Shown here piece after piece: positions 1-64,000 of a stretch of DNA of 64,000 nucleotides. Location: NCBI RefSeq assembly GCF_003574315.2, contig NZ_AP025739.1, positions 434,001 to 498,000 of the forward strand. The letters run 5' to 3'. The notes beneath the pieces are model-generated. The model worked only from the letters and a program-made list of their open reading frames with translations. It was not told where the DNA came from and ran no database searches. Both the position numbers and the translations under genes were made by a program. Source of the stretch: Capsulimonas corticalis. GTDB lineage: Bacteria > Armatimonadota > Armatimonadia > Armatimonadales > Capsulimonadaceae. The first letter of the stretch is position 1. Each line of letters starts with the position of its first letter.

Positions 1-556
1 AGAAGGCCAGATCGCCGTGTCTCTGCGTCCCTGGGCGCAGAGCGCGGAATCGCTGCCGGAGATGGTCGCGAAGGCGTCCGCGATTGGCGCGCCGAATGCG
101 CGCGCGATCGCCGTCGCGATGCAGCCGCAATCGGATTTCGCGCCCATGGAACAGTTCGCGCGGCAATGGCGTCAGACAAGCGACCAACAGACCGTTTCCC
201 TTCCCGCATCGGCCGACGCGCCGCTGCCGCTGCCGGATCTGCTGTCCGCGATCGGCTCCAGTCAGATGGTCGTCGGCATGCGGCTGCACGCGCTCATTCT
301 CGCCGCGGCGGCGGGCGTTCCCTCAGCGGCGCTCGCGTACGACCCCAAAGTCGGGGCGTTCATGCGCTCCACGGGGCAGGAGGACGCCGTTCTGGACGTT
401 CACGCCGCCGATCAGGCGGCGCTCGACCAAACGATCGCCAGGGTCTGGGCCGAACGCGCCGAGCGCGCCGGACGGCTTCATGAAGCGCTGCCCCCGCTGC
501 GCGCTTCGGCGATGCGGAATGCGGAAATAGCTTTGGATCTCATTCGACGAAGGTAG
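1..556 (+). CDS. csaB: Polysaccharide pyruvyl transferase (CsaB-like), C-terminal part
   Basis: The reading frame is open from the first bases of the window, so the gene starts upstream and only about 184 C-terminal residues are present. The motif VVGMRLHALILAAAAGVPS, then ALAYDPKVGAFM, is typical of the second half of the polysaccharide pyruvyl transferase family, whose CsaB members put pyruvate ketals on cell-wall polysaccharide to anchor S-layer proteins. The fold is GT-B-like and cytoplasmic. A GTG at 17 could be mistaken for a start, but coding continues upstream of it. The CsaB subgroup is inferred from the motif; the substrate cannot be read here. Confidence 0.75.
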   Translation, partial: EGQIAVSLRPWAQSAESLPEMVAKASAIGAPNARAIAVAMQPQSDFAPMEQFARQWRQTSDQQTVSLPASADAPLPLPDLLSAIGSSQMVVGMRLHALILAAAAGVPSAALAYDPKVGAFMRSTGQEDAVLDVHAADQAALDQTIARVWAERAERAGRLHEALPPLRASAMRNAEIALDLIRRR

Positions 557-565
557 GATCAAACG

Positions 566-2011
566 ATGTCTTCAGTGCAACCAGCCAGGCTGATCGCTCT
601 CGGCTTCTTCGCGGCGTTTCTGGCCGGCTGCGGCGGAGGCGGCGGCCTGGATAACGGCAACCCCGGCGGCGGTGGCGGCGATCCCAATACGGCGGTTTTG
701 GTCGGCAAAGTCGTCGGCTCCGACGGCGGCCCGATCCCCGGCGCGATCGTCACGATCGACGACGGCAACCAGACGACCACGCTGTCGCAGGGCGGCTTCC
801 AGCTCACGAATCTGGCGCCCGGCGTCCATCGCCTCTACGCGCAGACCAATGTCGCCGGCGCCAACTATACCGGCAGCACGCAGGTGCTGACCAACTCCAG
901 CACGACGACATCCAACGCGATCATCCAGCTTTCGCCGTCCGGCCAGCAGGCGACAATCGTCGGCTCCGTCAGCGACAGCAGCGGCCGGCCGCTGCGCGAC
1001 GCGCGCGTCTTCCTCGGCGTTCCGGTCTCCTCCCCGACTTCGAACGGCGATGTGCAGTCGCTGGTCGCCTTCGCGGATAACAACGGCAACTATCGGATCC
1101 CCAACGTCCCCACGACCAATCCCTCCTACACGCTCACCGCGTCCCTGCTGGGATATCAGAATGGGACGTCGAATCTGAGCGGTCTGAGCAGCGGGCAGAC
1201 GCGCACGATGAACTTTGGGCTGGCGCGGTCATTCAACCAGAGCACGCTGACGCCGACGAACCTCTCGGCGCAGTCCTTCACGCAGCCGTCCACGGCGCTG
1301 AGCGCGAACGCCCGAAGCGGCGCGCAGGCGCACGCGGCGTCCCAGGGAAGTGTGTACAACCAGATCCGGCGCACGCTGAGCCCGGCGTACGCCCAGGCTG
1401 TCAGCGGACTGCATCCGGCGCTTCAGATCAAAGCGCTGCGCACGCAGAGCCATGTGGCCGGCTTCGGCAGCTACGCGGTCTCGGTGGACCTCTTCTTCGA
1501 TGAGTCCTCGCGCACCAGCCTGTCCGGCTTCCGGGTTTACCGAGGCGACGGCAACGCCGCGCTGACGGCTTACGATTTCCTCCAGGACCCGGTCGCGAAT
1601 ACCTTCACCGATCTGGACCCGTCGTACTTCGCCGACCAGCAGTATCGCTTCGCCGTCAGCGCCGTCAACACGGACAGCTCGGAAACCGGCCTGTCGAACA
1701 CCGCGACGGTCGTGCCGCTGGGCCAAATGCTGCTCAGCCAGCCGGGCCAGAACCAGACGCTCAATAATCCATTGACCGTGAGCTGGCAATCTGTAAACGG
1801 CGCGACGGCGTACGCCGTGTTCGCTTACAACGAATATCCCACCGACGGCTCGGTCCCGATCGCGAAGAACACAACCTTGGCGGCCTCGGCCCGTTCGTAC
1901 ACGTTCCCTGGAAACTTCACCACGGGAGACTACTGGATCGTGGCGGCGGCCTCGGCGGATAGCGGAGCGGAGATTAGCGTAAGTCAAATTACGAACGTTC
2001 ATGTGCGATGA
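566..2011 (+). CDS. Secreted lipoprotein with carboxypeptidase-regulatory-like and Fn3-like domains
   Basis: The protein has 481 residues. It opens with a lipoprotein signal peptide ending in LAGC (Cys22), followed by a Gly-rich linker. Residues about 45-115 and 128-218 resemble two carboxypeptidase regulatory-like beta-sandwiches (GKVVGSDGGPIPGAIVTI; GSVSDSSGRPLRDARVFLG). A low-complexity Ser/Ala/Gln stretch follows. An Fn3-like domain (FRVYRGDGNAALTAYDFL) spans about 300-385, with a last beta-rich domain to the end. It starts 9 nt after csaB. A role as a surface-anchored adhesion or scaffold protein is inference; no catalytic motif is visible. Confidence 0.7.
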   Translation: MSSVQPARLIALGFFAAFLAGCGGGGGLDNGNPGGGGGDPNTAVLVGKVVGSDGGPIPGAIVTIDDGNQTTTLSQGGFQLTNLAPGVHRLYAQTNVAGANYTGSTQVLTNSSTTTSNAIIQLSPSGQQATIVGSVSDSSGRPLRDARVFLGVPVSSPTSNGDVQSLVAFADNNGNYRIPNVPTTNPSYTLTASLLGYQNGTSNLSGLSSGQTRTMNFGLARSFNQSTLTPTNLSAQSFTQPSTALSANARSGAQAHAASQGSVYNQIRRTLSPAYAQAVSGLHPALQIKALRTQSHVAGFGSYAVSVDLFFDESSRTSLSGFRVYRGDGNAALTAYDFLQDPVANTFTDLDPSYFADQQYRFAVSAVNTDSSETGLSNTATVVPLGQMLLSQPGQNQTLNNPLTVSWQSVNGATAYAVFAYNEYPTDGSVPIAKNTTLAASARSYTFPGNFTTGDYWIVAAASADSGAEISVSQITNVHVR

Positions 2012-2132
2012 TTTCGGATCGCGCGAGAAAGTCGCCTATCATACCACGATACCCGGCAAATTTACAGGTAATGAATTTTCCGGGCATCGCCATAATTAAT
2101 ACCGGAGGCGGCAAGCGAAAGGAGCGAGTTCT

Positions 2133-2423
2133 ATGGCAGCTATGTCTGTCCCCTCGAACGCCGTTTTAGCTCAGCAATCCCCGGTAGTCGGTGACGATCA
2201 ACAGAACGTCAAGTTGACAAAGCGTGAGATTGAAGTTCTAACGCACGTGATCCAGGGGAAATCGAGTCGGGAAGTGGCGGATACGCTCTTTGTCAGCAAG
2301 CGCACGGTGGATTTCCATCTGGCGAATGTCTATGACAAGCTGCATGTCAGCAATCGGGTGCAGGCGTTCCGCCGCGCCACCCGTCTCGGATTGATCCCGT
2401 ACGAGGCCCAGTTCGCCGACTGA
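2133..2423 (+). CDS. Stand-alone LuxR/GerE-type HTH regulator
   Basis: This 96-residue protein is almost only a LuxR-type winged helix-turn-helix: LTKREIEVLTHVIQGKSS, REVADTLFVSKRTVDFH and LANVYDKLHV cover residues about 28-90. There is no receiver or autoinducer domain, so it resembles GerE-like DNA-binding proteins. AAAGGAG lies about 8 nt before the ATG. A strong terminator follows, so it is probably a single-gene unit. The target genes are unknown. Confidence 0.85.
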   Translation: MAAMSVPSNAVLAQQSPVVGDDQQNVKLTKREIEVLTHVIQGKSSREVADTLFVSKRTVDFHLANVYDKLHVSNRVQAFRRATRLGLIPYEAQFAD

Positions 2424-2485
2424 CGATCTCGTCTTTCGTCGCAATCAGGCAATTATCGTTCGCAATGCCGCAGGCAACCCCAAAA

Positions 2486-2519
2486 GGGCGGGAGACGAAA
2501 GTCTCCCGCCCGATTTTTG
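2486..2519 (+). terminator. Rho-independent terminator after the LuxR-type gene
   Basis: A perfect 11-bp GC-rich stem (GGGCGGGAGAC / GTCTCCCGCCC) is closed by a GAAA tetraloop and followed by GATTTTTG. It ends the LuxR-type gene and excludes a long upstream start for the next ABC ATPase gene. Confidence 0.9.
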
Positions 2520-2588
2520 TGTGTCCCCTTATGCTATAATATCCGAAGCGCTGTATTTTGCTTACCGGGCAAACTTTGGAGAAAACGA

Positions 2589-3350
2589 TTGATTGAGGCG
2601 GCGGGCCTGACGAAAACTTATGACGGCGGCGTGCGCGCCGTCGATGCGCTGACTTTGTCGGTGCCGGCCGGAGAGCTGTTTGGATTTCTTGGCCCCAATG
2701 GGGCCGGTAAAACGACGACGATCAAAATGCTGGTGGGGCTGCTGACGCCCACCAGCGGCTCGGCGCGCGTCGCCGGCTACGACCTTCAGGCGCAGTCCCG
2801 CGAGGCGAAACAGCGGATTGGGTATATTCCTGACAATCCGTTTCTTTATGAGAAGCTGACCGGCCGCGAGTTTCTGGACTTTATCGCCGACCTTTATGGG
2901 ATGCCGGCGGGACGACCGCGCGCGCAGGAGATCGATCGGCTGCTGGAGATGCTGGACCTTGCGGGCAAGGGCGATCAACTGATCGGCAGCTTTTCGCGCG
3001 GCATGCGGCAGAAGATGGCGATGGCCTCCGCGCTGCTGCACGAGCCGAAGGCGCTGTTTCTGGACGAGCCCACCGTCGGCCTCGATCCCAGCAGCATCCG
3101 CCGTCTCAAGGATATTCTCAGAAATCTATGCCGTGAACGAGGAGTCGCCGTCTTTCTTTCCACGCATACGCTGGAAGTGGCGGCCGAGATCTGCGACCGC
3201 GTCGGCGTGTTCCATCGCGGCAAGCTGGTCGCGCTGGGCAGTCCGGCGGAGCTGACGCACGATTCGGCTCTGGGCCGCCTGGAAGACGTCTTCCTCGCCC
3301 TGACGGAATCGGCGGCGGTCGGCGCGTTGATCGAAACGGAACTTTCATGA
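2589..3350 (+). CDS. ABC transporter ATP-binding protein
   Basis: The protein has 253 residues. It contains Walker A (GPNGAGKTT), the signature FSRGMRQKM, Walker B (ALFLDEP) and a switch His (STHTLE). It matches the CcmA/NatA-like ATPases that drive multidrug, polysaccharide or copper exporters. The TTG at 2589 is chosen because GGAG lies 6 nt before it and an earlier GTG (2517) sits in the preceding terminator. No permease is adjacent. The stop overlaps the next gene by ATGA, so the TPR lipoprotein is translationally coupled. The substrate is unknown. Confidence 0.88.
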   Translation: MIEAAGLTKTYDGGVRAVDALTLSVPAGELFGFLGPNGAGKTTTIKMLVGLLTPTSGSARVAGYDLQAQSREAKQRIGYIPDNPFLYEKLTGREFLDFIADLYGMPAGRPRAQEIDRLLEMLDLAGKGDQLIGSFSRGMRQKMAMASALLHEPKALFLDEPTVGLDPSSIRRLKDILRNLCRERGVAVFLSTHTLEVAAEICDRVGVFHRGKLVALGSPAELTHDSALGRLEDVFLALTESAAVGALIETELS

Positions 3351-4375
3351 ACACCAAACGCAGACTATCGCTGCTGAGCGCCCCCCTCGCCGCACTGGCG
3401 CTCACCGGATGCAGCGCCGACATGCAGGCGAACAGCAAGATTCAGGACAATCTGGTCGAATGTGCGCGGCAGGCGCAGATCGGCAAGACCCAGGAAGCGC
3501 GCGTCTGGGCCGACCGCGCCATTCAGGTCGATCCCAAGAAGCAGGAGACCTATACCGGGGCGCTTGAAATCGACGCGAATACTCCGCAGCAGATGTTTTT
3601 CGGGAGCGCTCCCACCATCAGCATCGGCTTGATCTTCGACGTGGTGGGAGACGATCCCACGCTGATCTCCTATATGCGCGACGCCACGCGCAAGTTTCCG
3701 GGCGATATCGAAGCCTGGGAGCTGCTGGTGGAGGCGGAAGACCGATTGGGGCAGACCGCGCAGAAGACTCAAGACGCCAAGATGATGGCGGCGCAAGTTG
3801 ACCTGGCGATGCGAAAGCCGAAAGCGAAGATCGACGGGAAGCTGACGGCGCAGCTCGGACAGGCCTATTTCGATGCGGGCGATGAAGTGAACGGCGAGCT
3901 GAACTACCGCAAGGGGATCGCGACGTACTCCACCGATCCGATCCCGCAAAACGGCCTGGCTTATCACTTCGCGGTCACCAACAACAAGCCGCATCTGAAG
4001 GAAGCGCTCGACCTGGCGAACCAGGCGCTGAAGCTGACGAAAGTTCAGGAACAGACATCGGGCCATCCGGAAGAAGTGACGAACGAGAAACTCGGGGCCA
4101 TCCAGGATACGATCGGCTGGGTGCAGTATCGGCAGGGAAATTATCAGGCCGCGCTGATGAGCCTGATGGACGCCGTGGCCGGCGCGCCGGATGTGGCGGA
4201 AATCCGCTACCACCTGGCGATGGTGTATCTGGCGATGGGCAACGCGTTCGCCGCGCGCACCGAGCTGCGCCACGCGCTCCTGCTCCATCCCGATTACGCG
4301 GACGCGCAGACGCAGTCGAATCTGCTGCAAAACGTCCCGCCGCCCAAGCCCGATCCCGAAGACGATGCGGATTAA
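3347..4375 (+). CDS. TPR-repeat lipoprotein
   Basis: The 342-residue protein begins with a signal peptide ending in LTGC (Cys22). It is helical, with TPR-like units, clearest at about 260-335 (VQYRQGNYQAALMSLMDAV; HLAMVYLAMGNAFAARTEL). It overlaps the ABC ATPase by 4 nt, so the two are probably made together. It may act as an envelope assembly factor working with that ATPase; this is inference. The C-terminal tail is rich in Pro and Asp. Confidence 0.75.
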   Translation: MNTKRRLSLLSAPLAALALTGCSADMQANSKIQDNLVECARQAQIGKTQEARVWADRAIQVDPKKQETYTGALEIDANTPQQMFFGSAPTISIGLIFDVVGDDPTLISYMRDATRKFPGDIEAWELLVEAEDRLGQTAQKTQDAKMMAAQVDLAMRKPKAKIDGKLTAQLGQAYFDAGDEVNGELNYRKGIATYSTDPIPQNGLAYHFAVTNNKPHLKEALDLANQALKLTKVQEQTSGHPEEVTNEKLGAIQDTIGWVQYRQGNYQAALMSLMDAVAGAPDVAEIRYHLAMVYLAMGNAFAARTELRHALLLHPDYADAQTQSNLLQNVPPPKPDPEDDAD

Positions 4376-4610
4376 TTGCTTGTCAGAAATATTTCATGGA
4401 TGAGTCGCGGTTTCATGGCCGGTCGCTAAAGTTGGAGTATAATATAATCGCAATTAAGCGTGCGGACATTAATTCTATGCCCGGGTGGTTTCTATCGGGT
4501 TGTCCCAATTGACCAGCCATTGAGCGGCGTGATTGCGTTACCGTGAAAAATAACTCATGATGGGTAACCAACGGCTCGGCCGAAGCACGCTGCACAAGGA
4601 ACTGTGTCGG

Positions 4611-5825
4611 GTGAGAAGAATATCTCGGACAAGTCTTATCTGGGCCAAATCGCTCCTACCGCTTTTGCTGATGGGCGCTGTCGCGCACGCCGCGTTCGGC
4701 GCCGAATGCGCCGCCTACCCGCCGAGCCCCAGCGGCAAGATCCTCGTGACGCATCCCAATATTGTCTGGCGTGTGGTTCCCAAAGGCGAAGCGCACATCA
4801 CCAAGGTCACCCTTTCCCTCAACGATAAGGAAGTCTCCGCGCAGTTCGACGCGGCTAAGTCCGCCGTCACGGCGCAGCCGGACTCGGACCTCACCCCCGG
4901 ATCGTATACGGTGAAGTGCACGCTTTACTTCAGCGACGACTGCACCATCGACCAGGAATGGTCGTTCGTCGTGGCGGAAGGCGCGGTGGCGTCGATGCCG
5001 GCCGCGACCTCCGATCAAAAGGACGCGCTCGCGGTCGTGAACGACATCCGCCAGTTCATCTCTTTGCCGGCCTTTGCCCTCAATGCAAGCCTCTGCGGCG
5101 CCGCGATGGACCACACGAAGTATCTCGACACGCACAAGGAGTTCGGCCATACCGAGACGCCAACGCTGGCGGGGTTCACGGGAAAAACGCCGGGGGAACG
5201 CGCTTCCGCGCATGGCTATCCTTACGTCAACTACGAAAACGTCAGCAGCGGCATTGTCTCGTTCGCGGACTCGATTTTGGATCTCTTCGACGCCCCCTAC
5301 CACCGCGCGCCGTTCCTGCAGCCCGGCCCGGGCGACTTCGGAGCGGCGACCATCTCGGACAAGACGACGCTGGAGTTCGGCGTCGCCGGCAAAAAGGGAA
5401 CCGTCTTTTACCCCTTCGACGGCGAGACCGGCGTGCCGATCCAGTGGTCCGCTCCGGAATCTCCCGATCCGCTGCGCTTGTGGGGTGCCACCAAGCCGGT
5501 CGGCTATATCATCACGATGTTCTATTTCAGTCCGGACGGCGAAAAGATCAGCGTGACCTCGGCCTCGCTGCAAACGGCGTCCGGCGTCCCCGTCCCCTGC
5601 TACGTCAACACGCCCGCCAACGACAACGCGCTCAGCAACGGCCTGTTCGTCATCCCTCAGCACCCGCTCAAGCCTCAGACGACCTATGTCGTGACCGTCA
5701 AGGCCGCCACCGTCAGCGGCGCGGATCTTTCCCAGAAGTGGAAGTTCACCACCCGCTCCGGGTCCGACCTTGAACTCGCGCGCGGCACCCTTCGCCCCAA
5801 GGGCGAACTGGCGACGAGCAAGTAG
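4611..5825 (+). CDS. Secreted CAP/SCP-domain protein with flanking Ig-like domains
   Basis: A signal peptide (LLPLLLMGAVAHAAFGA) is followed by an N-terminal Ig-like domain. A CAP (SCP/TAPS) domain covers about residues 125-260, with AAMDHTKYLDTHKEFGHTE carrying the His residues of the family and GYPYVNYENVSSG as the second signature. A C-terminal Big_5-like domain follows (QTTYVVTVKAATVSG). It is extracellular; bacterial CAP proteins are poorly understood. GTG 4611 has AAGGA about 10 nt upstream. The alternative ATG 4557 would add 18 residues and has no clear ribosome site. Confidence 0.75.
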   Translation: MRRISRTSLIWAKSLLPLLLMGAVAHAAFGAECAAYPPSPSGKILVTHPNIVWRVVPKGEAHITKVTLSLNDKEVSAQFDAAKSAVTAQPDSDLTPGSYTVKCTLYFSDDCTIDQEWSFVVAEGAVASMPAATSDQKDALAVVNDIRQFISLPAFALNASLCGAAMDHTKYLDTHKEFGHTETPTLAGFTGKTPGERASAHGYPYVNYENVSSGIVSFADSILDLFDAPYHRAPFLQPGPGDFGAATISDKTTLEFGVAGKKGTVFYPFDGETGVPIQWSAPESPDPLRLWGATKPVGYIITMFYFSPDGEKISVTSASLQTASGVPVPCYVNTPANDNALSNGLFVIPQHPLKPQTTYVVTVKAATVSGADLSQKWKFTTRSGSDLELARGTLRPKGELATSK

Positions 5826-5922
5826 ATCTCCCGCCGCGAAATTCCCTCGCCACGCCTGCAACCTTTTCGGCCATGCTGTGTCTCACCCTTCAATAGTCGC
5901 CGACGATTGAGGAGCCACGCCC

Positions 5923-6174
5923 ATGTTACGCCGAGAAGAACGCCGCCGCGCCGGCGCTCCCGAAGAGCCCGACGGATGCCTGCGCGCCATCATGGACCTT
6001 CTGCTGTTCGACTGGCTTTTCAGCTTCCTGATGGACATTGGCTGCTCTTCCTGCATGACGATGGCGCTCACCGCCTGCGCCGTCATTGTGATGCTGACGC
6101 ATGGAATGTCCCATTTGCCGCATCATCGCCCTCTGGCGCTCGCCTGGAGGCCGCTGCGGGGCGATCGCGGGTGA
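5923..6174 (+). CDS. Small membrane protein of unknown function
   Basis: An 83-residue ORF with GAGGAG about 9 nt before its ATG. It has one or two hydrophobic segments (DLLLFDWLFSFLMDI and MTMALTACAVIVML, residues about 26-60) between basic ends. The Cys-rich loop CSSCM sits between the two segments. No family is recognised. Real expression is supported only by the ribosome site and the hydrophobic pattern. Confidence 0.45.
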   Translation: MLRREERRRAGAPEEPDGCLRAIMDLLLFDWLFSFLMDIGCSSCMTMALTACAVIVMLTHGMSHLPHHRPLALAWRPLRGDRG

Positions 6175-6183
6175 GATGGGCTC

Positions 6184-6591
6184 CTAATCCATTTCCCTGG
6201 CCGGCAGCGCCTGGCCGCCGGCATGAATCTCTGGCTGGCGGCGGATGTACTCGGCGAGGTCCGCCGTTTCGCTTTTGGAGACGGTGAAGGCGGCGTAGTT
6301 GGCGGCCCAGCGGAACCGGGTTTCCGGAGGCAAGGCATGGCTGACATGCTGCGCGGCGGCGGCTTTGAGATGCGCGGCGAGATGATCGACGGGAAGAGTG
6401 CTGGGGATGCGCGCCAGCAGGTGCAGGTGATTGTCCGTCCCGCCCACGGCGAGGGCTTCGACGCTCATTTGGGCCGCGATTTCCTGAATAAATTCGTACA
6501 GCCGGGATTGGTCCAGGCCGGCAAGCGCCGGTTCGCCGCCCCAGGCGCTCCAGATGAGATGGACATAGAGCTCCGTCTTCTTTGTTCGCAT
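6184..6591 (-). CDS. REP-associated/IS200-like Y1 transposase (RAYT-like)
   Basis: This 135-residue protein belongs to the HUH Y1 transposase family. TELYVHLIWSAW starts the fold, HLHLLARIP is the HUH motif (HLH) and the Tyr in AEYIRRQPEIH is the expected nucleophile. It is close in design to the gene at 14978. Unlike that gene, no REP-like palindromes are visible on either side. It may be a domesticated or solitary RAYT. Confidence 0.85.
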   Translation of the reverse strand: MRTKKTELYVHLIWSAWGGEPALAGLDQSRLYEFIQEIAAQMSVEALAVGGTDNHLHLLARIPSTLPVDHLAAHLKAAAAQHVSHALPPETRFRWAANYAAFTVSKSETADLAEYIRRQPEIHAGGQALPAREMD

Positions 6592-6620
6592 GCTTTATTG
6601 TACCTGGATGGGGAAATGTG

Positions 6621-7196
6621 ATGGCGGAGATGACTGAGGACGAACAGCTCTCGATGCTGATGAAGGCGGTGCGGCTGCGGGTCGAAGGACGGCCGGTGGA
6701 CGCGTATTATTTGCTGCAAACGGTGCTGGAGGCCGCGCCGGGCAATGACGCGGCGCGCAAGATGCGCGACGAGATTTATCAGCAGCAGCGCGGCGTGTAC
6801 ACCGTTTATATTTACGCTGGAAGAAATCTCAGAATTCCCTACAAAGTCCCGCTCAACTCCAAATCCATTCCCAGTCTCTTTGGGGGCAGATCCATGCCGG
6901 ACTGGCTGCCGAAGATGCAGGCGGGCGTACTCGCCATCGGCGGCGCGGCGTGGCTGGCGATGCGCCTGTTCCTGCGCGGCGCCGGTGCGACGGTTTATCA
7001 CAGCATGGCGGCCCAGAGCGACATCGTACGTTACGGCGTGGGGAGCCCGCTGACGGTTTTCGCCCTGATCCTTGGCGCGGCGGCGCTGCTGGCCGTGGGC
7101 GTCGGCTTGATCGTGAGCGCGGAGATGAGTCGCCGGGAGGCGTTTCAAGAGATGCGGCGCGGGGAAAATCCCCAGTATGAGAACTTTCACCCATAG
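6621..7196 (+). CDS. Two-helix membrane protein of unknown function
   Basis: A 191-residue protein. The N-terminal soluble helical part (EDEQLSMLMKAVRLRVEGR; VLEAAPGNDAARKM) looks like a single TPR-like unit. Two membrane segments lie at about 100-120 and 145-165. ATG 6621 (or GTG 6618) follows GGGGAAA. It overlaps the N-terminal codons of the next reading frame by 20 nt, so the two may be coupled. The function is unknown. Confidence 0.55.
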   Translation: MAEMTEDEQLSMLMKAVRLRVEGRPVDAYYLLQTVLEAAPGNDAARKMRDEIYQQQRGVYTVYIYAGRNLRIPYKVPLNSKSIPSLFGGRSMPDWLPKMQAGVLAIGGAAWLAMRLFLRGAGATVYHSMAAQSDIVRYGVGSPLTVFALILGAAALLAVGVGLIVSAEMSRREAFQEMRRGENPQYENFHP

Positions 7197-7566
7197 CCAA
7201 ACGTAATACGCGCAACGCGCTCTGACGGCGCTCAGCCTCGTCGCCGCACTCGCGGTCCCGTGCCAGGCTCAGACGGGCATCAAACCGGGCGATATGTCGT
7301 CGGTATACCAGCACGCCCCGCCGTCGGCGGGACGCTATCAGCCCAATGTGACGCACGGCGCCTCCAACGAATACCACGCGCCGCCGGCCGAGTTCGGCTA
7401 CGTCCAGGATCATCCACGCGTTCAGGAATACGCGAAGCGAACCGAGCAGGACCTCACTCCCCGGCAAATCAACAAAGGCTTCGTCGCTCACCAAAAGGCC
7501 ATCAGCAAAGCGGCCGCGCAGCGCGCCAAGAACTTCACCCCGTCCGGGGCGCGAAGGACGCAGTAA
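7177..7566 (+). pseudogene. Small secreted protein gene with in-frame stop in its signal peptide
   Basis: From ATG 7177 the frame reads MRTFTHSQT, then TAA at 7204, then continues as YAQRALTALSLVAALAVP, CQAQTGIKPGDMSSV and on to a stop at 7566. The part after the TAA is a clear hydrophobic signal-peptide core with a likely cleavage site. The gene therefore seems to have lost codon 10 to a stop, or to start at the non-standard CTG 7222. An internal ATG at 7294 would give a 90-residue protein lacking export. The mature part is Pro/Gln/Ala-rich with no known domain. Confidence 0.5.
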
Positions 7567-7703
7567 AGAATTACTCAGAACGTGCGGCGCAGGGCACGCG
7601 CCACGCCGCGCGTTCCATCGCTTTCCCCATACTTCATCCCCATGGCTTTCTCGCCGCCAACAGAATCAATCACCAAATGACATGCGTAATCACATTTATC
7701 ACA

Positions 7704-7732
7704 TTGACCAGACGTTCGTAATCCGCTATGAT
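7704..7732 (+). promoter_or_regulatory. Sigma-70-like promoter of the pseudopilin gene at 7821
   Basis: TTGACC and TATGAT are separated by exactly 17 nt. The predicted start lies near 7739, giving a leader of about 80 nt. Confidence 0.75.
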
Positions 7733-7820
7733 ATAGACACATAAAGATATGAGGCGCTGAGAGTTTTTTGCCCCCGATCTTCATGACATTATCAATACTA
7801 TCCTCAGGAGACAAAACACT

Positions 7821-8549
7821 ATGAAACGCAATTCAGGGTTCACTCTGATTGAGTTACTCGTTGTCATCGCGATCATTGCGATTCTTGCAGCCATTCTCTT
7901 CCCGGTTTTCGCCAAAGCACGTGAGAAAGCGCGGCAGATTAGCTGCGCCAGCAATATCCGTCAGATTGGCTTGGGCGTTATGCAGTATACGCAAGACAAT
8001 GACGAAATCACGCCGGGCGGCTGGATTCCTTTCCCGACAACCGCTCCTCATTGGGGGCAGGTTATTCAGTCCTACATCAAGAGCAAGCAGGTATTCAAGT
8101 GCCCCGACGACAGCGGCACGAGCACATCGTTCTCCAGCGATGACCCAAACTACGGTCCCAGATTCCATAATAGCTACGCTATCAATTATGATGCGATGCA
8201 GACTGGATATGAGAACATTGGCCTCCCTTTGGCAAGCTTCAACGCGCCGGCAGGCACCGTATACATCGTTGATAAGGGGCAGACGTCCATGAATACCGCC
8301 CCATTTGTTACACCGAACACAGCCGTGAAAGATGGCTGTCTGTTTTTTGCGGACCCCGTCGGAGGCACAACCAATCAGTTTGACAAGAGCGGCAATATGT
8401 CCGGCGGCGACGGCAACTGGTGCGCGCCTCTCGCGCGGCATACAGACCTCGCAAACGTCGCGTTCGTGGATGGGCATGTGAAGGCGATGCGACTGAGCGC
8501 CTTCTTCTACGGCGGCAGTCCGTTCATTGATCCGGCCAAGAGCCAGTAA
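7821..8549 (+). CDS. Pseudopilin-like secreted protein, H-X9-DG type
   Basis: A 242-residue protein. The N-terminal type IV pilin/pseudopilin signal reads [19 protein letters not shown], with Gly before Phe as the prepilin peptidase site, followed by [19 protein letters not shown]. The C-terminal part carries H-X9-DG ([18 protein letters not shown]). This is the DUF1559-like family expanded in Planctomycetota and Armatimonadota; the function is unknown but it should be exported and processed by a PilD-type peptidase. CAGGAGA precedes the ATG. It has its own promoter and terminator. Confidence 0.9.
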
Positions 8550-8581
8550 TTACGAACTCGGTCAGAGTTTCGTTTGAAAGC

Positions 8582-8625
8582 AAGCCCGCCCCAGTATTTT
8601 CATGCTGGGACGGGTTTCTTTTTTG
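8582..8625. terminator. Terminator between the pseudopilin and the first LamG gene
   Basis: An imperfect hairpin (AAGCCCGCCCCAG pairing with CTGGGACGGGTTT) is followed by a T-run on the plus strand. The genes on both sides converge here, so it may serve both directions. Confidence 0.75.
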
Positions 8626-8641
8626 CAAGACAAGCTGGCTT

Positions 8642-9820
8642 CTACTGGCCCATGCTGTAAATCGTTCGGATATCGACGGGGGCGAGGGCGGTGTCGTAGA
8701 GCTGGACTTCGTCGATGACGCCGGTGGCGAATTCGCTGAAGCCGCCGGCGGCTTTGGCGCGGCCGAAGACGGTGGGGCCGTCGGCGCGCTGTTGTGGGGG
8801 GACGTGCGAGACGCTTTCCTGCGCGCCGTTCACGAAGAGGGTGATGGTCTTGTTCGCGGCGCTGTAGACGCCGGCGAGGTGGAACCACCGGCCGATGGCG
8901 GCGGACGTGACGGACTCGGCGTGTTCGGGGTCCATGGAAAAGGCGAAATGGCGCGTGTCCTGGCGCATCTGGAGACAGAAGGCGCTTTGCTCGGGGCCGT
9001 CGAGGCTGACGAACGATTGGAAGCTGTTCAGATTGGCGAGTTTGACCCAGCAGGCGACGGTGAAGCTCTTGGTGTTATCGACAACGGCTCCGGGGATTTC
9101 GACGCCGCCGGGATGCAGGAAGGTGATGGACGACATCCCCATTTTGCGGTCGCCGGACCATGCCGCCCCCGCCTGGAGTTTGCCGCTGTGCCCGTGACCC
9201 GATTGATCGCTCACGACAAGGCTTGAGTCGTCATCGCAGGGCCAGTAGCCCACCAGATGACGATTGAGATCCGACGCCGCGCCTGCGGCGCCGTCCGGGC
9301 CGCCCGAATTTTTCTCGGATCCCGCCGGGGGTGTTCCCCCGCCCTTGATGGCGAGCGAATCGATGACTGCCCAGCCGCCGACGGGCGTGATCTGGATCAC
9401 ATGGTTGCCGGCCGGCAGTCCCGTGATGCTGAAGATTTTGAAATGGGCGTCGGTCGTGGCCGCGCTCAGGTCGATCGTCGCCTGATCCTTGTCGTCGATC
9501 GAGACGGTGACCTTGCCCACGCGATGCGAGCGCCGGTCCGCGACCACCGTCATCGCGCACATGCCATAGACGTCCACGCCCGAGCCCTGGAACGTGTACA
9601 TGGCGTACGTCCCCGGCCCGCCCGCGTGCGCGGCGCCGTCCGGCAGCGCGGCGTTCTCGTAAGGGTCCATGCCGTACCACATCCAGCCGGCGGCGTCGTT
9701 CTTGACCACGGTCTCCGGAGGGTCGGCGGAGGGGGGCTCCGCCGGAGCGCGAAGGGCGCCGAAGCCGGCGCATGTCAGCGCCAGGGCCGCCCAAAATACC
9801 CTGCTGCGTTTCGAAATCAT
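8642..9820 (-). CDS. Secreted LamG-domain protein, paralogue 1 of 4
   Basis: A 392-residue protein: signal peptide (residues 1-27), a conserved beta-sandwich at about 38-150 (NDAAGWMWYGMDPYENAAL; YTFQGSGVDVYGM; GGWAVIDSLAI) and a LamG/concanavalin-like domain at about 188-390 (LVGYWPCDDDSSLVVSDQSG; SFTVACWVKL; IDEVQLYDTAL). Both domains are of the carbohydrate-binding style and no catalytic residues are evident. It is the most divergent of the four tandem paralogues: CDDD replaces CDEG and its leader differs. Extracellular glycan binding is inferred. Confidence 0.8.
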   Translation of the reverse strand: MISKRSRVFWAALALTCAGFGALRAPAEPPSADPPETVVKNDAAGWMWYGMDPYENAALPDGAAHAGGPGTYAMYTFQGSGVDVYGMCAMTVVADRRSHRVGKVTVSIDDKDQATIDLSAATTDAHFKIFSITGLPAGNHVIQITPVGGWAVIDSLAIKGGGTPPAGSEKNSGGPDGAAGAASDLNRHLVGYWPCDDDSSLVVSDQSGHGHSGKLQAGAAWSGDRKMGMSSITFLHPGGVEIPGAVVDNTKSFTVACWVKLANLNSFQSFVSLDGPEQSAFCLQMRQDTRHFAFSMDPEHAESVTSAAIGRWFHLAGVYSAANKTITLFVNGAQESVSHVPPQQRADGPTVFGRAKAAGGFSEFATGVIDEVQLYDTALAPVDIRTIYSMGQ

Positions 9821-9862
9821 TACTCTCTCCCAGGCCGAAGCCCATGTTTACGCGGCAATATT

Positions 9863-9892
9863 AAGGCGGCTCGCTTCAGCGCGAACCGCCTT
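9863..9892 (-). other. Hairpin in the leader of LamG paralogue 1
   Basis: A 12-bp arm pair (AAGGCGGCTCGC / GCGAACCGCCTT, one mismatch) around a 6-nt loop lies just downstream of the -10 box. On the minus strand it is followed by TTAATATT, so it could be an attenuator, or a terminator for read-through from paralogue 2. The other three LamG leaders lack it. Confidence 0.6.
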
Positions 9893-9921
9893 ATTTTACC
9901 ATTGAACCGCGAAAATCACAA
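9893..9921 (-). promoter_or_regulatory. Promoter of LamG paralogue 1
   Basis: On the minus strand TTGTGA and TAAAAT are 17 nt apart, with AATGG directly before the -10. The same arrangement precedes all four LamG genes. Confidence 0.7.
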
Positions 9922-9970
9922 ATGGAGAGCGCCGGCGCGCGTCCAGTCGGGGGTGAATAATGAGGGGTGT

Positions 9971-11158
9971 TTAGCCGCCAGCGCTATAGATGGCGCTGAT
10001 GTCGGGAGGAAGCAGGGCGGCGTCGTACATGCGGACTTCGTCGATGCTGCCGGCGACGAAATCAGTGTAGTTGCCCAGGAATTTGGCGCGGCCGATGACG
10101 GTGGTCCCGTTGGCGCGGGTCGGCGCAGGGATCTTGGTCGTGCCTTCCAGGTTCCCGTTCACGAAGATCGCCAGCGTCTTCGTGGGAGCGTCGTAGACAC
10201 CCGCGATATGATACCACTGGCCCACAACCAGAGGGGTTGTGGCGTCGGCGTGATACGGGTGCATGGTGAACCCAAAGCGGTGCGTGTCGTCGCGGGTTTG
10301 CAGGAAGAAGCCGCTCTGGTCCGCGCCGTCCATGCTGACGAAGGTTTGAAACCCGCCGTTCAGGCTGGTGAGGCTATTCAGCTTGACCCAGGCCATCACC
10401 GTGAAGCTCTTAGAGGTGTCGATGACCGGCTCGGGGATCTCGACCCCGCCCGGCTGCGGGAACGAAACCGCGCCCTTCCCCATCTTGCCTTCCTTCGACC
10501 AGGCGGCGCCGGCCTGGAACGTCCCGTTGTGTCCGTGGCCGGACTTGTCCGCGAGGGTCTCGCCCGCGCCTTCGTCGCACGGCCAGTAGCCCACCAGATG
10601 TCCTTTTCCCACCAGGTTCGCCGCCGCCGATTCGGCGGCGCCTCCGCCGCCGTCGGAGCCCGCCGTGACGGCGAGGGAATCGATCACCGCCCAGCCGCCG
10701 ACCGGGCTGACTTGCAGCACATGGTTGCCGCCGGACAGTCCCTTGATGCTGAAGATTTTGTAATGGAAGTCGGTATCGGTGGAGGAGACATCGATGGTTC
10801 CCTGCACCTGATCGTCGATGGAGACTTTGACCTTGCCCGTCCGGTGCGTGCGCTTATCCGCCACAACGGTCATGGAGCGCATGCCGTAGACATCGACGCC
10901 CGAACCCTGGAACGTATACATGGCGTACGTTCCCGGCCCGCCCGCGTGCGCGGCGCCGTCCGGCAGCCCGGGATTCTCGTACGGGTCCATGCCGTACCAC
11001 ATCCACCCCGCCGCATCGTTCTTGACGATCGTCTGGGCTTCCTCGGAGGCGGCCGCATCCCCGCTTGGGTCGGTCACGGCGTACGCGGCGGTCGCGCCGG
11101 CGAGGCTCAGCAGCGCCGTCACGGCCGCGCACGTCGCCTTCACCCACTGGCTGATCAT
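9971..11158 (-). CDS. Secreted LamG-domain protein, paralogue 2 of 4
   Basis: A 395-residue protein with signal peptide, the N-terminal beta-sandwich shared by the array (NDAAGWMWYGMDPYENPGL) and a C-terminal LamG domain (VGYWPCDEGAGETLADKSG; SFTVMAWVKLN; IDEVRMYDAAL). The linker is Gly/Ser/Ala-rich. CAGGAGAG precedes ATGATC. It has its own promoter. Extracellular glycan or cell-surface binding is inferred from the LamG fold. Confidence 0.8.
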   Translation of the reverse strand: MISQWVKATCAAVTALLSLAGATAAYAVTDPSGDAAASEEAQTIVKNDAAGWMWYGMDPYENPGLPDGAAHAGGPGTYAMYTFQGSGVDVYGMRSMTVVADKRTHRTGKVKVSIDDQVQGTIDVSSTDTDFHYKIFSIKGLSGGNHVLQVSPVGGWAVIDSLAVTAGSDGGGGAAESAAANLVGKGHLVGYWPCDEGAGETLADKSGHGHNGTFQAGAAWSKEGKMGKGAVSFPQPGGVEIPEPVIDTSKSFTVMAWVKLNSLTSLNGGFQTFVSMDGADQSGFFLQTRDDTHRFGFTMHPYHADATTPLVVGQWYHIAGVYDAPTKTLAIFVNGNLEGTTKIPAPTRANGTTVIGRAKFLGNYTDFVAGSIDEVRMYDAALLPPDISAIYSAGG

Positions 11159-11165
11159 GGTTCTC

Positions 11166-11196
11166 TCCTGAATAACAATGATGTCTTTTCGTACAA
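11166..11196 (-). promoter_or_regulatory. Conserved 5' leader block of LamG paralogue 2
   Basis: About 30 nt just before the ribosome site match the leaders of paralogues 3 (12509-12541) and 4 (13893-13926). The minus-strand pattern is TGTAYGAAAAGA, then a variable ATT-rich stretch, then TTCAGGAG. Conservation outside coding sequence suggests a shared regulator or RNA element, or recent duplication. Confidence 0.5.
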
Positions 11197-11231
11197 ATTA
11201 TACGAGAGCCGCCAAAGCGCGTTCACATCAA

Positions 11232-11260
11232 ATATTACCATTTAATCACCAATGGATCAA
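11232..11260 (-). promoter_or_regulatory. Promoter of LamG paralogue 2
   Basis: Minus-strand TTGATC and TAATAT are 17 nt apart, with AATGG before the -10. The leader is about 67 nt. Confidence 0.7.
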
Positions 11261-11271
11261 GCGGTAACCTG

Positions 11272-11310
11272 AAAAAGCAGGCAATCGGCCAAAGCGCGCC
11301 CGATTGCCTG
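11272..11310 (-). terminator. Terminator after LamG paralogue 3
   Basis: On the minus strand CAGGCAATCGG pairs with CCGATTGCCTG over 11 bp and is followed by CTTTTTC. It separates paralogue 3 from the promoter of paralogue 2, so each is its own transcription unit. Confidence 0.85.
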
Positions 11311-11320
11311 TGCGTACGCG

Positions 11321-12499
11321 TCACTTGTTGGCGCTATAAAGCGAGTCGATCTCGACAGGCGTCAGGGCGACATCGTAGATCCGGATGTCGTCGATGGCGC
11401 CGTAGACAAAGTCCGTGAAGTTGCCCCCGTACTTCGCGCGTCCGAAGGCGGTATTGCCGGTGGCCCGCGCGGCGGCCGGAGCGCGCTCCGTGGCTTCCAG
11501 CTGGCCGTTCACATAGACCGACAGCGTCTGCCGGGTCGCGCTGTAGACGCCCGCCAGGTGATACCACTGTCCGGGCTGCGGCGAGACCGGCGCGAACGCG
11601 TGGACGGGGTCCAGGGCGAACGTAAATCGATTCCCGTCGGCGTGGACCTGGAGGAAGAAGCCGCTCTTGTCGTCGCCGTCGATGCTGACAAATGTCTCGT
11701 AGCCGCTCAGCTTGTCCAGCTTGACCCAGGCGGCGACGGTGTAGCTCTTGGTCGTATCGATGACCGGCCCGGAGATCTCGACGCCGCCGGGATTGGGGAA
11801 CGAGAGCGCGCTTCGTCCGACCTTGGCGTCGGTCGTCCACGCCGCGCCGGCCTGGAAGTACCCGGTCTGCCCGCGTCCCGATTTGTCGGCCACGGTCGTC
11901 CCGGAGCCTTCATCGCAGGGCCAATAGCCCACCAGGTGCGACTTCCCCACTTCCGCCGCCGCCGAGGCGTCGTGCGAGCTGGTTTCCCCCGGCGCGCTGC
12001 TGATCACCAGCGAATCCACTACCGCCCATCCGCCGACCGGATTGACCTGTAAGACATGGTTCCCGGCGGCCAGACCGGTGATGCTAAAGATCTTGGCGTG
12101 GTAGTCGATGTTGGTGTCGCCCAGATCGATCGTGCCCTGCTCTTTGTCGTCGATAGAGATCGTGACCTTGCCCGTCCGGTGCGTGCGCTTATCCGCAACC
12201 ACCGTCATCGCCCGCATGCCATAGACATCGACGCCCGAGCCCTGGAACGTGTACATGGCGTACGTCCCCGGCCCGCCCGCGTGCGCGGCGCCGTCCGGCA
12301 GCGCAGCGTTCTCATAGGGGATCATGCCGTACCACATCCAGCCCGCCGCATCGTTCTTGACGACAGTTCCCGTCGCCGCCGACCCGGCGCCGCCATCCAC
12401 GTTCGGATCGGTCACCGCCTGGGCGGCTCCCAGCGTCGTCCCCGCCAGCGCGCACACGGCGGCCACGCGTATCGCCGTCCAAAAACTCGGCTTGATCAT
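11321..12499 (-). CDS. Secreted LamG-domain protein, paralogue 3 of 4
   Basis: A 392-residue protein from ATGATC at 12499, the start matching its paralogues with CAGGAGAC upstream; an ATG 24 nt earlier has no such site. Signal peptide, N-terminal sandwich (NDAAGWMWYGMIPYENAAL) and LamG domain (VGYWPCDEGSGTTVADKSG; SYTVAAWVKLD; IDDIRIYDVAL). DNA identity to paralogue 4 is high over the N-terminal half, pointing to recent duplication or gene conversion. Confidence 0.8.
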   Translation of the reverse strand: MIKPSFWTAIRVAAVCALAGTTLGAAQAVTDPNVDGGAGSAATGTVVKNDAAGWMWYGMIPYENAALPDGAAHAGGPGTYAMYTFQGSGVDVYGMRAMTVVADKRTHRTGKVTISIDDKEQGTIDLGDTNIDYHAKIFSITGLAAGNHVLQVNPVGGWAVVDSLVISSAPGETSSHDASAAAEVGKSHLVGYWPCDEGSGTTVADKSGRGQTGYFQAGAAWTTDAKVGRSALSFPNPGGVEISGPVIDTTKSYTVAAWVKLDKLSGYETFVSIDGDDKSGFFLQVHADGNRFTFALDPVHAFAPVSPQPGQWYHLAGVYSATRQTLSVYVNGQLEATERAPAAARATGNTAFGRAKYGGNFTDFVYGAIDDIRIYDVALTPVEIDSLYSANK

Positions 12500-12575
12500 G
12501 GCTTGTCTCCTGAATGGCAACAATATCTTTTCATACAGATAAACACACGAGGAATGAATGCGTATTCAACACCTC

Positions 12576-12604
12576 ATTTTACCATTAATTCGCCTAGCAG
12601 ACAA
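12576..12604 (-). promoter_or_regulatory. Promoter of LamG paralogue 3
   Basis: Minus-strand TTGTCT and TAAAAT are 17 nt apart. The -35 and its surroundings (GCTTGTCTGCTAGG) are identical to those of paralogue 4. Confidence 0.75.
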
Positions 12605-12713
12605 GCGGGGAATGAATAATTGTCAGTACATTGCATTAACGATTTATAGAAAATCTCGATCGCCTTGGAAACCCGGCAAGAAACTCACGGGACGTTCATC
12701 GGCGCCCCTGGGA

Positions 12714-13883
12714 TTAACGCCCGGCGAGATAAAGATCCATGACGTCGTCGGCCGAGAGGTTCGTATCGTAAAGCCGCACTTCGTCGATGCTCCCGGTCAC
12801 GAAATCCGTATAATTCCCCCGATACTTCGCCCGCCCGATCACGGTATGCCCATAGGCGCGGTAGGCGGCGGGCACGGGAGACGTGGTCTGGAATTCGCCG
12901 TTCACATAGAGCGTGGAGGCGCGCGCCTTGGAGTCGTAAACTCCGACAAGGTAATACCAGACTCCGGTTTGCGCGGCCGCAATCGAGTACGTCCGCCCTG
13001 GATCCAGGGACAGGGAAAAGCGGTTGCTGTCCGTTGTGTACTGCAAGAAAAACCCGCTCTTTTCTCCGCCATCCACACTGACGAACGTTTGATATTTCGT
13101 GAGATCGGTGAGCTTCACCCAGGCGGCGACGGTATAGCTTGCCGAGGTGTCTACAATCGGCTCGTCGATCTCAACGCCGCCCGGTTTGGGGAAGGAGAGC
13201 GCGCTCGCTCCCCCTTTGGCGTCGGAGGTCCACGCCGCGCCCGCCATCAGATAACCGTTATGCCCATGGCCGGAGAGATCCTTCACGGCCGCGCCCGCGC
13301 CCTCGTCGCAGGGCCAGTACCCCACGAGGCGCTTCTTCAGCGCTTCGCCGCCGATCGACATCCCTTTCGCCCCGCCTGCCGCCGAGTCGCCTGTGATTTC
13401 CAGCGAGTCCACCACGGCCCAGCCGCCGACCGGCGTGATCTGAATCACATGGTTGCCCGCCGCCAGCCCCTTAACGCTGAAGATCTTGGCGTGATAATCG
13501 ATGTTGGTGTCGCCGACATCGATGGTCGCCTGCTCCTGATCGTCAATCGAAATCTTGACCTTGCCCACCCGGTGCGTCCGTTTGTCCGCCACCACCGTCA
13601 TCGCCCGCATGCCATAGACATCGACGCCCGAGCCCTGGAACGTGTACATGGCGTATGTCCCCGGACCGCCCGCGTGCGCGGCGCCGTCCGGCAGCGCGGC
13701 GTTCTCATAGGGGATCATGCCGTACCACATCCAGCCCGCCGCATCATTCTTGACAACCGTCCCAGGCGCAGCGGCGCCATCCGCGTTAGGGTCGTCAATC
13801 GCATGGGCCGCGCTCAAAGTCGCCATCAGCAGCGCCGCGACGACAGTCATGCGCATCGCCACCCAAAACCTCGGCTCGATCAT
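12714..13883 (-). CDS. Secreted LamG-domain protein, paralogue 4 of 4
   Basis: A 389-residue protein from ATGATC at 13883 with CAGGAGTG upstream. Signal peptide, sandwich domain (NDAAGWMWYGMIPYENAAL; GGWAVVDSLEI) and LamG domain (VGYWPCDEGAGAAVKDLSG; SYTVAAWVKLTDL; IDEVRLYDTNL). It is first in the array by direction of transcription. Its own promoter lies upstream. No clear terminator is visible before paralogue 3. Confidence 0.8.
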   Translation of the reverse strand: MIEPRFWVAMRMTVVAALLMATLSAAHAIDDPNADGAAAPGTVVKNDAAGWMWYGMIPYENAALPDGAAHAGGPGTYAMYTFQGSGVDVYGMRAMTVVADKRTHRVGKVKISIDDQEQATIDVGDTNIDYHAKIFSVKGLAAGNHVIQITPVGGWAVVDSLEITGDSAAGGAKGMSIGGEALKKRLVGYWPCDEGAGAAVKDLSGHGHNGYLMAGAAWTSDAKGGASALSFPKPGGVEIDEPIVDTSASYTVAAWVKLTDLTKYQTFVSVDGGEKSGFFLQYTTDSNRFSLSLDPGRTYSIAAAQTGVWYYLVGVYDSKARASTLYVNGEFQTTSPVPAAYRAYGHTVIGRAKYRGNYTDFVTGSIDEVRLYDTNLSADDVMDLYLAGR

Positions 13884-13961
13884 GGCGTCACTCCTGAACA
13901 ACAATAATATCTTTTCATACAGATAACAAGATTAATGGTCCTGCGCCTGCATATCCTCCAC

Positions 13962-13990
13962 ATTCTACCATTGATTTACCTAGCAGACAA
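13962..13990 (-). promoter_or_regulatory. Promoter of LamG paralogue 4
   Basis: Minus-strand TTGTCT and TAGAAT are 17 nt apart, with AATGG before the -10. The predicted leader is about 70 nt and carries the conserved block at 13893-13926. Confidence 0.75.
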
Positions 13991-14160
13991 GCGGGTTTGT
14001 TGCAGGTGTCAATAAATATACTACTTCAAGCAATATTTTCAATTTCCTGGCAAAATGACGTGGCAGGGTTGTGGGGGAGATCCAGGTGGAGTTACACGAA
14101 AGAGATTTCTTGCAGCCGGAGGACTTCCGGCTACCGGGGCTGATGGCGTGGATGTAAGAC

Positions 14161-14240
14161 GTATGCGTGGCGCGTCGTTAGGCAGGCGAATGAATTCGCG
14201 CCTACAAGTACGGTCACCCGCCTTCGCGGGTTCAGAAAGG
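14161..14240 (+). repeat. REP-like element, left copy
   Basis: It contains the palindrome GCGAATGAATTCGC, a conserved TACGGTCACCCGC block and a foot hairpin ACCCGC-CTTC-GCGGGT. It matches the copy at 15466 in inverted orientation. The preceding 50 nt hold a small separate hairpin (GCCGGA-GGAC-TTCCGGC at about 14115). Confidence 0.75.
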
Positions 14241-14247
14241 TAACGCG

Positions 14248-14496
14248 ATGTCGGACACAATTCCATTCCACATTAACGTCGATTTACATGAGAAGGTTAA
14301 GGCAGAAGCCTCCCGCCAAAACGTCAGCGTCGATCGGTTGATCATTAACGCCGTTGAGTTGTATTTGGAGACGGAAAAAGAGCGTGTGTGGCGCGTGGGA
14401 TTTGAGGCGATGGGGCGCGATCCGGATACTAACAACGTGGATTATTTGTTGTCGGCCGGGCGGGAAGTTGTGTTTCACGATATCAGAAGCGAGTAG
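14248..14496 (+). CDS. Ribbon-helix-helix protein (antitoxin-like)
   Basis: An 82-residue protein with a short N-terminal RHH pattern: PFHINVDLHEKVKAEASRQN, then VSVDRLIINAVELYLETEK. Such proteins bind DNA as dimers and often are antitoxins or self-regulators. GAAAGGTAACGCG precedes the ATG, directly after the left REP. No toxin of a known family sits beside it; the convergent gene at 14509 is the only candidate partner. Confidence 0.65.
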   Translation: MSDTIPFHINVDLHEKVKAEASRQNVSVDRLIINAVELYLETEKERVWRVGFEAMGRDPDTNNVDYLLSAGREVVFHDIRSE

Positions 14497-14508
14497 TGGT
14501 GGAAACCG

Positions 14509-14970
14509 TTACTCATAATCCTTCATCCATTTCTGATATTCAGGCTTGAAACAATCAGCCCAGATACGCCGCATCATTGGCGTTACGTTAAAAACGTGGT
14601 CAGGATCGGTATCTGTTTCTTCTACATCAACTCTGCACCAGTATCGAATTGTGTGGAGATGAATTAAAAAATTCTGACGCAATAGACGCTCGATCCGCAC
14701 TTCGAATGCTTCTCTATCTTTGATTTTCAAATCGGGTTCACACAGGTAATCGTCAAACGAAGAGACGATCAATTCCATCATACCGTGCTTATGGTTGATA
14801 TCAAAATCGCCATTTTCGTAGAGATCAAAGAATTCGGGCAGGCGATCTGCGTCAGCACAAACAATTTCCCAGTCTTGAGACGCAGCACGATCTGGCGGCA
14901 GATTCAGCATAATCTTCAAACTCAAGGCGGTCTCCGCATTTACCCAATGCGGCGGCTCTGTCTCATTCAT
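14509..14970 (-). CDS. Hypothetical protein inside the REP cassette
   Basis: A 153-residue acidic, soluble protein with no signal peptide or recognised motif. It lies 7 nt after the RAYT gene on the same strand, so the two are likely co-transcribed. Its GC content is lower than that of its neighbours. It converges with the RHH gene. It may be a passenger or immunity-like gene; the function is unknown. Confidence 0.55.
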   Translation of the reverse strand: MNETEPPHWVNAETALSLKIMLNLPPDRAASQDWEIVCADADRLPEFFDLYENGDFDINHKHGMMELIVSSFDDYLCEPDLKIKDREAFEVRIERLLRQNFLIHLHTIRYWCRVDVEETDTDPDHVFNVTPMMRRIWADCFKPEYQKWMKDYE

Positions 14971-14977
14971 GCTAAAC

Positions 14978-15385
14978 CTATACTAACTCTAAATCGGGAT
15001 CAAGCGTTCGCTCACGATGATGCGCTTCTTGATTCTGGATATACGCCCGAATATACCCGATATCTTGCCGCCGCAGCGTGAACGCTCCATAAGCGCCCTG
15101 CCACTTGAAAATATTGCCATTTTGCGAAGCGATATTCAATGCATAAGAACTGACGGCCTTCATTTGCTTTACCATCCACGCGACAGTCACCGTTGCTGGA
15201 ATCCGCACCAGAACATGCACATGATCCGCCACCCCACCCACCTCAAGAACCTCGCCTCCCTGCTTCTCGCATTCATCTTTCAGAAGTCGATAAACATTCG
15301 GCCGAATATCGGCCGTGATAAACGGCAGACGATCCCATGTCGCCCAAACCAAATGAACAAATAGTTCCGTATGTGTTGCTCTCAT
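14978..15385 (-). CDS. REP-associated tyrosine transposase (RAYT)
   Basis: A 135-residue HUH Y1 transposase. THTELFVHLVWATWDRLPF starts the fold, HVHVLVRIP is the HUH motif and the Tyr in RAYIQNQEAHH is the catalytic candidate. The start ATG 15385 is chosen by alignment with the gene at 6184; the frame is open 14 codons further. It lies between inverted REP-like repeats, as expected for RAYTs, which nick and transpose REP hairpins as single strands. Confidence 0.88.
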   Translation of the reverse strand: MRATHTELFVHLVWATWDRLPFITADIRPNVYRLLKDECEKQGGEVLEVGGVADHVHVLVRIPATVTVAWMVKQMKAVSSYALNIASQNGNIFKWQGAYGAFTLRRQDIGYIRAYIQNQEAHHRERTLDPDLELV

Positions 15386-15465
15386 AGTCTTGATACTCTT
15401 AGACCAATGCACAATCCGGAAACCCAAATATTAAGTTTTTCGAATTGAAGATACCCCTTCGATTT

Positions 15466-15542
15466 CCTCTGAACCCGCGCAGGCGGGTGACCGTACTTGT
15501 AGGCGCGAATGAATTCGCCGGCCTAACGACGTGCGTTGCATA
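15466..15542 (-). repeat. REP-like element, right copy
   Basis: Inverted copy of 14161-14240: foot hairpin ACCCGC-GCAG-GCGGGT, then GACCGTACTTGTAGGCGCG, the GCGAAT...ATTCGC palindrome and GCCTAACGACG. Only a few positions differ between the copies. Confidence 0.75.
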
Positions 15543-15592
15543 CACCTCACTATGATTTGCGTTCCCGTGTCATTCGCAAACAGAGAACGCAA

Positions 15593-15626
15593 ACAAACAA
15601 AACCCGCCGGTCTCACGACCGGCGGG
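15593..15626 (-). terminator. Terminator of the nrdR-nrdJ operon
   Basis: Minus-strand CCCGCCGGTC-GTGA-GACCGGCGGG forms a perfect 10-bp stem followed by TTTTGTTTG, 34 nt after the nrdJ stop. Confidence 0.88.
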
Positions 15627-15659
15627 CCTCACCTCAAATCCCTACACTACTTCTTAACC

Positions 15660-18600
15660 CTACGAACACCCCAAACTCGTCCCACACTGCATGCACTTGT
15701 AGCAGGCGCCGCTGCGGATCGTGATCGCGCCGCATTCGGGGCACGGAGGCGCGTCGCTTTGGCTGCGGAAGGTTTCGCGCTCGTGGTCGGCGATGGTCGC
15801 GGGACCGTCGGAGACGGGGAGTTTGATGACGCCGTTGGTTCCGTTACCGTTCGAGCCATTGCCGTTGCCGTTTTTGGCGGGGGCGGGCGCGGCGACTTCG
15901 GGTTCGGGTTCCTGGTCCACGAGGAGGCCGACGTTGTGACGCTCGTTTTTGGCGAGGAACTTCAAAGCCAGCCAGCGGAAGATGTAGTCCATGACGGACT
16001 TCGCCATCGGGATGTCTTTGTTGTTCGTGAAGCCGGACGGCTCGAAGCGGCTGTGGATGAACTTGTCCACCAGCGTTGAGAGCGGGACGCCGTACTGCAA
16101 GGACAGGGAGATCGCGGTGGCGAAGCTGTCCATCAGGCCGGAGATCGAGGAGCCTTCTTTCGCCATGCGGATGAAGATCTCGCCGGGATCGCCGGTGTCC
16201 GGATACAGGCCCACCGTGATGTAGCCCTCGTGGCCGCCGATCGAGAACTTGTGCGTGACCGAGGAGCGCTCGTCGGGCAGGCGGCGGCGCATCGCGTAGG
16301 TCTTGTTCTCGGGGGCGACGGTCAGCGTGGCGACCGATGTCTTGTCGGCGGCCGGCTTCTCCTTACTCGTGTTGAGCGGCTGCGTGCGCTTGGAGCCGTC
16401 GCGGTAGATCGCGACCGCCTTCAGGCCCAGCTTCCAGCTCTCGATGTAGGTCTCGGCGATCTCTTCCGGCGTGGCGTCGGTGGGGACGTTTACCGTCTTG
16501 CTGATCGCGCCGCTGATGAACGGCTGCGCGGCGGCCATCATCTTGATGTGGCCCTTGTAGTGGATCGACCGGGTGCCGTTGCTCGCGCGGAAGGCGCAGT
16601 CGAAGATCGGCAGGTGCTCGGTTTTTAATGCGGGCGCGCCTTCAATCGTGTCGTGCTCGTCGATAAAGTCGATGATACTCTTCATCTGATCGTCGGTGTA
16701 GCCCAGGCGGGTGAGCGCCTCGGGGACGGTCTGGTTGACGATCTTCATCATGCCGCCGCCGACCAGGCTCTTGTACTTGACGATCGCAATGTCCGGCTCG
16801 ATGCCGGTGGTGTCGCAGTCCATCAGGAAGCCGATGGTGCCCGTCGGCGCCAGAACCGTCGCCTGCGCGTTGCGGTAGCCGAACTGCTCGCCGACTTCCA
16901 GCGCCTCGTCCCAGCTGCGCTGCGCGGCGGCGGCGAGGGTCTCCGGGATGTAACGCGGGTTGATGTCCGCCACGGCGGCGCGGTGCTTGCGGATGACGCG
17001 CAGCATCGGATCGCGGTTCTCGGCGTATCCGGAGAACGGGCCGCCGCAGTCGCGGGCGATCTTGGCGGACTGCTCGTAAGCGCGGCCGGTCATGATCGCG
17101 GTGACGGCGCCGGCGTAAGCGCGGCCGGCGTCGCTATCGTAGGGCAGGCCCGACGCCATCAGCAGCGCGCCAAGGTTGGCGTAGCCAAGGCCCAGCGTGC
17201 GGTAGACGTGCGAGCGCTCCTCAATCTTCTCCGTCGGATAGGCCGCGAAGCCGACCACGATCTCCTGCGCGGTGATCATGATGCGGACGGCGTGCTCGAA
17301 CGATTCGGTGTCGAACGCGCCCGTGCCCTCCTGGCGGAACTTCATAAGATTGAGCGATGACAGATTACACGCCGTGGAGTTCAGGAACATATACTCCGAG
17401 CACGGGTTGCTCGCATAGATGCGATCCGTGTTCGAGCAGGTGTGCCAGTCGTTGATCGTGGTGTCGTACTGCATGCCGGGGTCGCCGCAGACCCAGGTGC
17501 CTTCGGCGATGCCGCGCATCAGCTCGCGCGCCTTCACCGTGGCGATGGGCTTGCCGGTCAGGCGGGCCTTGGTTTCCCAGGGGCCATCAGCCTCGACGGC
17601 CTGCATGAACTCATCCGAAACGCGAACGCTGTGGTTGGCGTTCTGGAACGGGACGGTGTCGTAGGCGCCGTTGACCACATTGAACGCGCCGGAGTACCCG
17701 GCGTCGATCAGCGCGTGCGCCTTCAGCTCGGCGTCCTTTTTGCAGTCGATGAAGTCTTCGATATCCGGGTGATCGACATCCAGAACGCGCATACACGCCG
17801 CGCGGCGGGTGCTGCCGCCGCTCTTGATCGAGCCGGCGCTGGCGTCCAGGCCCTTCATGAACGAAATCGGGCCGCTGGAGCGTCCGCCCGCCTGCAAGGG
17901 CTCCTTGGAGGAGCGCAGGGTGCTGAGGTTGACGCCGGAGCCGCTGCCATCCTTAAAGAGCATGCCTTCGGTCTTGTACAGATCGAGGATGCTCTCCATC
18001 GTATCGTCGACTTCGTTGATGTAGCACGCCGAGACCGCCTGGCGTCGGCCGGGCCAGCCGAGGTTGAACCAGACGGGGCTATTGAACGCGGCATACTGGT
18101 GCAACAAGATATAGCGCAGTTCATCGTGGAACGCGGCGGCGTCTTCGTCGGTCGCGAAGTACTTGCCGGCCCGGCCCCATTCGATGATCTTATCGGCGAC
18201 GCGGGTGATCAGCTGCTTGACGCTGTATTCGCGCTCCAGCGTCCCGACATGTCCCCGGAAATACTTGGAAACGACGACATTGGTCGCCAACTGCGACCAG
18301 TCCTTCGGGATCTCCACGCCATCCTGTTCGAAGACGACCTTGCCGTCGCTGCCGACGATGCTCGCCTTGCGCAGCTCCCATTCGGTCGTCTTCCAGACAT
18401 CCTGTCCCGGCTGCGTATAGCGGCGCGAGACGGTCAATCCGGAGCCGGGCGCTTTCTGAACGGACTGAGGGGCCGTTTCCTTTTTTTCCGCGGTAGCGGG
18501 CATAGCGTTCTCCTTCGTATTCTTCTCTCTTGTCTTGGTCATATCAATTTCGACCGGAGAAATCTCCAGTTTGATCGGCGAAATCTCCGGGGCGGCCTCG

Positions 18601-19046
18601 GCCTCCAGCGCGATGGCGACCGGCGGGGCGGGCGTCGCAGGCATCTGGACACCGGCGCCGCGCGCCGCGATGTCCAGCAGCGCGGGCGGAGGATCGCCGA
18701 GCAGGCGCGCGATGATGGTGTCCGCGAACGGCGCGCGGTCGTCATCCAGTCCAAAGGGATGGGCATGCCCTTCGCCGCGCCCAATCTCCTCCTGCGTCTC
18801 CGCCGCCAGGGCAGGCGCGGGTGCGGCGATGGGTTCGACGGCAGGGAACAGGGCCGCTTCGGCGGCGGCGATGGCCGCCTTCTCCGCGTTGGACTTGCGG
18901 CCGCGCTTCTTCGGCGCGGCGGCCTCGGGAGCGGCGACGCTTTCCACGACGGGCGGCGGCGCGGCGGCCGGGGGCGCCTCATCCGCGATCAAGTCCAGCG
19001 TCTCTTCTTTGGGTTGGCGGGATTTCGTACTGGCGATGCGCGGCAT
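15660..19046 (-). CDS. nrdJ: Adenosylcobalamin-dependent (class II) ribonucleotide reductase
   Basis: It reduces ribonucleotides to deoxyribonucleotides using a B12-derived thiyl radical, without oxygen. Visible features are ACYINEVDDTMESI, NPCSEYMFLNSTACNLSS (active-site Asn/Cys/Glu and a redox Cys), LAPTGTIGFLMDCDTTG and a C-terminal CPECG...CYKCMQCG cysteine tail that probably re-reduces the active site. From ATG 19046 (AAGGAG upstream) the protein is 1128 residues. The first 181 are Ala/Pro-rich with a basic AT-hook-like KKRGRKS and are not part of the known fold. A second start at 18503 would give the usual-size 947-residue enzyme. It follows nrdR by 52 nt. Confidence 0.93.
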   Translation of the reverse strand: MPRIASTKSRQPKEETLDLIADEAPPAAAPPPVVESVAAPEAAAPKKRGRKSNAEKAAIAAAEAALFPAVEPIAAPAPALAAETQEEIGRGEGHAHPFGLDDDRAPFADTIIARLLGDPPPALLDIAARGAGVQMPATPAPPVAIALEAEAAPEISPIKLEISPVEIDMTKTREKNTKENAMPATAEKKETAPQSVQKAPGSGLTVSRRYTQPGQDVWKTTEWELRKASIVGSDGKVVFEQDGVEIPKDWSQLATNVVVSKYFRGHVGTLEREYSVKQLITRVADKIIEWGRAGKYFATDEDAAAFHDELRYILLHQYAAFNSPVWFNLGWPGRRQAVSACYINEVDDTMESILDLYKTEGMLFKDGSGSGVNLSTLRSSKEPLQAGGRSSGPISFMKGLDASAGSIKSGGSTRRAACMRVLDVDHPDIEDFIDCKKDAELKAHALIDAGYSGAFNVVNGAYDTVPFQNANHSVRVSDEFMQAVEADGPWETKARLTGKPIATVKARELMRGIAEGTWVCGDPGMQYDTTINDWHTCSNTDRIYASNPCSEYMFLNSTACNLSSLNLMKFRQEGTGAFDTESFEHAVRIMITAQEIVVGFAAYPTEKIEERSHVYRTLGLGYANLGALLMASGLPYDSDAGRAYAGAVTAIMTGRAYEQSAKIARDCGGPFSGYAENRDPMLRVIRKHRAAVADINPRYIPETLAAAAQRSWDEALEVGEQFGYRNAQATVLAPTGTIGFLMDCDTTGIEPDIAIVKYKSLVGGGMMKIVNQTVPEALTRLGYTDDQMKSIIDFIDEHDTIEGAPALKTEHLPIFDCAFRASNGTRSIHYKGHIKMMAAAQPFISGAISKTVNVPTDATPEEIAETYIESWKLGLKAVAIYRDGSKRTQPLNTSKEKPAADKTSVATLTVAPENKTYAMRRRLPDERSSVTHKFSIGGHEGYITVGLYPDTGDPGEIFIRMAKEGSSISGLMDSFATAISLSLQYGVPLSTLVDKFIHSRFEPSGFTNNKDIPMAKSVMDYIFRWLALKFLAKNERHNVGLLVDQEPEPEVAAPAPAKNGNGNGSNGNGTNGVIKLPVSDGPATIADHERETFRSQSDAPPCPECGAITIRSGACYKCMQCGTSLGCS
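18501..18515 (-). promoter_or_regulatory. Internal ribosome binding site and alternative nrdJ start
   Basis: Minus-strand GAAGGAG lies 6 nt before an in-frame ATG (18503, MPATAEKKE), inside the N-terminal extension of nrdJ. It is at least as strong as the site at 19046 and sits where the extension ends and the conserved enzyme begins. Confidence 0.6.
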
Positions 19047-19098
19047 GAGTTGCTCCTTGCTCAAAGAATCTTTCGGCGGATCGGACTGCTAGGCCGGG

Positions 19099-19602
19099 TC
19101 ATTCGGAGACCGCGCCCGAGTCTTTCTTCCGGGTGCGCTGCTTGCGCAGCATGTTGACGATATCACGGAACTGCGTGGCGTCCTCGAACGCCTGGTACAC
19201 CGACGCAAACCGAACGTATGCGACCTGATCCAGGCCATGCAGATGGTCCATGACCAGCTCGCCGATATCGGTGGAGGAGACTTCCTTCTCCAGGCGGTTC
19301 GTGAGCGTGCGGTCGATGTCGTCGACAATCCCCTGGAGCGTCTCCTCGGAGATGCTTCGCTTCTGACAGGCGACCCGGATCGAGCGCAGCAGCTTGGCGC
19401 GATCAAACGGCTCCCGCCGGCTTTCGCCATCGGGACCGGGCTTTTTGACGACGATCAGCTGCATCTCTTCGATGGTTTCGAAGGTCGTAAACCGCCGCCC
19501 GCAATGCTTGCACTCGCGACGACGCTTAATCGCCGTCCCCTCCTGCATGGGCCGCGAATCCAGCACCGCATCGTCATCGAATCGGCAATACGGACACTTC
19601 AT
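19099..19602 (-). CDS. nrdR: Transcriptional repressor NrdR
   Basis: A 167-residue protein of normal family length. The zinc ribbon has CPYC and CKHCGRRFTTFE, followed by an ATP-cone (residues about 46-136: LIVVKKPGPDGESRREPF; RSIRVACQKRSISEETL). NrdR senses dATP/ATP and represses ribonucleotide reductase genes. The start at MKCPYC (19602) is canonical; a GTG at 19611 would add three residues. It heads the nrdR-nrdJ operon, whose promoter carries a pair of NrdR boxes, so it should regulate itself. Confidence 0.95.
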   Translation of the reverse strand: MKCPYCRFDDDAVLDSRPMQEGTAIKRRRECKHCGRRFTTFETIEEMQLIVVKKPGPDGESRREPFDRAKLLRSIRVACQKRSISEETLQGIVDDIDRTLTNRLEKEVSSTDIGELVMDHLHGLDQVAYVRFASVYQAFEDATQFRDIVNMLRKQRTRKKDSGAVSE

Positions 19603-19628
19603 TCCAAACACATTCCTTCAGCGCCGCA

Positions 19629-19674
19629 GGCTATATCTAGTAACGATGTGCATTGTAACATACTAAATATAGCC
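19629..19674 (-). promoter_or_regulatory. Pair of NrdR boxes
   Basis: Two inverted-style sites, CTATATCTAGT (19631-19641) and ACTAAATATAG (19662-19672), match the core of the known NrdR box. Their centres are 31 bp apart, three helical turns, the spacing expected for the cooperative pair. One site fills the promoter spacer and the other covers the early transcribed region. Confidence 0.82.
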
Positions 19675-19680
19675 TGTCAA
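19652..19680 (-). promoter_or_regulatory. nrdR-nrdJ promoter
   Basis: Minus-strand TTGACA and TACAAT are separated by 17 nt, close to full consensus. The distal NrdR box lies within the spacer. Confidence 0.85.
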
Positions 19681-19819
19681 TCCTAAAATCAAACATATTT
19701 TTGCTGGGAGATGGGTGCTCGGGGAATGCGGAAATGTCAAGAGTCTGGAGAAGTATTTTTGCGGGGGGAAGAGAGATTACGAATGTTTCGAAGGGGTTTC
19801 GAGGAAGAAGAGAAACCAG

Positions 19820-20100
19820 GCGTTCGTCCCTATTCCCCCAACTCGCTGAGGCTCGTCTTCCCCTTTTTCCCAGCAAGCCGCTTCGCGGGGGAAAAGGAGA
19901 GCGAATCCTTACAGCCCATTCACTCTCGATTGTGTCAGGAGGGAATGGGCTGTTCGTTTTTATACACTGGGTTTTGTCTTCAACGGCCACGAGACGAGTG
20001 AATGGAACTCAGTGAGTGGCTCCCCTTTTCCCCCGCGAAGCGGCTTGCTGGGAAAAAGGGGGAAGCGCGATAAAGCGCCGGGGGAATAGGGACGAACGCC
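19820..20100. repeat. MITE-like long inverted repeat
   Basis: Arms of about 80 bp (19820-19900 and 20020-20100) share GCGTTCGTCCCTATTCCCCC at the tips and CCCAGCAAGCCGCTTCGCGG inside. About 120 nt lie between them, including a smaller hairpin (ACAGCCCATTC / GAATGGGCTGT). Most of this 530-bp gap holds the element and no convincing gene. It follows the nrdR promoter and ends 34 bp from the reductase gene at 20134. Confidence 0.7.
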
Positions 20101-20133
20101 CGGGAATAGGGATTAACGCGAGGTCCTCCCACC

Positions 20134-21075
20134 TCACCCCACCCTCACCACTTCCCACCGTAAATACTCAAACAGCGGCAGCGCCCGCAAGTGCCCCCAG
20201 ACGGTTTCTTCGTCGGCCGCGCGCAGCAGAAGCCAGCCCTGGCGGTAATCGGAGGCGAGCTGGATCGATTTCAAGACTCCATGCGCCTTCAGCGACGCGA
20301 CCGCGATACGTTCGGCGGCGACCAGTTCCGCGGGCGGTTCGCCGGTGAAGACGCCATGGACGACGAAGCTGGGGACCGTGTCTCGGAAGGTTTTATCGAG
20401 GTCGGAGAGGGCGGGCGTCCAGACGATCGGTTTTGTGGTTGTGAGAGCGCGCAGACGGGCGTCCCAGGCGTCCAAGAGGCCGGCGCGGCTGGCGTCGTCG
20501 ATGTGCGCGACGGACCAGGAGACGAAGGGCGGCAGGACATCAAAGCCGGTAAAAGCAAGCATGCCGTGCTGAATGGGATACAGGATCTGGTCGATGCTTC
20601 CCTGAAGGCCGCTGGGCGAATACGCTGTCTCGACGCCACCCGTCGTCAGCGAGAGCAGAGCGCGCTTCCCCGTGAAAGCGCCTTTGTCGTACCAGAAGCC
20701 GCCGGCGTACACGCGCTTGTAGGCGAAGATGCGGTCCACCCAGCCTTTGAGGATCGCCGGGAGGCCGAACCACCATAAGGGGAATTGGAAGATGAGGGTA
20801 TCGCACCACTCCAGCTTCTCGATCTCCGCCAGAATTTCCGGCGCAAAGCCGTCATGCTCCGTGGCGTATGCTTCCTCGGCCTGCTGCTTTAAGTAATCGG
20901 GATTGGCGATTGTCGTGAAGTTCGAACGGTCCGAGACGGGATTGAACCCCATGGCGTAGAGGTCCGAAACCTGCACTTCGTGTCCTTCGGCGGTCAAAGT
21001 CGCGACGGCGCGCTCGGTCAGCGCGCCGTTAAACGATTTCGGCTCGGCGTGCGCGTGTACGATCAACACTTTCAT
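20134..21075 (-). CDS. NAD(P)H:quinone oxidoreductase (flavodoxin-like) with C-terminal YCII-like domain
   Basis: A 313-residue protein. Residues 1-200 are a flavodoxin-like NQO1/MdaB fold that binds FAD or FMN: MKVLIVHAHAEPKSFNGAL, FQFPLWWFGLPAILKGWVDR, LSLTTGG. Residues about 225-313 resemble a YCII/muconolactone-isomerase-like ferredoxin fold, an unusual fusion. GAGGAGAAAATT precedes ATG 21075; the longer frame has no site. It is divergent from an HxlR regulator, a common pairing for electrophile-responsive quinone reductases. Confidence 0.85.
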   Translation of the reverse strand: MKVLIVHAHAEPKSFNGALTERAVATLTAEGHEVQVSDLYAMGFNPVSDRSNFTTIANPDYLKQQAEEAYATEHDGFAPEILAEIEKLEWCDTLIFQFPLWWFGLPAILKGWVDRIFAYKRVYAGGFWYDKGAFTGKRALLSLTTGGVETAYSPSGLQGSIDQILYPIQHGMLAFTGFDVLPPFVSWSVAHIDDASRAGLLDAWDARLRALTTTKPIVWTPALSDLDKTFRDTVPSFVVHGVFTGEPPAELVAAERIAVASLKAHGVLKSIQLASDYRQGWLLLRAADEETVWGHLRALPLFEYLRWEVVRVG

Positions 21076-21189
21076 AATTTTCTCCTCGTATTCATAATGG
21101 AATGAGGATACTCCGTAGAATGGATGGATACAAGTACGCATATTTTTCAGGTATAGTCAGATAAATCATACTATTGGAGACGATCAATC

Positions 21190-21546
21190 ATGGGCGAATT
21201 ACCCAATGCGCTGCCGGGACGCCAGTATGTCTGCCCCGTCGAAGCCACGCTCGACGTCATCGGCGGCAAATGGAAAGGCGTCATTCTCTTCCATCTGATG
21301 GACGGGACCAAACGCTTCGGCGAGATGCGCCGACTGGTCCCCGCCGCCACGCAGCAGATGCTCACCGCCCAGCTGCGCGAGCTGGAGCAAGCCGGCGTCG
21401 TCCACCGCGAGGTCTACCGGGAAGTCCCGCCAAAGGTCGAATACAGCCTGACGCCCTTCGGCCACAGCCTCTGCCCCATCATCAATCTGATGTTCGACTG
21501 GGGCGTGGAATATATGACGGGCAAGCAAGCCGTCCCATCCCCATAA
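21190..21546 (+). CDS. HxlR-family transcriptional regulator
   Basis: A 118-residue winged helix of the HxlR type: [53 protein letters not shown]. Cys17 lies in the position used for thiol sensing in redox-responsive HxlR proteins. GGAGA precedes the ATG. It is transcribed away from the quinone reductase across 114 bp and very likely regulates it. A short ATAGT...ACTAT inverted pair near 21153-21173 may be an operator; this is weak. Confidence 0.88.
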
Positions 21547-21644
21547 AACAAAACCGCAGACGCACATGGGAACTCTTTGGCGGACAACACACGTAGCCAA
21601 ACAAAATAAACTACAACTGTAGTCAAACCAAGGAGAACACTCAT

Positions 21645-22520
21645 ATGCGAAACGCGGCGGCCCTGGCGGCTGTTATGCTGGCGATGGCGGGAATGAGAAG
21701 CGCGGCCCAGGCGCCGGACGCCTCGGAAAGTCCGGCGCCGCTGATCCAGCGCGGCGGGACGGTGGCGGTGAAGGTGGCGAATTATGACGCCGCGCGGACC
21801 CAGGTGATGGAAAGCGCGCGCATGCAGGGCGCGGAGCTGCTGGAGGCGAAGACGGTCGTCAATCCCAAGGGCGCAAAGAACGGCTGGATCAGTTTTTCCC
21901 TGCCGGCCGAGCGCGTGGGCGCGTTTTTGCCGGTCGCCTACGGGCTCGGCAAGCTCTACTCCGAGCACATGACCGCCACGAACAACGATTCGGAGCACGA
22001 TATGCTGGCGCGACGCGTGGTCAGCCTCCAGCAGCACGAAACGCGTCTGGGCAGCGTGCTGCAAAGCCCGCGCCGGATGCGCGGAAGCGATATCCTTTAC
22101 TTGCAGGAGCGCCTCTTTCGGGCGAATGTCGACGAAGGCGTGCTGCGCCAGCAGCGGATCGACCTGGAGCGCAATTCGCGCGTGAGCACGGTGACGGTGG
22201 AGATGTTCGAGCCGGGCGCCGTCCCCGTCACCACCGACGTCGTCCATATCGACCTGCGCCAGTGGTTCGCCGCCTCCGCCCTGCGCGCCCGCGAAGGTTT
22301 CGGCCGCCAGCTCGCCCGCGCCGCCACCGTCGGCGCCTACGCCCTCGTCTACGCTCCGATCTGGGTCCCGCTCCTACTCATCACCCTCCTGCTCCTTGCC
22401 TGGCTCTGGCGCCGGCGTCAGATCCTCCTCAACCTACTGCATAGCGCCTGGCTCCAGATCGCACGCCTCGCGCGTCTCTTCTGGGAATATCGAAACCGCC
22501 GCATTGAATTCGGCGGATAG
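21645..22520 (+). CDS. DUF4349-domain membrane protein
   Basis: A 291-residue protein: signal peptide (1-22), a DUF4349-like extracellular part (VKVANYDAARTQVMESARM; FSLPAERVGAFLPVAYGLG; ERLFRANVDEGVLRQQRIDL) and one transmembrane helix at about 233-255 (VYAPIWVPLLLITLLLLAW), then a basic tail. DUF4349 proteins are widespread and of unknown function. AAGGAGAAC precedes the ATG. Confidence 0.8.
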   Translation: MRNAAALAAVMLAMAGMRSAAQAPDASESPAPLIQRGGTVAVKVANYDAARTQVMESARMQGAELLEAKTVVNPKGAKNGWISFSLPAERVGAFLPVAYGLGKLYSEHMTATNNDSEHDMLARRVVSLQQHETRLGSVLQSPRRMRGSDILYLQERLFRANVDEGVLRQQRIDLERNSRVSTVTVEMFEPGAVPVTTDVVHIDLRQWFAASALRAREGFGRQLARAATVGAYALVYAPIWVPLLLITLLLLAWLWRRRQILLNLLHSAWLQIARLARLFWEYRNRRIEFGG

Positions 22521-22543
22521 TGGTCTCCCCATTCACTCTCAAT

Positions 22544-22575
22544 AGACGCTCCCGGCGCCATTGCCGGGGGCGTCT
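22544..22575 (+). terminator. Hairpin after the DUF4349 gene
   Basis: AGACGCTCCCGGC pairs with GCCGGGGGCGTCT around a 6-nt loop. The T-run after it is poor, so termination here is likely but not certain. Confidence 0.55.
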
Positions 22576-22616
22576 CTCGCTCGTACTGCAATAATTGCCT
22601 TTATTTTAAAATTTTG

Positions 22617-22645
22617 TTGACGTTGCCATAAAAGCATGGTAGATT
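22617..22645 (+). promoter_or_regulatory. Promoter of the pseudopilin gene at 22711
   Basis: TTGACG and TAGATT are 17 nt apart. The expected start near 22652 rules out the upstream frame start at 22636. Confidence 0.75.
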
Positions 22646-22710
22646 CATATATCAAGGAAAATCAATTTCCTGATGATATTATGGGGTTTTCCCGAAGGAA
22701 TCTTTATTCA

Positions 22711-23421
22711 ATGCAGAGCAATGTTCAGTCCAAGCGTGGTTTCACGCTCATCGAGCTACTCGTTGTTATCGCAATCATCGCCATTCTCGCTGCGATCCTC
22801 TTCCCGGTTTTCGCCAAGGCGCGCGAAAAGGCCCGGCAGATCTCCTGCGCCAGCAACTTGAAGCAATTAGGACTGGGAATGATGCAGTACATTCAGGACA
22901 ACGACGAGCGGTTCCCGACCGGCTGGATGGGTCAGAGCACGGACATCAACGCCGGCAAGATCCAGTACTGGCCCTACGCGATTTACCCTTACGTGAAGAG
23001 CGCGGGCGTGTACAAGTGCCCGGATGACTCCCAGAACCATGCGTGCAGCTACCTGATCAACTCCAACGGCATCAACAGCTCGGACGGCACTCCCGGCAGC
23101 ATCGCGCAAATCGACATGCCGGCCCAGCTGATCCTCCTGGCCGAAGGCTCTGTCGGCACGGGCGGCGACTGGGACGCAACCAACGCGACCACCGGCCATG
23201 GCCTGAACACCGACTACACAATCGCCGGCGGCAGCGACCGCATCTCCAACCCGAGCGCCGGCCTGCCGCGCCACACCCAGCGCATGAACATCGCCTTCAT
23301 CGACGGCCATGTCAAAATTAGCCCCGTCATGCCGGCCGTCGTCAACGGCAACTACACGCCCGTCAAGAACGCCCTGCCCTACACCACCTGGATCGACACC
23401 CGAGGCGGCGGCTGGTGGTAA
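22711..23421 (+). CDS. Pseudopilin-like secreted protein, H-X9-DG type
   Basis: A 236-residue protein with prepilin signal [18 protein letters not shown], the family block [20 protein letters not shown] and H-X9-DG ([19 protein letters not shown]). ATG 22711 is chosen because it lies downstream of the predicted transcript start and has AAGGA about 12 nt before it; ATG 22681 is possible. The middle of the protein is unlike the other copies, so the variable region may define what each member binds. It is a monocistronic unit. Confidence 0.88.
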
Positions 23422-23558
23422 TCGCCATCCGGCGAGCCTCACTCCCCTTCACAACCGCGCCGGGGCCACCGCCCCGGCGCATTTTACTTTGCCGACTTTG
23501 CCCGCAGGGGTTGCAATTTTCGCCGAACATGTGGATAATATCTTTATCCACGCCTCGT

Positions 23559-23634
23559 GGGGCTATAGCTCAGCTGGGAGAGCGCTTCATTCGCATTGAA
23601 GAGGTCAGCGGTTCGATCCCGCTTAGCTCCACCA
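23559..23634 (+). tRNA. tRNA-Ala (anticodon CGC)
   Basis: A 76-nt cloverleaf with CCA encoded. The acceptor stem GGGGCTA/TAGCTCC has G3-U70, the alanine identity pair. The anticodon stem CTTCA/TGAAG closes loop TTCGCAT, giving anticodon CGC for GCG codons. The T-arm contains GGTTCGATCCC. Confidence 0.95.
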
Positions 23635-23638
23635 ATGA

Positions 23639-23675
23639 AAAAAGGCCGTCATTCGCAAGAATGGCGGCCTTTTTG
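23639..23675 (+). terminator. Terminator after tRNA-Ala
   Basis: A 16-bp stem around a GCAA loop (GGCCGTCATTC / GAATGGCGGCC) ends in TTTTTG. Twenty bases of it recur, inverted, in the hairpin at 25914-25949 beyond the defence genes. Confidence 0.85.
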
Positions 23676-23680
23676 CGTTC

Positions 23681-23710
23681 TTGCCGCCAGAGTCTCACGC
23701 TGGGTATAAT
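23681..23710 (+). promoter_or_regulatory. Promoter of the Septu-like pair
   Basis: TTGCCG and TATAAT are 18 nt apart; the -10 is perfect. It lies directly after the tRNA terminator. Confidence 0.65.
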
Positions 23711-23766
23711 CACCTTCATTGAATGTCCCAAAGGCGTTAAAACGGACGAGAGTTTGAGGCGAGTAT

Positions 23767-25035
23767 TTGTATATCGAAAAGCTGACAATTCGGAACTTCC
23801 GGAGCTTTGGAACGGCGGAAATGAGCCTCAATTATCCTGGCCGTCCAGGCAAGCTCAGTCATCCGTCGCCACAACGCGCTCCGAACGTGAATTTGTTGCT
23901 TGGGGGCAACGGTTCCGGGAAATCCTCCATTTTTAAGGCCATTGCATTAGGCGTTCTTGCTCCCGTCATACCGTCCAGTGGCCTCAAAGCAGAATACTTT
24001 GTTCGCCGAGCCACGAGAGCAGGATCAAATACAGTCGCCAGTATTCAAAACAGCTCCTCATTCCAGAAGAGAGAGCCCGCCGAAAGCGCGAAAATCGAAG
24101 TCAGTTTGCTGCTTGGTGAGTCGGATACAGGGCTATCTCAGCCAATAACCATGATCGGACAAGCAATCGTTACGCTAAAAGGCGATGTCGAGGAGATCAG
24201 GACGACACACACAAACCCGCCTGCTTGGGATCGAATCTATGAGAATAACTCGCCGGCGTTTTTCCTTGCCGCTTACGGCGCGGGGCGACGCACAGAGCGC
24301 CCAGAGGGTTACAGCGAGCAGAATCGCACTCCCCGATACCAGCGTGTCGCCGGTCTTTTCGAGGAGCAGGTCGGATTGGCGCCGTTCACCTACGCTTATC
24401 TTCAGCTAAAATCGCGTGGGGCGTTCTCGGATGCTCGGCAGATCCTAAACGCGCTTCTGATCGAGGAAAACCTTTCATTAACCGAACACCAAGATGGTCT
24501 GGATCGCCCCCTGTTTGATAACAACGGAGTGCTTCTGCCATTCAATGCTCTCTCGGACGGTTATCGCGCTTTTATCGGCTGGGTCTGGGATTTGCTGTTG
24601 CAAATGTCCCGCGTTCTGCCTCCTAATTCTGCCGAGCCTCAGCTTGCGAACCTATCGGGAGTCGTCATCGTCGACGAAATCGATCTGTTCCTGCACCCGG
24701 CCTGGCAGAGGCGCGTTGTGGATCAAATCTCAGAGGCGTTCCCGAATATTCAATTCCTGTTCTCCAGCCATAGTCCGCTTGTGGCGGGAACGCTGGAAAC
24801 GCAAAGCATCTATGTCCTGGATTCGGACGACAGCGGAGCAGTCATCGAACAGTACAACGAAGATATCTTTGGGCTTACCGCCAATCAAATCCTCACCAGC
24901 TCTTACTTCGGCCTCAGTTCGACACGCGCCCCCGATGCACCGCAAAATGACCTAGTGCGATTAGCGCTCAGCGATAAAGAAGAAGATCATCAATCCTTTC
25001 TCCGCCGAATGGTAAAGGATATTCCGCAAGAATGA
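23767..25035 (+). CDS. ptuA: Septu-like ATPase PtuA
   Basis: A 422-residue AAA/ABC-type ATPase: IRNFRSFG opening, Walker A GGNGSGKSS (residues about 47-55), ABC-like LSDGYRAFIGW, Walker B VVIVDEIDLFLHP and the H-loop FSSHSP. TTG start with GAGG 7 nt upstream. It overlaps the HNH nuclease gene by ATGA. ATPase plus HNH is the Septu defence arrangement, in which PtuA forms a complex that controls PtuB. It could also be one of the ATPase/HNH effector pairs linked to retrons, but no reverse transcriptase is present. Confidence 0.78.
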   Translation: MYIEKLTIRNFRSFGTAEMSLNYPGRPGKLSHPSPQRAPNVNLLLGGNGSGKSSIFKAIALGVLAPVIPSSGLKAEYFVRRATRAGSNTVASIQNSSSFQKREPAESAKIEVSLLLGESDTGLSQPITMIGQAIVTLKGDVEEIRTTHTNPPAWDRIYENNSPAFFLAAYGAGRRTERPEGYSEQNRTPRYQRVAGLFEEQVGLAPFTYAYLQLKSRGAFSDARQILNALLIEENLSLTEHQDGLDRPLFDNNGVLLPFNALSDGYRAFIGWVWDLLLQMSRVLPPNSAEPQLANLSGVVIVDEIDLFLHPAWQRRVVDQISEAFPNIQFLFSSHSPLVAGTLETQSIYVLDSDDSGAVIEQYNEDIFGLTANQILTSSYFGLSSTRAPDAPQNDLVRLALSDKEEDHQSFLRRMVKDIPQE

Positions 25036-25871
25036 TCCGCTACCCAAAAGCGCTCCCTGAAATCGAAGCGTTAGTCGATGCGAAGGTCCCAGGTTGGCGA
25101 CGAAACGCGGAGCGACGGACAGCGGCGATACTCCAACTCGGACATTATGCCGAAACGTCCGCCATTTGGAGTGAAGTCAAACCGGTGTTTATGGAGATCC
25201 AGCATAACAAATGCGCTTACTGCGAACAGCAGTTGGAAGGCGGCGAATTTGGAGCCATCGCGCACGATCTGGAGCACTACCGCCCCAAGAGAAACGTACG
25301 CGCTTGGCCAGCGGATCCGGCAAAATACGACTTCCCCACCGGAGAGGCCTTTCCGAACGGTTATTATCATCTGGCGTATCATCTCGGCAATTACGCCGCC
25401 GCCTGCAAAGTCTGCAACACCCTGATGAAATCCTACTTCTTCCCGGTCGCCTCCTCCCGCATCGCCGCCGGAGACGCTCCCGAAGATTATGCCGCAGAGA
25501 GGCCCTACCTCATCTATCCCATCGGAGTGTTGGATGAAGATCCGGAAGAGATTCTCGAGTTTGTCGGCGTCAACGCCCTCCCTCGACAAGGGCCTTCCGG
25601 GAGAAGAGCCCTTGTCACGATTGATTTCTTTGGCCTGAACTGAGAGAACCTCCAATTTCAAAGAGCCTTAACTCTCCTCGCAGTTTGGCTAGCGTTCAAA
25701 GGATCAGAACAGGGCGACAAAGAGGATATCTGGTATCTCAGTCAGCTGACATCCGGCCGTCTCTCGCACACCCTGTGCGCCAGATCTTTTTTGTCTCTAT
25801 GCCAAACGGACCGTGCGCTGGCGGCAAGCATGATCGGCGAATTTCGGCAGATCATCGAACGCGGGCAGTAG
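25032..25871 (+). pseudogene. ptuB: Septu-like HNH nuclease PtuB, interrupted by in-frame TGA
   Basis: The first 203 residues hold the HNH/TIGR02646-like core: NKCAYCEQQL, HDLEHYRPKRNVRAWP and CKVCNTLMKSYF, which supply zinc-binding Cys pairs and the catalytic His. A TGA at 25641 ends this part after TIDFFGLN. The same frame then stays open for 75 more codons (ENLQFQRALTLLAVWLAF onwards) to TAG at 25869, and the junction matches the way such proteins run on after GLN. A CGA-to-TGA change is the simplest explanation. The truncated nuclease may still be active. Confidence 0.65.
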
Positions 25872-25913
25872 CCATACAAAACAGCGTTTCGCCCCGCCCA
25901 GTTCACCAATAGG

Positions 25914-25952
25914 AAAACGGCCGCCATTCTTGCGAATGGCGGCCGTTTTGCT
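25914..25952 (+). terminator. Terminator after the Septu-like pair
   Basis: A perfect 16-bp stem (AAAACGGCCGCCATTC / GAATGGCGGCCGTTTT) with a TTGC loop. It resembles, in inverse, the terminator after tRNA-Ala. Confidence 0.8.
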
Positions 25953-26008
25953 GTCTGAGGCGTTTCGCCTCTCCCCCCATTGAACCATTTTTGTTCCAAA
26001 ATAATATA

Positions 26009-26037
26009 TTGACAGATTTTTTCTTTGGTGCTATATT
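26009..26037 (+). promoter_or_regulatory. Promoter of the pseudopilin gene at 26163
   Basis: TTGACA and TATATT are 17 nt apart, near consensus. The leader of about 118 nt is long compared with the other pseudopilin genes. Confidence 0.8.
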
Positions 26038-26162
26038 GGTACAGCACGAAGAATGCAGGGCAGTCGCGTTGGTCAGACATTTCGTCGTGGATGCATCTCA
26101 AGTGACGAAGGATCCAGATTTGCTCCAAAATTTGCACTCGTAATAAACCAGAGGATCTTAGA

Positions 26163-26999
26163 ATGAAAAAATCACAATTCTTTCCCAGTCGACATTCCGG
26201 CTTTACTTTAATCGAACTGCTCGTTGTCATCGCTATCATCGCTATTCTTGCCGCCATTCTCTTCCCCGTTTTCGCCAAGGCGCGCGAAAAGGCGCGGCAA
26301 ATTAGCTGCGCCTCGAATGAGAAGCAGCTTGGGCTGGGTTTTCTTCAGTACATTCAGGACAATGACGAATCGTTTCCCATCGGCCGTTCGGACTTCTTCT
26401 ATTGCGCTGGCTGGGCGCACCCCGTGATGCCTTACCTCAAGTCAGTCGGCGTTTTCCAGTGCCCCGACGATCCCTCCCAGTACAGCCCGGCACCCGGCGT
26501 GCGATGGCAGCCGGTGTCCTATGTGGTTAACAATTCATTTCTGGGGGATGGCAACGGCCATCAGCCTGCCGCGCTCGCCAGCTTGAATGCGCCGGCGTCC
26601 ACGGTGCTGTTGTGTGAGGCGTATGGTGTGGTGATGGACCTGAACCGCATCGACCAAACGGACTTTTCCTCTGCGGCGACCATGGACACGAACTACTGGT
26701 CGAACGGAGGCAAAGGCTGTCCGACCAACTGCTTCGCCAAGTATGCGACGGGCAATCCTCCGGGGAACCAGTTGAATCAGTACCAGGGAACGAACGGCGT
26801 GCATACGAACGGCTCGAACTTCCTGGCGGCGGACGGCCATGTCAAATGGCTTACCGCTACAAGGATCTCTCCGGGGAAAGACGCCTCCGCCGCGAACAAC
26901 CCTGAGGATGACAGCGGGGAGCACGCCGCAGGCACTTCCTATATGAATGTCAATGGCGGCAGTTCCGGCAGCGCCACGCTGACATTCAGTAAGATCTAG
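26163..26999 (+). CDS. Pseudopilin-like secreted protein, H-X9-DG type
   Basis: A 278-residue protein with prepilin signal [18 protein letters not shown], block [20 protein letters not shown] and H-X9-DG ([19 protein letters not shown]). An extra tail after the motif (about 45 residues, Gly/Ser-rich) is similar in style to the copy at 53761, both ending in LTFS plus two residues. AGAGGATCTTAGA precedes the ATG. Monocistronic. Confidence 0.88.
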
Positions 27000-27092
27000 C
27001 GAAGACCATCCTGGCTCATCCGTCATCGCGCCGGTCGTTTACGGCCGGCGCACGAGTACCGTTTAAGGTAAATATTGTGCGCTCCGCACATG

Positions 27093-27225
27093 CCTGGCGA
27101 ATGAATTCGCGGCTAAAAGTACGGTCACCCGCCTCCGCGGATTCAGACTTTGTGCCGTGGGCTCCGAAGTCCGCGAAGGCGGACGGCTATACTTTTAGGC
27201 GCGAATTCATTCGCCGGCCTTCTGA
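27093..27225. repeat. Paired inverted REP-like units without a transposase
   Basis: Two units face each other. Left: GGCGAATGAATTCGC, AGTACGGTCACCCGC. Right, inverted: GTCCGCGAAGGCGGAC, ACTTTTAGGCGCGAATTCATTCGCC. They match the REPs around the RAYT at 14978. In the right unit the foot stem is GTCCGC/GCGGAC instead of ACCCGC/GCGGGT, so two base pairs changed on both sides. The element fills much of the gap 27000-27292, in which no gene is visible. Confidence 0.75.
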
Positions 27226-27292
27226 CGAGCAAACGCTAGAAATCATTTAACACAGTACTATCTCTATTTTCGTAAAGGCACTCTACTTTCTC

Positions 27293-29470
27293 ATGATAGC
27301 ATTGATTGGTTCTGCTCGCGCCGCCGGAATGGCGTTCGCGCTTTCGTGTTTTGGAGCGTCCGCTCATGTCTACGCATCGCCTTCCAGCGGTCCCATAACG
27401 ACGCAGGCGGTGGTCTCCGGACTGCGTATTTCCGTCAGCGCAGTGGAGTCGGGAGCGTTTCATATCGTCGCCTGTCCCTCAGATGCGCCGGCGCCGCCGG
27501 ACAGCCCGTTTGTGGTGGAGACTCAGCCGTGGGCTAAGGCGGCGATGCAGCGAGGCGCGGCGGGCGATGTTACTGTCCGCACTCCGGAAGCGGTTCTGCA
27601 TCTTGCTCCCAATGGCGTTTTCACGGTTCGGGACGCCAAAAACACACTTCTTATTCAAAGCGGACGCATTGCGGCGACGCCCGAGGGAATCACGCTGGCG
27701 CTGTCTCATGGCGCGGACCAGCGGCTCTACGGCGCCGGGAACGCGGACTGGAATGTCAGCGGCGATCTGACTCACCCGTCGGGAACGCAGATCTTTCATA
27801 ACGGCGTCACGCGCATTCCCTTTCTGTGGTCCACGGGGGGATATGGCGCCTTGATCGCCAACAACGAAAGCGGGATCTCCTGGTCCGACATGGCGAACAC
27901 TCTGACCTGGCGGGTTCCCAGCGCATCGCTCAATTCCTATCTGATCGTTTCGGCCAAGGGCGGTTATGGACTGCTTGATGCCTACTCGCGCCTGACGGGG
28001 CGCGCGCCGATCCCGCCGCGCTGGACGTTCGGCTTTATGCAAAGCCGCTGGGGATATCAAGACGCCGCCGATATCCAGGACAAATGGCGGCAGTATCGAG
28101 ACCGAAAGATCCCGATTGACGCCTTTGTCTATGATTACGACTGGTACAACGACGATTGGCAGGTCAACACCAAGAACTTTCCGGACGGCGCCTTCACGAA
28201 GATGAAGAGCATGCATCTGAAATTCGTCGGCATCCGCAAGCCGCGCGTGGAGGGCGACCATCTGGCCTACGCCCGAGCGCGGGGGTGGACGCTCCCCAGC
28301 CTCGACAATGTGAATAAGCCCGCCGACCGTGCGGAGAAGTCGGACGATAAAGCGGACCTGCACTTCGACAATCCCGAGGCGCGTTACTGGTGGTGGAGCC
28401 ATCAGGCCCCGCTGATGAACGCCGGCGTGGATGGCTGGTGGAACGATGAGGCGGAGAACGCATACGATGAGTTCTTCCAGATGTGCCGGGGACAGTGGGA
28501 GGGACAGCGCGCCTTGAACTCGCGGCGAGTCTGGACGATCAACCGCTCGTTCGCACCGGGCATGCAGCGCTTCGGCGCGGCGGTCTGGTCGGGAGACATC
28601 AATAGCTCCTGGGCGACCCTCAGCAATCAGCCGGGAACGCTGATGAACTTCAGCATGGCTGGAATGCCTTACACCAGTTCGGATACCGGGGGCTTCTTTG
28701 GCCCGCCCACCCCGGAGCTTTATTCGCGATGGATGGAGCAGGCCGTGTTCACCCCGATCATGCGCGCGCACGGAATGCTCAACGAGCCGCGCTGGCCGTG
28801 GGCGTTTGGCGAGGAAGCGCAGACGGCCATGGTCCAGGCGATCCAACTGCGTTATCGCCTCATCCCCTACATCTATACCTGCGCCGCCGAAAACGCGCGG
28901 ACGGCGGCGCCGCTGATGCGCCCCCTGTTTCTCGAATTCCCGCAGGACGCGAATACGTTCAATCTGAGAGACGAATGGTTCTTCGGCCCCAATGTGCTGG
29001 CGGCGCCCATCCTGACCGAAGGCGGATCGCGCGATGTATATCTTCCCGCCGGACGCTGGTACGATTTCAACACCAACGAGTCCGTCCAGGGCGGCCGAAA
29101 GATCTCCATCGTCAAAGCGCCGCTGGCGACGATCCCCGTTTACCTGCGCGCCGGCGGTATTCTTCCGCTGGGTCCCGTGCTCCAGTACACCGGGGAAAAG
29201 CCCATCGATCCATTGGAAGTGCGCGTTTATCCCGGCGCCGACGGAGCCTTTGCGCTCTATGAAGATTCCGGGGACGACTACGGCTACCTCCAGGGGCAGT
29301 CGGCGAAAATCCCCATGACATGGAGTGACAAGCGCCGCCAGTTTGTCCTCGGAAAGCGCGTCGGGACGTTTCCCGGCATGTCCAAAGCGCGCCGCATCGT
29401 GGTCAAGCTGCCGGATGGGCGCTCGCAGGCAGTGAACTACCAGGGCCAAAGGATGTCTGTCCAATTCTGA
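27293..29470 (+). CDS. Secreted glycoside hydrolase family 31 (alpha-glucosidase/alpha-xylosidase type)
   Basis: A 725-residue protein with a signal peptide (residues about 1-29). The GH31 barrel includes TFGFMQSRWGYQ, PIDAFVYDYDWYNDDW, the nucleophile region GWWNDEAENAYDE (Asp385 as candidate) and the acid/base region WSGDINSSW (Asp435). C-terminal beta domains follow (RPLFLEFPQDAN; YLPAGRWYDFNTNE). The family hydrolyses alpha-linked glucosides or xylosides; substrate choice is not readable. It lies upstream of a GntR-LacI type regulator. Confidence 0.9.
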   Translation: MIALIGSARAAGMAFALSCFGASAHVYASPSSGPITTQAVVSGLRISVSAVESGAFHIVACPSDAPAPPDSPFVVETQPWAKAAMQRGAAGDVTVRTPEAVLHLAPNGVFTVRDAKNTLLIQSGRIAATPEGITLALSHGADQRLYGAGNADWNVSGDLTHPSGTQIFHNGVTRIPFLWSTGGYGALIANNESGISWSDMANTLTWRVPSASLNSYLIVSAKGGYGLLDAYSRLTGRAPIPPRWTFGFMQSRWGYQDAADIQDKWRQYRDRKIPIDAFVYDYDWYNDDWQVNTKNFPDGAFTKMKSMHLKFVGIRKPRVEGDHLAYARARGWTLPSLDNVNKPADRAEKSDDKADLHFDNPEARYWWWSHQAPLMNAGVDGWWNDEAENAYDEFFQMCRGQWEGQRALNSRRVWTINRSFAPGMQRFGAAVWSGDINSSWATLSNQPGTLMNFSMAGMPYTSSDTGGFFGPPTPELYSRWMEQAVFTPIMRAHGMLNEPRWPWAFGEEAQTAMVQAIQLRYRLIPYIYTCAAENARTAAPLMRPLFLEFPQDANTFNLRDEWFFGPNVLAAPILTEGGSRDVYLPAGRWYDFNTNESVQGGRKISIVKAPLATIPVYLRAGGILPLGPVLQYTGEKPIDPLEVRVYPGADGAFALYEDSGDDYGYLQGQSAKIPMTWSDKRRQFVLGKRVGTFPGMSKARRIVVKLPDGRSQAVNYQGQRMSVQF

Positions 29471-29522
29471 AGGGATTTCGCCGCTCGCGAACAATGATGC
29501 AGGAGCGAGGTATGGTGCTATA

Positions 29523-30698
29523 ATGCGGGTAATGACTTTACCAGAATCGCAGTCTCCGATCTCCCCGGCGAAGCATCCCAAGAATACGGTGGCGAGTATG
29601 CTGCGCGACCATATTCAATCCGGGGAGTATAAGCCGGGAGATTGGCTTCCCACCGAGCGCTCCCTGGCCGAGGACCTGAGTGTGGACCGGCGCGTGGTCC
29701 GCATGGCGATCGATCAGCTCGTGCGGGACGGCCTGGTGATTCGCCGGCCGCACTGCCGCCCGATCGTCGGTCCCGCCGAAGATCTGCCGGCGGCCGCCCC
29801 GCCTCGCAAAGTCGAGATGTATGCGCCCGCCTCCAATTTGATCGCGCTGCTGATGTGGCATGGCGGCCATTTCGAGAACGGAGTCACCTCGCAGCAGCGA
29901 ATCTTTTGGGGCATGAGCCAGGCGCTGGCGAACGCCGGCTATCACGCCGTGTTTATGGACGTGGGCGAGATTGACGTCGAGAAAGAAAACGCCGTCCGTG
30001 AGGCCGAACAGCTTCGCTCGCTGCTGAAGCGCGGCTTTGCCGGCGCCGTGTTCTATCCTTACGCCTATCGAAGCAACCGGGAACTGGCCGAGGAAGTTCA
30101 GCGGGTGATGCCGATCGTCACGATCGACCGGCGCATCGAAGGCGTGGAAACCGATTGCGTCAGCGTCAACAATCACCAGGCGATGTACGACACGATCCAG
30201 CACCTCATCCGCCAGGGCCATCGCCGGATCGCTTATGTGACGAAGAACGAGCAGATCCGAGCCGTCCAGGATCGCATTCAAGGCTATATGGACGCCATTC
30301 GGGAAGCCGAACTCGACGAGATAGTGCTCTCCATCCCCTCACGCGATCGCGAGCAAGTGTGGACATCGGTGGACATGATGTTCCACCTGCCCAAGGACGA
30401 GCGCCCAACAGCGGCGTCGGCGTTCAATGACTACGCCGCCGTGGACCTCGTGAAACGGCTCAAAAACATGGGCCTCTCCGTTCCCGGCGATGTCGCGGTG
30501 ACGGGATTCGACGACATCGTCCCCATTCTTCCGACCGGCGTCGGCTTGACCACAATGGCGCAGCCTTACGAAGAGATCGGGCGAACCGCCGTGGAAGTCC
30601 TCCTTCAGCGGCTGAAAAGCCGCGCCGCCCCCGCCCGCTCCGTCGAACTGCCCGCGCGCCTGATGGCGCGTGAGAGCAGCCTCGGGCCGCCCTCTTAG
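29523..30698 (+). CDS. GntR-type regulator with LacI-like sugar-sensing domain
   Basis: A 391-residue protein. The N-terminal GntR winged helix (residues about 20-85: DWLPTERSLAEDLSVDRR, AIDQLVRDGLVI) is joined to a LacI/GalR periplasmic-binding-like domain (AGAVFYPYAYRSNR; SVNNHQAMYDTIQHLIRQG; VTGFDDIVPILPTG), the AraR-like design. Its ATG overlaps a TATAAT at 29519-29524, so the start could be the ATG at 29532 on a nearly leaderless message. It follows the GH31 gene by 52 nt and may control it. Confidence 0.85.
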   Translation: MRVMTLPESQSPISPAKHPKNTVASMLRDHIQSGEYKPGDWLPTERSLAEDLSVDRRVVRMAIDQLVRDGLVIRRPHCRPIVGPAEDLPAAAPPRKVEMYAPASNLIALLMWHGGHFENGVTSQQRIFWGMSQALANAGYHAVFMDVGEIDVEKENAVREAEQLRSLLKRGFAGAVFYPYAYRSNRELAEEVQRVMPIVTIDRRIEGVETDCVSVNNHQAMYDTIQHLIRQGHRRIAYVTKNEQIRAVQDRIQGYMDAIREAELDEIVLSIPSRDREQVWTSVDMMFHLPKDERPTAASAFNDYAAVDLVKRLKNMGLSVPGDVAVTGFDDIVPILPTGVGLTTMAQPYEEIGRTAVEVLLQRLKSRAAPARSVELPARLMARESSLGPPS

Positions 30699-30863
30699 CC
30701 GCTTTTTGCTTTAGCGCTCCCATCCTCCGTGCAATATTTCCCTGTAGAAATACGTGTTATTAGCCGACAAGTGAGTAGATATCCACAGGAACGTCTCAAC
30801 GTACGTCCAGGAAATTCACAGATTTACCCGCCGCTGCGGATCGGCTAGGACAGGAGAAGAATT

Positions 30864-32804
30864 TTGTTCACCAATTTGAAGATCGCATACAAGCTTGCGA
30901 TCGGTTTTGGGTTTTGTTTACTGCTGTCGGCTGCGCTCACAGGCGTCGCAATTCGTCAGATGGCGAACGAGAACCATATCACGGACCTTTTTGTGACGGA
31001 CACCGTTCCGGATCTCCAGGACATGAAGACGATCGAGGGGGAATCCAAGCAGCTGCGGATCTTGCAATATCGTCACTTGCTGACGAAAGACAGCGCGGGC
31101 AAGGGAGAGGTCGAGGCGAGTATGACGGCGTCGATCGATAAGACGACGAAGGCGGTCCAGCATAACGTCGATTCGGCCGTCGCGCCTCAGGACATCCAAA
31201 ACACCCATATCCTCCAGCAAAAGTGGAATGAATACTTAGGATATCAAGAGAAGTTTCTCGCCGCGAGCCACAAAAATGACGTCGCCGCCGGCTCCCTCCT
31301 CCTGAATGGAGACATGCTCCACACCTTTCTCGACATCAGCGCGAAGATCAGCGACATGAGCGCCTGGATTGTCCAGAACAGCGATAATAACGCCAAGCGA
31401 TCGGAAGCGGCGTATCACGATGGAGTTCTGCTGCTGACCGGCCTCTTAGCGGCGTCCCTGATCCTGGGCTGCGCCTTCGCGCTGATCATCACGCGCCAGA
31501 TTACCCAGCCGCTGCGGCTCGTTTCCGAAGGCTACAACAGCATTCGCACCATCTGCGTCGCCAACTTGAATAAAGCGATCACTGCCCTGGAGCGCGGAGA
31601 TCTGACGGTGCATGTCGTTCCCCAGACAAAACCGATCGAGGTCAAGTCACGTGATGAGATCGGCCAGGTCACGGTGACCTTCAACGAGATGCTGAACACC
31701 ATGAAGGAAACCATCCTCTCATTCACACGCTCACAGGCGTCACTGACCGGCGTCGTCGGCCAGCTCCAGCTCGCAGCGGCACAAGTCACCCAGTCTTCCG
31801 CCTCCGTCGTCAGCGTGGCGCAGCAGGTCGGTTCGGGTTCCGAGGAGATCAGCGCGACGATGGGCGAAGTCTCCAGCGCCAGCGAGCAGTCGGCGCGCGG
31901 CGCCAGCGAAGTGGCGCAGGGCGCGGCCAGCCAGGCCGTGGCGCTCGCCAGCAGTCGCGAGCGTCTCAAGAACCTGACCGGATCCATCGACAGCGTCGTC
32001 CACAGCGCCGGCGAAGCCAGCGGCGCGGCCAGCGACGCCGCCGGAGCCGCCGAGCGCGGCGCCAGCACGGTGGCGCGCTCCATCCAAAGCATCCGCTCCA
32101 TCGAGCAGACCATCGACGCCAGCGCGGAGACGATGGGCATGCTCAGCGAATCGGCGCGCACGATCGGCTCGATCGTCGAGACGATCAACCAGATCGCCGA
32201 GCAGACGAACCTGCTTGCCCTGAACGCGGCGATCGAGGCGGCGCGGGCCGGGGAATCGGGCCGTGGCTTTGCGGTGGTGGCGGAGGAAGTGCGCAAGCTG
32301 GCGGAGCGTTCTGCGGTGGCGACGCGTGAGATCACGTCGATGATCGCGACGGTTCAGGAGCGCACGCAGGCGGCGACGGCGGCGACGGCGAAGGGCCGTC
32401 AGGAAGCGGCGACGGGCGTTGGCCTGGCCGGGGAAGTAGAAACGGCTTTGGCGGAGATCGCCCGCCATGCGGCGTCCGTGGCGGCGCGGATCGCGGGGAT
32501 CGACGAGGCGACTCGCCAGATGAGCGCCGAGTCCAACCGGATCAGCGCGGAGATCGACGGCGTGGCGGCGGTCGTGGAGCAGAGCAGCGCCGCCGCCGAG
32601 CAGATGAGCGCGTCAGCGGAGCAGGTGTCGGCGTCGATTCAGAGCGTTTCGGCGATGAGCGGCCAGCAAGCGCAGTCCGCCGCGAGCTTGCTGCAAAGCT
32701 CCAGCGATCTGAGCGATGTCGCCGAGACGCTTTCCGAAACCGTACGCGGATTCAAAGTGGAAGAATCAGGCGCGACAAAGCTAACGCTGCTCAAGGCCGC
32801 CTAG
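30864..32804 (+). CDS. Methyl-accepting chemotaxis protein
   Basis: A 646-residue transmembrane receptor. TM1 lies at about 10-32, a four-helix-bundle ligand domain at 35-190, TM2 at 193-215, then HAMP and a long coiled-coil signalling domain. The hairpin tip [19 protein letters not shown] is intact and binds CheA/CheW. Flanking stretches are Ala/Ser/Glu-rich methylation helices. TTG start with GGAG 7 nt upstream. No other chemotaxis gene is adjacent, so it is an orphan receptor. Confidence 0.95.
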
Positions 32805-32828
32805 CATCGGAGGTTCCGTAAACGAGAG

Positions 32829-32868
32829 AGGGGCGAGGCCGATACAACGGCCCCGCCCCTTTCGTTTG
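32829..32868 (+). terminator. Terminator after the chemoreceptor gene
   Basis: AGGGGCGAGGCCG pairs with CGGCCCCGCCCCT, followed by TTCGTTTG. It sits between convergent genes. Confidence 0.75.
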
Positions 32869-32878
32869 TCAGTAGTTC

Positions 32879-34300
32879 TTAGATCTGAATCATCAGGACC
32901 GGAACTGGTTTCTCGCTCTGGACAATCGAAATGCGCGCCACGCGGTATGACCCATCGTCGGTTTCGATGGCCGATTGGAATCCCAGCGCAACCGGGCGGA
33001 CGATCTTCCCGACACGTTCCTGTAGTCGAATTCGCAAATCATATTCTCCGGGCGGGATATCGCCGGGGATGCTCAAGGGATAGTCCTCGACGCAGTCTTC
33101 GTCTGGCCGCCACCGGCGGTTGCCGGAATCGGGGATCACTTCATGGCGCTCGTCGCTGCCGCTGGAGAGAGTGAGGACCAGTTCGAAGATGTGATAGGAT
33201 GGCGCAACGCCCGCGTTGCGCCAGGTAAGTCGAATCTGAGTTGTCTGGCCCGGCGACAGCGTATCCGCAAGCTGGATCGTCTGGACGAAGTACCAGTAGC
33301 CGGAGCGATTGGCCAGGCGAGCCGCAGTGAGCGGGTTATCCTCCAGAAAGACACGGGCGTCGCCATGGTAGCCGATCCATGTGGCGCGCATCAGTTCCAT
33401 GGCGCCTTCCAGCGTAGCCGCGCCGCGCACGGAGCCGTTGGCGCCGGACCATGTCGGGTCGGCGTCTCCCGTACACATCCCGTAGTGCTGAATTTCGAGG
33501 ATCGTCGGCCGATCGCCGGCGACACGCGCGAAGTATTCCGGCGAACGCACGGAGTGGCTGTCGGGATAAACGTCCATATAATAGCGCACAAGGATGCTGT
33601 CGTCCCGAAATGTGATCCCGCTTTCAACGAGGTAGTCGAGCATCAGGCGGCTGTCGTCCGCGGTGACGCCTTCGTACGGAAGATCGTCGGAAACGGCAAG
33701 CAGGGACTTTCGATAATGCCGCTTGTGGATGTCGATGTGCTGCTTCAGGACTTCAAATGGAAGCTGGAGACGGTCGGTGGCGCTGTTGTGTCCCTCGCCC
33801 CATTCGCCGTAACTCCCAATATCCACATATTCCACCCAGGGCTGACCGTCATAATGGGCGGCGAACGCTTCATGAAAGGCGTCAAGCGCCTGAAGAAAGA
33901 CCGGATCGCCATACTCGGGGCGCCAATCCCCCTTGCTGCAAAAGGAATCGATGAAGCGGCCCTGGCATCCGAGTACGCGCACCCATTCCGGCGTGGCGTA
34001 CACGGTCCCGGTTTCCTTGCACGTGATTCGGAAGCTGATCGTATAGCCCTTGGCCACCCACTTGCGGATGACATCGTCGATCAGCGCCCATTGAAAAACG
34101 CCTTGCTCCGGCTCCAGGTCACTCCAGGGAAGACGCAAGTAGAGGTGGTTCAGCCCAGGAAACCGCTCAAGATCCTCATCGCGCTCCGGCATATAATGGG
34201 TTATGCCGTTGTCGAAATAGTGGTGATACCAGCCCTTGTGGGGATTTCGGAGAACCCGATCGGTATCCCAGAATTGAGAAAGGTCCGTTGTCATCATCAT
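32879..34300 (-). CDS. DUF4832-domain protein, glycoside-hydrolase-like barrel
   Basis: About 473 residues. The opening RVLRNPHKGWYHHYFDNG is the signature of DUF4832 proteins, followed by a TIM-barrel-like part (YLRLPWSDLEPEQGVFQWAL; WVEYVDIGSYGEWGEGHN) with Glu residues placed as in beta-galactosidase-like enzymes. A C-terminal beta-sandwich follows (IRLTWRNAGVAPSYHIFEL). No signal peptide is seen. The start at MMMTTDLSQF is chosen because upstream codons lie inside the end of the neighbouring gene. The substrate is unknown. Confidence 0.75.
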   Translation of the reverse strand: MMMTTDLSQFWDTDRVLRNPHKGWYHHYFDNGITHYMPERDEDLERFPGLNHLYLRLPWSDLEPEQGVFQWALIDDVIRKWVAKGYTISFRITCKETGTVYATPEWVRVLGCQGRFIDSFCSKGDWRPEYGDPVFLQALDAFHEAFAAHYDGQPWVEYVDIGSYGEWGEGHNSATDRLQLPFEVLKQHIDIHKRHYRKSLLAVSDDLPYEGVTADDSRLMLDYLVESGITFRDDSILVRYYMDVYPDSHSVRSPEYFARVAGDRPTILEIQHYGMCTGDADPTWSGANGSVRGAATLEGAMELMRATWIGYHGDARVFLEDNPLTAARLANRSGYWYFVQTIQLADTLSPGQTTQIRLTWRNAGVAPSYHIFELVLTLSSGSDERHEVIPDSGNRRWRPDEDCVEDYPLSIPGDIPPGEYDLRIRLQERVGKIVRPVALGFQSAIETDDGSYRVARISIVQSEKPVPVLMIQI

Positions 34301-34346
34301 GCTGTATGCTTGCCTCTGAAAAGATCCGCCCCGAAGCGCCCGGCTT

Positions 34347-36074
34347 TCATGGAGTGGGAGTGACTGTGACTTCATTGGAATTGGCGAGTTCATTGCCGCT
34401 TCCATCCAGCGCCGCCACCGTAAAGTAATAAGCAGTCCCCGCCGTCAATCCCGTGTTCGTATAACTGGTGCTTCCCCAGCCCGTCACTACCCAGGAGTAA
34501 CCGGAACCGCTGGTCGCACTGCGCTTGACGCGATAGCTCGACGCTCCCGAATACGCGCTCCACGATAAGGCGGCCTGATGGCTGCCCGCCGTTCCTGTCA
34601 GCGTAATGGCGTTCCCGGCGCCTGGCGCAACGGGAGTGGTTTTGACCTCGTTGGAGTTGGCCAGTTCGTTGCCGCTGGCGTCGAGCGCGGCGACGACGTA
34701 GTAGTAGCTTACGCCGTTGGTCAATCCGGTGTTGGTGTAGCTCGTGCTGCCCCAGCCGGTCACGACCCAGGAGTAGCCCGAGCCGCTCGTCGCGCTGCGC
34801 TTGACTCGGTAGCTGGAGACGCCTGAGTATGCGTTCCAGGTGAGAGACACTTGAGCATTGCCGACTGTGCCGGACAGGGTAATGGAGTTACCGCCGCCGC
34901 CTCCACCACCCGTTCCGCTCCATCCCATGACGCCGCTAATCCAAGGCGTGATGGCGTTCGCCATCACGATGTGGTCTGCGGCGCGGGGGTGCCCGCCGTG
35001 ACCGGTACCGGCGAATGTCTTGGTATAGACGTTAGTTCCCGCGACCGCATTGAACGTGTCGTTGTACCATGTGTACTGGTTCTGGCCAGGCGTCGTGGCG
35101 TCGTCGATGCTTGTGTTGATGCAGAAAATCTTGACGCCGGGATACTTGCCCTGTAACCCGGAGATCAGGTTCTTATAGGCCGCGATGAACGTGGCCTCGC
35201 TGACGCCGCGATAGATATCGTTGTGGCCGATCCCAATGACGATCGCCTGGGGGCGCCATTTTGTGAAGTCCCATTCGGAAACCGTGGAGGGGTCCGTGCT
35301 AAACGAATCCCAGCGCGATTTATGCCAGTAGTTCGTGAGGGTCGCCGAATCATTGGTGCTTGGCAGGAAGCTGGAACAAAGTCCCGCGCCGCCATGCGAC
35401 ACGAAACGCGCCTCCGCATTGAGGCTGCGCGCCGTGATGGCGCCAAATGTATCGTAGTTGTTCTGTGAATACTGACCATCGTCGCTCGTGTTGGGATTGG
35501 AGTTCGTCGCATCGATCGATCCGCCGGAAGTCACCGAGTCGCCGTAGTACTCAATGCGGCGTGACGATGGGGCATCCGGCGCCAGCAATGTTCCTCCCGT
35601 ATCGAGCTTGATATTGTTGATCCAGCACGGATATTCCGTATCGCTTGTCCGGTAGAGCAGGAGCGTATGCGCGGCGCTCGAATTCAGCCCCGTGGCGATG
35701 GCGACATCCTGTCCGTTGCCGGCGTTCAGGCCGATCAGCGCGGGCACGGAGAGTTTCACCCCGTCAAGGAAGCAGGCATAGTCAACTGTATAGCCCCAGT
35801 TATCCTGGAAGTTGCCGGAGATCGTCGCGCTGCCCGTGAACTTGATCGTAACGGTCTGACCTGTCCAGGCCATCGCGCCGAGATTCTCCATACGCCCGTT
35901 GTAGTAGATGTGCGAGTCCGTTCCACTGAAAGTCGCCTGCGCCTGCGCGCACGCCGCCATTCCCGCGATCCCCGCCAATACGGCGATACTTGCGGCCGCC
36001 GCGCGGCCCAAAGCGCGGATACGCCGCGTTGGAATATTTGCGTTGGCGCGCAGGGAATTTGTGATCTTGAACAT
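34347..36074 (-). CDS. Secreted CE2-like SGNH esterase with two Fn3 domains
   Basis: A 575-residue protein: signal peptide (to about residue 48), N-terminal jelly-roll (YNGRMENLGAMAWTGQ) and SGNH hydrolase with GDSVTSGGS (nucleophile Ser), GIGHNDI and a late His in GHGGHPRAADH, the carbohydrate esterase 2 layout that deacetylates xylan or glucomannan. Two C-terminal Fn3 domains follow. The start at MFKITNSLR (36074) is used because the longer frame reads through a region upstream of the signal peptide. It follows the GH74-like gene by 40 nt and is probably in its operon. Confidence 0.82.
   Translation of the reverse strand: MFKITNSLRANANIPTRRIRALGRAAAASIAVLAGIAGMAACAQAQATFSGTDSHIYYNGRMENLGAMAWTGQTVTIKFTGSATISGNFQDNWGYTVDYACFLDGVKLSVPALIGLNAGNGQDVAIATGLNSSAAHTLLLYRTSDTEYPCWINNIKLDTGGTLLAPDAPSSRRIEYYGDSVTSGGSIDATNSNPNTSDDGQYSQNNYDTFGAITARSLNAEARFVSHGGAGLCSSFLPSTNDSATLTNYWHKSRWDSFSTDPSTVSEWDFTKWRPQAIVIGIGHNDIYRGVSEATFIAAYKNLISGLQGKYPGVKIFCINTSIDDATTPGQNQYTWYNDTFNAVAGTNVYTKTFAGTGHGGHPRAADHIVMANAITPWISGVMGWSGTGGGGGGGNSITLSGTVGNAQVSLTWNAYSGVSSYRVKRSATSGSGYSWVVTGWGSTSYTNTGLTNGVSYYYVVAALDASGNELANSNEVKTTPVAPGAGNAITLTGTAGSHQAALSWSAYSGASSYRVKRSATSGSGYSWVVTGWGSTSYTNTGLTAGTAYYFTVAALDGSGNELANSNEVTVTPTP
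34361..34590 (-). repeat. Fn3-coding DNA repeat, copy A
   Basis: About 230 bp encoding the last Fn3 domain of the esterase. It is nearly identical to 36122-36357 at the end of the GH74-like gene; a third, more diverged copy lies at about 34640-34870. This indicates recent domain duplication or gene conversion. Confidence 0.8.
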
Positions 36075-36114
36075 ATCGTCTCTTTCTCTTCTCCTGGTCG
36101 AAAAAATCGCGGCT

Positions 36115-39060
36115 TTACGGAGTGGGAGTGACTTTGACCTCGTTGGAATTGGCGAGTTCATTGCCGCTTCCGTCAAGCGCCGCCACCGTAAAGTAATAAG
36201 CAGTCCCCGCCGTCAATCCCGTGTTCGTATAACTGGTGCTTCCCCAGCCCGTCACCACCCATGAGTAACCGGAACCGCTGGTCGCGCTGCGCTTAACGCG
36301 ATAGCTCGACGCTCCCGAATACGCGCTCCACGATAAGGCGGCCTGATGGCTGCCTGCCGCGCCGGAAAGGGTGATTGTCCCGCCCGCACTGGCGAAGGTG
36401 ATGGAATTGAGGTTGAAGTTGGCGGCGTCCTCGACAAGGGTCAGGACTTGCGCGCCTGCGGGAAGCGTCACGTTTGCCGTGACATTCGTGAAGGTTTGCC
36501 ATGCGCCGGTGTTGGGAACGTTCACGGCTCCGGAGAGGTTCGTTCCGCTAGCGTTCTGCAGATGGAACGCTCCGGTTTGACCGGTCGTGGACGCTACACG
36601 GAAAGTGACCGTATACGCACCCGCCGCGGCGACGTTGACCGTGTACTTGAGGTATTCCCCGGCGGCAGTCCAGCCGACGTTGTAACCGCCGCCCGTATCG
36701 GTTGTGGCTTCGATGTCCACGCCGTCGTTGCGGTATGCGCCGCCGTTGTTTGCGCTGTCCGTATCATGGTAAGCTACGCCTTCGCCGCCATTGTCGTAGT
36801 CCTCGGCCTGCAGGACGCCGGGAATGTTATGCGGGCCGTTATAGACCGATTCCCCGCCGACGGGAGCGGGATATTTCCAGACGCCATAGCATTCGCCGAA
36901 CGCCCATAGCTCGCGGGTGCTCGGGTTGACGCGGACGCAGTACGCCTCATGACCGCCGTCCAGACCGGTTCCGCCGACCTGTTTGGTGAGATTTGTCCAC
37001 GTCGCCCCCGCATTCGTGGACTTGGCGACGGCCAAGTTGGTGCAATAAAGGTCGGCGTGGTTGCCGATGTACATGATATTGGGATCGACGGGATCGACAC
37101 AGACCGTCGCCACGCGTCCATAGCTGTTATTGTTGTCCGCGGGGAGACTGCCGGTGATGTCGCTTTCGGTCGTTCCGTCCCACGTTCGCAGTTCGCGAAG
37201 ATCGTCGGCGACATACACGCGGCCGTTCTTCCAGTTATAGGCGATATCACGGATAAAACTATCGTTAAACTGATGGACGAATTGCCATGTGGCGCCATGA
37301 TCCGTGGATTTGATCACGGTATTGCCGCTGGCGCCGTACAGCGCGTGATCGCCGTTAGGATCCCCATTGTAGGTGAAGACGCCATCGCACCAGGCGACGT
37401 TGTTGATATAGACGCTTCCATGCCATGTCGCGCCTTTGTCGGATGTTCGGAAGTGACCGTAGTAGGCCATGCTGGAGTTGGAGGGATCGGGCGTGACGAC
37501 TTTGAAGTTGCCGCCGCTGACCACACAGGGATTGTTGCTGTCGTCGGCGTTGGGAGCGTTCAGCCAATCGTTGTAAGTCACGCCGCCATCCGTCGTGCGT
37601 CGAATGGTCGTGTCCCCATTCCATGCCTGTGCGTCTCCGGCAATCATGATGCTGGAATCGAACGCATAGCCTCCATACTGATAGCCTCCCCATCCCGGAC
37701 TGTTGTCCGTGGAGTTGTTCGTCTGGTGCGGATCTAGATATTGCCAGGTGTCGCCACCGTTGGTCGTGACCGCCGACTCGTAATCCTGCGACGTCACCAT
37801 CAGCAGGTTGGCGTTGAACGGGTTGAAGTTGTAGATCGTATCGCATGTGAACGCTGTATAGCCATTGTTGCAATACGAGAAGTTCGATCCGCCATCCGTG
37901 CTTTTAAAAACCTGGTCGTCGGCATTGTCCCAGATTGTGCCGGCGACGGTCGGGTGAAAGCAGCTTGTCTGGGTGCGAGCGATCATATCGACATTGCGGA
38001 AGGCATTGGTCTTGCTGGCGCTGGGCGCCACCCAGTTGTTGCCGCCGTCAGTCGAGTAATAATGCGGGTGCTGCGCCCAGTATCCGGTATCGTGGCAGAG
38101 GGAGAGGTAATTGGCGTTGGCGGGGCTCGCCTCAATGCGGAACCAGCCGGGACCGCCATTCCATGCAGATGTCGGCAGCCCCCCGCCGCCTTTCTTGGTC
38201 CAGGTACCGCCGCCGTCGGTCGAGAGTTCGATGTCGAAGCTTCGAACGGTATAGATCCAATTCGGCTGATTGGAGGAGACAGCGACCCCGAAGATCTGGC
38301 CGGTCTGAATTTTTGTGAATGCGCCGCCCGAGTATTTGTACAGCCCGTCGCTGGCGCCCACATAGAGCGCGCCATTGAGCGGGCTGACCGCAAGGTAGGA
38401 ACCCGCGTAGCTTGTGGTAAGGTGGGTCCAGCTCACTCCGTTATTCGTGGACTTCCAGATGCCCTGATCACCGCTGGCGATATTCGTGGACGTACACCAG
38501 TAAACGGTTTGCGTTGCTCCCCCGGAAACGCTCGTTGGATCAAAGACCAGAATGCGTGCGCCCCGGCCTCCGGACACACTGTCGAGATCGTTGTCTTTGG
38601 GCAGAACGTTCGTCCAGGAATTGCCCTGATCGGCAGAACGCCAGACGCCGTGGAAGCCAAAGCGCGACCCTCCGTTCGCGCCGATCGAGAGCATCACGTT
38701 GCTGTTTGCAGGATCGATGGCGACATAAGCGCTGCCGCGTGGTTTGTAGCCCACATCGATCGGCTGCCATTGTGCGCCGGAGTTCGTGCTTCGGTAGAGG
38801 CCGCCGACATCGGTGCCGAAAATCAGGACGCTGCCGGTGCTGTCCGACGCGATATTGGTGATCACCTGACAGCCTTCCCCGCCCGGTTGCCCATTCGCTT
38901 TCGCGGCGGCATTGCGCAATGGAACCTGCACCCACTGCGCCATCACTCCTTGCGCGCACAGGAAGGAAATCGCCGCAGCGGCGAGGGCGCCGCGGACGGA
39001 GCGCGCGGCTTGGCCCCATTGCGAACGCCTTGTGTTGAGAAATCGTTCTTCTTCGATCAT
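36115..39060 (-). CDS. Secreted GH74-like (xyloglucanase-type) protein with CBM6 and Fn3
   Basis: A 981-residue protein: signal peptide, then a long beta-propeller region with many BNR/Asp-box-like units (SVLIFGTDVGGLYRSTNSGA; GVWRSADQGNSWTNVLP; YYSTDGGNNW; VAKSTNAGATWTNLT), as in GH74 endo-xyloglucanases. A CBM6 follows at about 755-885 (PGVLQAEDYDNGGEGVAYHD; WTAAGEYLKYTVNV), then Fn3. AAGGAGACAATCG precedes the ATG. The catalytic Asp pair was not assigned. It begins the operon with the esterase and possibly DUF4832, likely for hemicellulose breakdown. Confidence 0.82.
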   Translation of the reverse strand: MIEEERFLNTRRSQWGQAARSVRGALAAAAISFLCAQGVMAQWVQVPLRNAAAKANGQPGGEGCQVITNIASDSTGSVLIFGTDVGGLYRSTNSGAQWQPIDVGYKPRGSAYVAIDPANSNVMLSIGANGGSRFGFHGVWRSADQGNSWTNVLPKDNDLDSVSGGRGARILVFDPTSVSGGATQTVYWCTSTNIASGDQGIWKSTNNGVSWTHLTTSYAGSYLAVSPLNGALYVGASDGLYKYSGGAFTKIQTGQIFGVAVSSNQPNWIYTVRSFDIELSTDGGGTWTKKGGGGLPTSAWNGGPGWFRIEASPANANYLSLCHDTGYWAQHPHYYSTDGGNNWVAPSASKTNAFRNVDMIARTQTSCFHPTVAGTIWDNADDQVFKSTDGGSNFSYCNNGYTAFTCDTIYNFNPFNANLLMVTSQDYESAVTTNGGDTWQYLDPHQTNNSTDNSPGWGGYQYGGYAFDSSIMIAGDAQAWNGDTTIRRTTDGGVTYNDWLNAPNADDSNNPCVVSGGNFKVVTPDPSNSSMAYYGHFRTSDKGATWHGSVYINNVAWCDGVFTYNGDPNGDHALYGASGNTVIKSTDHGATWQFVHQFNDSFIRDIAYNWKNGRVYVADDLRELRTWDGTTESDITGSLPADNNNSYGRVATVCVDPVDPNIMYIGNHADLYCTNLAVAKSTNAGATWTNLTKQVGGTGLDGGHEAYCVRVNPSTRELWAFGECYGVWKYPAPVGGESVYNGPHNIPGVLQAEDYDNGGEGVAYHDTDSANNGGAYRNDGVDIEATTDTGGGYNVGWTAAGEYLKYTVNVAAAGAYTVTFRVASTTGQTGAFHLQNASGTNLSGAVNVPNTGAWQTFTNVTANVTLPAGAQVLTLVEDAANFNLNSITFASAGGTITLSGAAGSHQAALSWSAYSGASSYRVKRSATSGSGYSWVVTGWGSTSYTNTGLTAGTAYYFTVAALDGSGNELANSNEVKVTPTP
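36122..36357 (-). repeat. Fn3-coding DNA repeat, copy B
   Basis: Nearly identical to 34361-34590; it encodes the terminal Fn3 domain of the GH74-like protein. Confidence 0.8.
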
Positions 39061-39080
39061 CGATTGTCTCCTTAAGATAG

Positions 39081-39096
39081 GCCGTATCTATACGGC
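39081..39096 (-). promoter_or_regulatory. Palindrome in the leader of the GH74-like operon
   Basis: GCCGTAT-CT-ATACGGC has 7-bp arms and lies 21 nt before the ATG. It could be a repressor operator of LacI or GntR type, or a small leader hairpin. Confidence 0.4.
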
Positions 39097-39201
39097 AATT
39101 GCAGCTAATAATACTAATTTGTGGAACAGGACAACCCGATTGTAGACCTTTGCTGTCGAGGGCCCATCGGGAATCCTGCGTTTCCCGATGAGCGCCGCTT
39201 G

Positions 39202-39471
39202 TTACTTTGGACCGGAAGCAGCCGAAGCGCCCGGGTTGTCCGCCCGCTTCCCCGGCGCCACGTTGCTGGCCTGCTGCTGCGCGTTCAGTTTGGCCAGCAT
39301 CTCGGGGGTCGGATGCTTGTACTTCTCCCACTGCTCACGCGTGGCCTGATCTTCCGTCTTCTTCGCCCCGCAGCCACAGACGCAAAGAGCGCAGCAGGCA
39401 AGAAGAACAGCAGTCGGGAGTATGCTTTTGCCCATTCGTTTGACGATACCGATCATAAACATACCCTTCAT
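39202..39471 (-). CDS. Small lipoprotein paired with a pseudopilin
   Basis: An 89-residue protein. The hydrophobic signal (ILPTAVLLACCALCVCGC) ends in a lipobox Cys near residue 34. The mature part is charged with TREQWEKYKHPTPEMLAKL. It starts 11 nt after the stop of the pseudopilin gene, so it is in the same operon. AAAGGG lies 9 nt before the ATG. The same pseudopilin-lipoprotein pairing occurs at 43334-44390. Function unknown. Confidence 0.65.
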   Translation of the reverse strand: MKGMFMIGIVKRMGKSILPTAVLLACCALCVCGCGAKKTEDQATREQWEKYKHPTPEMLAKLNAQQQASNVAPGKRADNPGASAASGPK

Positions 39472-39482
39472 AAACGCACCCT

Positions 39483-40271
39483 TTAATTACGCGCCGCGTT
39501 CCACATATTATGATCCGGATCACCCGCGCGGTCCGGGTCGGTCTGGATCGGCAGCAACGATTTGACATGTCCGTCACAGAATGCAAAGTTCGCCCGACCG
39601 GTATGCGCGGCCGTAACAGCCCCATTCGGTCCGAAGGGATAGTTGCCGGTCGCTTTTCCGTCGGGGATTTCCCCGAAGCCCAGGAAACCGTCCTGCCAGG
39701 ATTGCCCGATAAAAGAAGCGGAAGCAAAAATGCCGTCCCCTTTCTGAGCGCTGTTGTGGGCGACGGATTCGGCATTGTGAGCTTCCGCAATCAGGATCGT
39801 GTCCGCCGGTCGATTGATCGATGCGAGCGAGGGGGTAACCAGAGGGGTTGCTCCCGTGGCCCAGTCCCCCCCGGGAGACATGGGACCACAGGTGGCGAAC
39901 CCGGAATCGCACAAGAAGGTGTTGACGTGATAAGACTTAGCAGGCACGCCGTTGCCTGTCACGGCGGCGCTGTCGTCAGGGCATCGGAACACGTTATAGC
40001 TCTTCACGTACGGCTGCGTGGTGTAAGCCCATGTCCACCACCATCCCCATCCGCCCCCGTCATCTTTCTCATTGGCCAGCGGAAACTTCTCGTCATAATC
40101 CTGAGCGTACTGAATGAGCCCCAGAGAGAGCTGCTTCATGTTGCTGGCGCAGCTAATTTGCCGGGCCTTTTCCCGCGCTTTCGCGAAGACAGGGAAAAGG
40201 ATCGCAGCAAGAATAGCAATTATTGCAATAACAACGAGAAGTTCGATCAGCGTAAAACCAGTTTTTTTCAC
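39483..40271 (-). CDS. Pseudopilin-like secreted protein, H-X9-DG type, LacI-regulated
   Basis: A 262-residue protein from GTG 40271, which has GGAGG 6 nt upstream and gives the short n-region usual for prepilins ([20 protein letters not shown]). Block [22 protein letters not shown]9-DG as [18 protein letters not shown]. Promoter and a 35-bp palindromic operator lie 110-190 nt upstream. A LacI-family gene precedes it on the same strand, and a small lipoprotein gene follows. Confidence 0.9.
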
Positions 40272-40383
40272 TCTTGCCTCCAATTTGCTTGGGTGAATCG
40301 GACAATCCGAATGATGGATCAATGCGTAAACGGAGCGCCGGCGAAGTCTGCGCCGCATCGATCTTTATGGGTATTCGCCTCTA

Positions 40384-40418
40384 TGGAACCGTTACCATGA
40401 ATCATGGTAACGGTTCCA
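40384..40418 (-). promoter_or_regulatory. Palindromic operator of the pseudopilin operon
   Basis: A perfect inverted repeat of 17-bp arms around one A (TGGAACCGTTACCATGA / TCATGGTAACGGTTCCA). It spans about +5 to +39 of the predicted transcript, a repressor position. GGTAACGGTTCC resembles LacI-family sites; the adjacent LacI gene is the likely binder. Confidence 0.82.
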
Positions 40419-40429
40419 CAACGTGAGTC

Positions 40430-40458
40430 ATGATAACACAGCCCTGTTTTCCTGTCAA
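40430..40458 (-). promoter_or_regulatory. Promoter of the pseudopilin-lipoprotein operon
   Basis: Minus-strand TTGACA and TATCAT are 17 nt apart, just upstream of the palindromic operator. Confidence 0.85.
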
Positions 40459-40534
40459 GATATCTTTTGGAGAATTTGCGCCGTCCTTGCCAAAGCGGCG
40501 GTCCGCCGCTTTTTCGCGGCGGTCTGGCCTGCCG

Positions 40535-41563
40535 TCACACCGCGCGCACCGAGCCGCGTTCGATCAGCTTGACCGGCAGTAACTCCCGGTGGTCCCGTCC
40601 CACTTCCCCCCGGACCATCTTATGGACAATCCGCATGGATTGGGAGCCAACCTGGTCCAAAGGCTGCCAGATCGTGGTCAGTCCCGGCCCCGTGATGGCG
40701 TCTTCCGGCAGGTCGTTCACACCGATGAACGAGAGGTCGTCGGGGACTTTGAGCCCGCGCTCCTGCATGTACCGAATTCCATCGACCGCGGATTCATCCT
40801 CCATGCAGAATAGCGCCGTCGGGCGAACCTGCGGGTCCATTTCCAGGAAGTGTTCGAAGCGTTTCCAGCTTCGATCCTTGCTGGTAAGGATTGGGGACAC
40901 ATAATCCTCGCGAAAGCCGACCCCCCAATCCTCAAGCGCCTGCCGATATCCCCGAAAGCGATTCAAGCTCCAATTGTAATGCTCGTAGCCAGTGACCATG
41001 GTGACGAATCCGATGCGGCGATGTCCGTGCTCCAGCAAGTACTGCGTCGCCATCCGTCCGACGGCGACGTTGTCGATATCGACACTTGCGACGCGCTTGT
41101 CTTCCGACATATCGCTCACCATCACGAAGGGAAATCCAGAACGCAGGAGCACCGGCGTCAGGTCGTTTTCCCGGGGCATTCCAAAGAGCAGCAGCCCGTC
41201 ACAGCGTCGATCCAGCAGACTTGAGAAGCTGTTTGGAACATTCGACCACACATCGTTAGAGCACAGCAGTACACTCTGATGCAATTCATTTGCCGCCGCC
41301 GCGACGCCGTTGAGCGTAGGAGCAAAGTAGTTATTAGCGCCCCAAATTACCAAAACCCCTTCTGGAAATACAATCCCAATCACATTCATTTGCGAACGCG
41401 AAAGGTTACGCGCCAGCGCGCTGGGGTAGTAATTAAGATCGCGCATGCACTGAAGGATCCGCTCGCGCGTCACGGGGTCCACGCGGGGATGGTTGTTTAT
41501 CACACGCGAAACCGTCGTGACGCCCACGTTCGCGGTACGGGCAATATCCTTAATCGTGATCAA
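40535..41563 (-). CDS. LacI-family transcriptional regulator
   Basis: A 342-residue protein. The LacI helix-turn-helix is TIKDIARTANVGVTTVSRVI and the hinge region SALARNLSRSQ. The sugar-binding core includes RCDGLLLFGMPRENDLT and DLSFIGVNDLPEDAITGPGL. It ends 177 nt before the strong palindromic operator of the pseudopilin operon on the same strand. The inducer is unknown. Promoter TTGACG-N18-TATGAT at 41600-41629. Confidence 0.93.
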   Translation of the reverse strand: MITIKDIARTANVGVTTVSRVINNHPRVDPVTRERILQCMRDLNYYPSALARNLSRSQMNVIGIVFPEGVLVIWGANNYFAPTLNGVAAAANELHQSVLLCSNDVWSNVPNSFSSLLDRRCDGLLLFGMPRENDLTPVLLRSGFPFVMVSDMSEDKRVASVDIDNVAVGRMATQYLLEHGHRRIGFVTMVTGYEHYNWSLNRFRGYRQALEDWGVGFREDYVSPILTSKDRSWKRFEHFLEMDPQVRPTALFCMEDESAVDGIRYMQERGLKVPDDLSFIGVNDLPEDAITGPGLTTIWQPLDQVGSQSMRIVHKMVRGEVGRDHRELLPVKLIERGSVRAV

Positions 41564-41599
41564 AATCGATGCTCCCGGCGATCATATGGCGCCGTTTCC

Positions 41600-41629
41600 A
41601 TCATACCAAAGGCAAGGAGCAATCGTCAA
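41600..41629 (-). promoter_or_regulatory. Promoter of the LacI-family gene at 40535
   Basis: Minus-strand TTGACG and TATGAT are 18 nt apart, about 35 nt before the start codon. Confidence 0.65.
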
Positions 41630-41784
41630 TTGTCCATTCTCGACATTGCAGGTTCAGGAAAAAGCCGGCTGCCGGTCGTTCGCATCGCTTGGCGAGCATG
41701 ACATGGCGCCGAAAGCTCGTAACGCCGAACGCGCTTCTTCCGTATTCTTAAAGAGAAACGACGCGATCAAATAAGGACATCAAT

Positions 41785-42153
41785 GTGGCGACCAGTCAGA
41801 AGGAAATCGGTGAGTTGATTCGGGCAAGACGCGAACAGCTCAATCTCAGTCAGCAGGATGTTTCGAACGGGCTGGAAATGTCGCGGGGCAATTACTCTCG
41901 CCTGGAGTCGGGGCAAACGGCGGTGTCGGCGGCGGATCTGACGGAGATCGCCGCAATTTTGGAAATTCGCGCATGCTATCTGCTGGGCGAAGATACGGAC
42001 GACCACGCCTGCACGCATAACGACGACATCGTACGGCTCTATCGCGGCATACGCGCCGACATGCAGCCGGCGGCGCGGGCGATGATGCAGAGCTTGTACG
42101 ATCAGTTTCGACGCGAGGAGTCCGGTGAGGATACAAGCGGCTTGTGTCCCTAA
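41785..42153 (+). CDS. XRE-family (Cro/CI-type) regulator
   Basis: A 122-residue protein with a helix-turn-helix at about 8-65 (IGELIRARREQLNLSQQDVS; NGLEMSRGNYSRLESGQTAV). The remaining C-terminal helix probably forms dimers. The GTG start has AAGGA 7 nt upstream; an ATG two bases earlier is in another frame. Its target is unknown. Confidence 0.88.
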   Translation: MATSQKEIGELIRARREQLNLSQQDVSNGLEMSRGNYSRLESGQTAVSAADLTEIAAILEIRACYLLGEDTDDHACTHNDDIVRLYRGIRADMQPAARAMMQSLYDQFRREESGEDTSGLCP

Positions 42154-42163
42154 CTTCGCCAGC

Positions 42164-43159
42164 TTATGCGATTCGCAGTTTTTCGCTGATGAGCTGGAGG
42201 CGCGGGTTGTAGGCTTTCACGCAGTCGCGGCCTTCCAATTTTGAGGCGTAGAGCGCGCTGTCGGATTTGACGAACAGCTGCTCGGCGGAATCCATGGTGT
42301 TGTATTCGCAGTATCCGATGCTGGCCGAAAGGTTCGGGCGGACGCCGGCGGCGAATGCCCAGACGGCGCTGCGCACGCGGGCGCGGATACGCTCCAGAAC
42401 CTGCGCGGCGGCGGCGCTGTCGCAGTTCCACAGCATGACCACAAACTCGTCCCCGCCCCAGCGCGCCGCCCAGTCGCCGGCGCGGAGCTCCTCGTTCAAA
42501 ATCCGTCCGACTTGCTGCAGCACTTGATCGCCGGCCTCATGGCCGTAACGGTCGTTGATCTCCTTGAAATGGTCGAGATCGATCATCGCCAGGCACGCCG
42601 GAACGCGCGTCGCCTGGGCGCGAGGCAGATCGTCTTTCAGGCGGGCGTCGCTCCAGGAGCGGTTCGCGAGACCGGTGAGCGCATCGCGGGTCGCCCGGTG
42701 CTCCTGCTCCTTCAAAAGCGTATCCAGCCGCACGATGGTCTTTTGCAGGTCCGACATCAGCAGACCGGCTTCGTCCTTGCCGTTCGTGGGCAGCTTCGGC
42801 AGGATCCCATGCTCCATGTAGTCGCGCAGGCTTTGCGAACAGGCCGAGATCGGCTGCAAGAGGGCGTACAGGGCAAAGAAGAGAAAAACGGCGCCGAAAA
42901 CGATAAACCAGAGCGGCCCGAAATCCGTCCCCATCGGCGGCGGTGGCCCCGGATGGACGCCGGCCGGCGGAGGCGGACCGGGAGGCATGCCGCCGCCGGG
43001 GATTCCCGGCGCGCCGTAGTTCGATCGGTGCATCCAGGTCATCGCGATCGTCATCGGACCGTGCATGCCGATCACGGCGAGCAGGAGAAACTTCGCAAGA
43101 TAGCTTTTGGGGAAGAGAAACCGCGAAAAGAAGTTGTAATAGCGCACGTTCGTTTTCAT
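42164..43159 (-). CDS. Membrane diguanylate cyclase (GGDEF)
   Basis: A 331-residue protein. Two hydrophobic segments at about 15-45 and 84-108 surround a Pro/Gly-rich periplasmic loop. Then comes a GGDEF domain with RDALTGLANR, DLDHFKEINDRYGHEAGD, an intact RWGGDEF and an RxxD inhibitory site (RAGD) at the normal distance. It should make cyclic di-GMP and be product-inhibited. The N-terminal loop (PPGPPPPAGVHPGPPP) is unusual. It converges with the XRE gene. Confidence 0.93.
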   Translation of the reverse strand: MKTNVRYYNFFSRFLFPKSYLAKFLLLAVIGMHGPMTIAMTWMHRSNYGAPGIPGGGMPPGPPPPAGVHPGPPPPMGTDFGPLWFIVFGAVFLFFALYALLQPISACSQSLRDYMEHGILPKLPTNGKDEAGLLMSDLQKTIVRLDTLLKEQEHRATRDALTGLANRSWSDARLKDDLPRAQATRVPACLAMIDLDHFKEINDRYGHEAGDQVLQQVGRILNEELRAGDWAARWGGDEFVVMLWNCDSAAAAQVLERIRARVRSAVWAFAAGVRPNLSASIGYCEYNTMDSAEQLFVKSDSALYASKLEGRDCVKAYNPRLQLISEKLRIA

Positions 43160-43333
43160 AAGCGAGTGTTTCCTGCCGCATGCCGCAGGCCGGCGATCGG
43201 TAATCCTACTCGGATTATTCCCGGTTCGGCGCGCGAACTACAACAAGAAACTCTCGCATGAACGTGACGGTGTGGACGGAGGCCAGTCCAAGGGCGACGC
43301 CTTAGGACAGCGCGCCCATGGACTTTCGCGGGA

Positions 43334-43582
43334 TCAATGCTTGTTCGCGCCCGCCTGCATTTGCGACTGGGTCTGGGCGCCGCCCTGAAGCGCGGCGATC
43401 GCACGCGCCTTGGCGTCCTCGGGAATATTCGGATTATTGCGTATGGCCGTGATGCGGTCCGCGACGGACGCTCCCGAGGCCGTGGCTTTGGGCGCCATGT
43501 CTCGCGGCGCGCATCCGGCAGTCGCCGCCCCGCAGAGGGCGGCGAGGATCATCCAGTTCCTGTTTGATCGTGATATTCTCAT
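43334..43582 (-). CDS. Small lipoprotein paired with a pseudopilin
   Basis: An 82-residue protein: basic n-region, hydrophobic core and lipobox ATAGC (Cys24). The mature part has ADRITAIRNNPNIPEDAKAR and a Gln-rich tail. It starts 4 nt after the pseudopilin stop, so it is translationally coupled; a longer frame overlapping that gene is not needed. The arrangement is the same as 39202-40271, although the mature sequences differ. Confidence 0.65.
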   Translation of the reverse strand: MRISRSNRNWMILAALCGAATAGCAPRDMAPKATASGASVADRITAIRNNPNIPEDAKARAIAALQGGAQTQSQMQAGANKH

Positions 43583-43586
43583 ATGC

Positions 43587-44390
43587 TTAATAGGGAGCCG
43601 TTCCGGCCGAGCCGTCGTCGCTGACACTGCTGATATAGATATCTTTGTACCAATCGATCTGACCGCGATTCTTGGATTTGACATGTCCGTCGAGCCATAG
43701 GAAGTTGGACGTGTTCGCGTGGCGGTAGCGCGGAAGCTGGTTGCAGCCGGCCCAGGCGCCGATCTGCGCGGCCGTGGTCGCATCGCAGTCGCCGTTCACG
43801 AGATCCACGGCGGTCGATGGATTGTGATAGTTGTTGGCGGCGTTCAGGCCGCCGGTGGACCAGGCGTACTCCGCCGCCGGGAACATCCCATATCCCCACG
43901 GGCCGGTCGCCGGCTCGCCATTCGAGCCGCCCTCCAGCATCATGACTTTTTCGGCGGGAGCATCGACACGGGCCAGCGTGGAAGTGGTCCCGTTGAAGTC
44001 GGGAAAAAGATCAAATCGGATATGATACTGGTTGCCTTCGTGGGGAACCGGAAAGGAAGGACAGGAGTAGACGCCGCCGTTGCGCGCGTCCACGCTTCCC
44101 GCCTTGACGTACGGCATGATCACCGTGTCCCATTCCGCTTCCTGAGGTCCGCCCGGCGAGGTGAACGTATAGCCGAACCGGGATAAGGGATAAGTCTCGT
44201 CGTAATCCTGAACGTACTGCATCATCGCCAGGCCGATCTGCTTGAGATTGCTGGAGCAGGTGATGGCTCGCGCCTTTTCGCGCGCCTTGGCGAAGACTGG
44301 GAAGAGGATTGCGGCAAGAATCGCAATAATCGCGATGACAACGAGCAGCTCAATGAGCGTGAAACCTTGCTTTCGATCTGTTTTCATCAT
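43587..44390 (-). CDS. Pseudopilin-like secreted protein, H-X9-DG type, LacI-regulated
   Basis: A 267-residue protein with prepilin signal [18 protein letters not shown], block [20 protein letters not shown] and H-X9-DG ([18 protein letters not shown]). A consensus promoter and palindrome lie upstream and a divergent LacI gene starts 219 bp away. A small lipoprotein gene follows by 4 nt. Confidence 0.9.
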
Positions 44391-44434
44391 AGTTGCTTTC
44401 CTGGAGCGGTAAGATATCGGACGTCTGTTGCAGA

Positions 44435-44454
44435 TAACTACAACGTTGTAGTTA
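44435..44454 (-). promoter_or_regulatory. Perfect 20-bp palindromic operator
   Basis: TAACTACAACGTTGTAGTTA is a perfect palindrome with a central CG, as in many LacI-family operators. It spans about -5 to +15 of the predicted pseudopilin transcript, so binding would block initiation. The divergent LacI protein is the likely ligand. Confidence 0.85.
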
Positions 44455-44455
44455 G

Positions 44456-44484
44456 ATTATATCACTGGATATTCCGCGTGTCAA
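44456..44484 (-). promoter_or_regulatory. Consensus promoter of the pseudopilin-lipoprotein operon
   Basis: Minus-strand TTGACA-N17-TATAAT is a full consensus match. Such strength fits a gene held off by a repressor. Confidence 0.9.
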
Positions 44485-44535
44485 GGACCAATTTTCCCAA
44501 GGAGATCATCGCGATTGCGTCCGAACAACGGCGGT

Positions 44536-44564
44536 TTGACACGCACACGCCATTGTGCTAGAAT
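44536..44564 (+). promoter_or_regulatory. Promoter of the divergent LacI-family gene
   Basis: TTGACA and TAGAAT are 17 nt apart on the plus strand. Confidence 0.8.
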
Positions 44565-44609
44565 TTGCTCAGTGGCCCGCGCGGGCGCGGCGGATGGATC
44601 AATGGTTCA

Positions 44610-45590
44610 ATGGCGACACGATTAATCGATATTGCGGAAAAGGCGGGTGTGTCCCTCACGACGGCGTCGCACGTCATGCGAGGATACACAAAGTCTAAGA
44701 TCAAGCGGGAGACCTGGGACCATGTGCTGAAGGTGGCGGATGAGCTGGGTTACCGGCCGAACGCCATCGCGCGATCGCTGAAGATCCAGCGAACCAACAC
44801 GATCGGGCTTTACACCGGCTACGGTTACCACAGTCTGCGCGACCCGTTCCTCGCCGAAGTCTATACGGGAATCCAGCGCGTGTGCTCGGACCTGCACTAC
44901 GACTTTCTGGTCCATGTCGATATCGATGGGAAGGATCCCAGCGAGATCCGCCTGCGGCTCAACGACGGCAAAGTCGCGGGCCTGGTGGTCCACGCCCAGA
45001 GCGGCGATCCCGTCGTGGCCGAGCTCGCCCGCATTCGGATGCCCGCCGTGGCGATCGCGGACCGGCAGTCGATGCTTCCCTCAGTCACCGCCGACGACGC
45101 CGACGGGATGCGCCAGCTCGCCGATTATCTTTGGAGCCGGGGCCACCGGCACATCGCCTACCTGACATCGCACCTGGAGCTGGCGTCCATCGAAGCGCGC
45201 TCCCAGACGATCACGCGCCTGATGGCCGAGCGCGGCGGACGCTGCACGGTGCTGCCGTTCCCACGGCTTCGCCCCGCCGAATTTCTCACACGGATGCTCT
45301 CGACTCCCGATCATCCCACCGCGCTTTGCTGCTGGAACGACTATTATGCCTACCAGATGGTGGGCGCCGCCCTCCAAACCGGCGCACGGCTGCCCGAAGA
45401 TATCGCGATCGTCGGCTTCGACGGGCTGCTGGACACGCTCCTCCCTGCCCGCGCGCTTGTCACCGTCCGAGTTCCCTGGGAAGACATGGCCGCTGAAGCG
45501 TCCAAAATGCTCCTCAAGCTCCTCGAAGGCGAGACCCTGCCTCCCGTCACCACATTCCCCGTCACGCTCGTCGCGGGCGACACGGCTTAG
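44610..45590 (+). CDS. LacI-family transcriptional regulator
   Basis: A 326-residue protein. The helix-turn-helix ATRLIDIAEKAGVSLTTASH begins at ATG 44610, the usual place; the upstream extension of the frame lies at the promoter. The sugar-binding core has VAGLVVHAQSGDPVVAEL and IAIVGFDGLLDTLLPARAL. It is divergent from a pseudopilin operon with a palindrome between, so it probably represses that operon. The effector is unknown. Confidence 0.92.
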   Translation: MATRLIDIAEKAGVSLTTASHVMRGYTKSKIKRETWDHVLKVADELGYRPNAIARSLKIQRTNTIGLYTGYGYHSLRDPFLAEVYTGIQRVCSDLHYDFLVHVDIDGKDPSEIRLRLNDGKVAGLVVHAQSGDPVVAELARIRMPAVAIADRQSMLPSVTADDADGMRQLADYLWSRGHRHIAYLTSHLELASIEARSQTITRLMAERGGRCTVLPFPRLRPAEFLTRMLSTPDHPTALCCWNDYYAYQMVGAALQTGARLPEDIAIVGFDGLLDTLLPARALVTVRVPWEDMAAEASKMLLKLLEGETLPPVTTFPVTLVAGDTA

Positions 45591-45705
45591 GGCGAGCCCG
45601 CACGCGCGGCTGTGTCCCCACTTTCTCGCCAACCACAGACGGATCCCGCCAAAATTGGGTATCCTCCCACCGACGAACTCATCAACAACGGAGGAAGAGA
45701 ATTCA

Positions 45706-46131
45706 ATGGCGACACGTAAAGCGGATGCGGAGTGGACAGGCGACCTGAAAGACGGTCAGGGAACGATGGAGCTGGGCAGCGGCGCGTTCAAAGGCGCGTA
45801 CTCGTTCAAGTCCCGCATGGAGAACGGCGTCGGCGCCAATCCGGAAGAACTGATCGGCGCGGCCCACGCCGGCTGCTTCTCGATGCAGTTCGCGGCGATG
45901 CTCGCCGCGGGCGGCCACGTCCCGACCCGGATCCACACCACGGCCCAGGTCCACTTCGGCCCCGTTGACGGCGGCTTCGCCATCACCGGCATCGATCTGG
46001 CGACCGAAGGCGAAGTCCCTGGCCTGAGCGACGAAGAGTTCCAGAAGACCGCCGAATCGGCGAAGGCCAACTGTCCGGTCTCCAAAGCGCTGGCCGCCAC
46101 GCCCATCACTCTCAAAGCAACGCTGCTTTAA
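45706..46131 (+). CDS. osmC: OsmC-family peroxiredoxin
   Basis: A 141-residue protein. The two redox Cys of OsmC are present: AAHAGCFSM (Cys57) and KANCPVSKA (Cys123). It reduces organic hydroperoxides in the cytoplasm. GGAGG lies about 11 nt before ATG 45706. The upstream gene is a LacI regulator whose frame ends 115 nt earlier, with no evident link. A GC-rich hairpin at 46149-46182 follows. Confidence 0.92.
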   Translation: MATRKADAEWTGDLKDGQGTMELGSGAFKGAYSFKSRMENGVGANPEELIGAAHAGCFSMQFAAMLAAGGHVPTRIHTTAQVHFGPVDGGFAITGIDLATEGEVPGLSDEEFQKTAESAKANCPVSKALAATPITLKATLL

Positions 46132-46200
46132 GAACCCGGTCCATTGCGAGCGCCCGGCGGCGTAACGTCGCCGGGCGCTCCACGTCAAGGAAATTTACTT

Positions 46201-46551
46201 ATGGCCGAGCAAGACCTCGAATCGATGTACCGTACGGAAGTAAAGCCGGTCGCCCCGGTCGGCGGCGAGGTTCCGGCGAAGTTCGTCAAGCTGCTACAAA
46301 GCAACAAAAACGACGAAGAAATGCGCGTCTATACCGTCACCTTCCACCCCCAGGAAGACAGCGACGAAGAAGACCCCGACGTCCCCGTCCGCCGCTCCCG
46401 CTCCAGCAACGCCACGATGGCGCTGGTGACCGTGGAGTTCGGCGAAGCCAAATTTCAAGACTGGAACAAGACCGATCTCAGCATTTTGGAGCACGAAGAA
46501 GAGTTTCAGCAAATCGCCCTCCGCGCCGTCGAACGCGCAGGCGAGGATTAG
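46201..46551 (+). CDS. Acidic hypothetical protein
   Basis: A 116-residue soluble protein with an acidic middle (DSDEEDPDVPVRR) and the segment VTVEFGEAKFQDWNKTDLSI. No family is recognised. AAGGA lies 9 nt before the ATG. It may be read with osmC, from which it is separated by a hairpin lacking a T-run. Confidence 0.55.
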   Translation: MAEQDLESMYRTEVKPVAPVGGEVPAKFVKLLQSNKNDEEMRVYTVTFHPQEDSDEEDPDVPVRRSRSSNATMALVTVEFGEAKFQDWNKTDLSILEHEEEFQQIALRAVERAGED

Positions 46552-46575
46552 AAAGCAACATAACAGCCCTCAAAT

Positions 46576-47166
46576 TTATGGGGGCTTATAAAAGAAGAAC
46601 AGATACCAATTGCCTTCAACGTGGCGATAAGCTTTGAAGTCCTTATCCCCACCGTGAGGAACATTATCCAAACTTGGCAGCAGATTTGGCGGGGGAGTCT
46701 TAAAATTTGCATAGCCTTTACTCGCTTGCCCCTCCCACTCTTCGCTGAAGGCCGGCGAATTCCATACCGTAAAATCGATAGCCGGAGGCATCTGCTCCAT
46801 CAATGCTTTGCGCCTTGGAAAATCCATGAGAATGAAAGCGTCAGATGGCGGGATGTTGTAATTGATGGGAGTATGAAATACCAAAAAAATCAAGAGAGGA
46901 ACAGTGCAGGCGAATGCGCAAGGGATGAATATCCGCCGCCATCGAGCAATAGAGAGTTGGGGCTCTGAATACATATAGCCATGGAGTTTGGAGGCCAGCA
47001 AGCCACCGACAGCACCACCGCCTCCCCCCAAGGGAATGAGCAAATACATCATTGCCCAGGGAGCAGCTTCCTGCGCGCAACCGGAGTTTGACACCATCAA
47101 AAAAGCCAAGGCTCCGCCGCTGTATATTCCCAATAGGATCCCAACACTCATATAGAGCGTTCGCAT
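46576..47166 (-). CDS. Membrane protein of unknown function
   Basis: A 196-residue protein with about three membrane segments: an N-terminal one (TLYMSVGILLGIYSGGALAF), YLLIPLGGGGGAVGGLLA and IPCAFACTVPLLIFLVF. The C-terminal half is soluble with aromatic residues. ATG 47166 has GGGGGA just upstream. No family match is apparent. The base composition is lower in GC than its neighbours, which may signal transfer. Confidence 0.55.
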   Translation of the reverse strand: MRTLYMSVGILLGIYSGGALAFLMVSNSGCAQEAAPWAMMYLLIPLGGGGGAVGGLLASKLHGYMYSEPQLSIARWRRIFIPCAFACTVPLLIFLVFHTPINYNIPPSDAFILMDFPRRKALMEQMPPAIDFTVWNSPAFSEEWEGQASKGYANFKTPPPNLLPSLDNVPHGGDKDFKAYRHVEGNWYLFFFYKPP

Positions 47167-47362
47167 ATTTCCCCCTGTGACGACGGCGCCGATATTGATG
47201 GGATCATACCGGCATACGGACAAACCGGAGTAGGTCGAAAGACCTGTTTTTGAGCAGGAACTCCGCGCTTAAGCATGGAAATAGGCAGTATCGCCCTTTG
47301 AGCCCAAAGTTCGGTGGAATGATGCTTTCCGGGCGTTTCTCTGGAAATGAGGATAGGACGGA

Positions 47363-48808
47363 ATGGACGTGCCGCGAGGCGAGCAAGATCGCGTCTTGGA
47401 AACAGTGGCGGCGGCGGATTTGAGCGCCGAAACGCCGCATCAGCTTCGGCGGATCGCGGATTCCGCGCCGCTGCTGATCGGCTACGTCGGCGTCGACCTG
47501 CGTTACCGCTTTAATAACCGCGCCTATACGGAATGGTTCGGGCTGACGGGCGATGAGATGCGCGGCAAGCACATCGCGGACATTGTCGGCCCCGTCGCCT
47601 TTGCGGCCGCGAAGGAGCATTTGGACGCGGCGTGCTCCGGCCATGTCACGCAGTTCGACACGCATATGTCCTACCAGCGCGGGGGCAGCCGTTACGTCCA
47701 CACCACCTTTGTTCCCGACACCGCCGCCGGCGGCGAGGTCCAGGGAATCGCCATCTTCGTCACCGATAACTCGCGGCTCCTCCAGGCTCAAACGGACCTG
47801 ATGGAAGCCTACAAGCGCGAAGTGATTGTCAACACGATCGGCCGCGCGGCGCGCAGCGCCACCGATCCCATGCTGATCCTCAAGACCACCACGGAAGTCC
47901 TTGGGAAGGCCCTGAACGCCGACCGTTGCTACTATGTGACGTACGATCAGAAGCGCGGACGCGGGACGGTCGGGCCGGACTGGAACCGGGATGGCTTGGA
48001 ATCGATTGCCGGCGAATACGATATGTTCGCCTATCACCTGAACCGCAACGCCGCGTATCTGTCCGGAACGACCGATGTCGTGGAAGACTCGTTTGCCTTG
48101 CCGGACAACGCCATGTCGGTCAAGCTGGGCCTGCGCGCGCTGGTGCGGGCGCCGGTCCATCAGAATGAAGTTATGACCGCGCTCGTCGTCGCGATGTCCG
48201 ACCAGCCGCGACTGTGGACCGAACGTGACATCTCCCTTGTGGAGACCATCGCAACACAAACACGCGGCGCCGTGGAGGCCGCCCGCGCCCGTCTGCGCGA
48301 GCGCTCCTTCCTGCGCGACGTCCTCTCCAGCGTCACCGGCGGCAAACTCCTGCTCTGCGACCATCCCGGCCAGCTCCCGCCGGTTCGCACGCTCATACAC
48401 GGTCCGATCCCAATGGATTCCACCGCCGCGCTGCGCGCGATACGCCACGAGACTCAGCAAGCCGCTCAGAAGTGCGGCCACGCCGCCGAGCGAGAAGTGG
48501 ACCTCCTCACCGCAGCGTCGGAAGCGGGCATGAACGCCATTGTCCACGCCGGCGGCGGAACCGCGTATGTCTCCTACAGCGACGATGGCGTCGTACAGGT
48601 CCGCGTCGAGGACCAGGGCCTGGGCATCACGATGGAAAACCTGCCCAAAGCCGCCTTCGCCCGAGGCTTCAGCACCAAATCCACGCTCGGCCACGGCCTG
48701 AAGATGATGCTGGAAACCGCCGACCGCGTGTATCTCCTGACCGGCTCAACCGGAACCATCGTCATCCTGGAGCAAGAACGCGTCCAGCCGCTGCCGGCGT
48801 GGCTGTAG
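47363..48808 (+). CDS. PAS-GAF sensor with RsbW-like ATPase domain
   Basis: A 481-residue protein. A PAS domain at about 25-135 (ADSAPLLIGYVGVDLRYRFN; WFGLTGDEMRGKHIADIVG) is followed by a GAF domain at about 150-310 and a GHKL ATPase at about 355-475 (EAGMNAIVHAGGGTAYVSYS, VRVEDQGLGI, STLGHGLKMMLETAD). No phospho-acceptor His region is seen, so it resembles an anti-sigma-type Ser/Thr kinase with sensory domains rather than a histidine kinase. It may feed the stress pathway whose genes lie at 61-64 kb. Confidence 0.82.
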   Translation: MDVPRGEQDRVLETVAAADLSAETPHQLRRIADSAPLLIGYVGVDLRYRFNNRAYTEWFGLTGDEMRGKHIADIVGPVAFAAAKEHLDAACSGHVTQFDTHMSYQRGGSRYVHTTFVPDTAAGGEVQGIAIFVTDNSRLLQAQTDLMEAYKREVIVNTIGRAARSATDPMLILKTTTEVLGKALNADRCYYVTYDQKRGRGTVGPDWNRDGLESIAGEYDMFAYHLNRNAAYLSGTTDVVEDSFALPDNAMSVKLGLRALVRAPVHQNEVMTALVVAMSDQPRLWTERDISLVETIATQTRGAVEAARARLRERSFLRDVLSSVTGGKLLLCDHPGQLPPVRTLIHGPIPMDSTAALRAIRHETQQAAQKCGHAAEREVDLLTAASEAGMNAIVHAGGGTAYVSYSDDGVVQVRVEDQGLGITMENLPKAAFARGFSTKSTLGHGLKMMLETADRVYLLTGSTGTIVILEQERVQPLPAWL

Positions 48809-48897
48809 AGGGAGCGGCTCCCGAGTGAACTCCGACCGGCCTTCGGGTGCAAATCCACCCCCGGCGCTTCGGCCGCCCCCTCCCTGGCAAGCCCTCT

Positions 48898-49971
48898 CTA
48901 TCCCTTCCCACGCTTCCGCAACAACTTCATCACCGCCGCCTCCCCCTCGTCCAGCGCGTGCGGATCGGCGGCAATGGCGGCTTTGACGTCCTTCAGGGCT
49001 TCGGGCAGCGCGCCTTCCATGTAGGATTCGATCACGGCGGGGTGGACATAGCACTTGCGGCAGATGGACGGCGTATTTCCCAGGCGCTGGGAGACGGCTT
49101 CGATGGCCTGCACGACGTTTTTCTTGCGCTGGGTGTCCGTGTCGCACTCCTCGCAGTCGCAGAGGGCAAGGGCGGCGAGAACCGTGCCGGCCCAGGTGCG
49201 GAAGTCCTTGGCGGTAAAGTCGTCGCCGGAGATTTCTCGGAGGTAGGCGTTCACGTCGCCTGAGTCGATGGAGTGGCGGTTCCCGTCGTCGTCCACGAAT
49301 TGGAACAGCTCTTGTCCGGGCAAGTCGCGAAGGCGCTTGACGATGCGCGCCAGACGGCGGTCGTGCAGCTCGATGGAATGGTCTTTGCCGCTCTTGCCGC
49401 GAAAGTGAAACTTCAGCGCGGACGATCCCACATCGACATGCCGATTGCGCAGAGTCGTCAGCCCGAACGATTTGTTCGTCTTCGCGTACTCTTCGTTGCC
49501 GACGCGGATCATCGTCGTCTCCAGCAATCGGACAATCGTCGCCAGGACCCGTTCGCGCTTCAAGCCCGGCAGACCAAGGTCGTGGAACACCCGCTCGCGC
49601 ACATGCGGCAGCGCTTCGCCGAAGACGATCATGCGCGTGTACTTCGTGTCATCGCGCACCGTACGCCATTTCGGGTGATAGCGATACTGCTTGCGCCCGC
49701 GCGCGTCTCTGCCCGTCGCCTGCAAATACCCTTTGGGATGCGGGCAGATCCAGACGTCGGTGTACGCCGGCGGGATGGCGAGCGACCGAATTCGCTTCAG
49801 CGTTTCCTCGTCCTTGACGACTTTTCCATCAGGATCGAGATACCGAAACCCATCGCCGGATTTCTGACGCCGGATGCCGGGTTTGGTGTCGGAGAGATAA
49901 CGCAGTCCGGCTTCCTTGGCGGACAACATGGGGTCGGGATGAAGTTCTTGAGTGGTCGCTTGGGTATGCAT
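48898..49971 (-). CDS. DNA topoisomerase IB
   Basis: A 357-residue poxvirus-like type IB topoisomerase of usual bacterial length. Catalytic features are ARGRKQYRYHP, TTLRNRHVDV, DFRTWAGT and the nucleophile in CRKCYVHPAV (Tyr308). It relaxes supercoils by a 3'-phosphotyrosyl intermediate. Bacterial copies are scattered, which suggests spread by transfer. Start MHTQATT (49971) or the later M at 49929; neither has a clear ribosome site. Confidence 0.93.
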   Translation of the reverse strand: MHTQATTQELHPDPMLSAKEAGLRYLSDTKPGIRRQKSGDGFRYLDPDGKVVKDEETLKRIRSLAIPPAYTDVWICPHPKGYLQATGRDARGRKQYRYHPKWRTVRDDTKYTRMIVFGEALPHVRERVFHDLGLPGLKRERVLATIVRLLETTMIRVGNEEYAKTNKSFGLTTLRNRHVDVGSSALKFHFRGKSGKDHSIELHDRRLARIVKRLRDLPGQELFQFVDDDGNRHSIDSGDVNAYLREISGDDFTAKDFRTWAGTVLAALALCDCEECDTDTQRKKNVVQAIEAVSQRLGNTPSICRKCYVHPAVIESYMEGALPEALKDVKAAIAADPHALDEGEAAVMKLLRKRGKG

Positions 49972-50027
49972 GAAGGGTATTTACCCAAAACAGAAACCAG
50001 CCTCCCACGCAGGACTCCCCCGTCCCA

Positions 50028-50873
50028 ATGCCGAACAGTTGTTCAATGCAAGATTCTATTTCCGTGTATTGTGACGGACTCACGAAAGTGTATAAGGGCG
50101 GCAAGAAGTCGGGGGATATCGTCGCGGTCGACAATATCAGCCTGCGGGTGCCGGCGGGGGAGTTTTACGGCTTTCTGGGACCGAACGGGGCGGGGAAAAG
50201 CACGAGCATTAAGATGCTGACGGGGCTGCTCCGGCCGACGTCGGGGCGGATTGTGATTGCCGGGCATGACTTGGCCGTGGATCCGCTGGCGGTGAAGCGC
50301 GCGATCGGGGTGCTGCCGGAGGATTTGAATCTTTACGAGCGATTAACGGCGTCCGAATTTCTTGTGTTCGCCGGGCAGATGTACAGCATGCCGCTAGCCG
50401 AGGCGCGGCGGCGCAGCGAGGAATTGCTTGCCGTGATGGAGTTGGGCGACGCCGGCGATAAGCTGATCGTCGATTTCTCCATGGGTATGAAGAAGAAAAC
50501 GGCGCTCGCCGGGGCGATGATCCATAACCCGCCCGTGCTGTTTCTCGACGAGCCGTTCAATGGGATCGACGCCCTTTCTTCGCGCAAGATTCGCGATGTC
50601 TTGAAGCAGCGAACGGAGATGGGAGCGACGGTCTTCTTTTCGTCCCATGTGCTGGAAGTCGTCGAAAAGCTGTGTACGCGCGTGGCGATCATCGCGCGCG
50701 GCCGGCTGGTCGGCGAAGGCACGATGGATGAACTGCGAGCGCTGACCCACGACACCTCCCTGGAGGATATCTTCGTCCATCTCGTGGCGTCCCCCGATGA
50801 GGCGTCGCCCGTCGCCGACGCGTCACAGCCATGGTACTCGCGCTCCGTGTCGCGTTTCGACGGGGAGCAGTAA
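50028..50873 (+). CDS. ABC transporter ATP-binding protein
   Basis: A 281-residue protein with Walker A GPNGAGKST, signature FSMGMKKKT, Walker B VLFLDEP and switch SSHVLE. GTPase-like coupling is not implied; this is a NatA/EcsA-type exporter ATPase. The permease gene starts 5 nt downstream, forming a two-gene transporter. An alternative ATG is 18 nt further in. The substrate is unknown. Confidence 0.9.
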   Translation: MPNSCSMQDSISVYCDGLTKVYKGGKKSGDIVAVDNISLRVPAGEFYGFLGPNGAGKSTSIKMLTGLLRPTSGRIVIAGHDLAVDPLAVKRAIGVLPEDLNLYERLTASEFLVFAGQMYSMPLAEARRRSEELLAVMELGDAGDKLIVDFSMGMKKKTALAGAMIHNPPVLFLDEPFNGIDALSSRKIRDVLKQRTEMGATVFFSSHVLEVVEKLCTRVAIIARGRLVGEGTMDELRALTHDTSLEDIFVHLVASPDEASPVADASQPWYSRSVSRFDGEQ

Positions 50874-50878
50874 TCCCG

Positions 50879-52555
50879 ATGTCCTCTCTTCGACTGATGC
50901 TGGAGCTGAAGCTCAAGCTGACCTGGCGAGGTTATCGACGCAGCACGTGGAAGATTCTGGGCGCGATCCTGCTTCTGCTGGCCTTCCTGCCGGTCAGCGG
51001 ATTCGTTTCGTTCGGCCTCTGGTGGCTGCTGAACAATGTCGGCCCTTCGCTGCAAATGCCGATTGCCCGCGACGCCCTTACGGTCGTATTCGTGATCTGG
51101 GCCGTCACCCCGCTGCTTGGGTTTCAGCTCAACGAATCCTACGACCTGACCAAACTATTCGTCTACCCGATCTCCTACCAGACGATCTTTGTGGGCAGCG
51201 TTCTGGGAGGACTTCTCGACACGCCGGTGCTGCTGATGCTGCCGCCGCTGGTCGTGCTCCTCGTTCACTTCTCGCCGAATTTTGGGGCGGGCGTCCTCAA
51301 TTTCCTGCTGCTGACGTCATTTCTTCTGCTGACGCTGGCCCTCGCGCAGCTGATCACGCTGACGCTTGTCGGGTTCCTGCGCAGCCGCCGTTTCCGCGAT
51401 ATCACCGTCGTGCTGTTCCCGCTGATCGGATTGTGCTATTACGTCGGCCAGCAGGTCCTCGTGCGGCGGTTCTCCACATTCAGTCACAATCTTCTTTCGC
51501 CACAGATCCTCAACGCTCCGCCCTGGCGCATTGCGGATCGGCTCCCCTCCGGTTTCGCCGCGTCGGGACTGGAGGCGACGGCAGCGAATGACTGGGGACG
51601 CGCGCTGCTGCTGCTCGTTCTGATCCTCGCCGCCGGCGCGGCGATCGCGGCGGCGGCCGCGCGGGTCCTGCGCCAGCTTTATTTGGGCGACGCCGGACCG
51701 GGCATCGCCCGGATCGGGCAGCCGTCCGCCGCCACGCCGTTAGCGAAGGGGCCGCAGCTCCCCGGGTGGCTGCCGGAGACGATCGCGGCGATCGCCGCCA
51801 AGGAGTTCGTTTACCTGCGGCGCGATCCTCAGTACAAAGCGCTGGCGGTCCAGAGCGTATTCTATCTGGTGATGATCACCGCGCCGATCTTCATGCCCGC
51901 AGTTTCGTCGGGGCGAGCGCTGCCATCGTTCTTCGGCGATTACATCCCCATCGCCCTCAGTGGGGCGCTGCTGCTCTCCATGGCGCCGCTGATCTTCAAC
52001 TGCTTCGGCGGCGAAGGCGCTGCGATCTCCGTCCTGTTTTCGCTTCCCGTCTCACGACGAGACATTCTGCTGGGAAAGAACCTGGCCCATCTGGTGATGC
52101 TCGTGGCGCTGAATGCGGCGGGGCTGCTGCTGTCGGCGGCGTTCAGCGGGCACTGGGAAAAGATCCCGATCACGATCACCTGGGTGCTGCTGGCGTCCCC
52201 GGTGCTGCTGGCGGCGGGCAATCTGATCTCGGTCCAGCTGCCGCACCGGATGATCGTGCGCGGCCAGCGCTGGCAAAAAGGCGGCGCGCCTGCGGCCGGC
52301 GGCGACAGCGCCGGCTGCGCCGTCGCCTTCCTGCACCTGCTCGCCTACGGCGTCACCCTGCTCGCCCTCTTCCCGGTCGCCATGGCGATCCTGCTGCCCG
52401 CCGTCTCCATCATCTCCCCCGCCTGGTACGCGCTCTCACTGCCCCTCGCCGCCGTCTATTCCATCGCGCTCTACGGGATCTTACTGGGCCAGGCCGAAAC
52501 CTGGCTGCTGCGCCGCGAGCCGGAGATCGCCGCGCAGGTCACGCCGCCGGATTAA
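50879..52555 (+). CDS. ABC transporter permease
   Basis: A 558-residue integral membrane protein with about a dozen hydrophobic segments, for example ILGAILLLLAFLPVSGFVSF, VLNFLLLTSFLLLTLALAQL and LVLILAAGAAIAAAAA. ATG 50879 follows GGGGAG and the ATPase stop by 5 nt. It pairs with the ATPase as an EcsB/NatB-like exporter. Its stop overlaps the convergent AraC-family stop by 4 nt. Confidence 0.88.
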   Translation: MSSLRLMLELKLKLTWRGYRRSTWKILGAILLLLAFLPVSGFVSFGLWWLLNNVGPSLQMPIARDALTVVFVIWAVTPLLGFQLNESYDLTKLFVYPISYQTIFVGSVLGGLLDTPVLLMLPPLVVLLVHFSPNFGAGVLNFLLLTSFLLLTLALAQLITLTLVGFLRSRRFRDITVVLFPLIGLCYYVGQQVLVRRFSTFSHNLLSPQILNAPPWRIADRLPSGFAASGLEATAANDWGRALLLLVLILAAGAAIAAAAARVLRQLYLGDAGPGIARIGQPSAATPLAKGPQLPGWLPETIAAIAAKEFVYLRRDPQYKALAVQSVFYLVMITAPIFMPAVSSGRALPSFFGDYIPIALSGALLLSMAPLIFNCFGGEGAAISVLFSLPVSRRDILLGKNLAHLVMLVALNAAGLLLSAAFSGHWEKIPITITWVLLASPVLLAAGNLISVQLPHRMIVRGQRWQKGGAPAAGGDSAGCAVAFLHLLAYGVTLLALFPVAMAILLPAVSIISPAWYALSLPLAAVYSIALYGILLGQAETWLLRREPEIAAQVTPPD

Positions 52556-53436
52556 CGATCCGTATTCGTCATCGACCGATATGCCCCCGGGGTATATCCC
52601 ATCTTTTTCTTGAAGATCCGAAAGAAATAATTGTCCGACTCGAAGCCCGATCGCTGGCCGATCGCTTCGACGGTCAGCGTCGTGGTGCGCAGCAGTTCCG
52701 AAGCATGATGGATTCGCAGCTGGAGATGGTACTGTGCGGGCGAGATCCCCGTATACTCACGGAAGGCACGCCGAAACCAGCAATAACCGACTCCCAGCTC
52801 CACCGCAAGCTCTTCCACATTCACCGGCTCATGGACTCTCTCGCGCAGATTCGCCTTCGCCGCCTCGACGACGCGCGCAATTTCCGTTCCGGCGAAGTTC
52901 TGACGCAGGGACGCCGCCATTGCAACCGCCAGCACCTGCAGCGCTCCGGCCGCAATCACCTTCTGATAGCCGACCTGCTCGTCGCGCATCTCTTGGAAGA
53001 TACGACTGAACTCCTCCACCAGGCGCTCGCTGTGACCGATATTCAGCACAGGCTGCGCGGTCGTGAGTGGATATTCCGCCACCAGCTCCGCCGCGCGCTT
53101 CCCCTGAAAACCAATCCAATATTCATCCCATCCCGTCTCAAGGTCTGGACTATAGCGATGCCATTCCCCGGGAAATAGCATAAAGAGCATCCCCGCCTTA
53201 ATCTGCGCGCTTCCGCCCAATCTCGATTGGAAAACGCCGCCGCCACGCGTGATATAGATCACCTGATACTCCTGAAGCGTCCGCCCCTGTGTCCAGCGCA
53301 AGTCATGATCGTCCGGATGGTTCAGCGGCGGATACGGAGTATGCGGGGGGATCAGCGTGTAACCGCCCGAGACGACAAACAGGCTTTGACGCCGGACTTC
53401 TTCGCCAACCGGGAGATAGCGGTAAAAGTGTTTCAT
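52552..53436 (-). CDS. AraC-family transcriptional regulator
   Basis: About 294 residues. An N-terminal cupin (QEYQVIYITRGGGVFQSRLG; FMLFPGEWHRYSPD) is followed by two C-terminal helix-turn-helices (VEELAVELGVGYCWFRRAFR; TVEAIGQRSGFESDNYFFRI). The start at MKHFYRY (53436) is preferred; an ATG at 53499 adds 21 residues but falls inside the 74-bp repeat upstream. It is divergent from the pseudopilin gene and the repeats between are its likely sites. Confidence 0.9.
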   Translation of the reverse strand: MKHFYRYLPVGEEVRRQSLFVVSGGYTLIPPHTPYPPLNHPDDHDLRWTQGRTLQEYQVIYITRGGGVFQSRLGGSAQIKAGMLFMLFPGEWHRYSPDLETGWDEYWIGFQGKRAAELVAEYPLTTAQPVLNIGHSERLVEEFSRIFQEMRDEQVGYQKVIAAGALQVLAVAMAASLRQNFAGTEIARVVEAAKANLRERVHEPVNVEELAVELGVGYCWFRRAFREYTGISPAQYHLQLRIHHASELLRTTTLTVEAIGQRSGFESDNYFFRIFKKKMGYTPGAYRSMTNTDR

Positions 53437-53489
53437 CTGGATAAACGTCGCCTTGCGGCTATGAACAGCCGCCTGTACGACGGTATACC

Positions 53490-53563
53490 TGTTTTTCATT
53501 CAAAAAGTGCACCTTTGATTTTAAAGCGTGCATATCTCAAATATTACTAGCGCGCAATACTAA
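53490..53563 (+). repeat. 74-bp direct repeat, copy 1 (AraC-type operator region)
   Basis: It aligns without gaps to 53651-53724, offset 161 bp. The conserved parts are TGTTTTTC, TCAAAAAGT, CACCTTT and ACTAGCGCGC followed by ATACTAA. It overlaps the start region of the AraC gene. Confidence 0.75.
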
Positions 53564-53650
53564 ACGTGGCTATCCATCCAAACCATCGAAAACATTTCTT
53601 TGATGGTGATAATGGGCTTTTTGAGAAAATCAGCAAAATTGCTCAAATTT

Positions 53651-53724
53651 TGTTTTTCGCTCAAAAAGTACACCTTTAATATCACAATGTTCATTCTCAA
53701 GAAGCTACTAGCGCGCTATACTAA
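53651..53724 (+). repeat. 74-bp direct repeat, copy 2 (contains the pseudopilin promoter)
   Basis: Second copy of the repeat; its end supplies the promoter of the pseudopilin gene. The duplication suggests an activator binding on both sides of the divergent region. Confidence 0.75.
53694..53722 (+). promoter_or_regulatory. Promoter of the pseudopilin gene at 53761
   Basis: TATACT is a good -10, but the -35 17 nt upstream (TTCTCA) is weak, as expected if the AraC protein activates it. The leader is about 32 nt. Confidence 0.6.
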
Positions 53725-53760
53725 GATTATCGTTCTCATGATTACTCAAGGAGCTTAACA

Positions 53761-54507
53761 ATGAAATCTCGTTTTGGATTCACTCTCATTGAATTACTAG
53801 TAGTAATCGCAATAATTGCGATTCTCGCAGCCATTCTCTTCCCCGTCTTCGCCAAAGCCCGTGAGAAGGCTCGGCAAATCACGTGCGCCTCCAACCTCAA
53901 ACAGCTAGGCCTGGGCTTCCTTCAGTATACGCAGGACTATGATGAGATGTTGCCGTATCGCAGCGGATCGACGGGCGCGCAGGTCATCTGGCCCGTGACG
54001 ATTATGCCTTACCTGAAATCTATCGCAGTGTTCTCCTGCCCGGACGACAGCACGAAGAGCAGCGCCGGATTCGCGCAGAATCCCCCTCTCTCCTATGCAG
54101 CCAATCAGAATGTGATCACCTCCCCGGGCAACGCCATCCCGTCGTTCAATGCGCCGGCGTCCACCGTACTGCTGGCGGAGCAGGTGAACAATACGATCGA
54201 CTTCAAAACCACGACGTACAGCAATTACGACACCATTTGCATGACGTTCGGCCGCCCGGGATGGGGCGTCGAACTGGTGACGGGATACATGGGAGGCTCC
54301 AATTCCGCAAAATGGTCGCGCCCGGCTCGCCACACCGAAGCCTCGAACTTCCTGGCGCTGGACGGCCACGTCAAATGGGTGCGCGGCGCGGCGGTCAGCC
54401 CAGGACTGGATAATTCGTCGGCAACCGGCGCCGAGACCGGCGGAACGTATGGCGCCGCCGCTGGCACAGGCAACGGCGCTTACGCCTTGACATTCAGCCG
54501 AATGTAA
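53761..54507 (+). CDS. Pseudopilin-like secreted protein, H-X9-DG type, AraC-linked
   Basis: A 248-residue protein with prepilin signal [18 protein letters not shown], block [20 protein letters not shown] and H-X9-DG ([18 protein letters not shown]), then a Gly/Ala-rich tail ending LTFSRM. CAAGGAGC precedes the ATG. It lies between an AraC gene and a rhamnosidase, so it may be induced with it. Confidence 0.9.
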
Positions 54508-54572
54508 ACCGCGACGCAATTGAACATTTTGTTTTCTCATTGCGTCGTTTGGGAAACCTTTCTTTGAATAAC

Positions 54573-57302
54573 ATGAAACTCTTCGGCCCACTTGCAGGAG
54601 GCGCGGGATTATTCCTGTGCCTCTTCGGCAACTTCCTTCCCGCCGCCTGCGGCGCTCAAAAATCCATGTCTCCGTTGAAACCCATTGCTCCACGCTGTGA
54701 ATACGCCTCATCTCCAATGGGGGTAGACACCGCAACACCCCGGCTTTCCTGGGGACTGGAAAGCGCGATCCGTGAACAGCGGCAGACGGCGTATCAGGTG
54801 ATTGCGACGACCCAGGAAAGACAGGTCTGGGACAGCGGCAAGGTTCTTTCCGCCCAAACCCAGCAAATTGAATACTCAGGAGCTCCATTGCAGTCGGCGC
54901 AAGGCGTTGCCTGGAAAGTGCGCGTCTGGGATCAACACGGCGTCGCTTCGCCCTGGAGCCCGACCGCACGCTGGACGATGGGCATCCTGAGCCTGGCGGA
55001 TTGGGGCGCGGCCCGATGGATCGGCGCGCCCCCGACAACAGAAGCCGCCACCGATTCGCTGCTTCTGCGGCGGCAGTTCCTGGTAAAGCCGCGCCTGACG
55101 CGCGCGCTGGCGTTCGTGTGCGGGCTGGGCCAGTACGAGATGTCGGTCAACAGCGTGAAGGCGGGCGACGATGTGCTTGCGCCGGGCTGGAGCAAGTACG
55201 ACAAAACATGTCTCTACGACACTCGGGATATCACATCTCTGTTGCGCCCAGGCCCCAACGCCATCGGGCTTCTGCTGGGCAACGGGATGTACAATGTCCA
55301 TGGCGGACGCTACACAAAGTTCACCCGATCGTTTGGCCCGCAAAAGGCGATCTGCCGGATGCGCCTGGAGTACGCCGACGGCTCCGTGCAGACAATCGAC
55401 AGCAACGGCGCCTGGCGCACGGCTCCCGGCCCCATCACGTTTTCCTCCGTCTATGGAGGGGAAGATTACGACGCCCGGCTTCTGCCCATTGGCTGGAGCA
55501 GTCCTCGCTTTAACGACGATCGATGGGAGCGCGCGGCGATCCTCTCCGGTCCCGGCGGAGAGTTGCGCGGAATGAGCGCCGCCGCCCCGCCGATTCGGAC
55601 ATTTGAGGCGTTCACGCCGGTCGCCGTCAAACAATTACGGCCAGGCGTCGCCGTTTACGACCTTGGGCAGAACGCGTCGATCATGCCGCGCGTCACCGTC
55701 ACCGGCCCGGCGGGATCAACCGTTCAAATCATTCCCGCCGAACTCATCCATAAAGATGGATCGGTGGACCGCGCGTCGGTGGGCGACGCTCCTGCTTACT
55801 GGAAATACACGCTGGCGGGAAATGGCGCGGAGAGTTATTTCTCCAAGTTCTACTATCATGGATGCCGCTACCTTCAGGTGGAGGTCAGCAGCCCGGGCGG
55901 AGCCGCGCCGCCGGTCATCCACTCCTTGAGCGGCGTGGTGATCGGTTCCGCTTCTCCCTCCATCGGCGAGTTTCATTGCTCCAACGATCTGTTTAACCGC
56001 ATCCACACCCTGGTCCGATGGGCCCAGCGGAGCAACATGGTCAGCGTCATGACGGATTGTCCCCACCGAGAGCGACTGGGCTGGCTGGAGGAAGACCATC
56101 TCAACGGACCGTCCCTGCGCTACAACTTCGATTTGAACCAGCTCTTCGGCAAGATCGAAAGCGACATGGCCGATTCGCAGACTCCCGAGGGGCTGATCCC
56201 GAGCATCGCGCCGGAGTATCCGGTCTTCGGCGGCGACTTCCGCGATTCTCCGGAGTGGGGCAGCGCGTCCATACTGGTTCCATGGCAGCAGTATGAGTTT
56301 ACCGGCGACTCCGCCCTGCTCCGGCGCCGCTATGACGTGATGCGGCGCTACCTCGATTATCTGACCGGCAAGGCCAAAGGGCATCTCCTCGAATATGGCC
56401 TTGGCGATTGGTATGACATTGGTCCCAATCCGCCGGGCTACTCGCAGTTGACGCCTAACGGGCTGACCGCCACCGCGTTTTATTATCAGGACGCCGTGAT
56501 TGTCGCCCGCGCCGCCCAGATGCTGGGGCACACGGAGGACACGACGCGATACGATGCTCTCGCCGAACAGATCAAAGCGGCGTTCAACGCCAAGTTCTGG
56601 AACGCTGAGACCGGGCAGTATGCGACCGGCTCCCAGACCGCCAACGCGATTCCGCTCGTGATGGGCCTGGCGCCCGCCGCCGCGCGTCCATCGCTCGTCG
56701 AGGCGCTCGTCAGCGATGTTCAACGCCATGGAAACGCCGTCACGGCGGGCGATGTTGGGTATCGTTATTTGCTGAAAGCATTGCAGGAAGGCGGACGTTC
56801 CGACGTGATCTTCGCAATGAACAATCAGTCAGACAAGCCAGGCTACGGCTACCAGCTCAAGATGGGCGCGACAAGCCTCACCGAAGCCTGGGACGCCCTC
56901 CCCAGTTCGTCGCAAAATCACTTCATGCTCGGCCAGATCAACGAATGGTTCTACGGAGGCCTGGCAGGCATCCAGTTCGACCCAAACGCCCCAGGGTTTC
57001 AGAAGATCGTGATCAAGCCGGCAATCGTCGGAGACATCACTTCAACACGAGCCAGCTATGATTCCGTCCAAGGACGAATTATCAGCGCCTGGAAACGAGA
57101 TGGAGCCACGCTCACACTGGACGTCACGATCCCGCCCAATACGACCGCGACCGTCTACCTGCCGACGCGTGATCGGGCATCCGTGAGGGAAAATGGAAAA
57201 GCCGTTTCCAAAGCGAAAGGCGTTCAGTTCTTGAGAAACGAAGACGGAGTCGGCGTCTACCAGATCGAATCCGGGCATTACACGTTCACGGCTCTCTATT
57301 GA
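54573..57302 (+). CDS. Secreted alpha-L-rhamnosidase, GH78
   Basis: A 909-residue protein with signal peptide (residues 1-28). An N-terminal Fn3-like domain (LSWGLESAIREQRQTAYQVI), beta domains and the (alpha/alpha)6 barrel follow. The general-acid region DCPHRERLGWLEED lies at 495-508 and the base is probably Glu771 in SLTEAWD. It removes terminal rhamnose from plant or bacterial glycans. ATG 54573 gives a better signal peptide than TTG 54540. It follows the pseudopilin stop by 65 nt and may share its transcript. Confidence 0.92.
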   Translation: MKLFGPLAGGAGLFLCLFGNFLPAACGAQKSMSPLKPIAPRCEYASSPMGVDTATPRLSWGLESAIREQRQTAYQVIATTQERQVWDSGKVLSAQTQQIEYSGAPLQSAQGVAWKVRVWDQHGVASPWSPTARWTMGILSLADWGAARWIGAPPTTEAATDSLLLRRQFLVKPRLTRALAFVCGLGQYEMSVNSVKAGDDVLAPGWSKYDKTCLYDTRDITSLLRPGPNAIGLLLGNGMYNVHGGRYTKFTRSFGPQKAICRMRLEYADGSVQTIDSNGAWRTAPGPITFSSVYGGEDYDARLLPIGWSSPRFNDDRWERAAILSGPGGELRGMSAAAPPIRTFEAFTPVAVKQLRPGVAVYDLGQNASIMPRVTVTGPAGSTVQIIPAELIHKDGSVDRASVGDAPAYWKYTLAGNGAESYFSKFYYHGCRYLQVEVSSPGGAAPPVIHSLSGVVIGSASPSIGEFHCSNDLFNRIHTLVRWAQRSNMVSVMTDCPHRERLGWLEEDHLNGPSLRYNFDLNQLFGKIESDMADSQTPEGLIPSIAPEYPVFGGDFRDSPEWGSASILVPWQQYEFTGDSALLRRRYDVMRRYLDYLTGKAKGHLLEYGLGDWYDIGPNPPGYSQLTPNGLTATAFYYQDAVIVARAAQMLGHTEDTTRYDALAEQIKAAFNAKFWNAETGQYATGSQTANAIPLVMGLAPAAARPSLVEALVSDVQRHGNAVTAGDVGYRYLLKALQEGGRSDVIFAMNNQSDKPGYGYQLKMGATSLTEAWDALPSSSQNHFMLGQINEWFYGGLAGIQFDPNAPGFQKIVIKPAIVGDITSTRASYDSVQGRIISAWKRDGATLTLDVTIPPNTTATVYLPTRDRASVRENGKAVSKAKGVQFLRNEDGVGVYQIESGHYTFTALY

Positions 57303-57361
57303 CGAGATCCGACTCGCCTCTCCCTATTCTGGGCTCATTGCGGTAGTTTTTCCCGACCCCA

Positions 57362-57510
57362 CAATAAATTACGGGGCTGGGGGTTGCTTCGCAACTAGTG
57401 CCCAAAGGGCGCCCACCGTGCCGGACGGAAGATAATTTCGCTAGCATTTCTTATTTTTCCGTCCGGCACGGACGGTCGGCGCGAAGCGCCCCCAGCCGGG
57501 TAATTCATTG
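57362..57510. repeat. MITE-like nested inverted repeat
   Basis: Outer arms (CAATAAATTACGGGGCTGGG against CCCAGCCGGGTAATTCATTG) enclose an inner pair (CCGTGCCGGACGGAA / TTCCGTCCGGCACGG) around an AT-rich loop. It lies between convergent genes and contains no credible gene. GCTTCGC blocks next to the arms recur in the other hairpin elements. Confidence 0.65.
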
Positions 57511-57526
57511 CCCGGTACGCGAAACC

Positions 57527-59344
57527 TTACCCCACCAACGCCTCCATCTCATCGATCATTCCCGACAGAACCCCGAACGCCGCTGTGATCGGCGCGGGCG
57601 AGGTCATATCGATCCCGGCGAGTTTTAAGGCGTCCAGCGGATAGAGCGAACCGCCGGCTTCCAGGAACGCCAGATAGCGGTCGGCGGCGGGCTGGCCTTC
57701 GGCGAGGACTTGCTGGGCGAGGGCGTTCGCCGCCGAGATGCCGGTCGCGTATTGATACACGTAGTAGGCGCTGTAAAGATGGCCGAACTGCGCCCAGGTG
57801 ATCCCGAGGCGCGGCTCATCCAGCTCCACGGCGTCGCCGTAGCCTTCGCGGAACAGCGCAACGATCTTGGCGGACATGCTGTCCGCCGTGACGGGCTGGC
57901 GGGTTTCGAGGCGGGTGTAGAAATCCAGCTCGAAGGCGGCCAGCGTCGGCATCACGAACAGATAACGATGGAAGTTGCTGATCGCTTCCTCCAGCACTTG
58001 CAGGCGGATATTGCGGTCGGTGACCGTCTTGAGGAGATGCGCGCGCACCATCGCCTGATTGAAATTCGACGCCGTTTCGGCGGCGAACAGCGAATAGTCG
58101 GCGTACACATACGGCTGTTTTTCCCAGCTCAAATATGAGTGCATCGAGTGGCCTAACTCGTGCGCCAGCGTGCTCAGGGAAAGGAAATCGTCGTCGTAGT
58201 TCATCATGATAAACGGGCGCGTTCCATACGTTCCCGAGGAGAACGCGCCGCTGCCCTTGCCGACATTCGGCCACGCGTCCACCCATCGATCTTCGAGAAG
58301 CCCCCGGCGCATCGGGCCGAGATAGCGTTCGCCGAGCCGCGCCATGCCGTCGCAGATGATCTCCACGGCCTGCGCGAACGGCAGCGGCGAGCGGTTTTTG
58401 GTCAGCGTCGCCGGGCTTTCGTAAAGGGGGACATCGTAACCGTGCAGCTTCTCCACTCCCAGTCCCTTGCGCAGCACATTCCAATAGCGATGCCAGACGG
58501 GCAGGTTCTCTTTCACGGCGGCGAGCAGGTTGTCCACGACGACGCGCGGGATGGCGTCGGTGAGAATGCGTGAGTGCAGGACGTTCTCATAACCGCGCGT
58601 CCGGACTTTGAAGATCTGGGATTTCCCGGAGGTCGTCAAGCACGCCGCCAGCGTGTTCTTCATGCCGAGATATCCATCGGCGTACGATTCCCAGGCGGCT
58701 TTGCGCACGGCGCGGTCGGCGTGCTGCACAAGCGAGGCCACCGAGCCCTGCGCGACTGTCAGGCGCTCTCCGGACGGCGTGACGGCGTCAGCGAACTTCA
58801 AGTCGGCGTCGATCAGCGCGCTATGCGCGGCGTGCGGCCCGGCGGAGATCTCGCCCACCTGCGCCAGAACTCCCTCGACTTCGGACGACCGCACATGCGG
58901 TTTGGTCAGCGCCAGCGTGTCAAACCGATGTCGATACAGATCCAGCTTCGGCTCGTCGGCCTGAAACGTTGCGAGGGCCTCGGCGGAAATCGCTAGAAAG
59001 TCGGGATCGTAGAACGCGACCGCCGTGCTAAATCGAGTATGGAGCTCCCGCGCCCGACTGGTCAGCGCCTGCGCCTCCTGATCCCCCGCGTCGCCCGCCG
59101 CAAGCATCCCCGCATAAAGCCACACCGGCTCCAGCGCCTGCGACACCGCCTCGATCTCCTCCGTCGCCTGCAGCAGCAGCGCCCCCGATTCCCCGATCCG
59201 TCCCTCAAAACGCGCCAGCCCAGGGATCTTGGCGTCCACGGCGGCGAACGCCGCCTCCCACTCTTCCCGGGACGCGAACACACTTTCCACCGCCCACTGG
59301 CGCTCCAGCGGGACGTCCTGACGACGAGGCAATGTCTGGCTCAT
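57527..59344 (-). CDS. pepF: Oligoendopeptidase F (M3 family)
   Basis: A 605-residue protein of usual length. The zinc motif is LAHELGHSMHSYL (His395, Glu396, His399) with a downstream Glu in FAAETASNFNQA. It cleaves oligopeptides in the cytoplasm. The frame starts at ATG 59344, with AAGGAGCCGCATT just before. Single-gene unit between two hairpin repeats. Confidence 0.94.
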   Translation of the reverse strand: MSQTLPRRQDVPLERQWAVESVFASREEWEAAFAAVDAKIPGLARFEGRIGESGALLLQATEEIEAVSQALEPVWLYAGMLAAGDAGDQEAQALTSRARELHTRFSTAVAFYDPDFLAISAEALATFQADEPKLDLYRHRFDTLALTKPHVRSSEVEGVLAQVGEISAGPHAAHSALIDADLKFADAVTPSGERLTVAQGSVASLVQHADRAVRKAAWESYADGYLGMKNTLAACLTTSGKSQIFKVRTRGYENVLHSRILTDAIPRVVVDNLLAAVKENLPVWHRYWNVLRKGLGVEKLHGYDVPLYESPATLTKNRSPLPFAQAVEIICDGMARLGERYLGPMRRGLLEDRWVDAWPNVGKGSGAFSSGTYGTRPFIMMNYDDDFLSLSTLAHELGHSMHSYLSWEKQPYVYADYSLFAAETASNFNQAMVRAHLLKTVTDRNIRLQVLEEAISNFHRYLFVMPTLAAFELDFYTRLETRQPVTADSMSAKIVALFREGYGDAVELDEPRLGITWAQFGHLYSAYYVYQYATGISAANALAQQVLAEGQPAADRYLAFLEAGGSLYPLDALKLAGIDMTSPAPITAAFGVLSGMIDEMEALVG

Positions 59345-59433
59345 AATGCGGCTCCTTAAAATTCAAAAATCCCCAGCGTTGCGATTACGTGGGGATTTTA
59401 GCATGGATCCGTCAAAACAATGTCACAGGGGGG

Positions 59434-59646
59434 CAAGCCCACCCCCGGCGCTTCGCGTGGCCAACCCACCCCGGCGCTTCGCGCCACCCCTCCCGCCGAC
59501 GGGAAGGGTTTGTAGGATTGCCTCTGACGAAAGCCGCCTGCGATAACACACTCTGAAATCACCCTTCCCGTCGGCGGGAGGGGTGACGCGAAGCGCCGGG
59601 GTGGGTTTGCCCGGGGTCGGCCGAAGCGCCGGGGGTAGGTTCCCCG
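59434..59646. repeat. MITE-like long hairpin with CGGCGCTTCGCG units
   Basis: Arms of about 75-85 bp (59434-59509 and 59560-59646) share CACCCCTCCCGCCGACGGGA and repeated CCCCGGCGCTTCG units, with 50 nt between. A short related piece (CACCCCCGGCGCTTCGG) lies at 48858-48874 after the sensor gene. The gap 59345-59666 holds this element and no gene. Confidence 0.7.
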
Positions 59647-59666
59647 AAGGGTGCGCCAAAAGCAAT

Positions 59667-60641
59667 CTAATCCGTCGCCTTGCCCCTCGGGGGAATATAA
59701 GTCGGCTCGGTCGGCGGCGTGGACTTTGTGCGTGGGAATGGGATCTGAACGACGGTGTTGCTTTGCGTCTCCGTCACGTAAATCGATTTGCCGTCCTTGG
59801 AGAAGCACAGATTGGTGATGTTCTTGCCGGCGTTGACGGGGTACCGGTCCACGATCTGCCCGGAGGGATCGATTTTGACGACGAGGCCATCGCCGAAGAC
59901 GGCGACGTACAGGAAGCCGTCCTTGCTGAAGCGCATGCCGTCGCCGCCGTTCTTCTCGCTGACGGTGGTGAACACGCGCCGGCTTTCCGGCGCGACGACG
60001 CCGCTGGCGGTGATGTCGAACGCGAGGATCGTGTGCTCGGGCGAGATGACGACATAGAGAGTCAGGCCGTCCGGCGACAGCGCGATCCCGTTCGGGAAGC
60101 GCAGGCCGTCCGCGATCTTCGTGACCTGGCGCGTCCCCGGCGCGGCGTAGTAGACGGCGCCGACGGGCTCCTCCCACGAGCCGGCGGGGTCGGTGAAGTA
60201 CAGGCCGCCCTTGCCGTCGAACACAAGATCGTTCGGGCCGCGCAGGGCGCCGCCAGCCTCATTCTTATCTACAATGGTGGTGATCTGCTTCGAGGCCGTG
60301 TTGATGCGCACGATGCGCTTCGCCGCGTGATCGGCGACATACAGGAAGCCGTCGACGCCCATCGTCGCCCCATTGCCCTTGCCGCCGTCCGGGAGGGTCG
60401 CCCACGCAGCATCGAACTTACCGCGCTTCAAGTCGATCCGGGAGATGGCCGACGACTCGCAGTTAACACAGTAGAGATACTGCCCGTCCGATGAAAGCGC
60501 CGGTCCTTCCGGAAACTTCAGGCCCCTGGCGAGAACGCGCTGCTTGGGGGGAGTGGGACCGGAGTTTTTCTCTGAATTCGCCTGGGACGCGTACGCAAGG
60601 AGCGCGCCGACAGAGAACAGCGCGGCGAAACCAAAGTGCAT
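59667..60641 (-). CDS. SMP-30/gluconolactonase-like beta-propeller protein
   Basis: A 324-residue protein with signal peptide (residues about 1-22). Propeller blades show ARGLKFPEGPALSSDGQYLY, GPNDLVFDGKGGLYFTDPAG, GLRFPNGIALSPDGLTLYVV and FSKDGKSIYVTETQ. The Glu, Asn and Asp positions for the metal (FPEGP, GPNDL, FPNGI) are kept, so lactonase activity is plausible. GGAGG lies 9 nt before ATG 60641. A terminator-like structure sits in its leader. Confidence 0.85.
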   Translation of the reverse strand: MHFGFAALFSVGALLAYASQANSEKNSGPTPPKQRVLARGLKFPEGPALSSDGQYLYCVNCESSAISRIDLKRGKFDAAWATLPDGGKGNGATMGVDGFLYVADHAAKRIVRINTASKQITTIVDKNEAGGALRGPNDLVFDGKGGLYFTDPAGSWEEPVGAVYYAAPGTRQVTKIADGLRFPNGIALSPDGLTLYVVISPEHTILAFDITASGVVAPESRRVFTTVSEKNGGDGMRFSKDGFLYVAVFGDGLVVKIDPSGQIVDRYPVNAGKNITNLCFSKDGKSIYVTETQSNTVVQIPFPRTKSTPPTEPTYIPPRGKATD

Positions 60642-60667
60642 TGTGGAGGACCTCCGAGGGGCGCAAT

Positions 60668-60697
60668 AAAAAAAGCGAGGGCCGCATTGGGCTCCCG
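60668..60697 (-). promoter_or_regulatory. Attenuator-like hairpin in the leader of the SMP-30 gene
   Basis: On the minus strand GCGGGAGCC and GGCCCTCGC pair, with wobble and one mismatch, and are followed by seven T. It lies between the promoter and the gene, about 65 nt into the transcript. A second hairpin (GCAAAC / GTTTGC) precedes it. This suggests transcription attenuation. Confidence 0.55.
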
Positions 60698-60739
60698 CTA
60701 CGCTTTGCAAACACCGTTTGTTTGCGCGAATATGAATGT

Positions 60740-60768
60740 ATTATATCACGAAACATGGCGATTGTCAA
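60740..60768 (-). promoter_or_regulatory. Consensus promoter of the SMP-30 gene
   Basis: Minus-strand TTGACA-N17-TATAAT is a full consensus match. Confidence 0.88.
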
Positions 60769-60992
60769 TTCAGAAATATGGCGATTAGAAATCTTAAAAT
60801 TGCGCATTATTCAGAGATCATGGTTATCGAAACGTGGCAAAACCAAAACCAGAGTGACCAGAACACGCGAATTTTAACGAACCGCGATCTCTTATTTGTC
60901 TCAAATAAATACGGCCAAATAATTTGCAATCGCGACAGGAATAAGAAACGAAAAATTGGGGAATAGTAATCCAATGATATTGGCCTGGTTGC
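60769..60992. other. AT-rich intergenic stretch without a supported gene
   Basis: The sequence between the two divergent promoters is AT-rich and repetitive in style (several short ATGGCGATT-like stretches). A 76-codon frame at 60736-60966 overlaps the promoter and has no ribosome site. Nothing else is seen. Confidence 0.5.
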
Positions 60993-61022
60993 TTGCCGTG
61001 GATCGATAGGCGAGTGTATAAT
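60993..61022 (+). promoter_or_regulatory. Promoter of the stressosome operon
   Basis: TTGCCG and TATAAT are 18 nt apart, about 80 nt before the phosphatase gene. Confidence 0.6.
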
Positions 61023-61104
61023 CCAGGAAGCCGCTTACCGCGTCGTTCCGCTGCTTTCCCCGCAGGTAGTCCGATGAGTCACCCATGCGGCGGAAAGACC
61101 CGTC

Positions 61105-62259
61105 ATGCCCGATTCTAATCCAATGACCGTCCTCAATGTGGACGACAACGAGCAAAAGCGATATATTGTTACCCGCATGCTTCGCGCGGAAGGTTTTAAC
61201 GTCATCGAAGCGGAGAACGGGACGGAGGCGCTGCGCATGGCTCAGGATCAACCAGACCTGATCGTGCTCGATGTCAAGCTTCCGGATATCAGCGGCTTTG
61301 AAGTCTGCCAGATCCTCAAGGCGGACCCCGAAACGAACTCCATTCCCGTGCTCCACCTGTCGGCCCATTACACCAAAAGCGGCGACCGCAGCGAGGGACT
61401 GGACCGCGGGGCGGACGCGTATCTTACTCACCCCGTGCATCAGCAGGAACTGGCCTCCACCGTGCGCGCCCTGCTGCGTATGCGCACGGCGGAGAACAAT
61501 GCCAAGGCGCTTTACGAGCGCGAGCGCCGAATTGCCGAAACCCTCCAGCGCGCCCTGCTTCTCACGGTTCCCAGCGACACCTATCCCGGCCTCGACGTCT
61601 CCACGTTTTACCATCCCGCCTGGGAAGAAGCAAGCATCGCGGGCGACTTCTTCGACACCTTCGCGCTGCCCGGCGGCAAGGTGGCGCTGGCGGTGGGCGA
61701 TGCGTCCGGCAAGGGACTGGCGGCCGCCGCGCATACTGCGGAAGTGAAATATGCGCTGCGCGCGATCCTGCATGAAACGCCGCAGCCCGACCTGGCCCTT
61801 TCCCGCCTCAATGATTTCCTGTGCCACTCTTATCACACACACGGCTATGGACTGGAGCTGGTGGTGGCGCTGGCCGTCGCGGTGGTGGATCTGACGGCCG
61901 GCGAAGTGCGGTTCGCCTCGGCGGGCGCGGAGCCTCCCCTGCTTTTGAGCGGCGGCGGCGTCTCGGAATCGATGACGGTCGGCGGCCTGCCGCTGGGCGT
62001 ATACGCCGGGGTCGAATATTCGGTGCAGACGAAGATGTTGGAGATTGGCGACACCATTCTAATTACAACGGATGGGATTACCGAAGCCCGGCGCAATGGA
62101 GACTTTCTGGATTATGAAGGCTTTATCGAGCTTGCCGAGCGTTTCCAGCATTCGCCCAAGACCAAGCAGTATGGCGAGGCAATCGTCGAAGAGGCGCGCG
62201 CCTTCACGGGCGGCAAGTTTCAAGACGACGTATGCCTGCTGATCGCTCGCCGAGTCTAA
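61105..62259 (+). CDS. Receiver-SpoIIE (PP2C-type) phosphatase, RsbU-like
   Basis: A 384-residue protein. A receiver domain at 7-122 has acidic DD at 13-14, phospho-Asp56 (IVLDVKLPD) and Ser86, but the usual Lys of the KP motif is His109 (YLTHPV). A linker coiled coil (ALYERERRIAETLQRALL) leads to a PP2C/SpoIIE domain with ASIAGDFFD, AVGDASGKG and a final DDVCLL. It should dephosphorylate an STAS protein of the pathway that follows. It starts the module of four genes reaching the window end. Confidence 0.9.
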   Translation: MPDSNPMTVLNVDDNEQKRYIVTRMLRAEGFNVIEAENGTEALRMAQDQPDLIVLDVKLPDISGFEVCQILKADPETNSIPVLHLSAHYTKSGDRSEGLDRGADAYLTHPVHQQELASTVRALLRMRTAENNAKALYERERRIAETLQRALLLTVPSDTYPGLDVSTFYHPAWEEASIAGDFFDTFALPGGKVALAVGDASGKGLAAAAHTAEVKYALRAILHETPQPDLALSRLNDFLCHSYHTHGYGLELVVALAVAVVDLTAGEVRFASAGAEPPLLLSGGGVSESMTVGGLPLGVYAGVEYSVQTKMLEIGDTILITTDGITEARRNGDFLDYEGFIELAERFQHSPKTKQYGEAIVEEARAFTGGKFQDDVCLLIARRV

Positions 62260-62315
62260 ATCCAACCCACGGACTTTAAAATGACAATGATCGATCTGAA
62301 TTTAGGAGCAACACT

Positions 62316-63191
62316 GTGACAATACCGGCGGGCGCAAGCCGCATCACCGAAATCCTCAACAACCACGAGAGCGAACTCTTACAGGAATGGCTCGCCGAAC
62401 AGCGCCAATCCGGAGCCGCCCGCCCCGACCTGATCCCGGCGACGGAGCTTCAGGAACAGGGACGCGAATTCGTCGCGCTGCTGCGTCAGGCCGCCCAATC
62501 CGGAGATTTCAGCAATATCCAGGCGCCGGCCTGGTCCGGCGTGCGGGACTTGATTACCGAGCTGTCGCGGACGCGGGCTCGGCTCGGGTTCACTCCCACC
62601 GAAGTGGCGACATTCGTCTTCTCGTTCAAGCAGCCCCTGTTCTCCGCATTGCAGCGCGCGCATGGGGACGATTCGAACAGCCTGCTCGCCGATATCTGGA
62701 CGGTCACGAAGCTGCTGGACAAGCTGGGCCTTCTGACGACGGAATCGTACATGAAGTCGCGCGAGGAGATTATTGCCCGGCATCAAGAGGAGATGATGGA
62801 GCTTTCCACGCCGGTCGTGCAGCTCTGGCAGGGAATTGTCGCCCTTCCGATCATCGGGACGCTGGATAGCGCCCGGACCCAGATCGTGATGGAAAACTTG
62901 CTCCAGGCGATCGTGGACACGGGATCGGAAACGGCGATTATCGATATCACGGGTGTCCCCACGGTAGACACCCTGGTCTCGCAGCACCTGCTCAAGACCG
63001 TCGCGGCGGCGCGGCTGATGGGCGCCGAGTGCATCATCAGCGGCATCCGGCCGCAGATCGCGCAGACCATCGTGCACCTTGGCGTGGAGCTGACGGACGT
63101 CACGACGAAGGCGACGCTCGCGTCGGCCTTCGCGCTCGCGCTGCAGCGGCGCGGAATGACGGTCGGCAAAGTCGCTCAGTTCAAGTCGTAA
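62316..63191 (+). CDS. rsbR: RsbR-like stressosome sensor (RsbRD + STAS)
   Basis: A 291-residue protein. A helical N-terminal RsbRD-like domain (residues about 10-160: ILNNHESELLQEWLAEQRQS; TEVATFVFSFKQPLF) is followed by a short helix and an STAS domain (LSTPVVQLWQGIVALPIIGT; AIIDITGVPTVDTLVSQHLL). Thr residues near the STAS core (GVPTVDT) are in the place of the RsbT targets. GTG start with AGGAG 7 nt upstream. Confidence 0.9.
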   Translation: MTIPAGASRITEILNNHESELLQEWLAEQRQSGAARPDLIPATELQEQGREFVALLRQAAQSGDFSNIQAPAWSGVRDLITELSRTRARLGFTPTEVATFVFSFKQPLFSALQRAHGDDSNSLLADIWTVTKLLDKLGLLTTESYMKSREEIIARHQEEMMELSTPVVQLWQGIVALPIIGTLDSARTQIVMENLLQAIVDTGSETAIIDITGVPTVDTLVSQHLLKTVAAARLMGAECIISGIRPQIAQTIVHLGVELTDVTTKATLASAFALALQRRGMTVGKVAQFKS

Positions 63192-63201
63192 GGAGACGTT
63201 T

Positions 63202-63600
63202 TTGGAACGCATCCCAATCTTGCAAATGGGCTCTTTCTTGCTCGTGACGATCCAAGTGGACATGCACGACCGCCTCGCAATGACCCTTCAGGACGATCTG
63301 ACCACGAAAATCGTGCAAAGCGGCGCAAGCGGCGTGCTGATCGATATCTCGGCGCTGGATATTGTCGACTCGTTCATTGGGCGAATGCTGGGGAATATCT
63401 CGGCGATGTCCCGAGTGCTCGACGCCGATACCGTCGTCGTCGGCATGCAGCCGGCTGTCGCGATTACGCTGGTGGAGCTGGGCCTCTCCCTTCCGGGCGT
63501 CCGCACCGCGCTGAACGTGGAAAAAGGCATGGGAATCCTCAGAACGACGCAGACGTTATTCGGGGAGGAAGAGAGCGGCGATGGCAGTCCGGAAGAGTGA
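63202..63600 (+). CDS. rsbS: RsbS-like STAS scaffold protein
   Basis: A 132-residue single-domain STAS protein: IPILQMGSFLLVTIQVDMHD and GVLIDISALDIVDSFIGRML, with the Ser in IVDSF as the expected RsbT phosphorylation site. With RsbR it builds the stressosome that holds RsbT. TTG start with AAGGAG upstream. It overlaps rsbT by 20 nt. Confidence 0.92.
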   Translation: MERIPILQMGSFLLVTIQVDMHDRLAMTLQDDLTTKIVQSGASGVLIDISALDIVDSFIGRMLGNISAMSRVLDADTVVVGMQPAVAITLVELGLSLPGVRTALNVEKGMGILRTTQTLFGEEESGDGSPEE

Positions 63601-63985
63601 GACGATGCCGATCCGCACCCAGGCGGACATCGTCCATGTCCGCCAGGCAGTCCGCGTCTGGTCTGTCGACATCGGCATGCGTCTGGTGGATCAGACAAAG
63701 ATTGTTACGGCCGCCAGCGAGCTCGCCCGTAACACGCTGGAGTACGGCGGCGGAGGCGACCTGCTGATCGAAGCGCTGTCCGAAGGGATACGCGCCGGCC
63801 TGCGCCTGACCTTCACGGACCAGGGCCCCGGCATCGCCGACATCGCGCTCGCCCTGACCGACGGCTACACCTCCGGCGGCGGTATGGGCATGGGGCTGAG
63901 CGGATCCAAACGCCTCTCCAGCGAGTTTGAGATCGAATCCCAGGTCGGCGCCGGCACGACGGTTCGAATCACGCGCTGGAAATAA
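63581..63985 (+). CDS. rsbT: RsbT-like Ser/Thr kinase (anti-sigma factor type ATPase)
   Basis: A 134-residue GHKL kinase with ASELARNTLEYGGGGDLLIE (N box), FTDQGPGIADI (G1) and GMGMGLSGSKRL (G2). It phosphorylates RsbS/RsbR and, when released, activates an RsbU-type phosphatase, here perhaps the receiver-SpoIIE protein. It is complete; 15 nt remain to the window end, so a downstream partner such as a second phosphatase cannot be seen. Confidence 0.93.
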   Translation: MAVRKSETMPIRTQADIVHVRQAVRVWSVDIGMRLVDQTKIVTAASELARNTLEYGGGGDLLIEALSEGIRAGLRLTFTDQGPGIADIALALTDGYTSGGGMGMGLSGSKRLSSEFEIESQVGAGTTVRITRWK

Positions 63986-64000
63986 GTTACGGAATTTGAG

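Follow-up and report, generated by a model that had tools for sequence, protein, structure and literature searches.

A probable resident REPtron of a subclass 1.2 Y1 transposase, with an orphan antitoxin gene between its arms, in Capsulimonas corticalis

In Capsulimonas corticalis, two inverted REP-like repeats enclose a Y1 transposase gene together with a gene for a ribbon-helix-helix (RHH) protein and a third gene, here called HYP. Do these genes form one mobile unit, or does a transposase with its own repeats sit among genes that merely ended up beside it? We addressed this in a window of 64 kb, positions 434001-498000 of the single 7.65 Mb contig that was searched as the genome. The likely answer, in our judgement, is a resident REPtron of TnpA_Y1 subclass 1.2 whose arm family is dispersed as REPINs, with the RHH and HYP genes as passengers placed there by local rearrangement. 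The features are as follows, in positions of the window:

14065..14154, plus strand: last 30 codons of a 262-aa gene (73% identity, E 1.2e-7, to the congener gene)
14154..14236, plus strand: left arm, REP-like unit of L type; outer hairpin with GTAG at its inner foot, inner hairpin ACCCGC-CTTC-GCGGGT
14248..14496, plus strand: RHH gene, 82 aa, orphan MazE-type antitoxin by homology (59% identical to the antitoxin of the congener mazEF pair)
14509..14970, minus strand: HYP, 153 aa, beginning 7 nt past the transposase stop; predicted all-helical, mean pLDDT 73
14978..15427, minus strand: Y1 transposase with the TnpA subclass 1.2 signature DHVH, WQ, YIQNQEAHH; likelier start at the ATG at 15385
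15468..15550, minus strand: right arm, REP-like unit of L type, inverted to the left arm
15660..19064, minus strand: ribonucleotide reductase-like gene, called nrdJ; right-hand anchor common with the congener (93%)
27096..27220, no strand assigned: REPIN-like doublet of the same arm family

The arms are 83 nt each, inverted, 87% complementary and separated by 1231 nt, which bears out the inverted repeats of about 75 bp with few differences reported in the first-pass annotation. In each, a linker separates the inner hairpin from an outer one, GCGAA-TGAA-TTCGC, which is lengthened by GGC/GCC pairs, and the outer parts of the left and right arm also match each other. Folded as single-stranded DNA, the left and right arm share their two main hairpins, with z of −1.8 and −2.5 and with 9/200 and 2/200 shuffles folding equally well. 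An Rfam search of the locus gave no match. Copy number rules out chance as the source of the arms, since 68 places in the genome match one arm. The left arm, which lies beside the mazE-type RHH gene, may have been inserted independently rather than belonging to the transposase as its partner.

All three genes that the first-pass annotation placed between the arms are present, but the transposase is not the classical (class 2) RAYT that it named. The protein scores 17.1 bits against the NCBIfam profile for REP-associated tyrosine transposases, under the cut-off of 80, and its YIQNQEAHH motif, which contains Y129, lacks the Y---NP of class 2 RAYTs; subclass 1.2 has Y---Q--HH (Quentin et al., 2018; PMC6006769). 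It agrees with the published description of subclass 1.2 in DH[IV]H, WQ, Y---Q--HH and a length of about 148 aa (PMC6006769), an assignment based on this motif definition and on a tree of relatives gathered here. The same paper describes subclass 1.2 as the nearest kin of true IS200, found mainly in Cyanobacteria and Bacteroidetes, with neither IS ends nor REPs (REP ‘no’), and leaves its role open (PMC6006769).

The arm family itself is dispersed in an orderly manner. Of the 68 matching places, 58 pair up into 27 head-to-head doublets, and close arm pairs in any other orientation are absent among the paired places in the genome. Doublets in which both arms could be read combine an L arm, whose inner stem is ACCCGC, with an R arm, whose inner stem is mostly GTCCGC. 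The transposase locus carries two L arms, and the doublets are therefore not simple deletion copies of it; GTAG stands at the foot of both locus arms and TTAG in most doublets. Among 20 R arms, one pair of the inner stem is G-C in 9, A-T in 7 and C-G in 4, and two-sided compensatory changes of this kind number 17 in all in the arm hairpin, as opposed to 4.4 in shuffles, which indicates that the hairpin itself is conserved.

Comparison with the congener gives a sense of time. At the place of doublet L021 (genome position 1329165), the congener has matching flanks of 1260 and 1368 bp at 80% identity but no doublet; gain or loss of doublets has therefore taken place since the two species diverged. 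A second transposase of the genome (locus L098) occupies the same place among the same neighbors as the congener's L081, so these transposase genes stay put for long times. Two transposases of the genome other than the one between the arms have arm families of their own, with 19 and 18 doublets; these two families are mutually similar and have some places in common. The second arm family, which belongs to L098, is represented in the window by a doublet at 57357-57511. Some doublets (L020 and L027, around 1430-1720) are set within longer palindromes, with outer flanks such as CTAGTA.CGTGTTAAGTTGATTT on both sides, and resemble the GTAG-15 dimers of a cyanobacterium (PMC3733652). The window also contains, at 8642-13904 on the minus strand, a tandem array of four paralogues, each of about 395 aa, whose non-coding spacers resemble one another (e.g. 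repeats at 12500 and 13884).

A single-copy transposase with flanking inverted REPs that recur as genomic doublets is the arrangement by which REPIN-RAYT systems are recognized, and the locus shows it; in this sense it is of REP/REPIN type. It would consist of one HUH/Y1 transposase bounded by its own inverted pair of two-hairpin arms, and the roughly 27 head-to-head doublets would be REPINs, most likely mobilized by the transposase as single-stranded DNA. Cleavage would take place near the hairpins, through Tyr129 and the HUH site; both cleavage and mobility are inferred.

How, then, did the RHH gene come to lie between the arms? Pfam assigns it only weakly (HicB, E 0.011, below the cut-off), and its assignment is supported by the fact that a homologue adjoins a MazF. 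Its two nearest homologues, one from the congener (59% identity) and one from a second genome of this family (48%), lie directly upstream of PemK/MazF genes. With both loci in window orientation, the gene order in the congener begins with the 262-aa gene, another transposase and a REP unit, continues with RHH and MazF, and then has a second REP unit and two small genes before nrdJ. In the window, the 30-codon tail of the 262-aa gene is followed by one arm, then by RHH, HYP and the transposase, and finally by the other arm and nrdJ. This synteny comparison is with one congener whose genome is incomplete (69%). The 262-aa gene is intact there, beside mazEF and the other transposase. DNA likeness to the congener RHH gene reaches the VVF codons, located where the congener's mazF starts, and then ends. 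No remnant of mazF was found in the window, and no MazF is encoded anywhere in the genome. A pilin-like gene near both the window and the congener's closest transposase locus (L078) is of a common kind and was not taken as synteny.

Judged from this gene order, the RHH gene is a resident antitoxin left over from a mazEF pair and is not part of a mobile unit. The locus would thus occupy the stretch from nrdJ to the 262-aa gene, which in the congener is taken up by mazEF, by other REP units and by a different transposase of this class. Through rearrangement, mazF and all but the tail of the 262-aa gene would have been lost here, so that an antitoxin without its toxin was left between the arms.

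The HYP gene may be co-transcribed with the transposase given the 7 nt gap, and its homologues all lie away from transposases. One paralogue (L100, 3786-5500; at about 6933.8 kb in the same genome) stands in a row of uncharacterized small genes beside a DNA methyltransferase-like gene. Comparison with Pfam, NCBIfam, PADLOC, viral contigs and PDB folds did not match it to any defence protein, toxin or known fold.

A second transposase locus has a passenger of a different kind. Past the 3′ arm of L098, at 4358-5244 (about 2822857-2823743 in the genome), lie a doublet and a REP-bounded gene for an acetyltransferase (PF13302, E 3.5e-18), both of which are missing at the orthologous locus of the congener. 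This raises the alternative of passenger capture, in which REP arms beyond the native pair serve as alternative ends and longer segments with their passengers are moved or recombined. Subclass 1.2 transposases would then move REP-caught genes, mazE and HYP here and the acetyltransferase there, as compound elements via outlying REP pairs. The match between the outer parts of both locus arms also fits such a scheme. However, synteny accounts for the RHH passenger without any movement, neither passenger segment was seen at a second site, and ordinary recombination or insertion between repeats would yield the same picture. Different passengers at two loci are better explained by local rearrangement among REPs than by dedicated cargo, with capture by the transposase as an unlikely alternative.

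The first-pass annotation proposed a selfish and self-maintaining cassette whose RHH protein could control the transposase or serve as an antitoxin. Spelled out as a rival reading, this control would be repression, HYP would be the toxin to such an antitoxin, and the whole arm-to-arm segment would move together. In its favor are the position of all three genes between matched inverted arms, the 7 nt spacing of HYP from the transposase, and the constraint on the RHH coding sequence (pN 0.19, pS 0.88), although the period over which this constraint was measured covers the time before toxin loss. Against it, the RHH gene belongs to the resident mazEF locus and its homologues adjoin MazF and not HYP; HYP is not associated with transposases elsewhere; and a toxin adjoining the antitoxin, as a toxin-antitoxin module requires, is not what is seen, with no MazF in the window or genome and no toxin family match for HYP. 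The three-gene cassette, which was to be looked for in related genomes, did not reappear: an enlarged arm-to-arm interval comparable to that of the locus (745 bp on one side) occurs in 0/114 relatives, the nearest being L214, with arms 167-537 bp away. The first-pass annotation had itself named homologous cassettes lacking the RHH and HYP genes as evidence against this proposal, and such loci are the majority: when no end-of-contig filter is applied, arms surround the transposase alone at 84/114, consistent with its remark that transposases of this sort normally sit between REPs without cargo. The selfish cassette is largely refuted and, in our view, highly improbable.

As arms of a relative we counted inverted repeats at least 25 bp long and at least 80% identical, one on each side of the gene and no more than 350 bp from it. 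They were found at 81/111 testable loci (a set that holds a few duplicate records, e.g. L114 and L184), as compared with 10/2626 control windows taken from these loci. The genome search supplied 33 of the loci, all from Armatimonadota, and 25 of them had arms; a wider scan supplied 78, of which 56 had arms, by phylum 30/35 in Cyanobacteria, 8/16 in Chloroflexota, 6/8 in Verrucomicrobiota, 4/6 in Acidobacteriota and 4/6 in Planctomycetota. On a lenient reading, 100/111 loci carry the Y---Q--HH signature. The same test detected no arms at E. coli rayT and none around true IS200 genes (0/7). At 68 of the 84 armed loci the 5′ arm folds into at least two hairpins. A GTAG foot appears in the arms of 16/84 relatives by a loose scan, little above other words, and is unsupported as a general rule. 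The arm of a Nostoc locus has 55 matches in its own genome, several as doublets, and that of a Calothrix locus has 4. In one distant Armatimonadota genome (L142 and L087, G020 contig C41), an arm-flanked subclass 1.2 transposase is likewise found directly downstream of nrdJ.

Subclass 1.2 transposases accordingly appear to be REP transposases in several phyla. A literature search that included the two key papers, apart from their supplements, returned no paper tying subclass 1.2 to REPs. Cyanobacterial GTAG repeats have long been known (PMC3733652), and part of the link may already be recorded in those supplements under other names.

That the locus is instead an ordinary IS200 insertion sequence lying between repeats by happenstance is very unlikely: with 63.4 bits the protein passes the cut-off of 55 for the NCBIfam IS200-like profile, and among solved structures IS200-type transposases come nearest, but seven IS200 proteins form their own clade (100/100) apart from that of the transposase (100/99), which unites it with Armatimonadota, Cyanobacteria, Chloroflexota and Gemmatimonadota; true IS200 proteins have WS or WA and no HH after the Y motif; their genes are without flanking arms; and the transposases of this genome are divergent single copies, unlike an IS. 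The tree, motifs and copy number led us to reject an ordinary IS200, and the protein shows neither the WT/WS and YxENQ-type motifs of subclass 1.1 nor membership of the IS200 clade. The branch of E. coli RayT was too long for placement. A second Y1 transposase-like gene of the window (6184-6591, minus strand; Pfam E 5.8e-17) has the altered motifs NHLH and WA and no flanking arms; in the tree, the transposase found at the nrdJ locus of the congener falls together with it (91/86).

The arms beside most members in several phyla, together with the large genome-wide families in the two lineages where these were seen, give subclass 1.2 a likely substrate. REP-type domestication would then extend to class 1 in addition to class 2, and Nostoc and other cyanobacterial hosts become possible test systems for this subclass.

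The relationship to known systems can be drawn accordingly. The link to mazEF modules is the RHH gene, whose homologues in two relatives are antitoxin genes immediately preceding a PemK/MazF toxin gene, although here the toxin gene is absent from window and genome. IS200 (subclass 1.1) belongs to the same Pfam family and is the sister group in the published classification, but differs in its W and Y motifs, its separate clade and its lack of paired inverted arms (0/7). TIRYT/TIRtrons (Di Nocera 2013, PMC3733652) likewise combine a Y1 transposase with long terminal inverted repeats on either side, and some of these repeats form dispersed families; most described TIRYTs are of subclass 2.1 with an HTH tail (PMC6006769), whereas our protein lacks both the class 2 motif and this tail. 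The closest resemblance in layout is to the REPIN-RAYT systems or REPtrons of class 2 TnpA_REP (Nunvar 2010, PMC2817692; Bertels and Rainey 2011, PMC3116915), with a single-copy Y1 transposase between inverted hairpin repeats and a dispersed family of inverted doublets for every transposase. Unlike these, the protein is of class 1 (Y---Q--HH, not Y---NP) and the arms have two hairpins, with a GTAG foot at the locus but no such rule among relatives. In protein terms the match is TnpA_Y1 subclass 1.2 (Quentin et al., 2018; PMC6006769): DHVH, WQ and Y---Q--HH in a protein of 149 aa, with few copies that have low identity to one another. That paper is the only detailed classification of these transposases found in our literature search and lists the subclass without REPs or IS ends, an observation on its members and not a criterion of membership. 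What seems new, on the sequences compared here, is that a transposase class published as REP-free has arms beside most of its relatives, and in more phyla than those first described.
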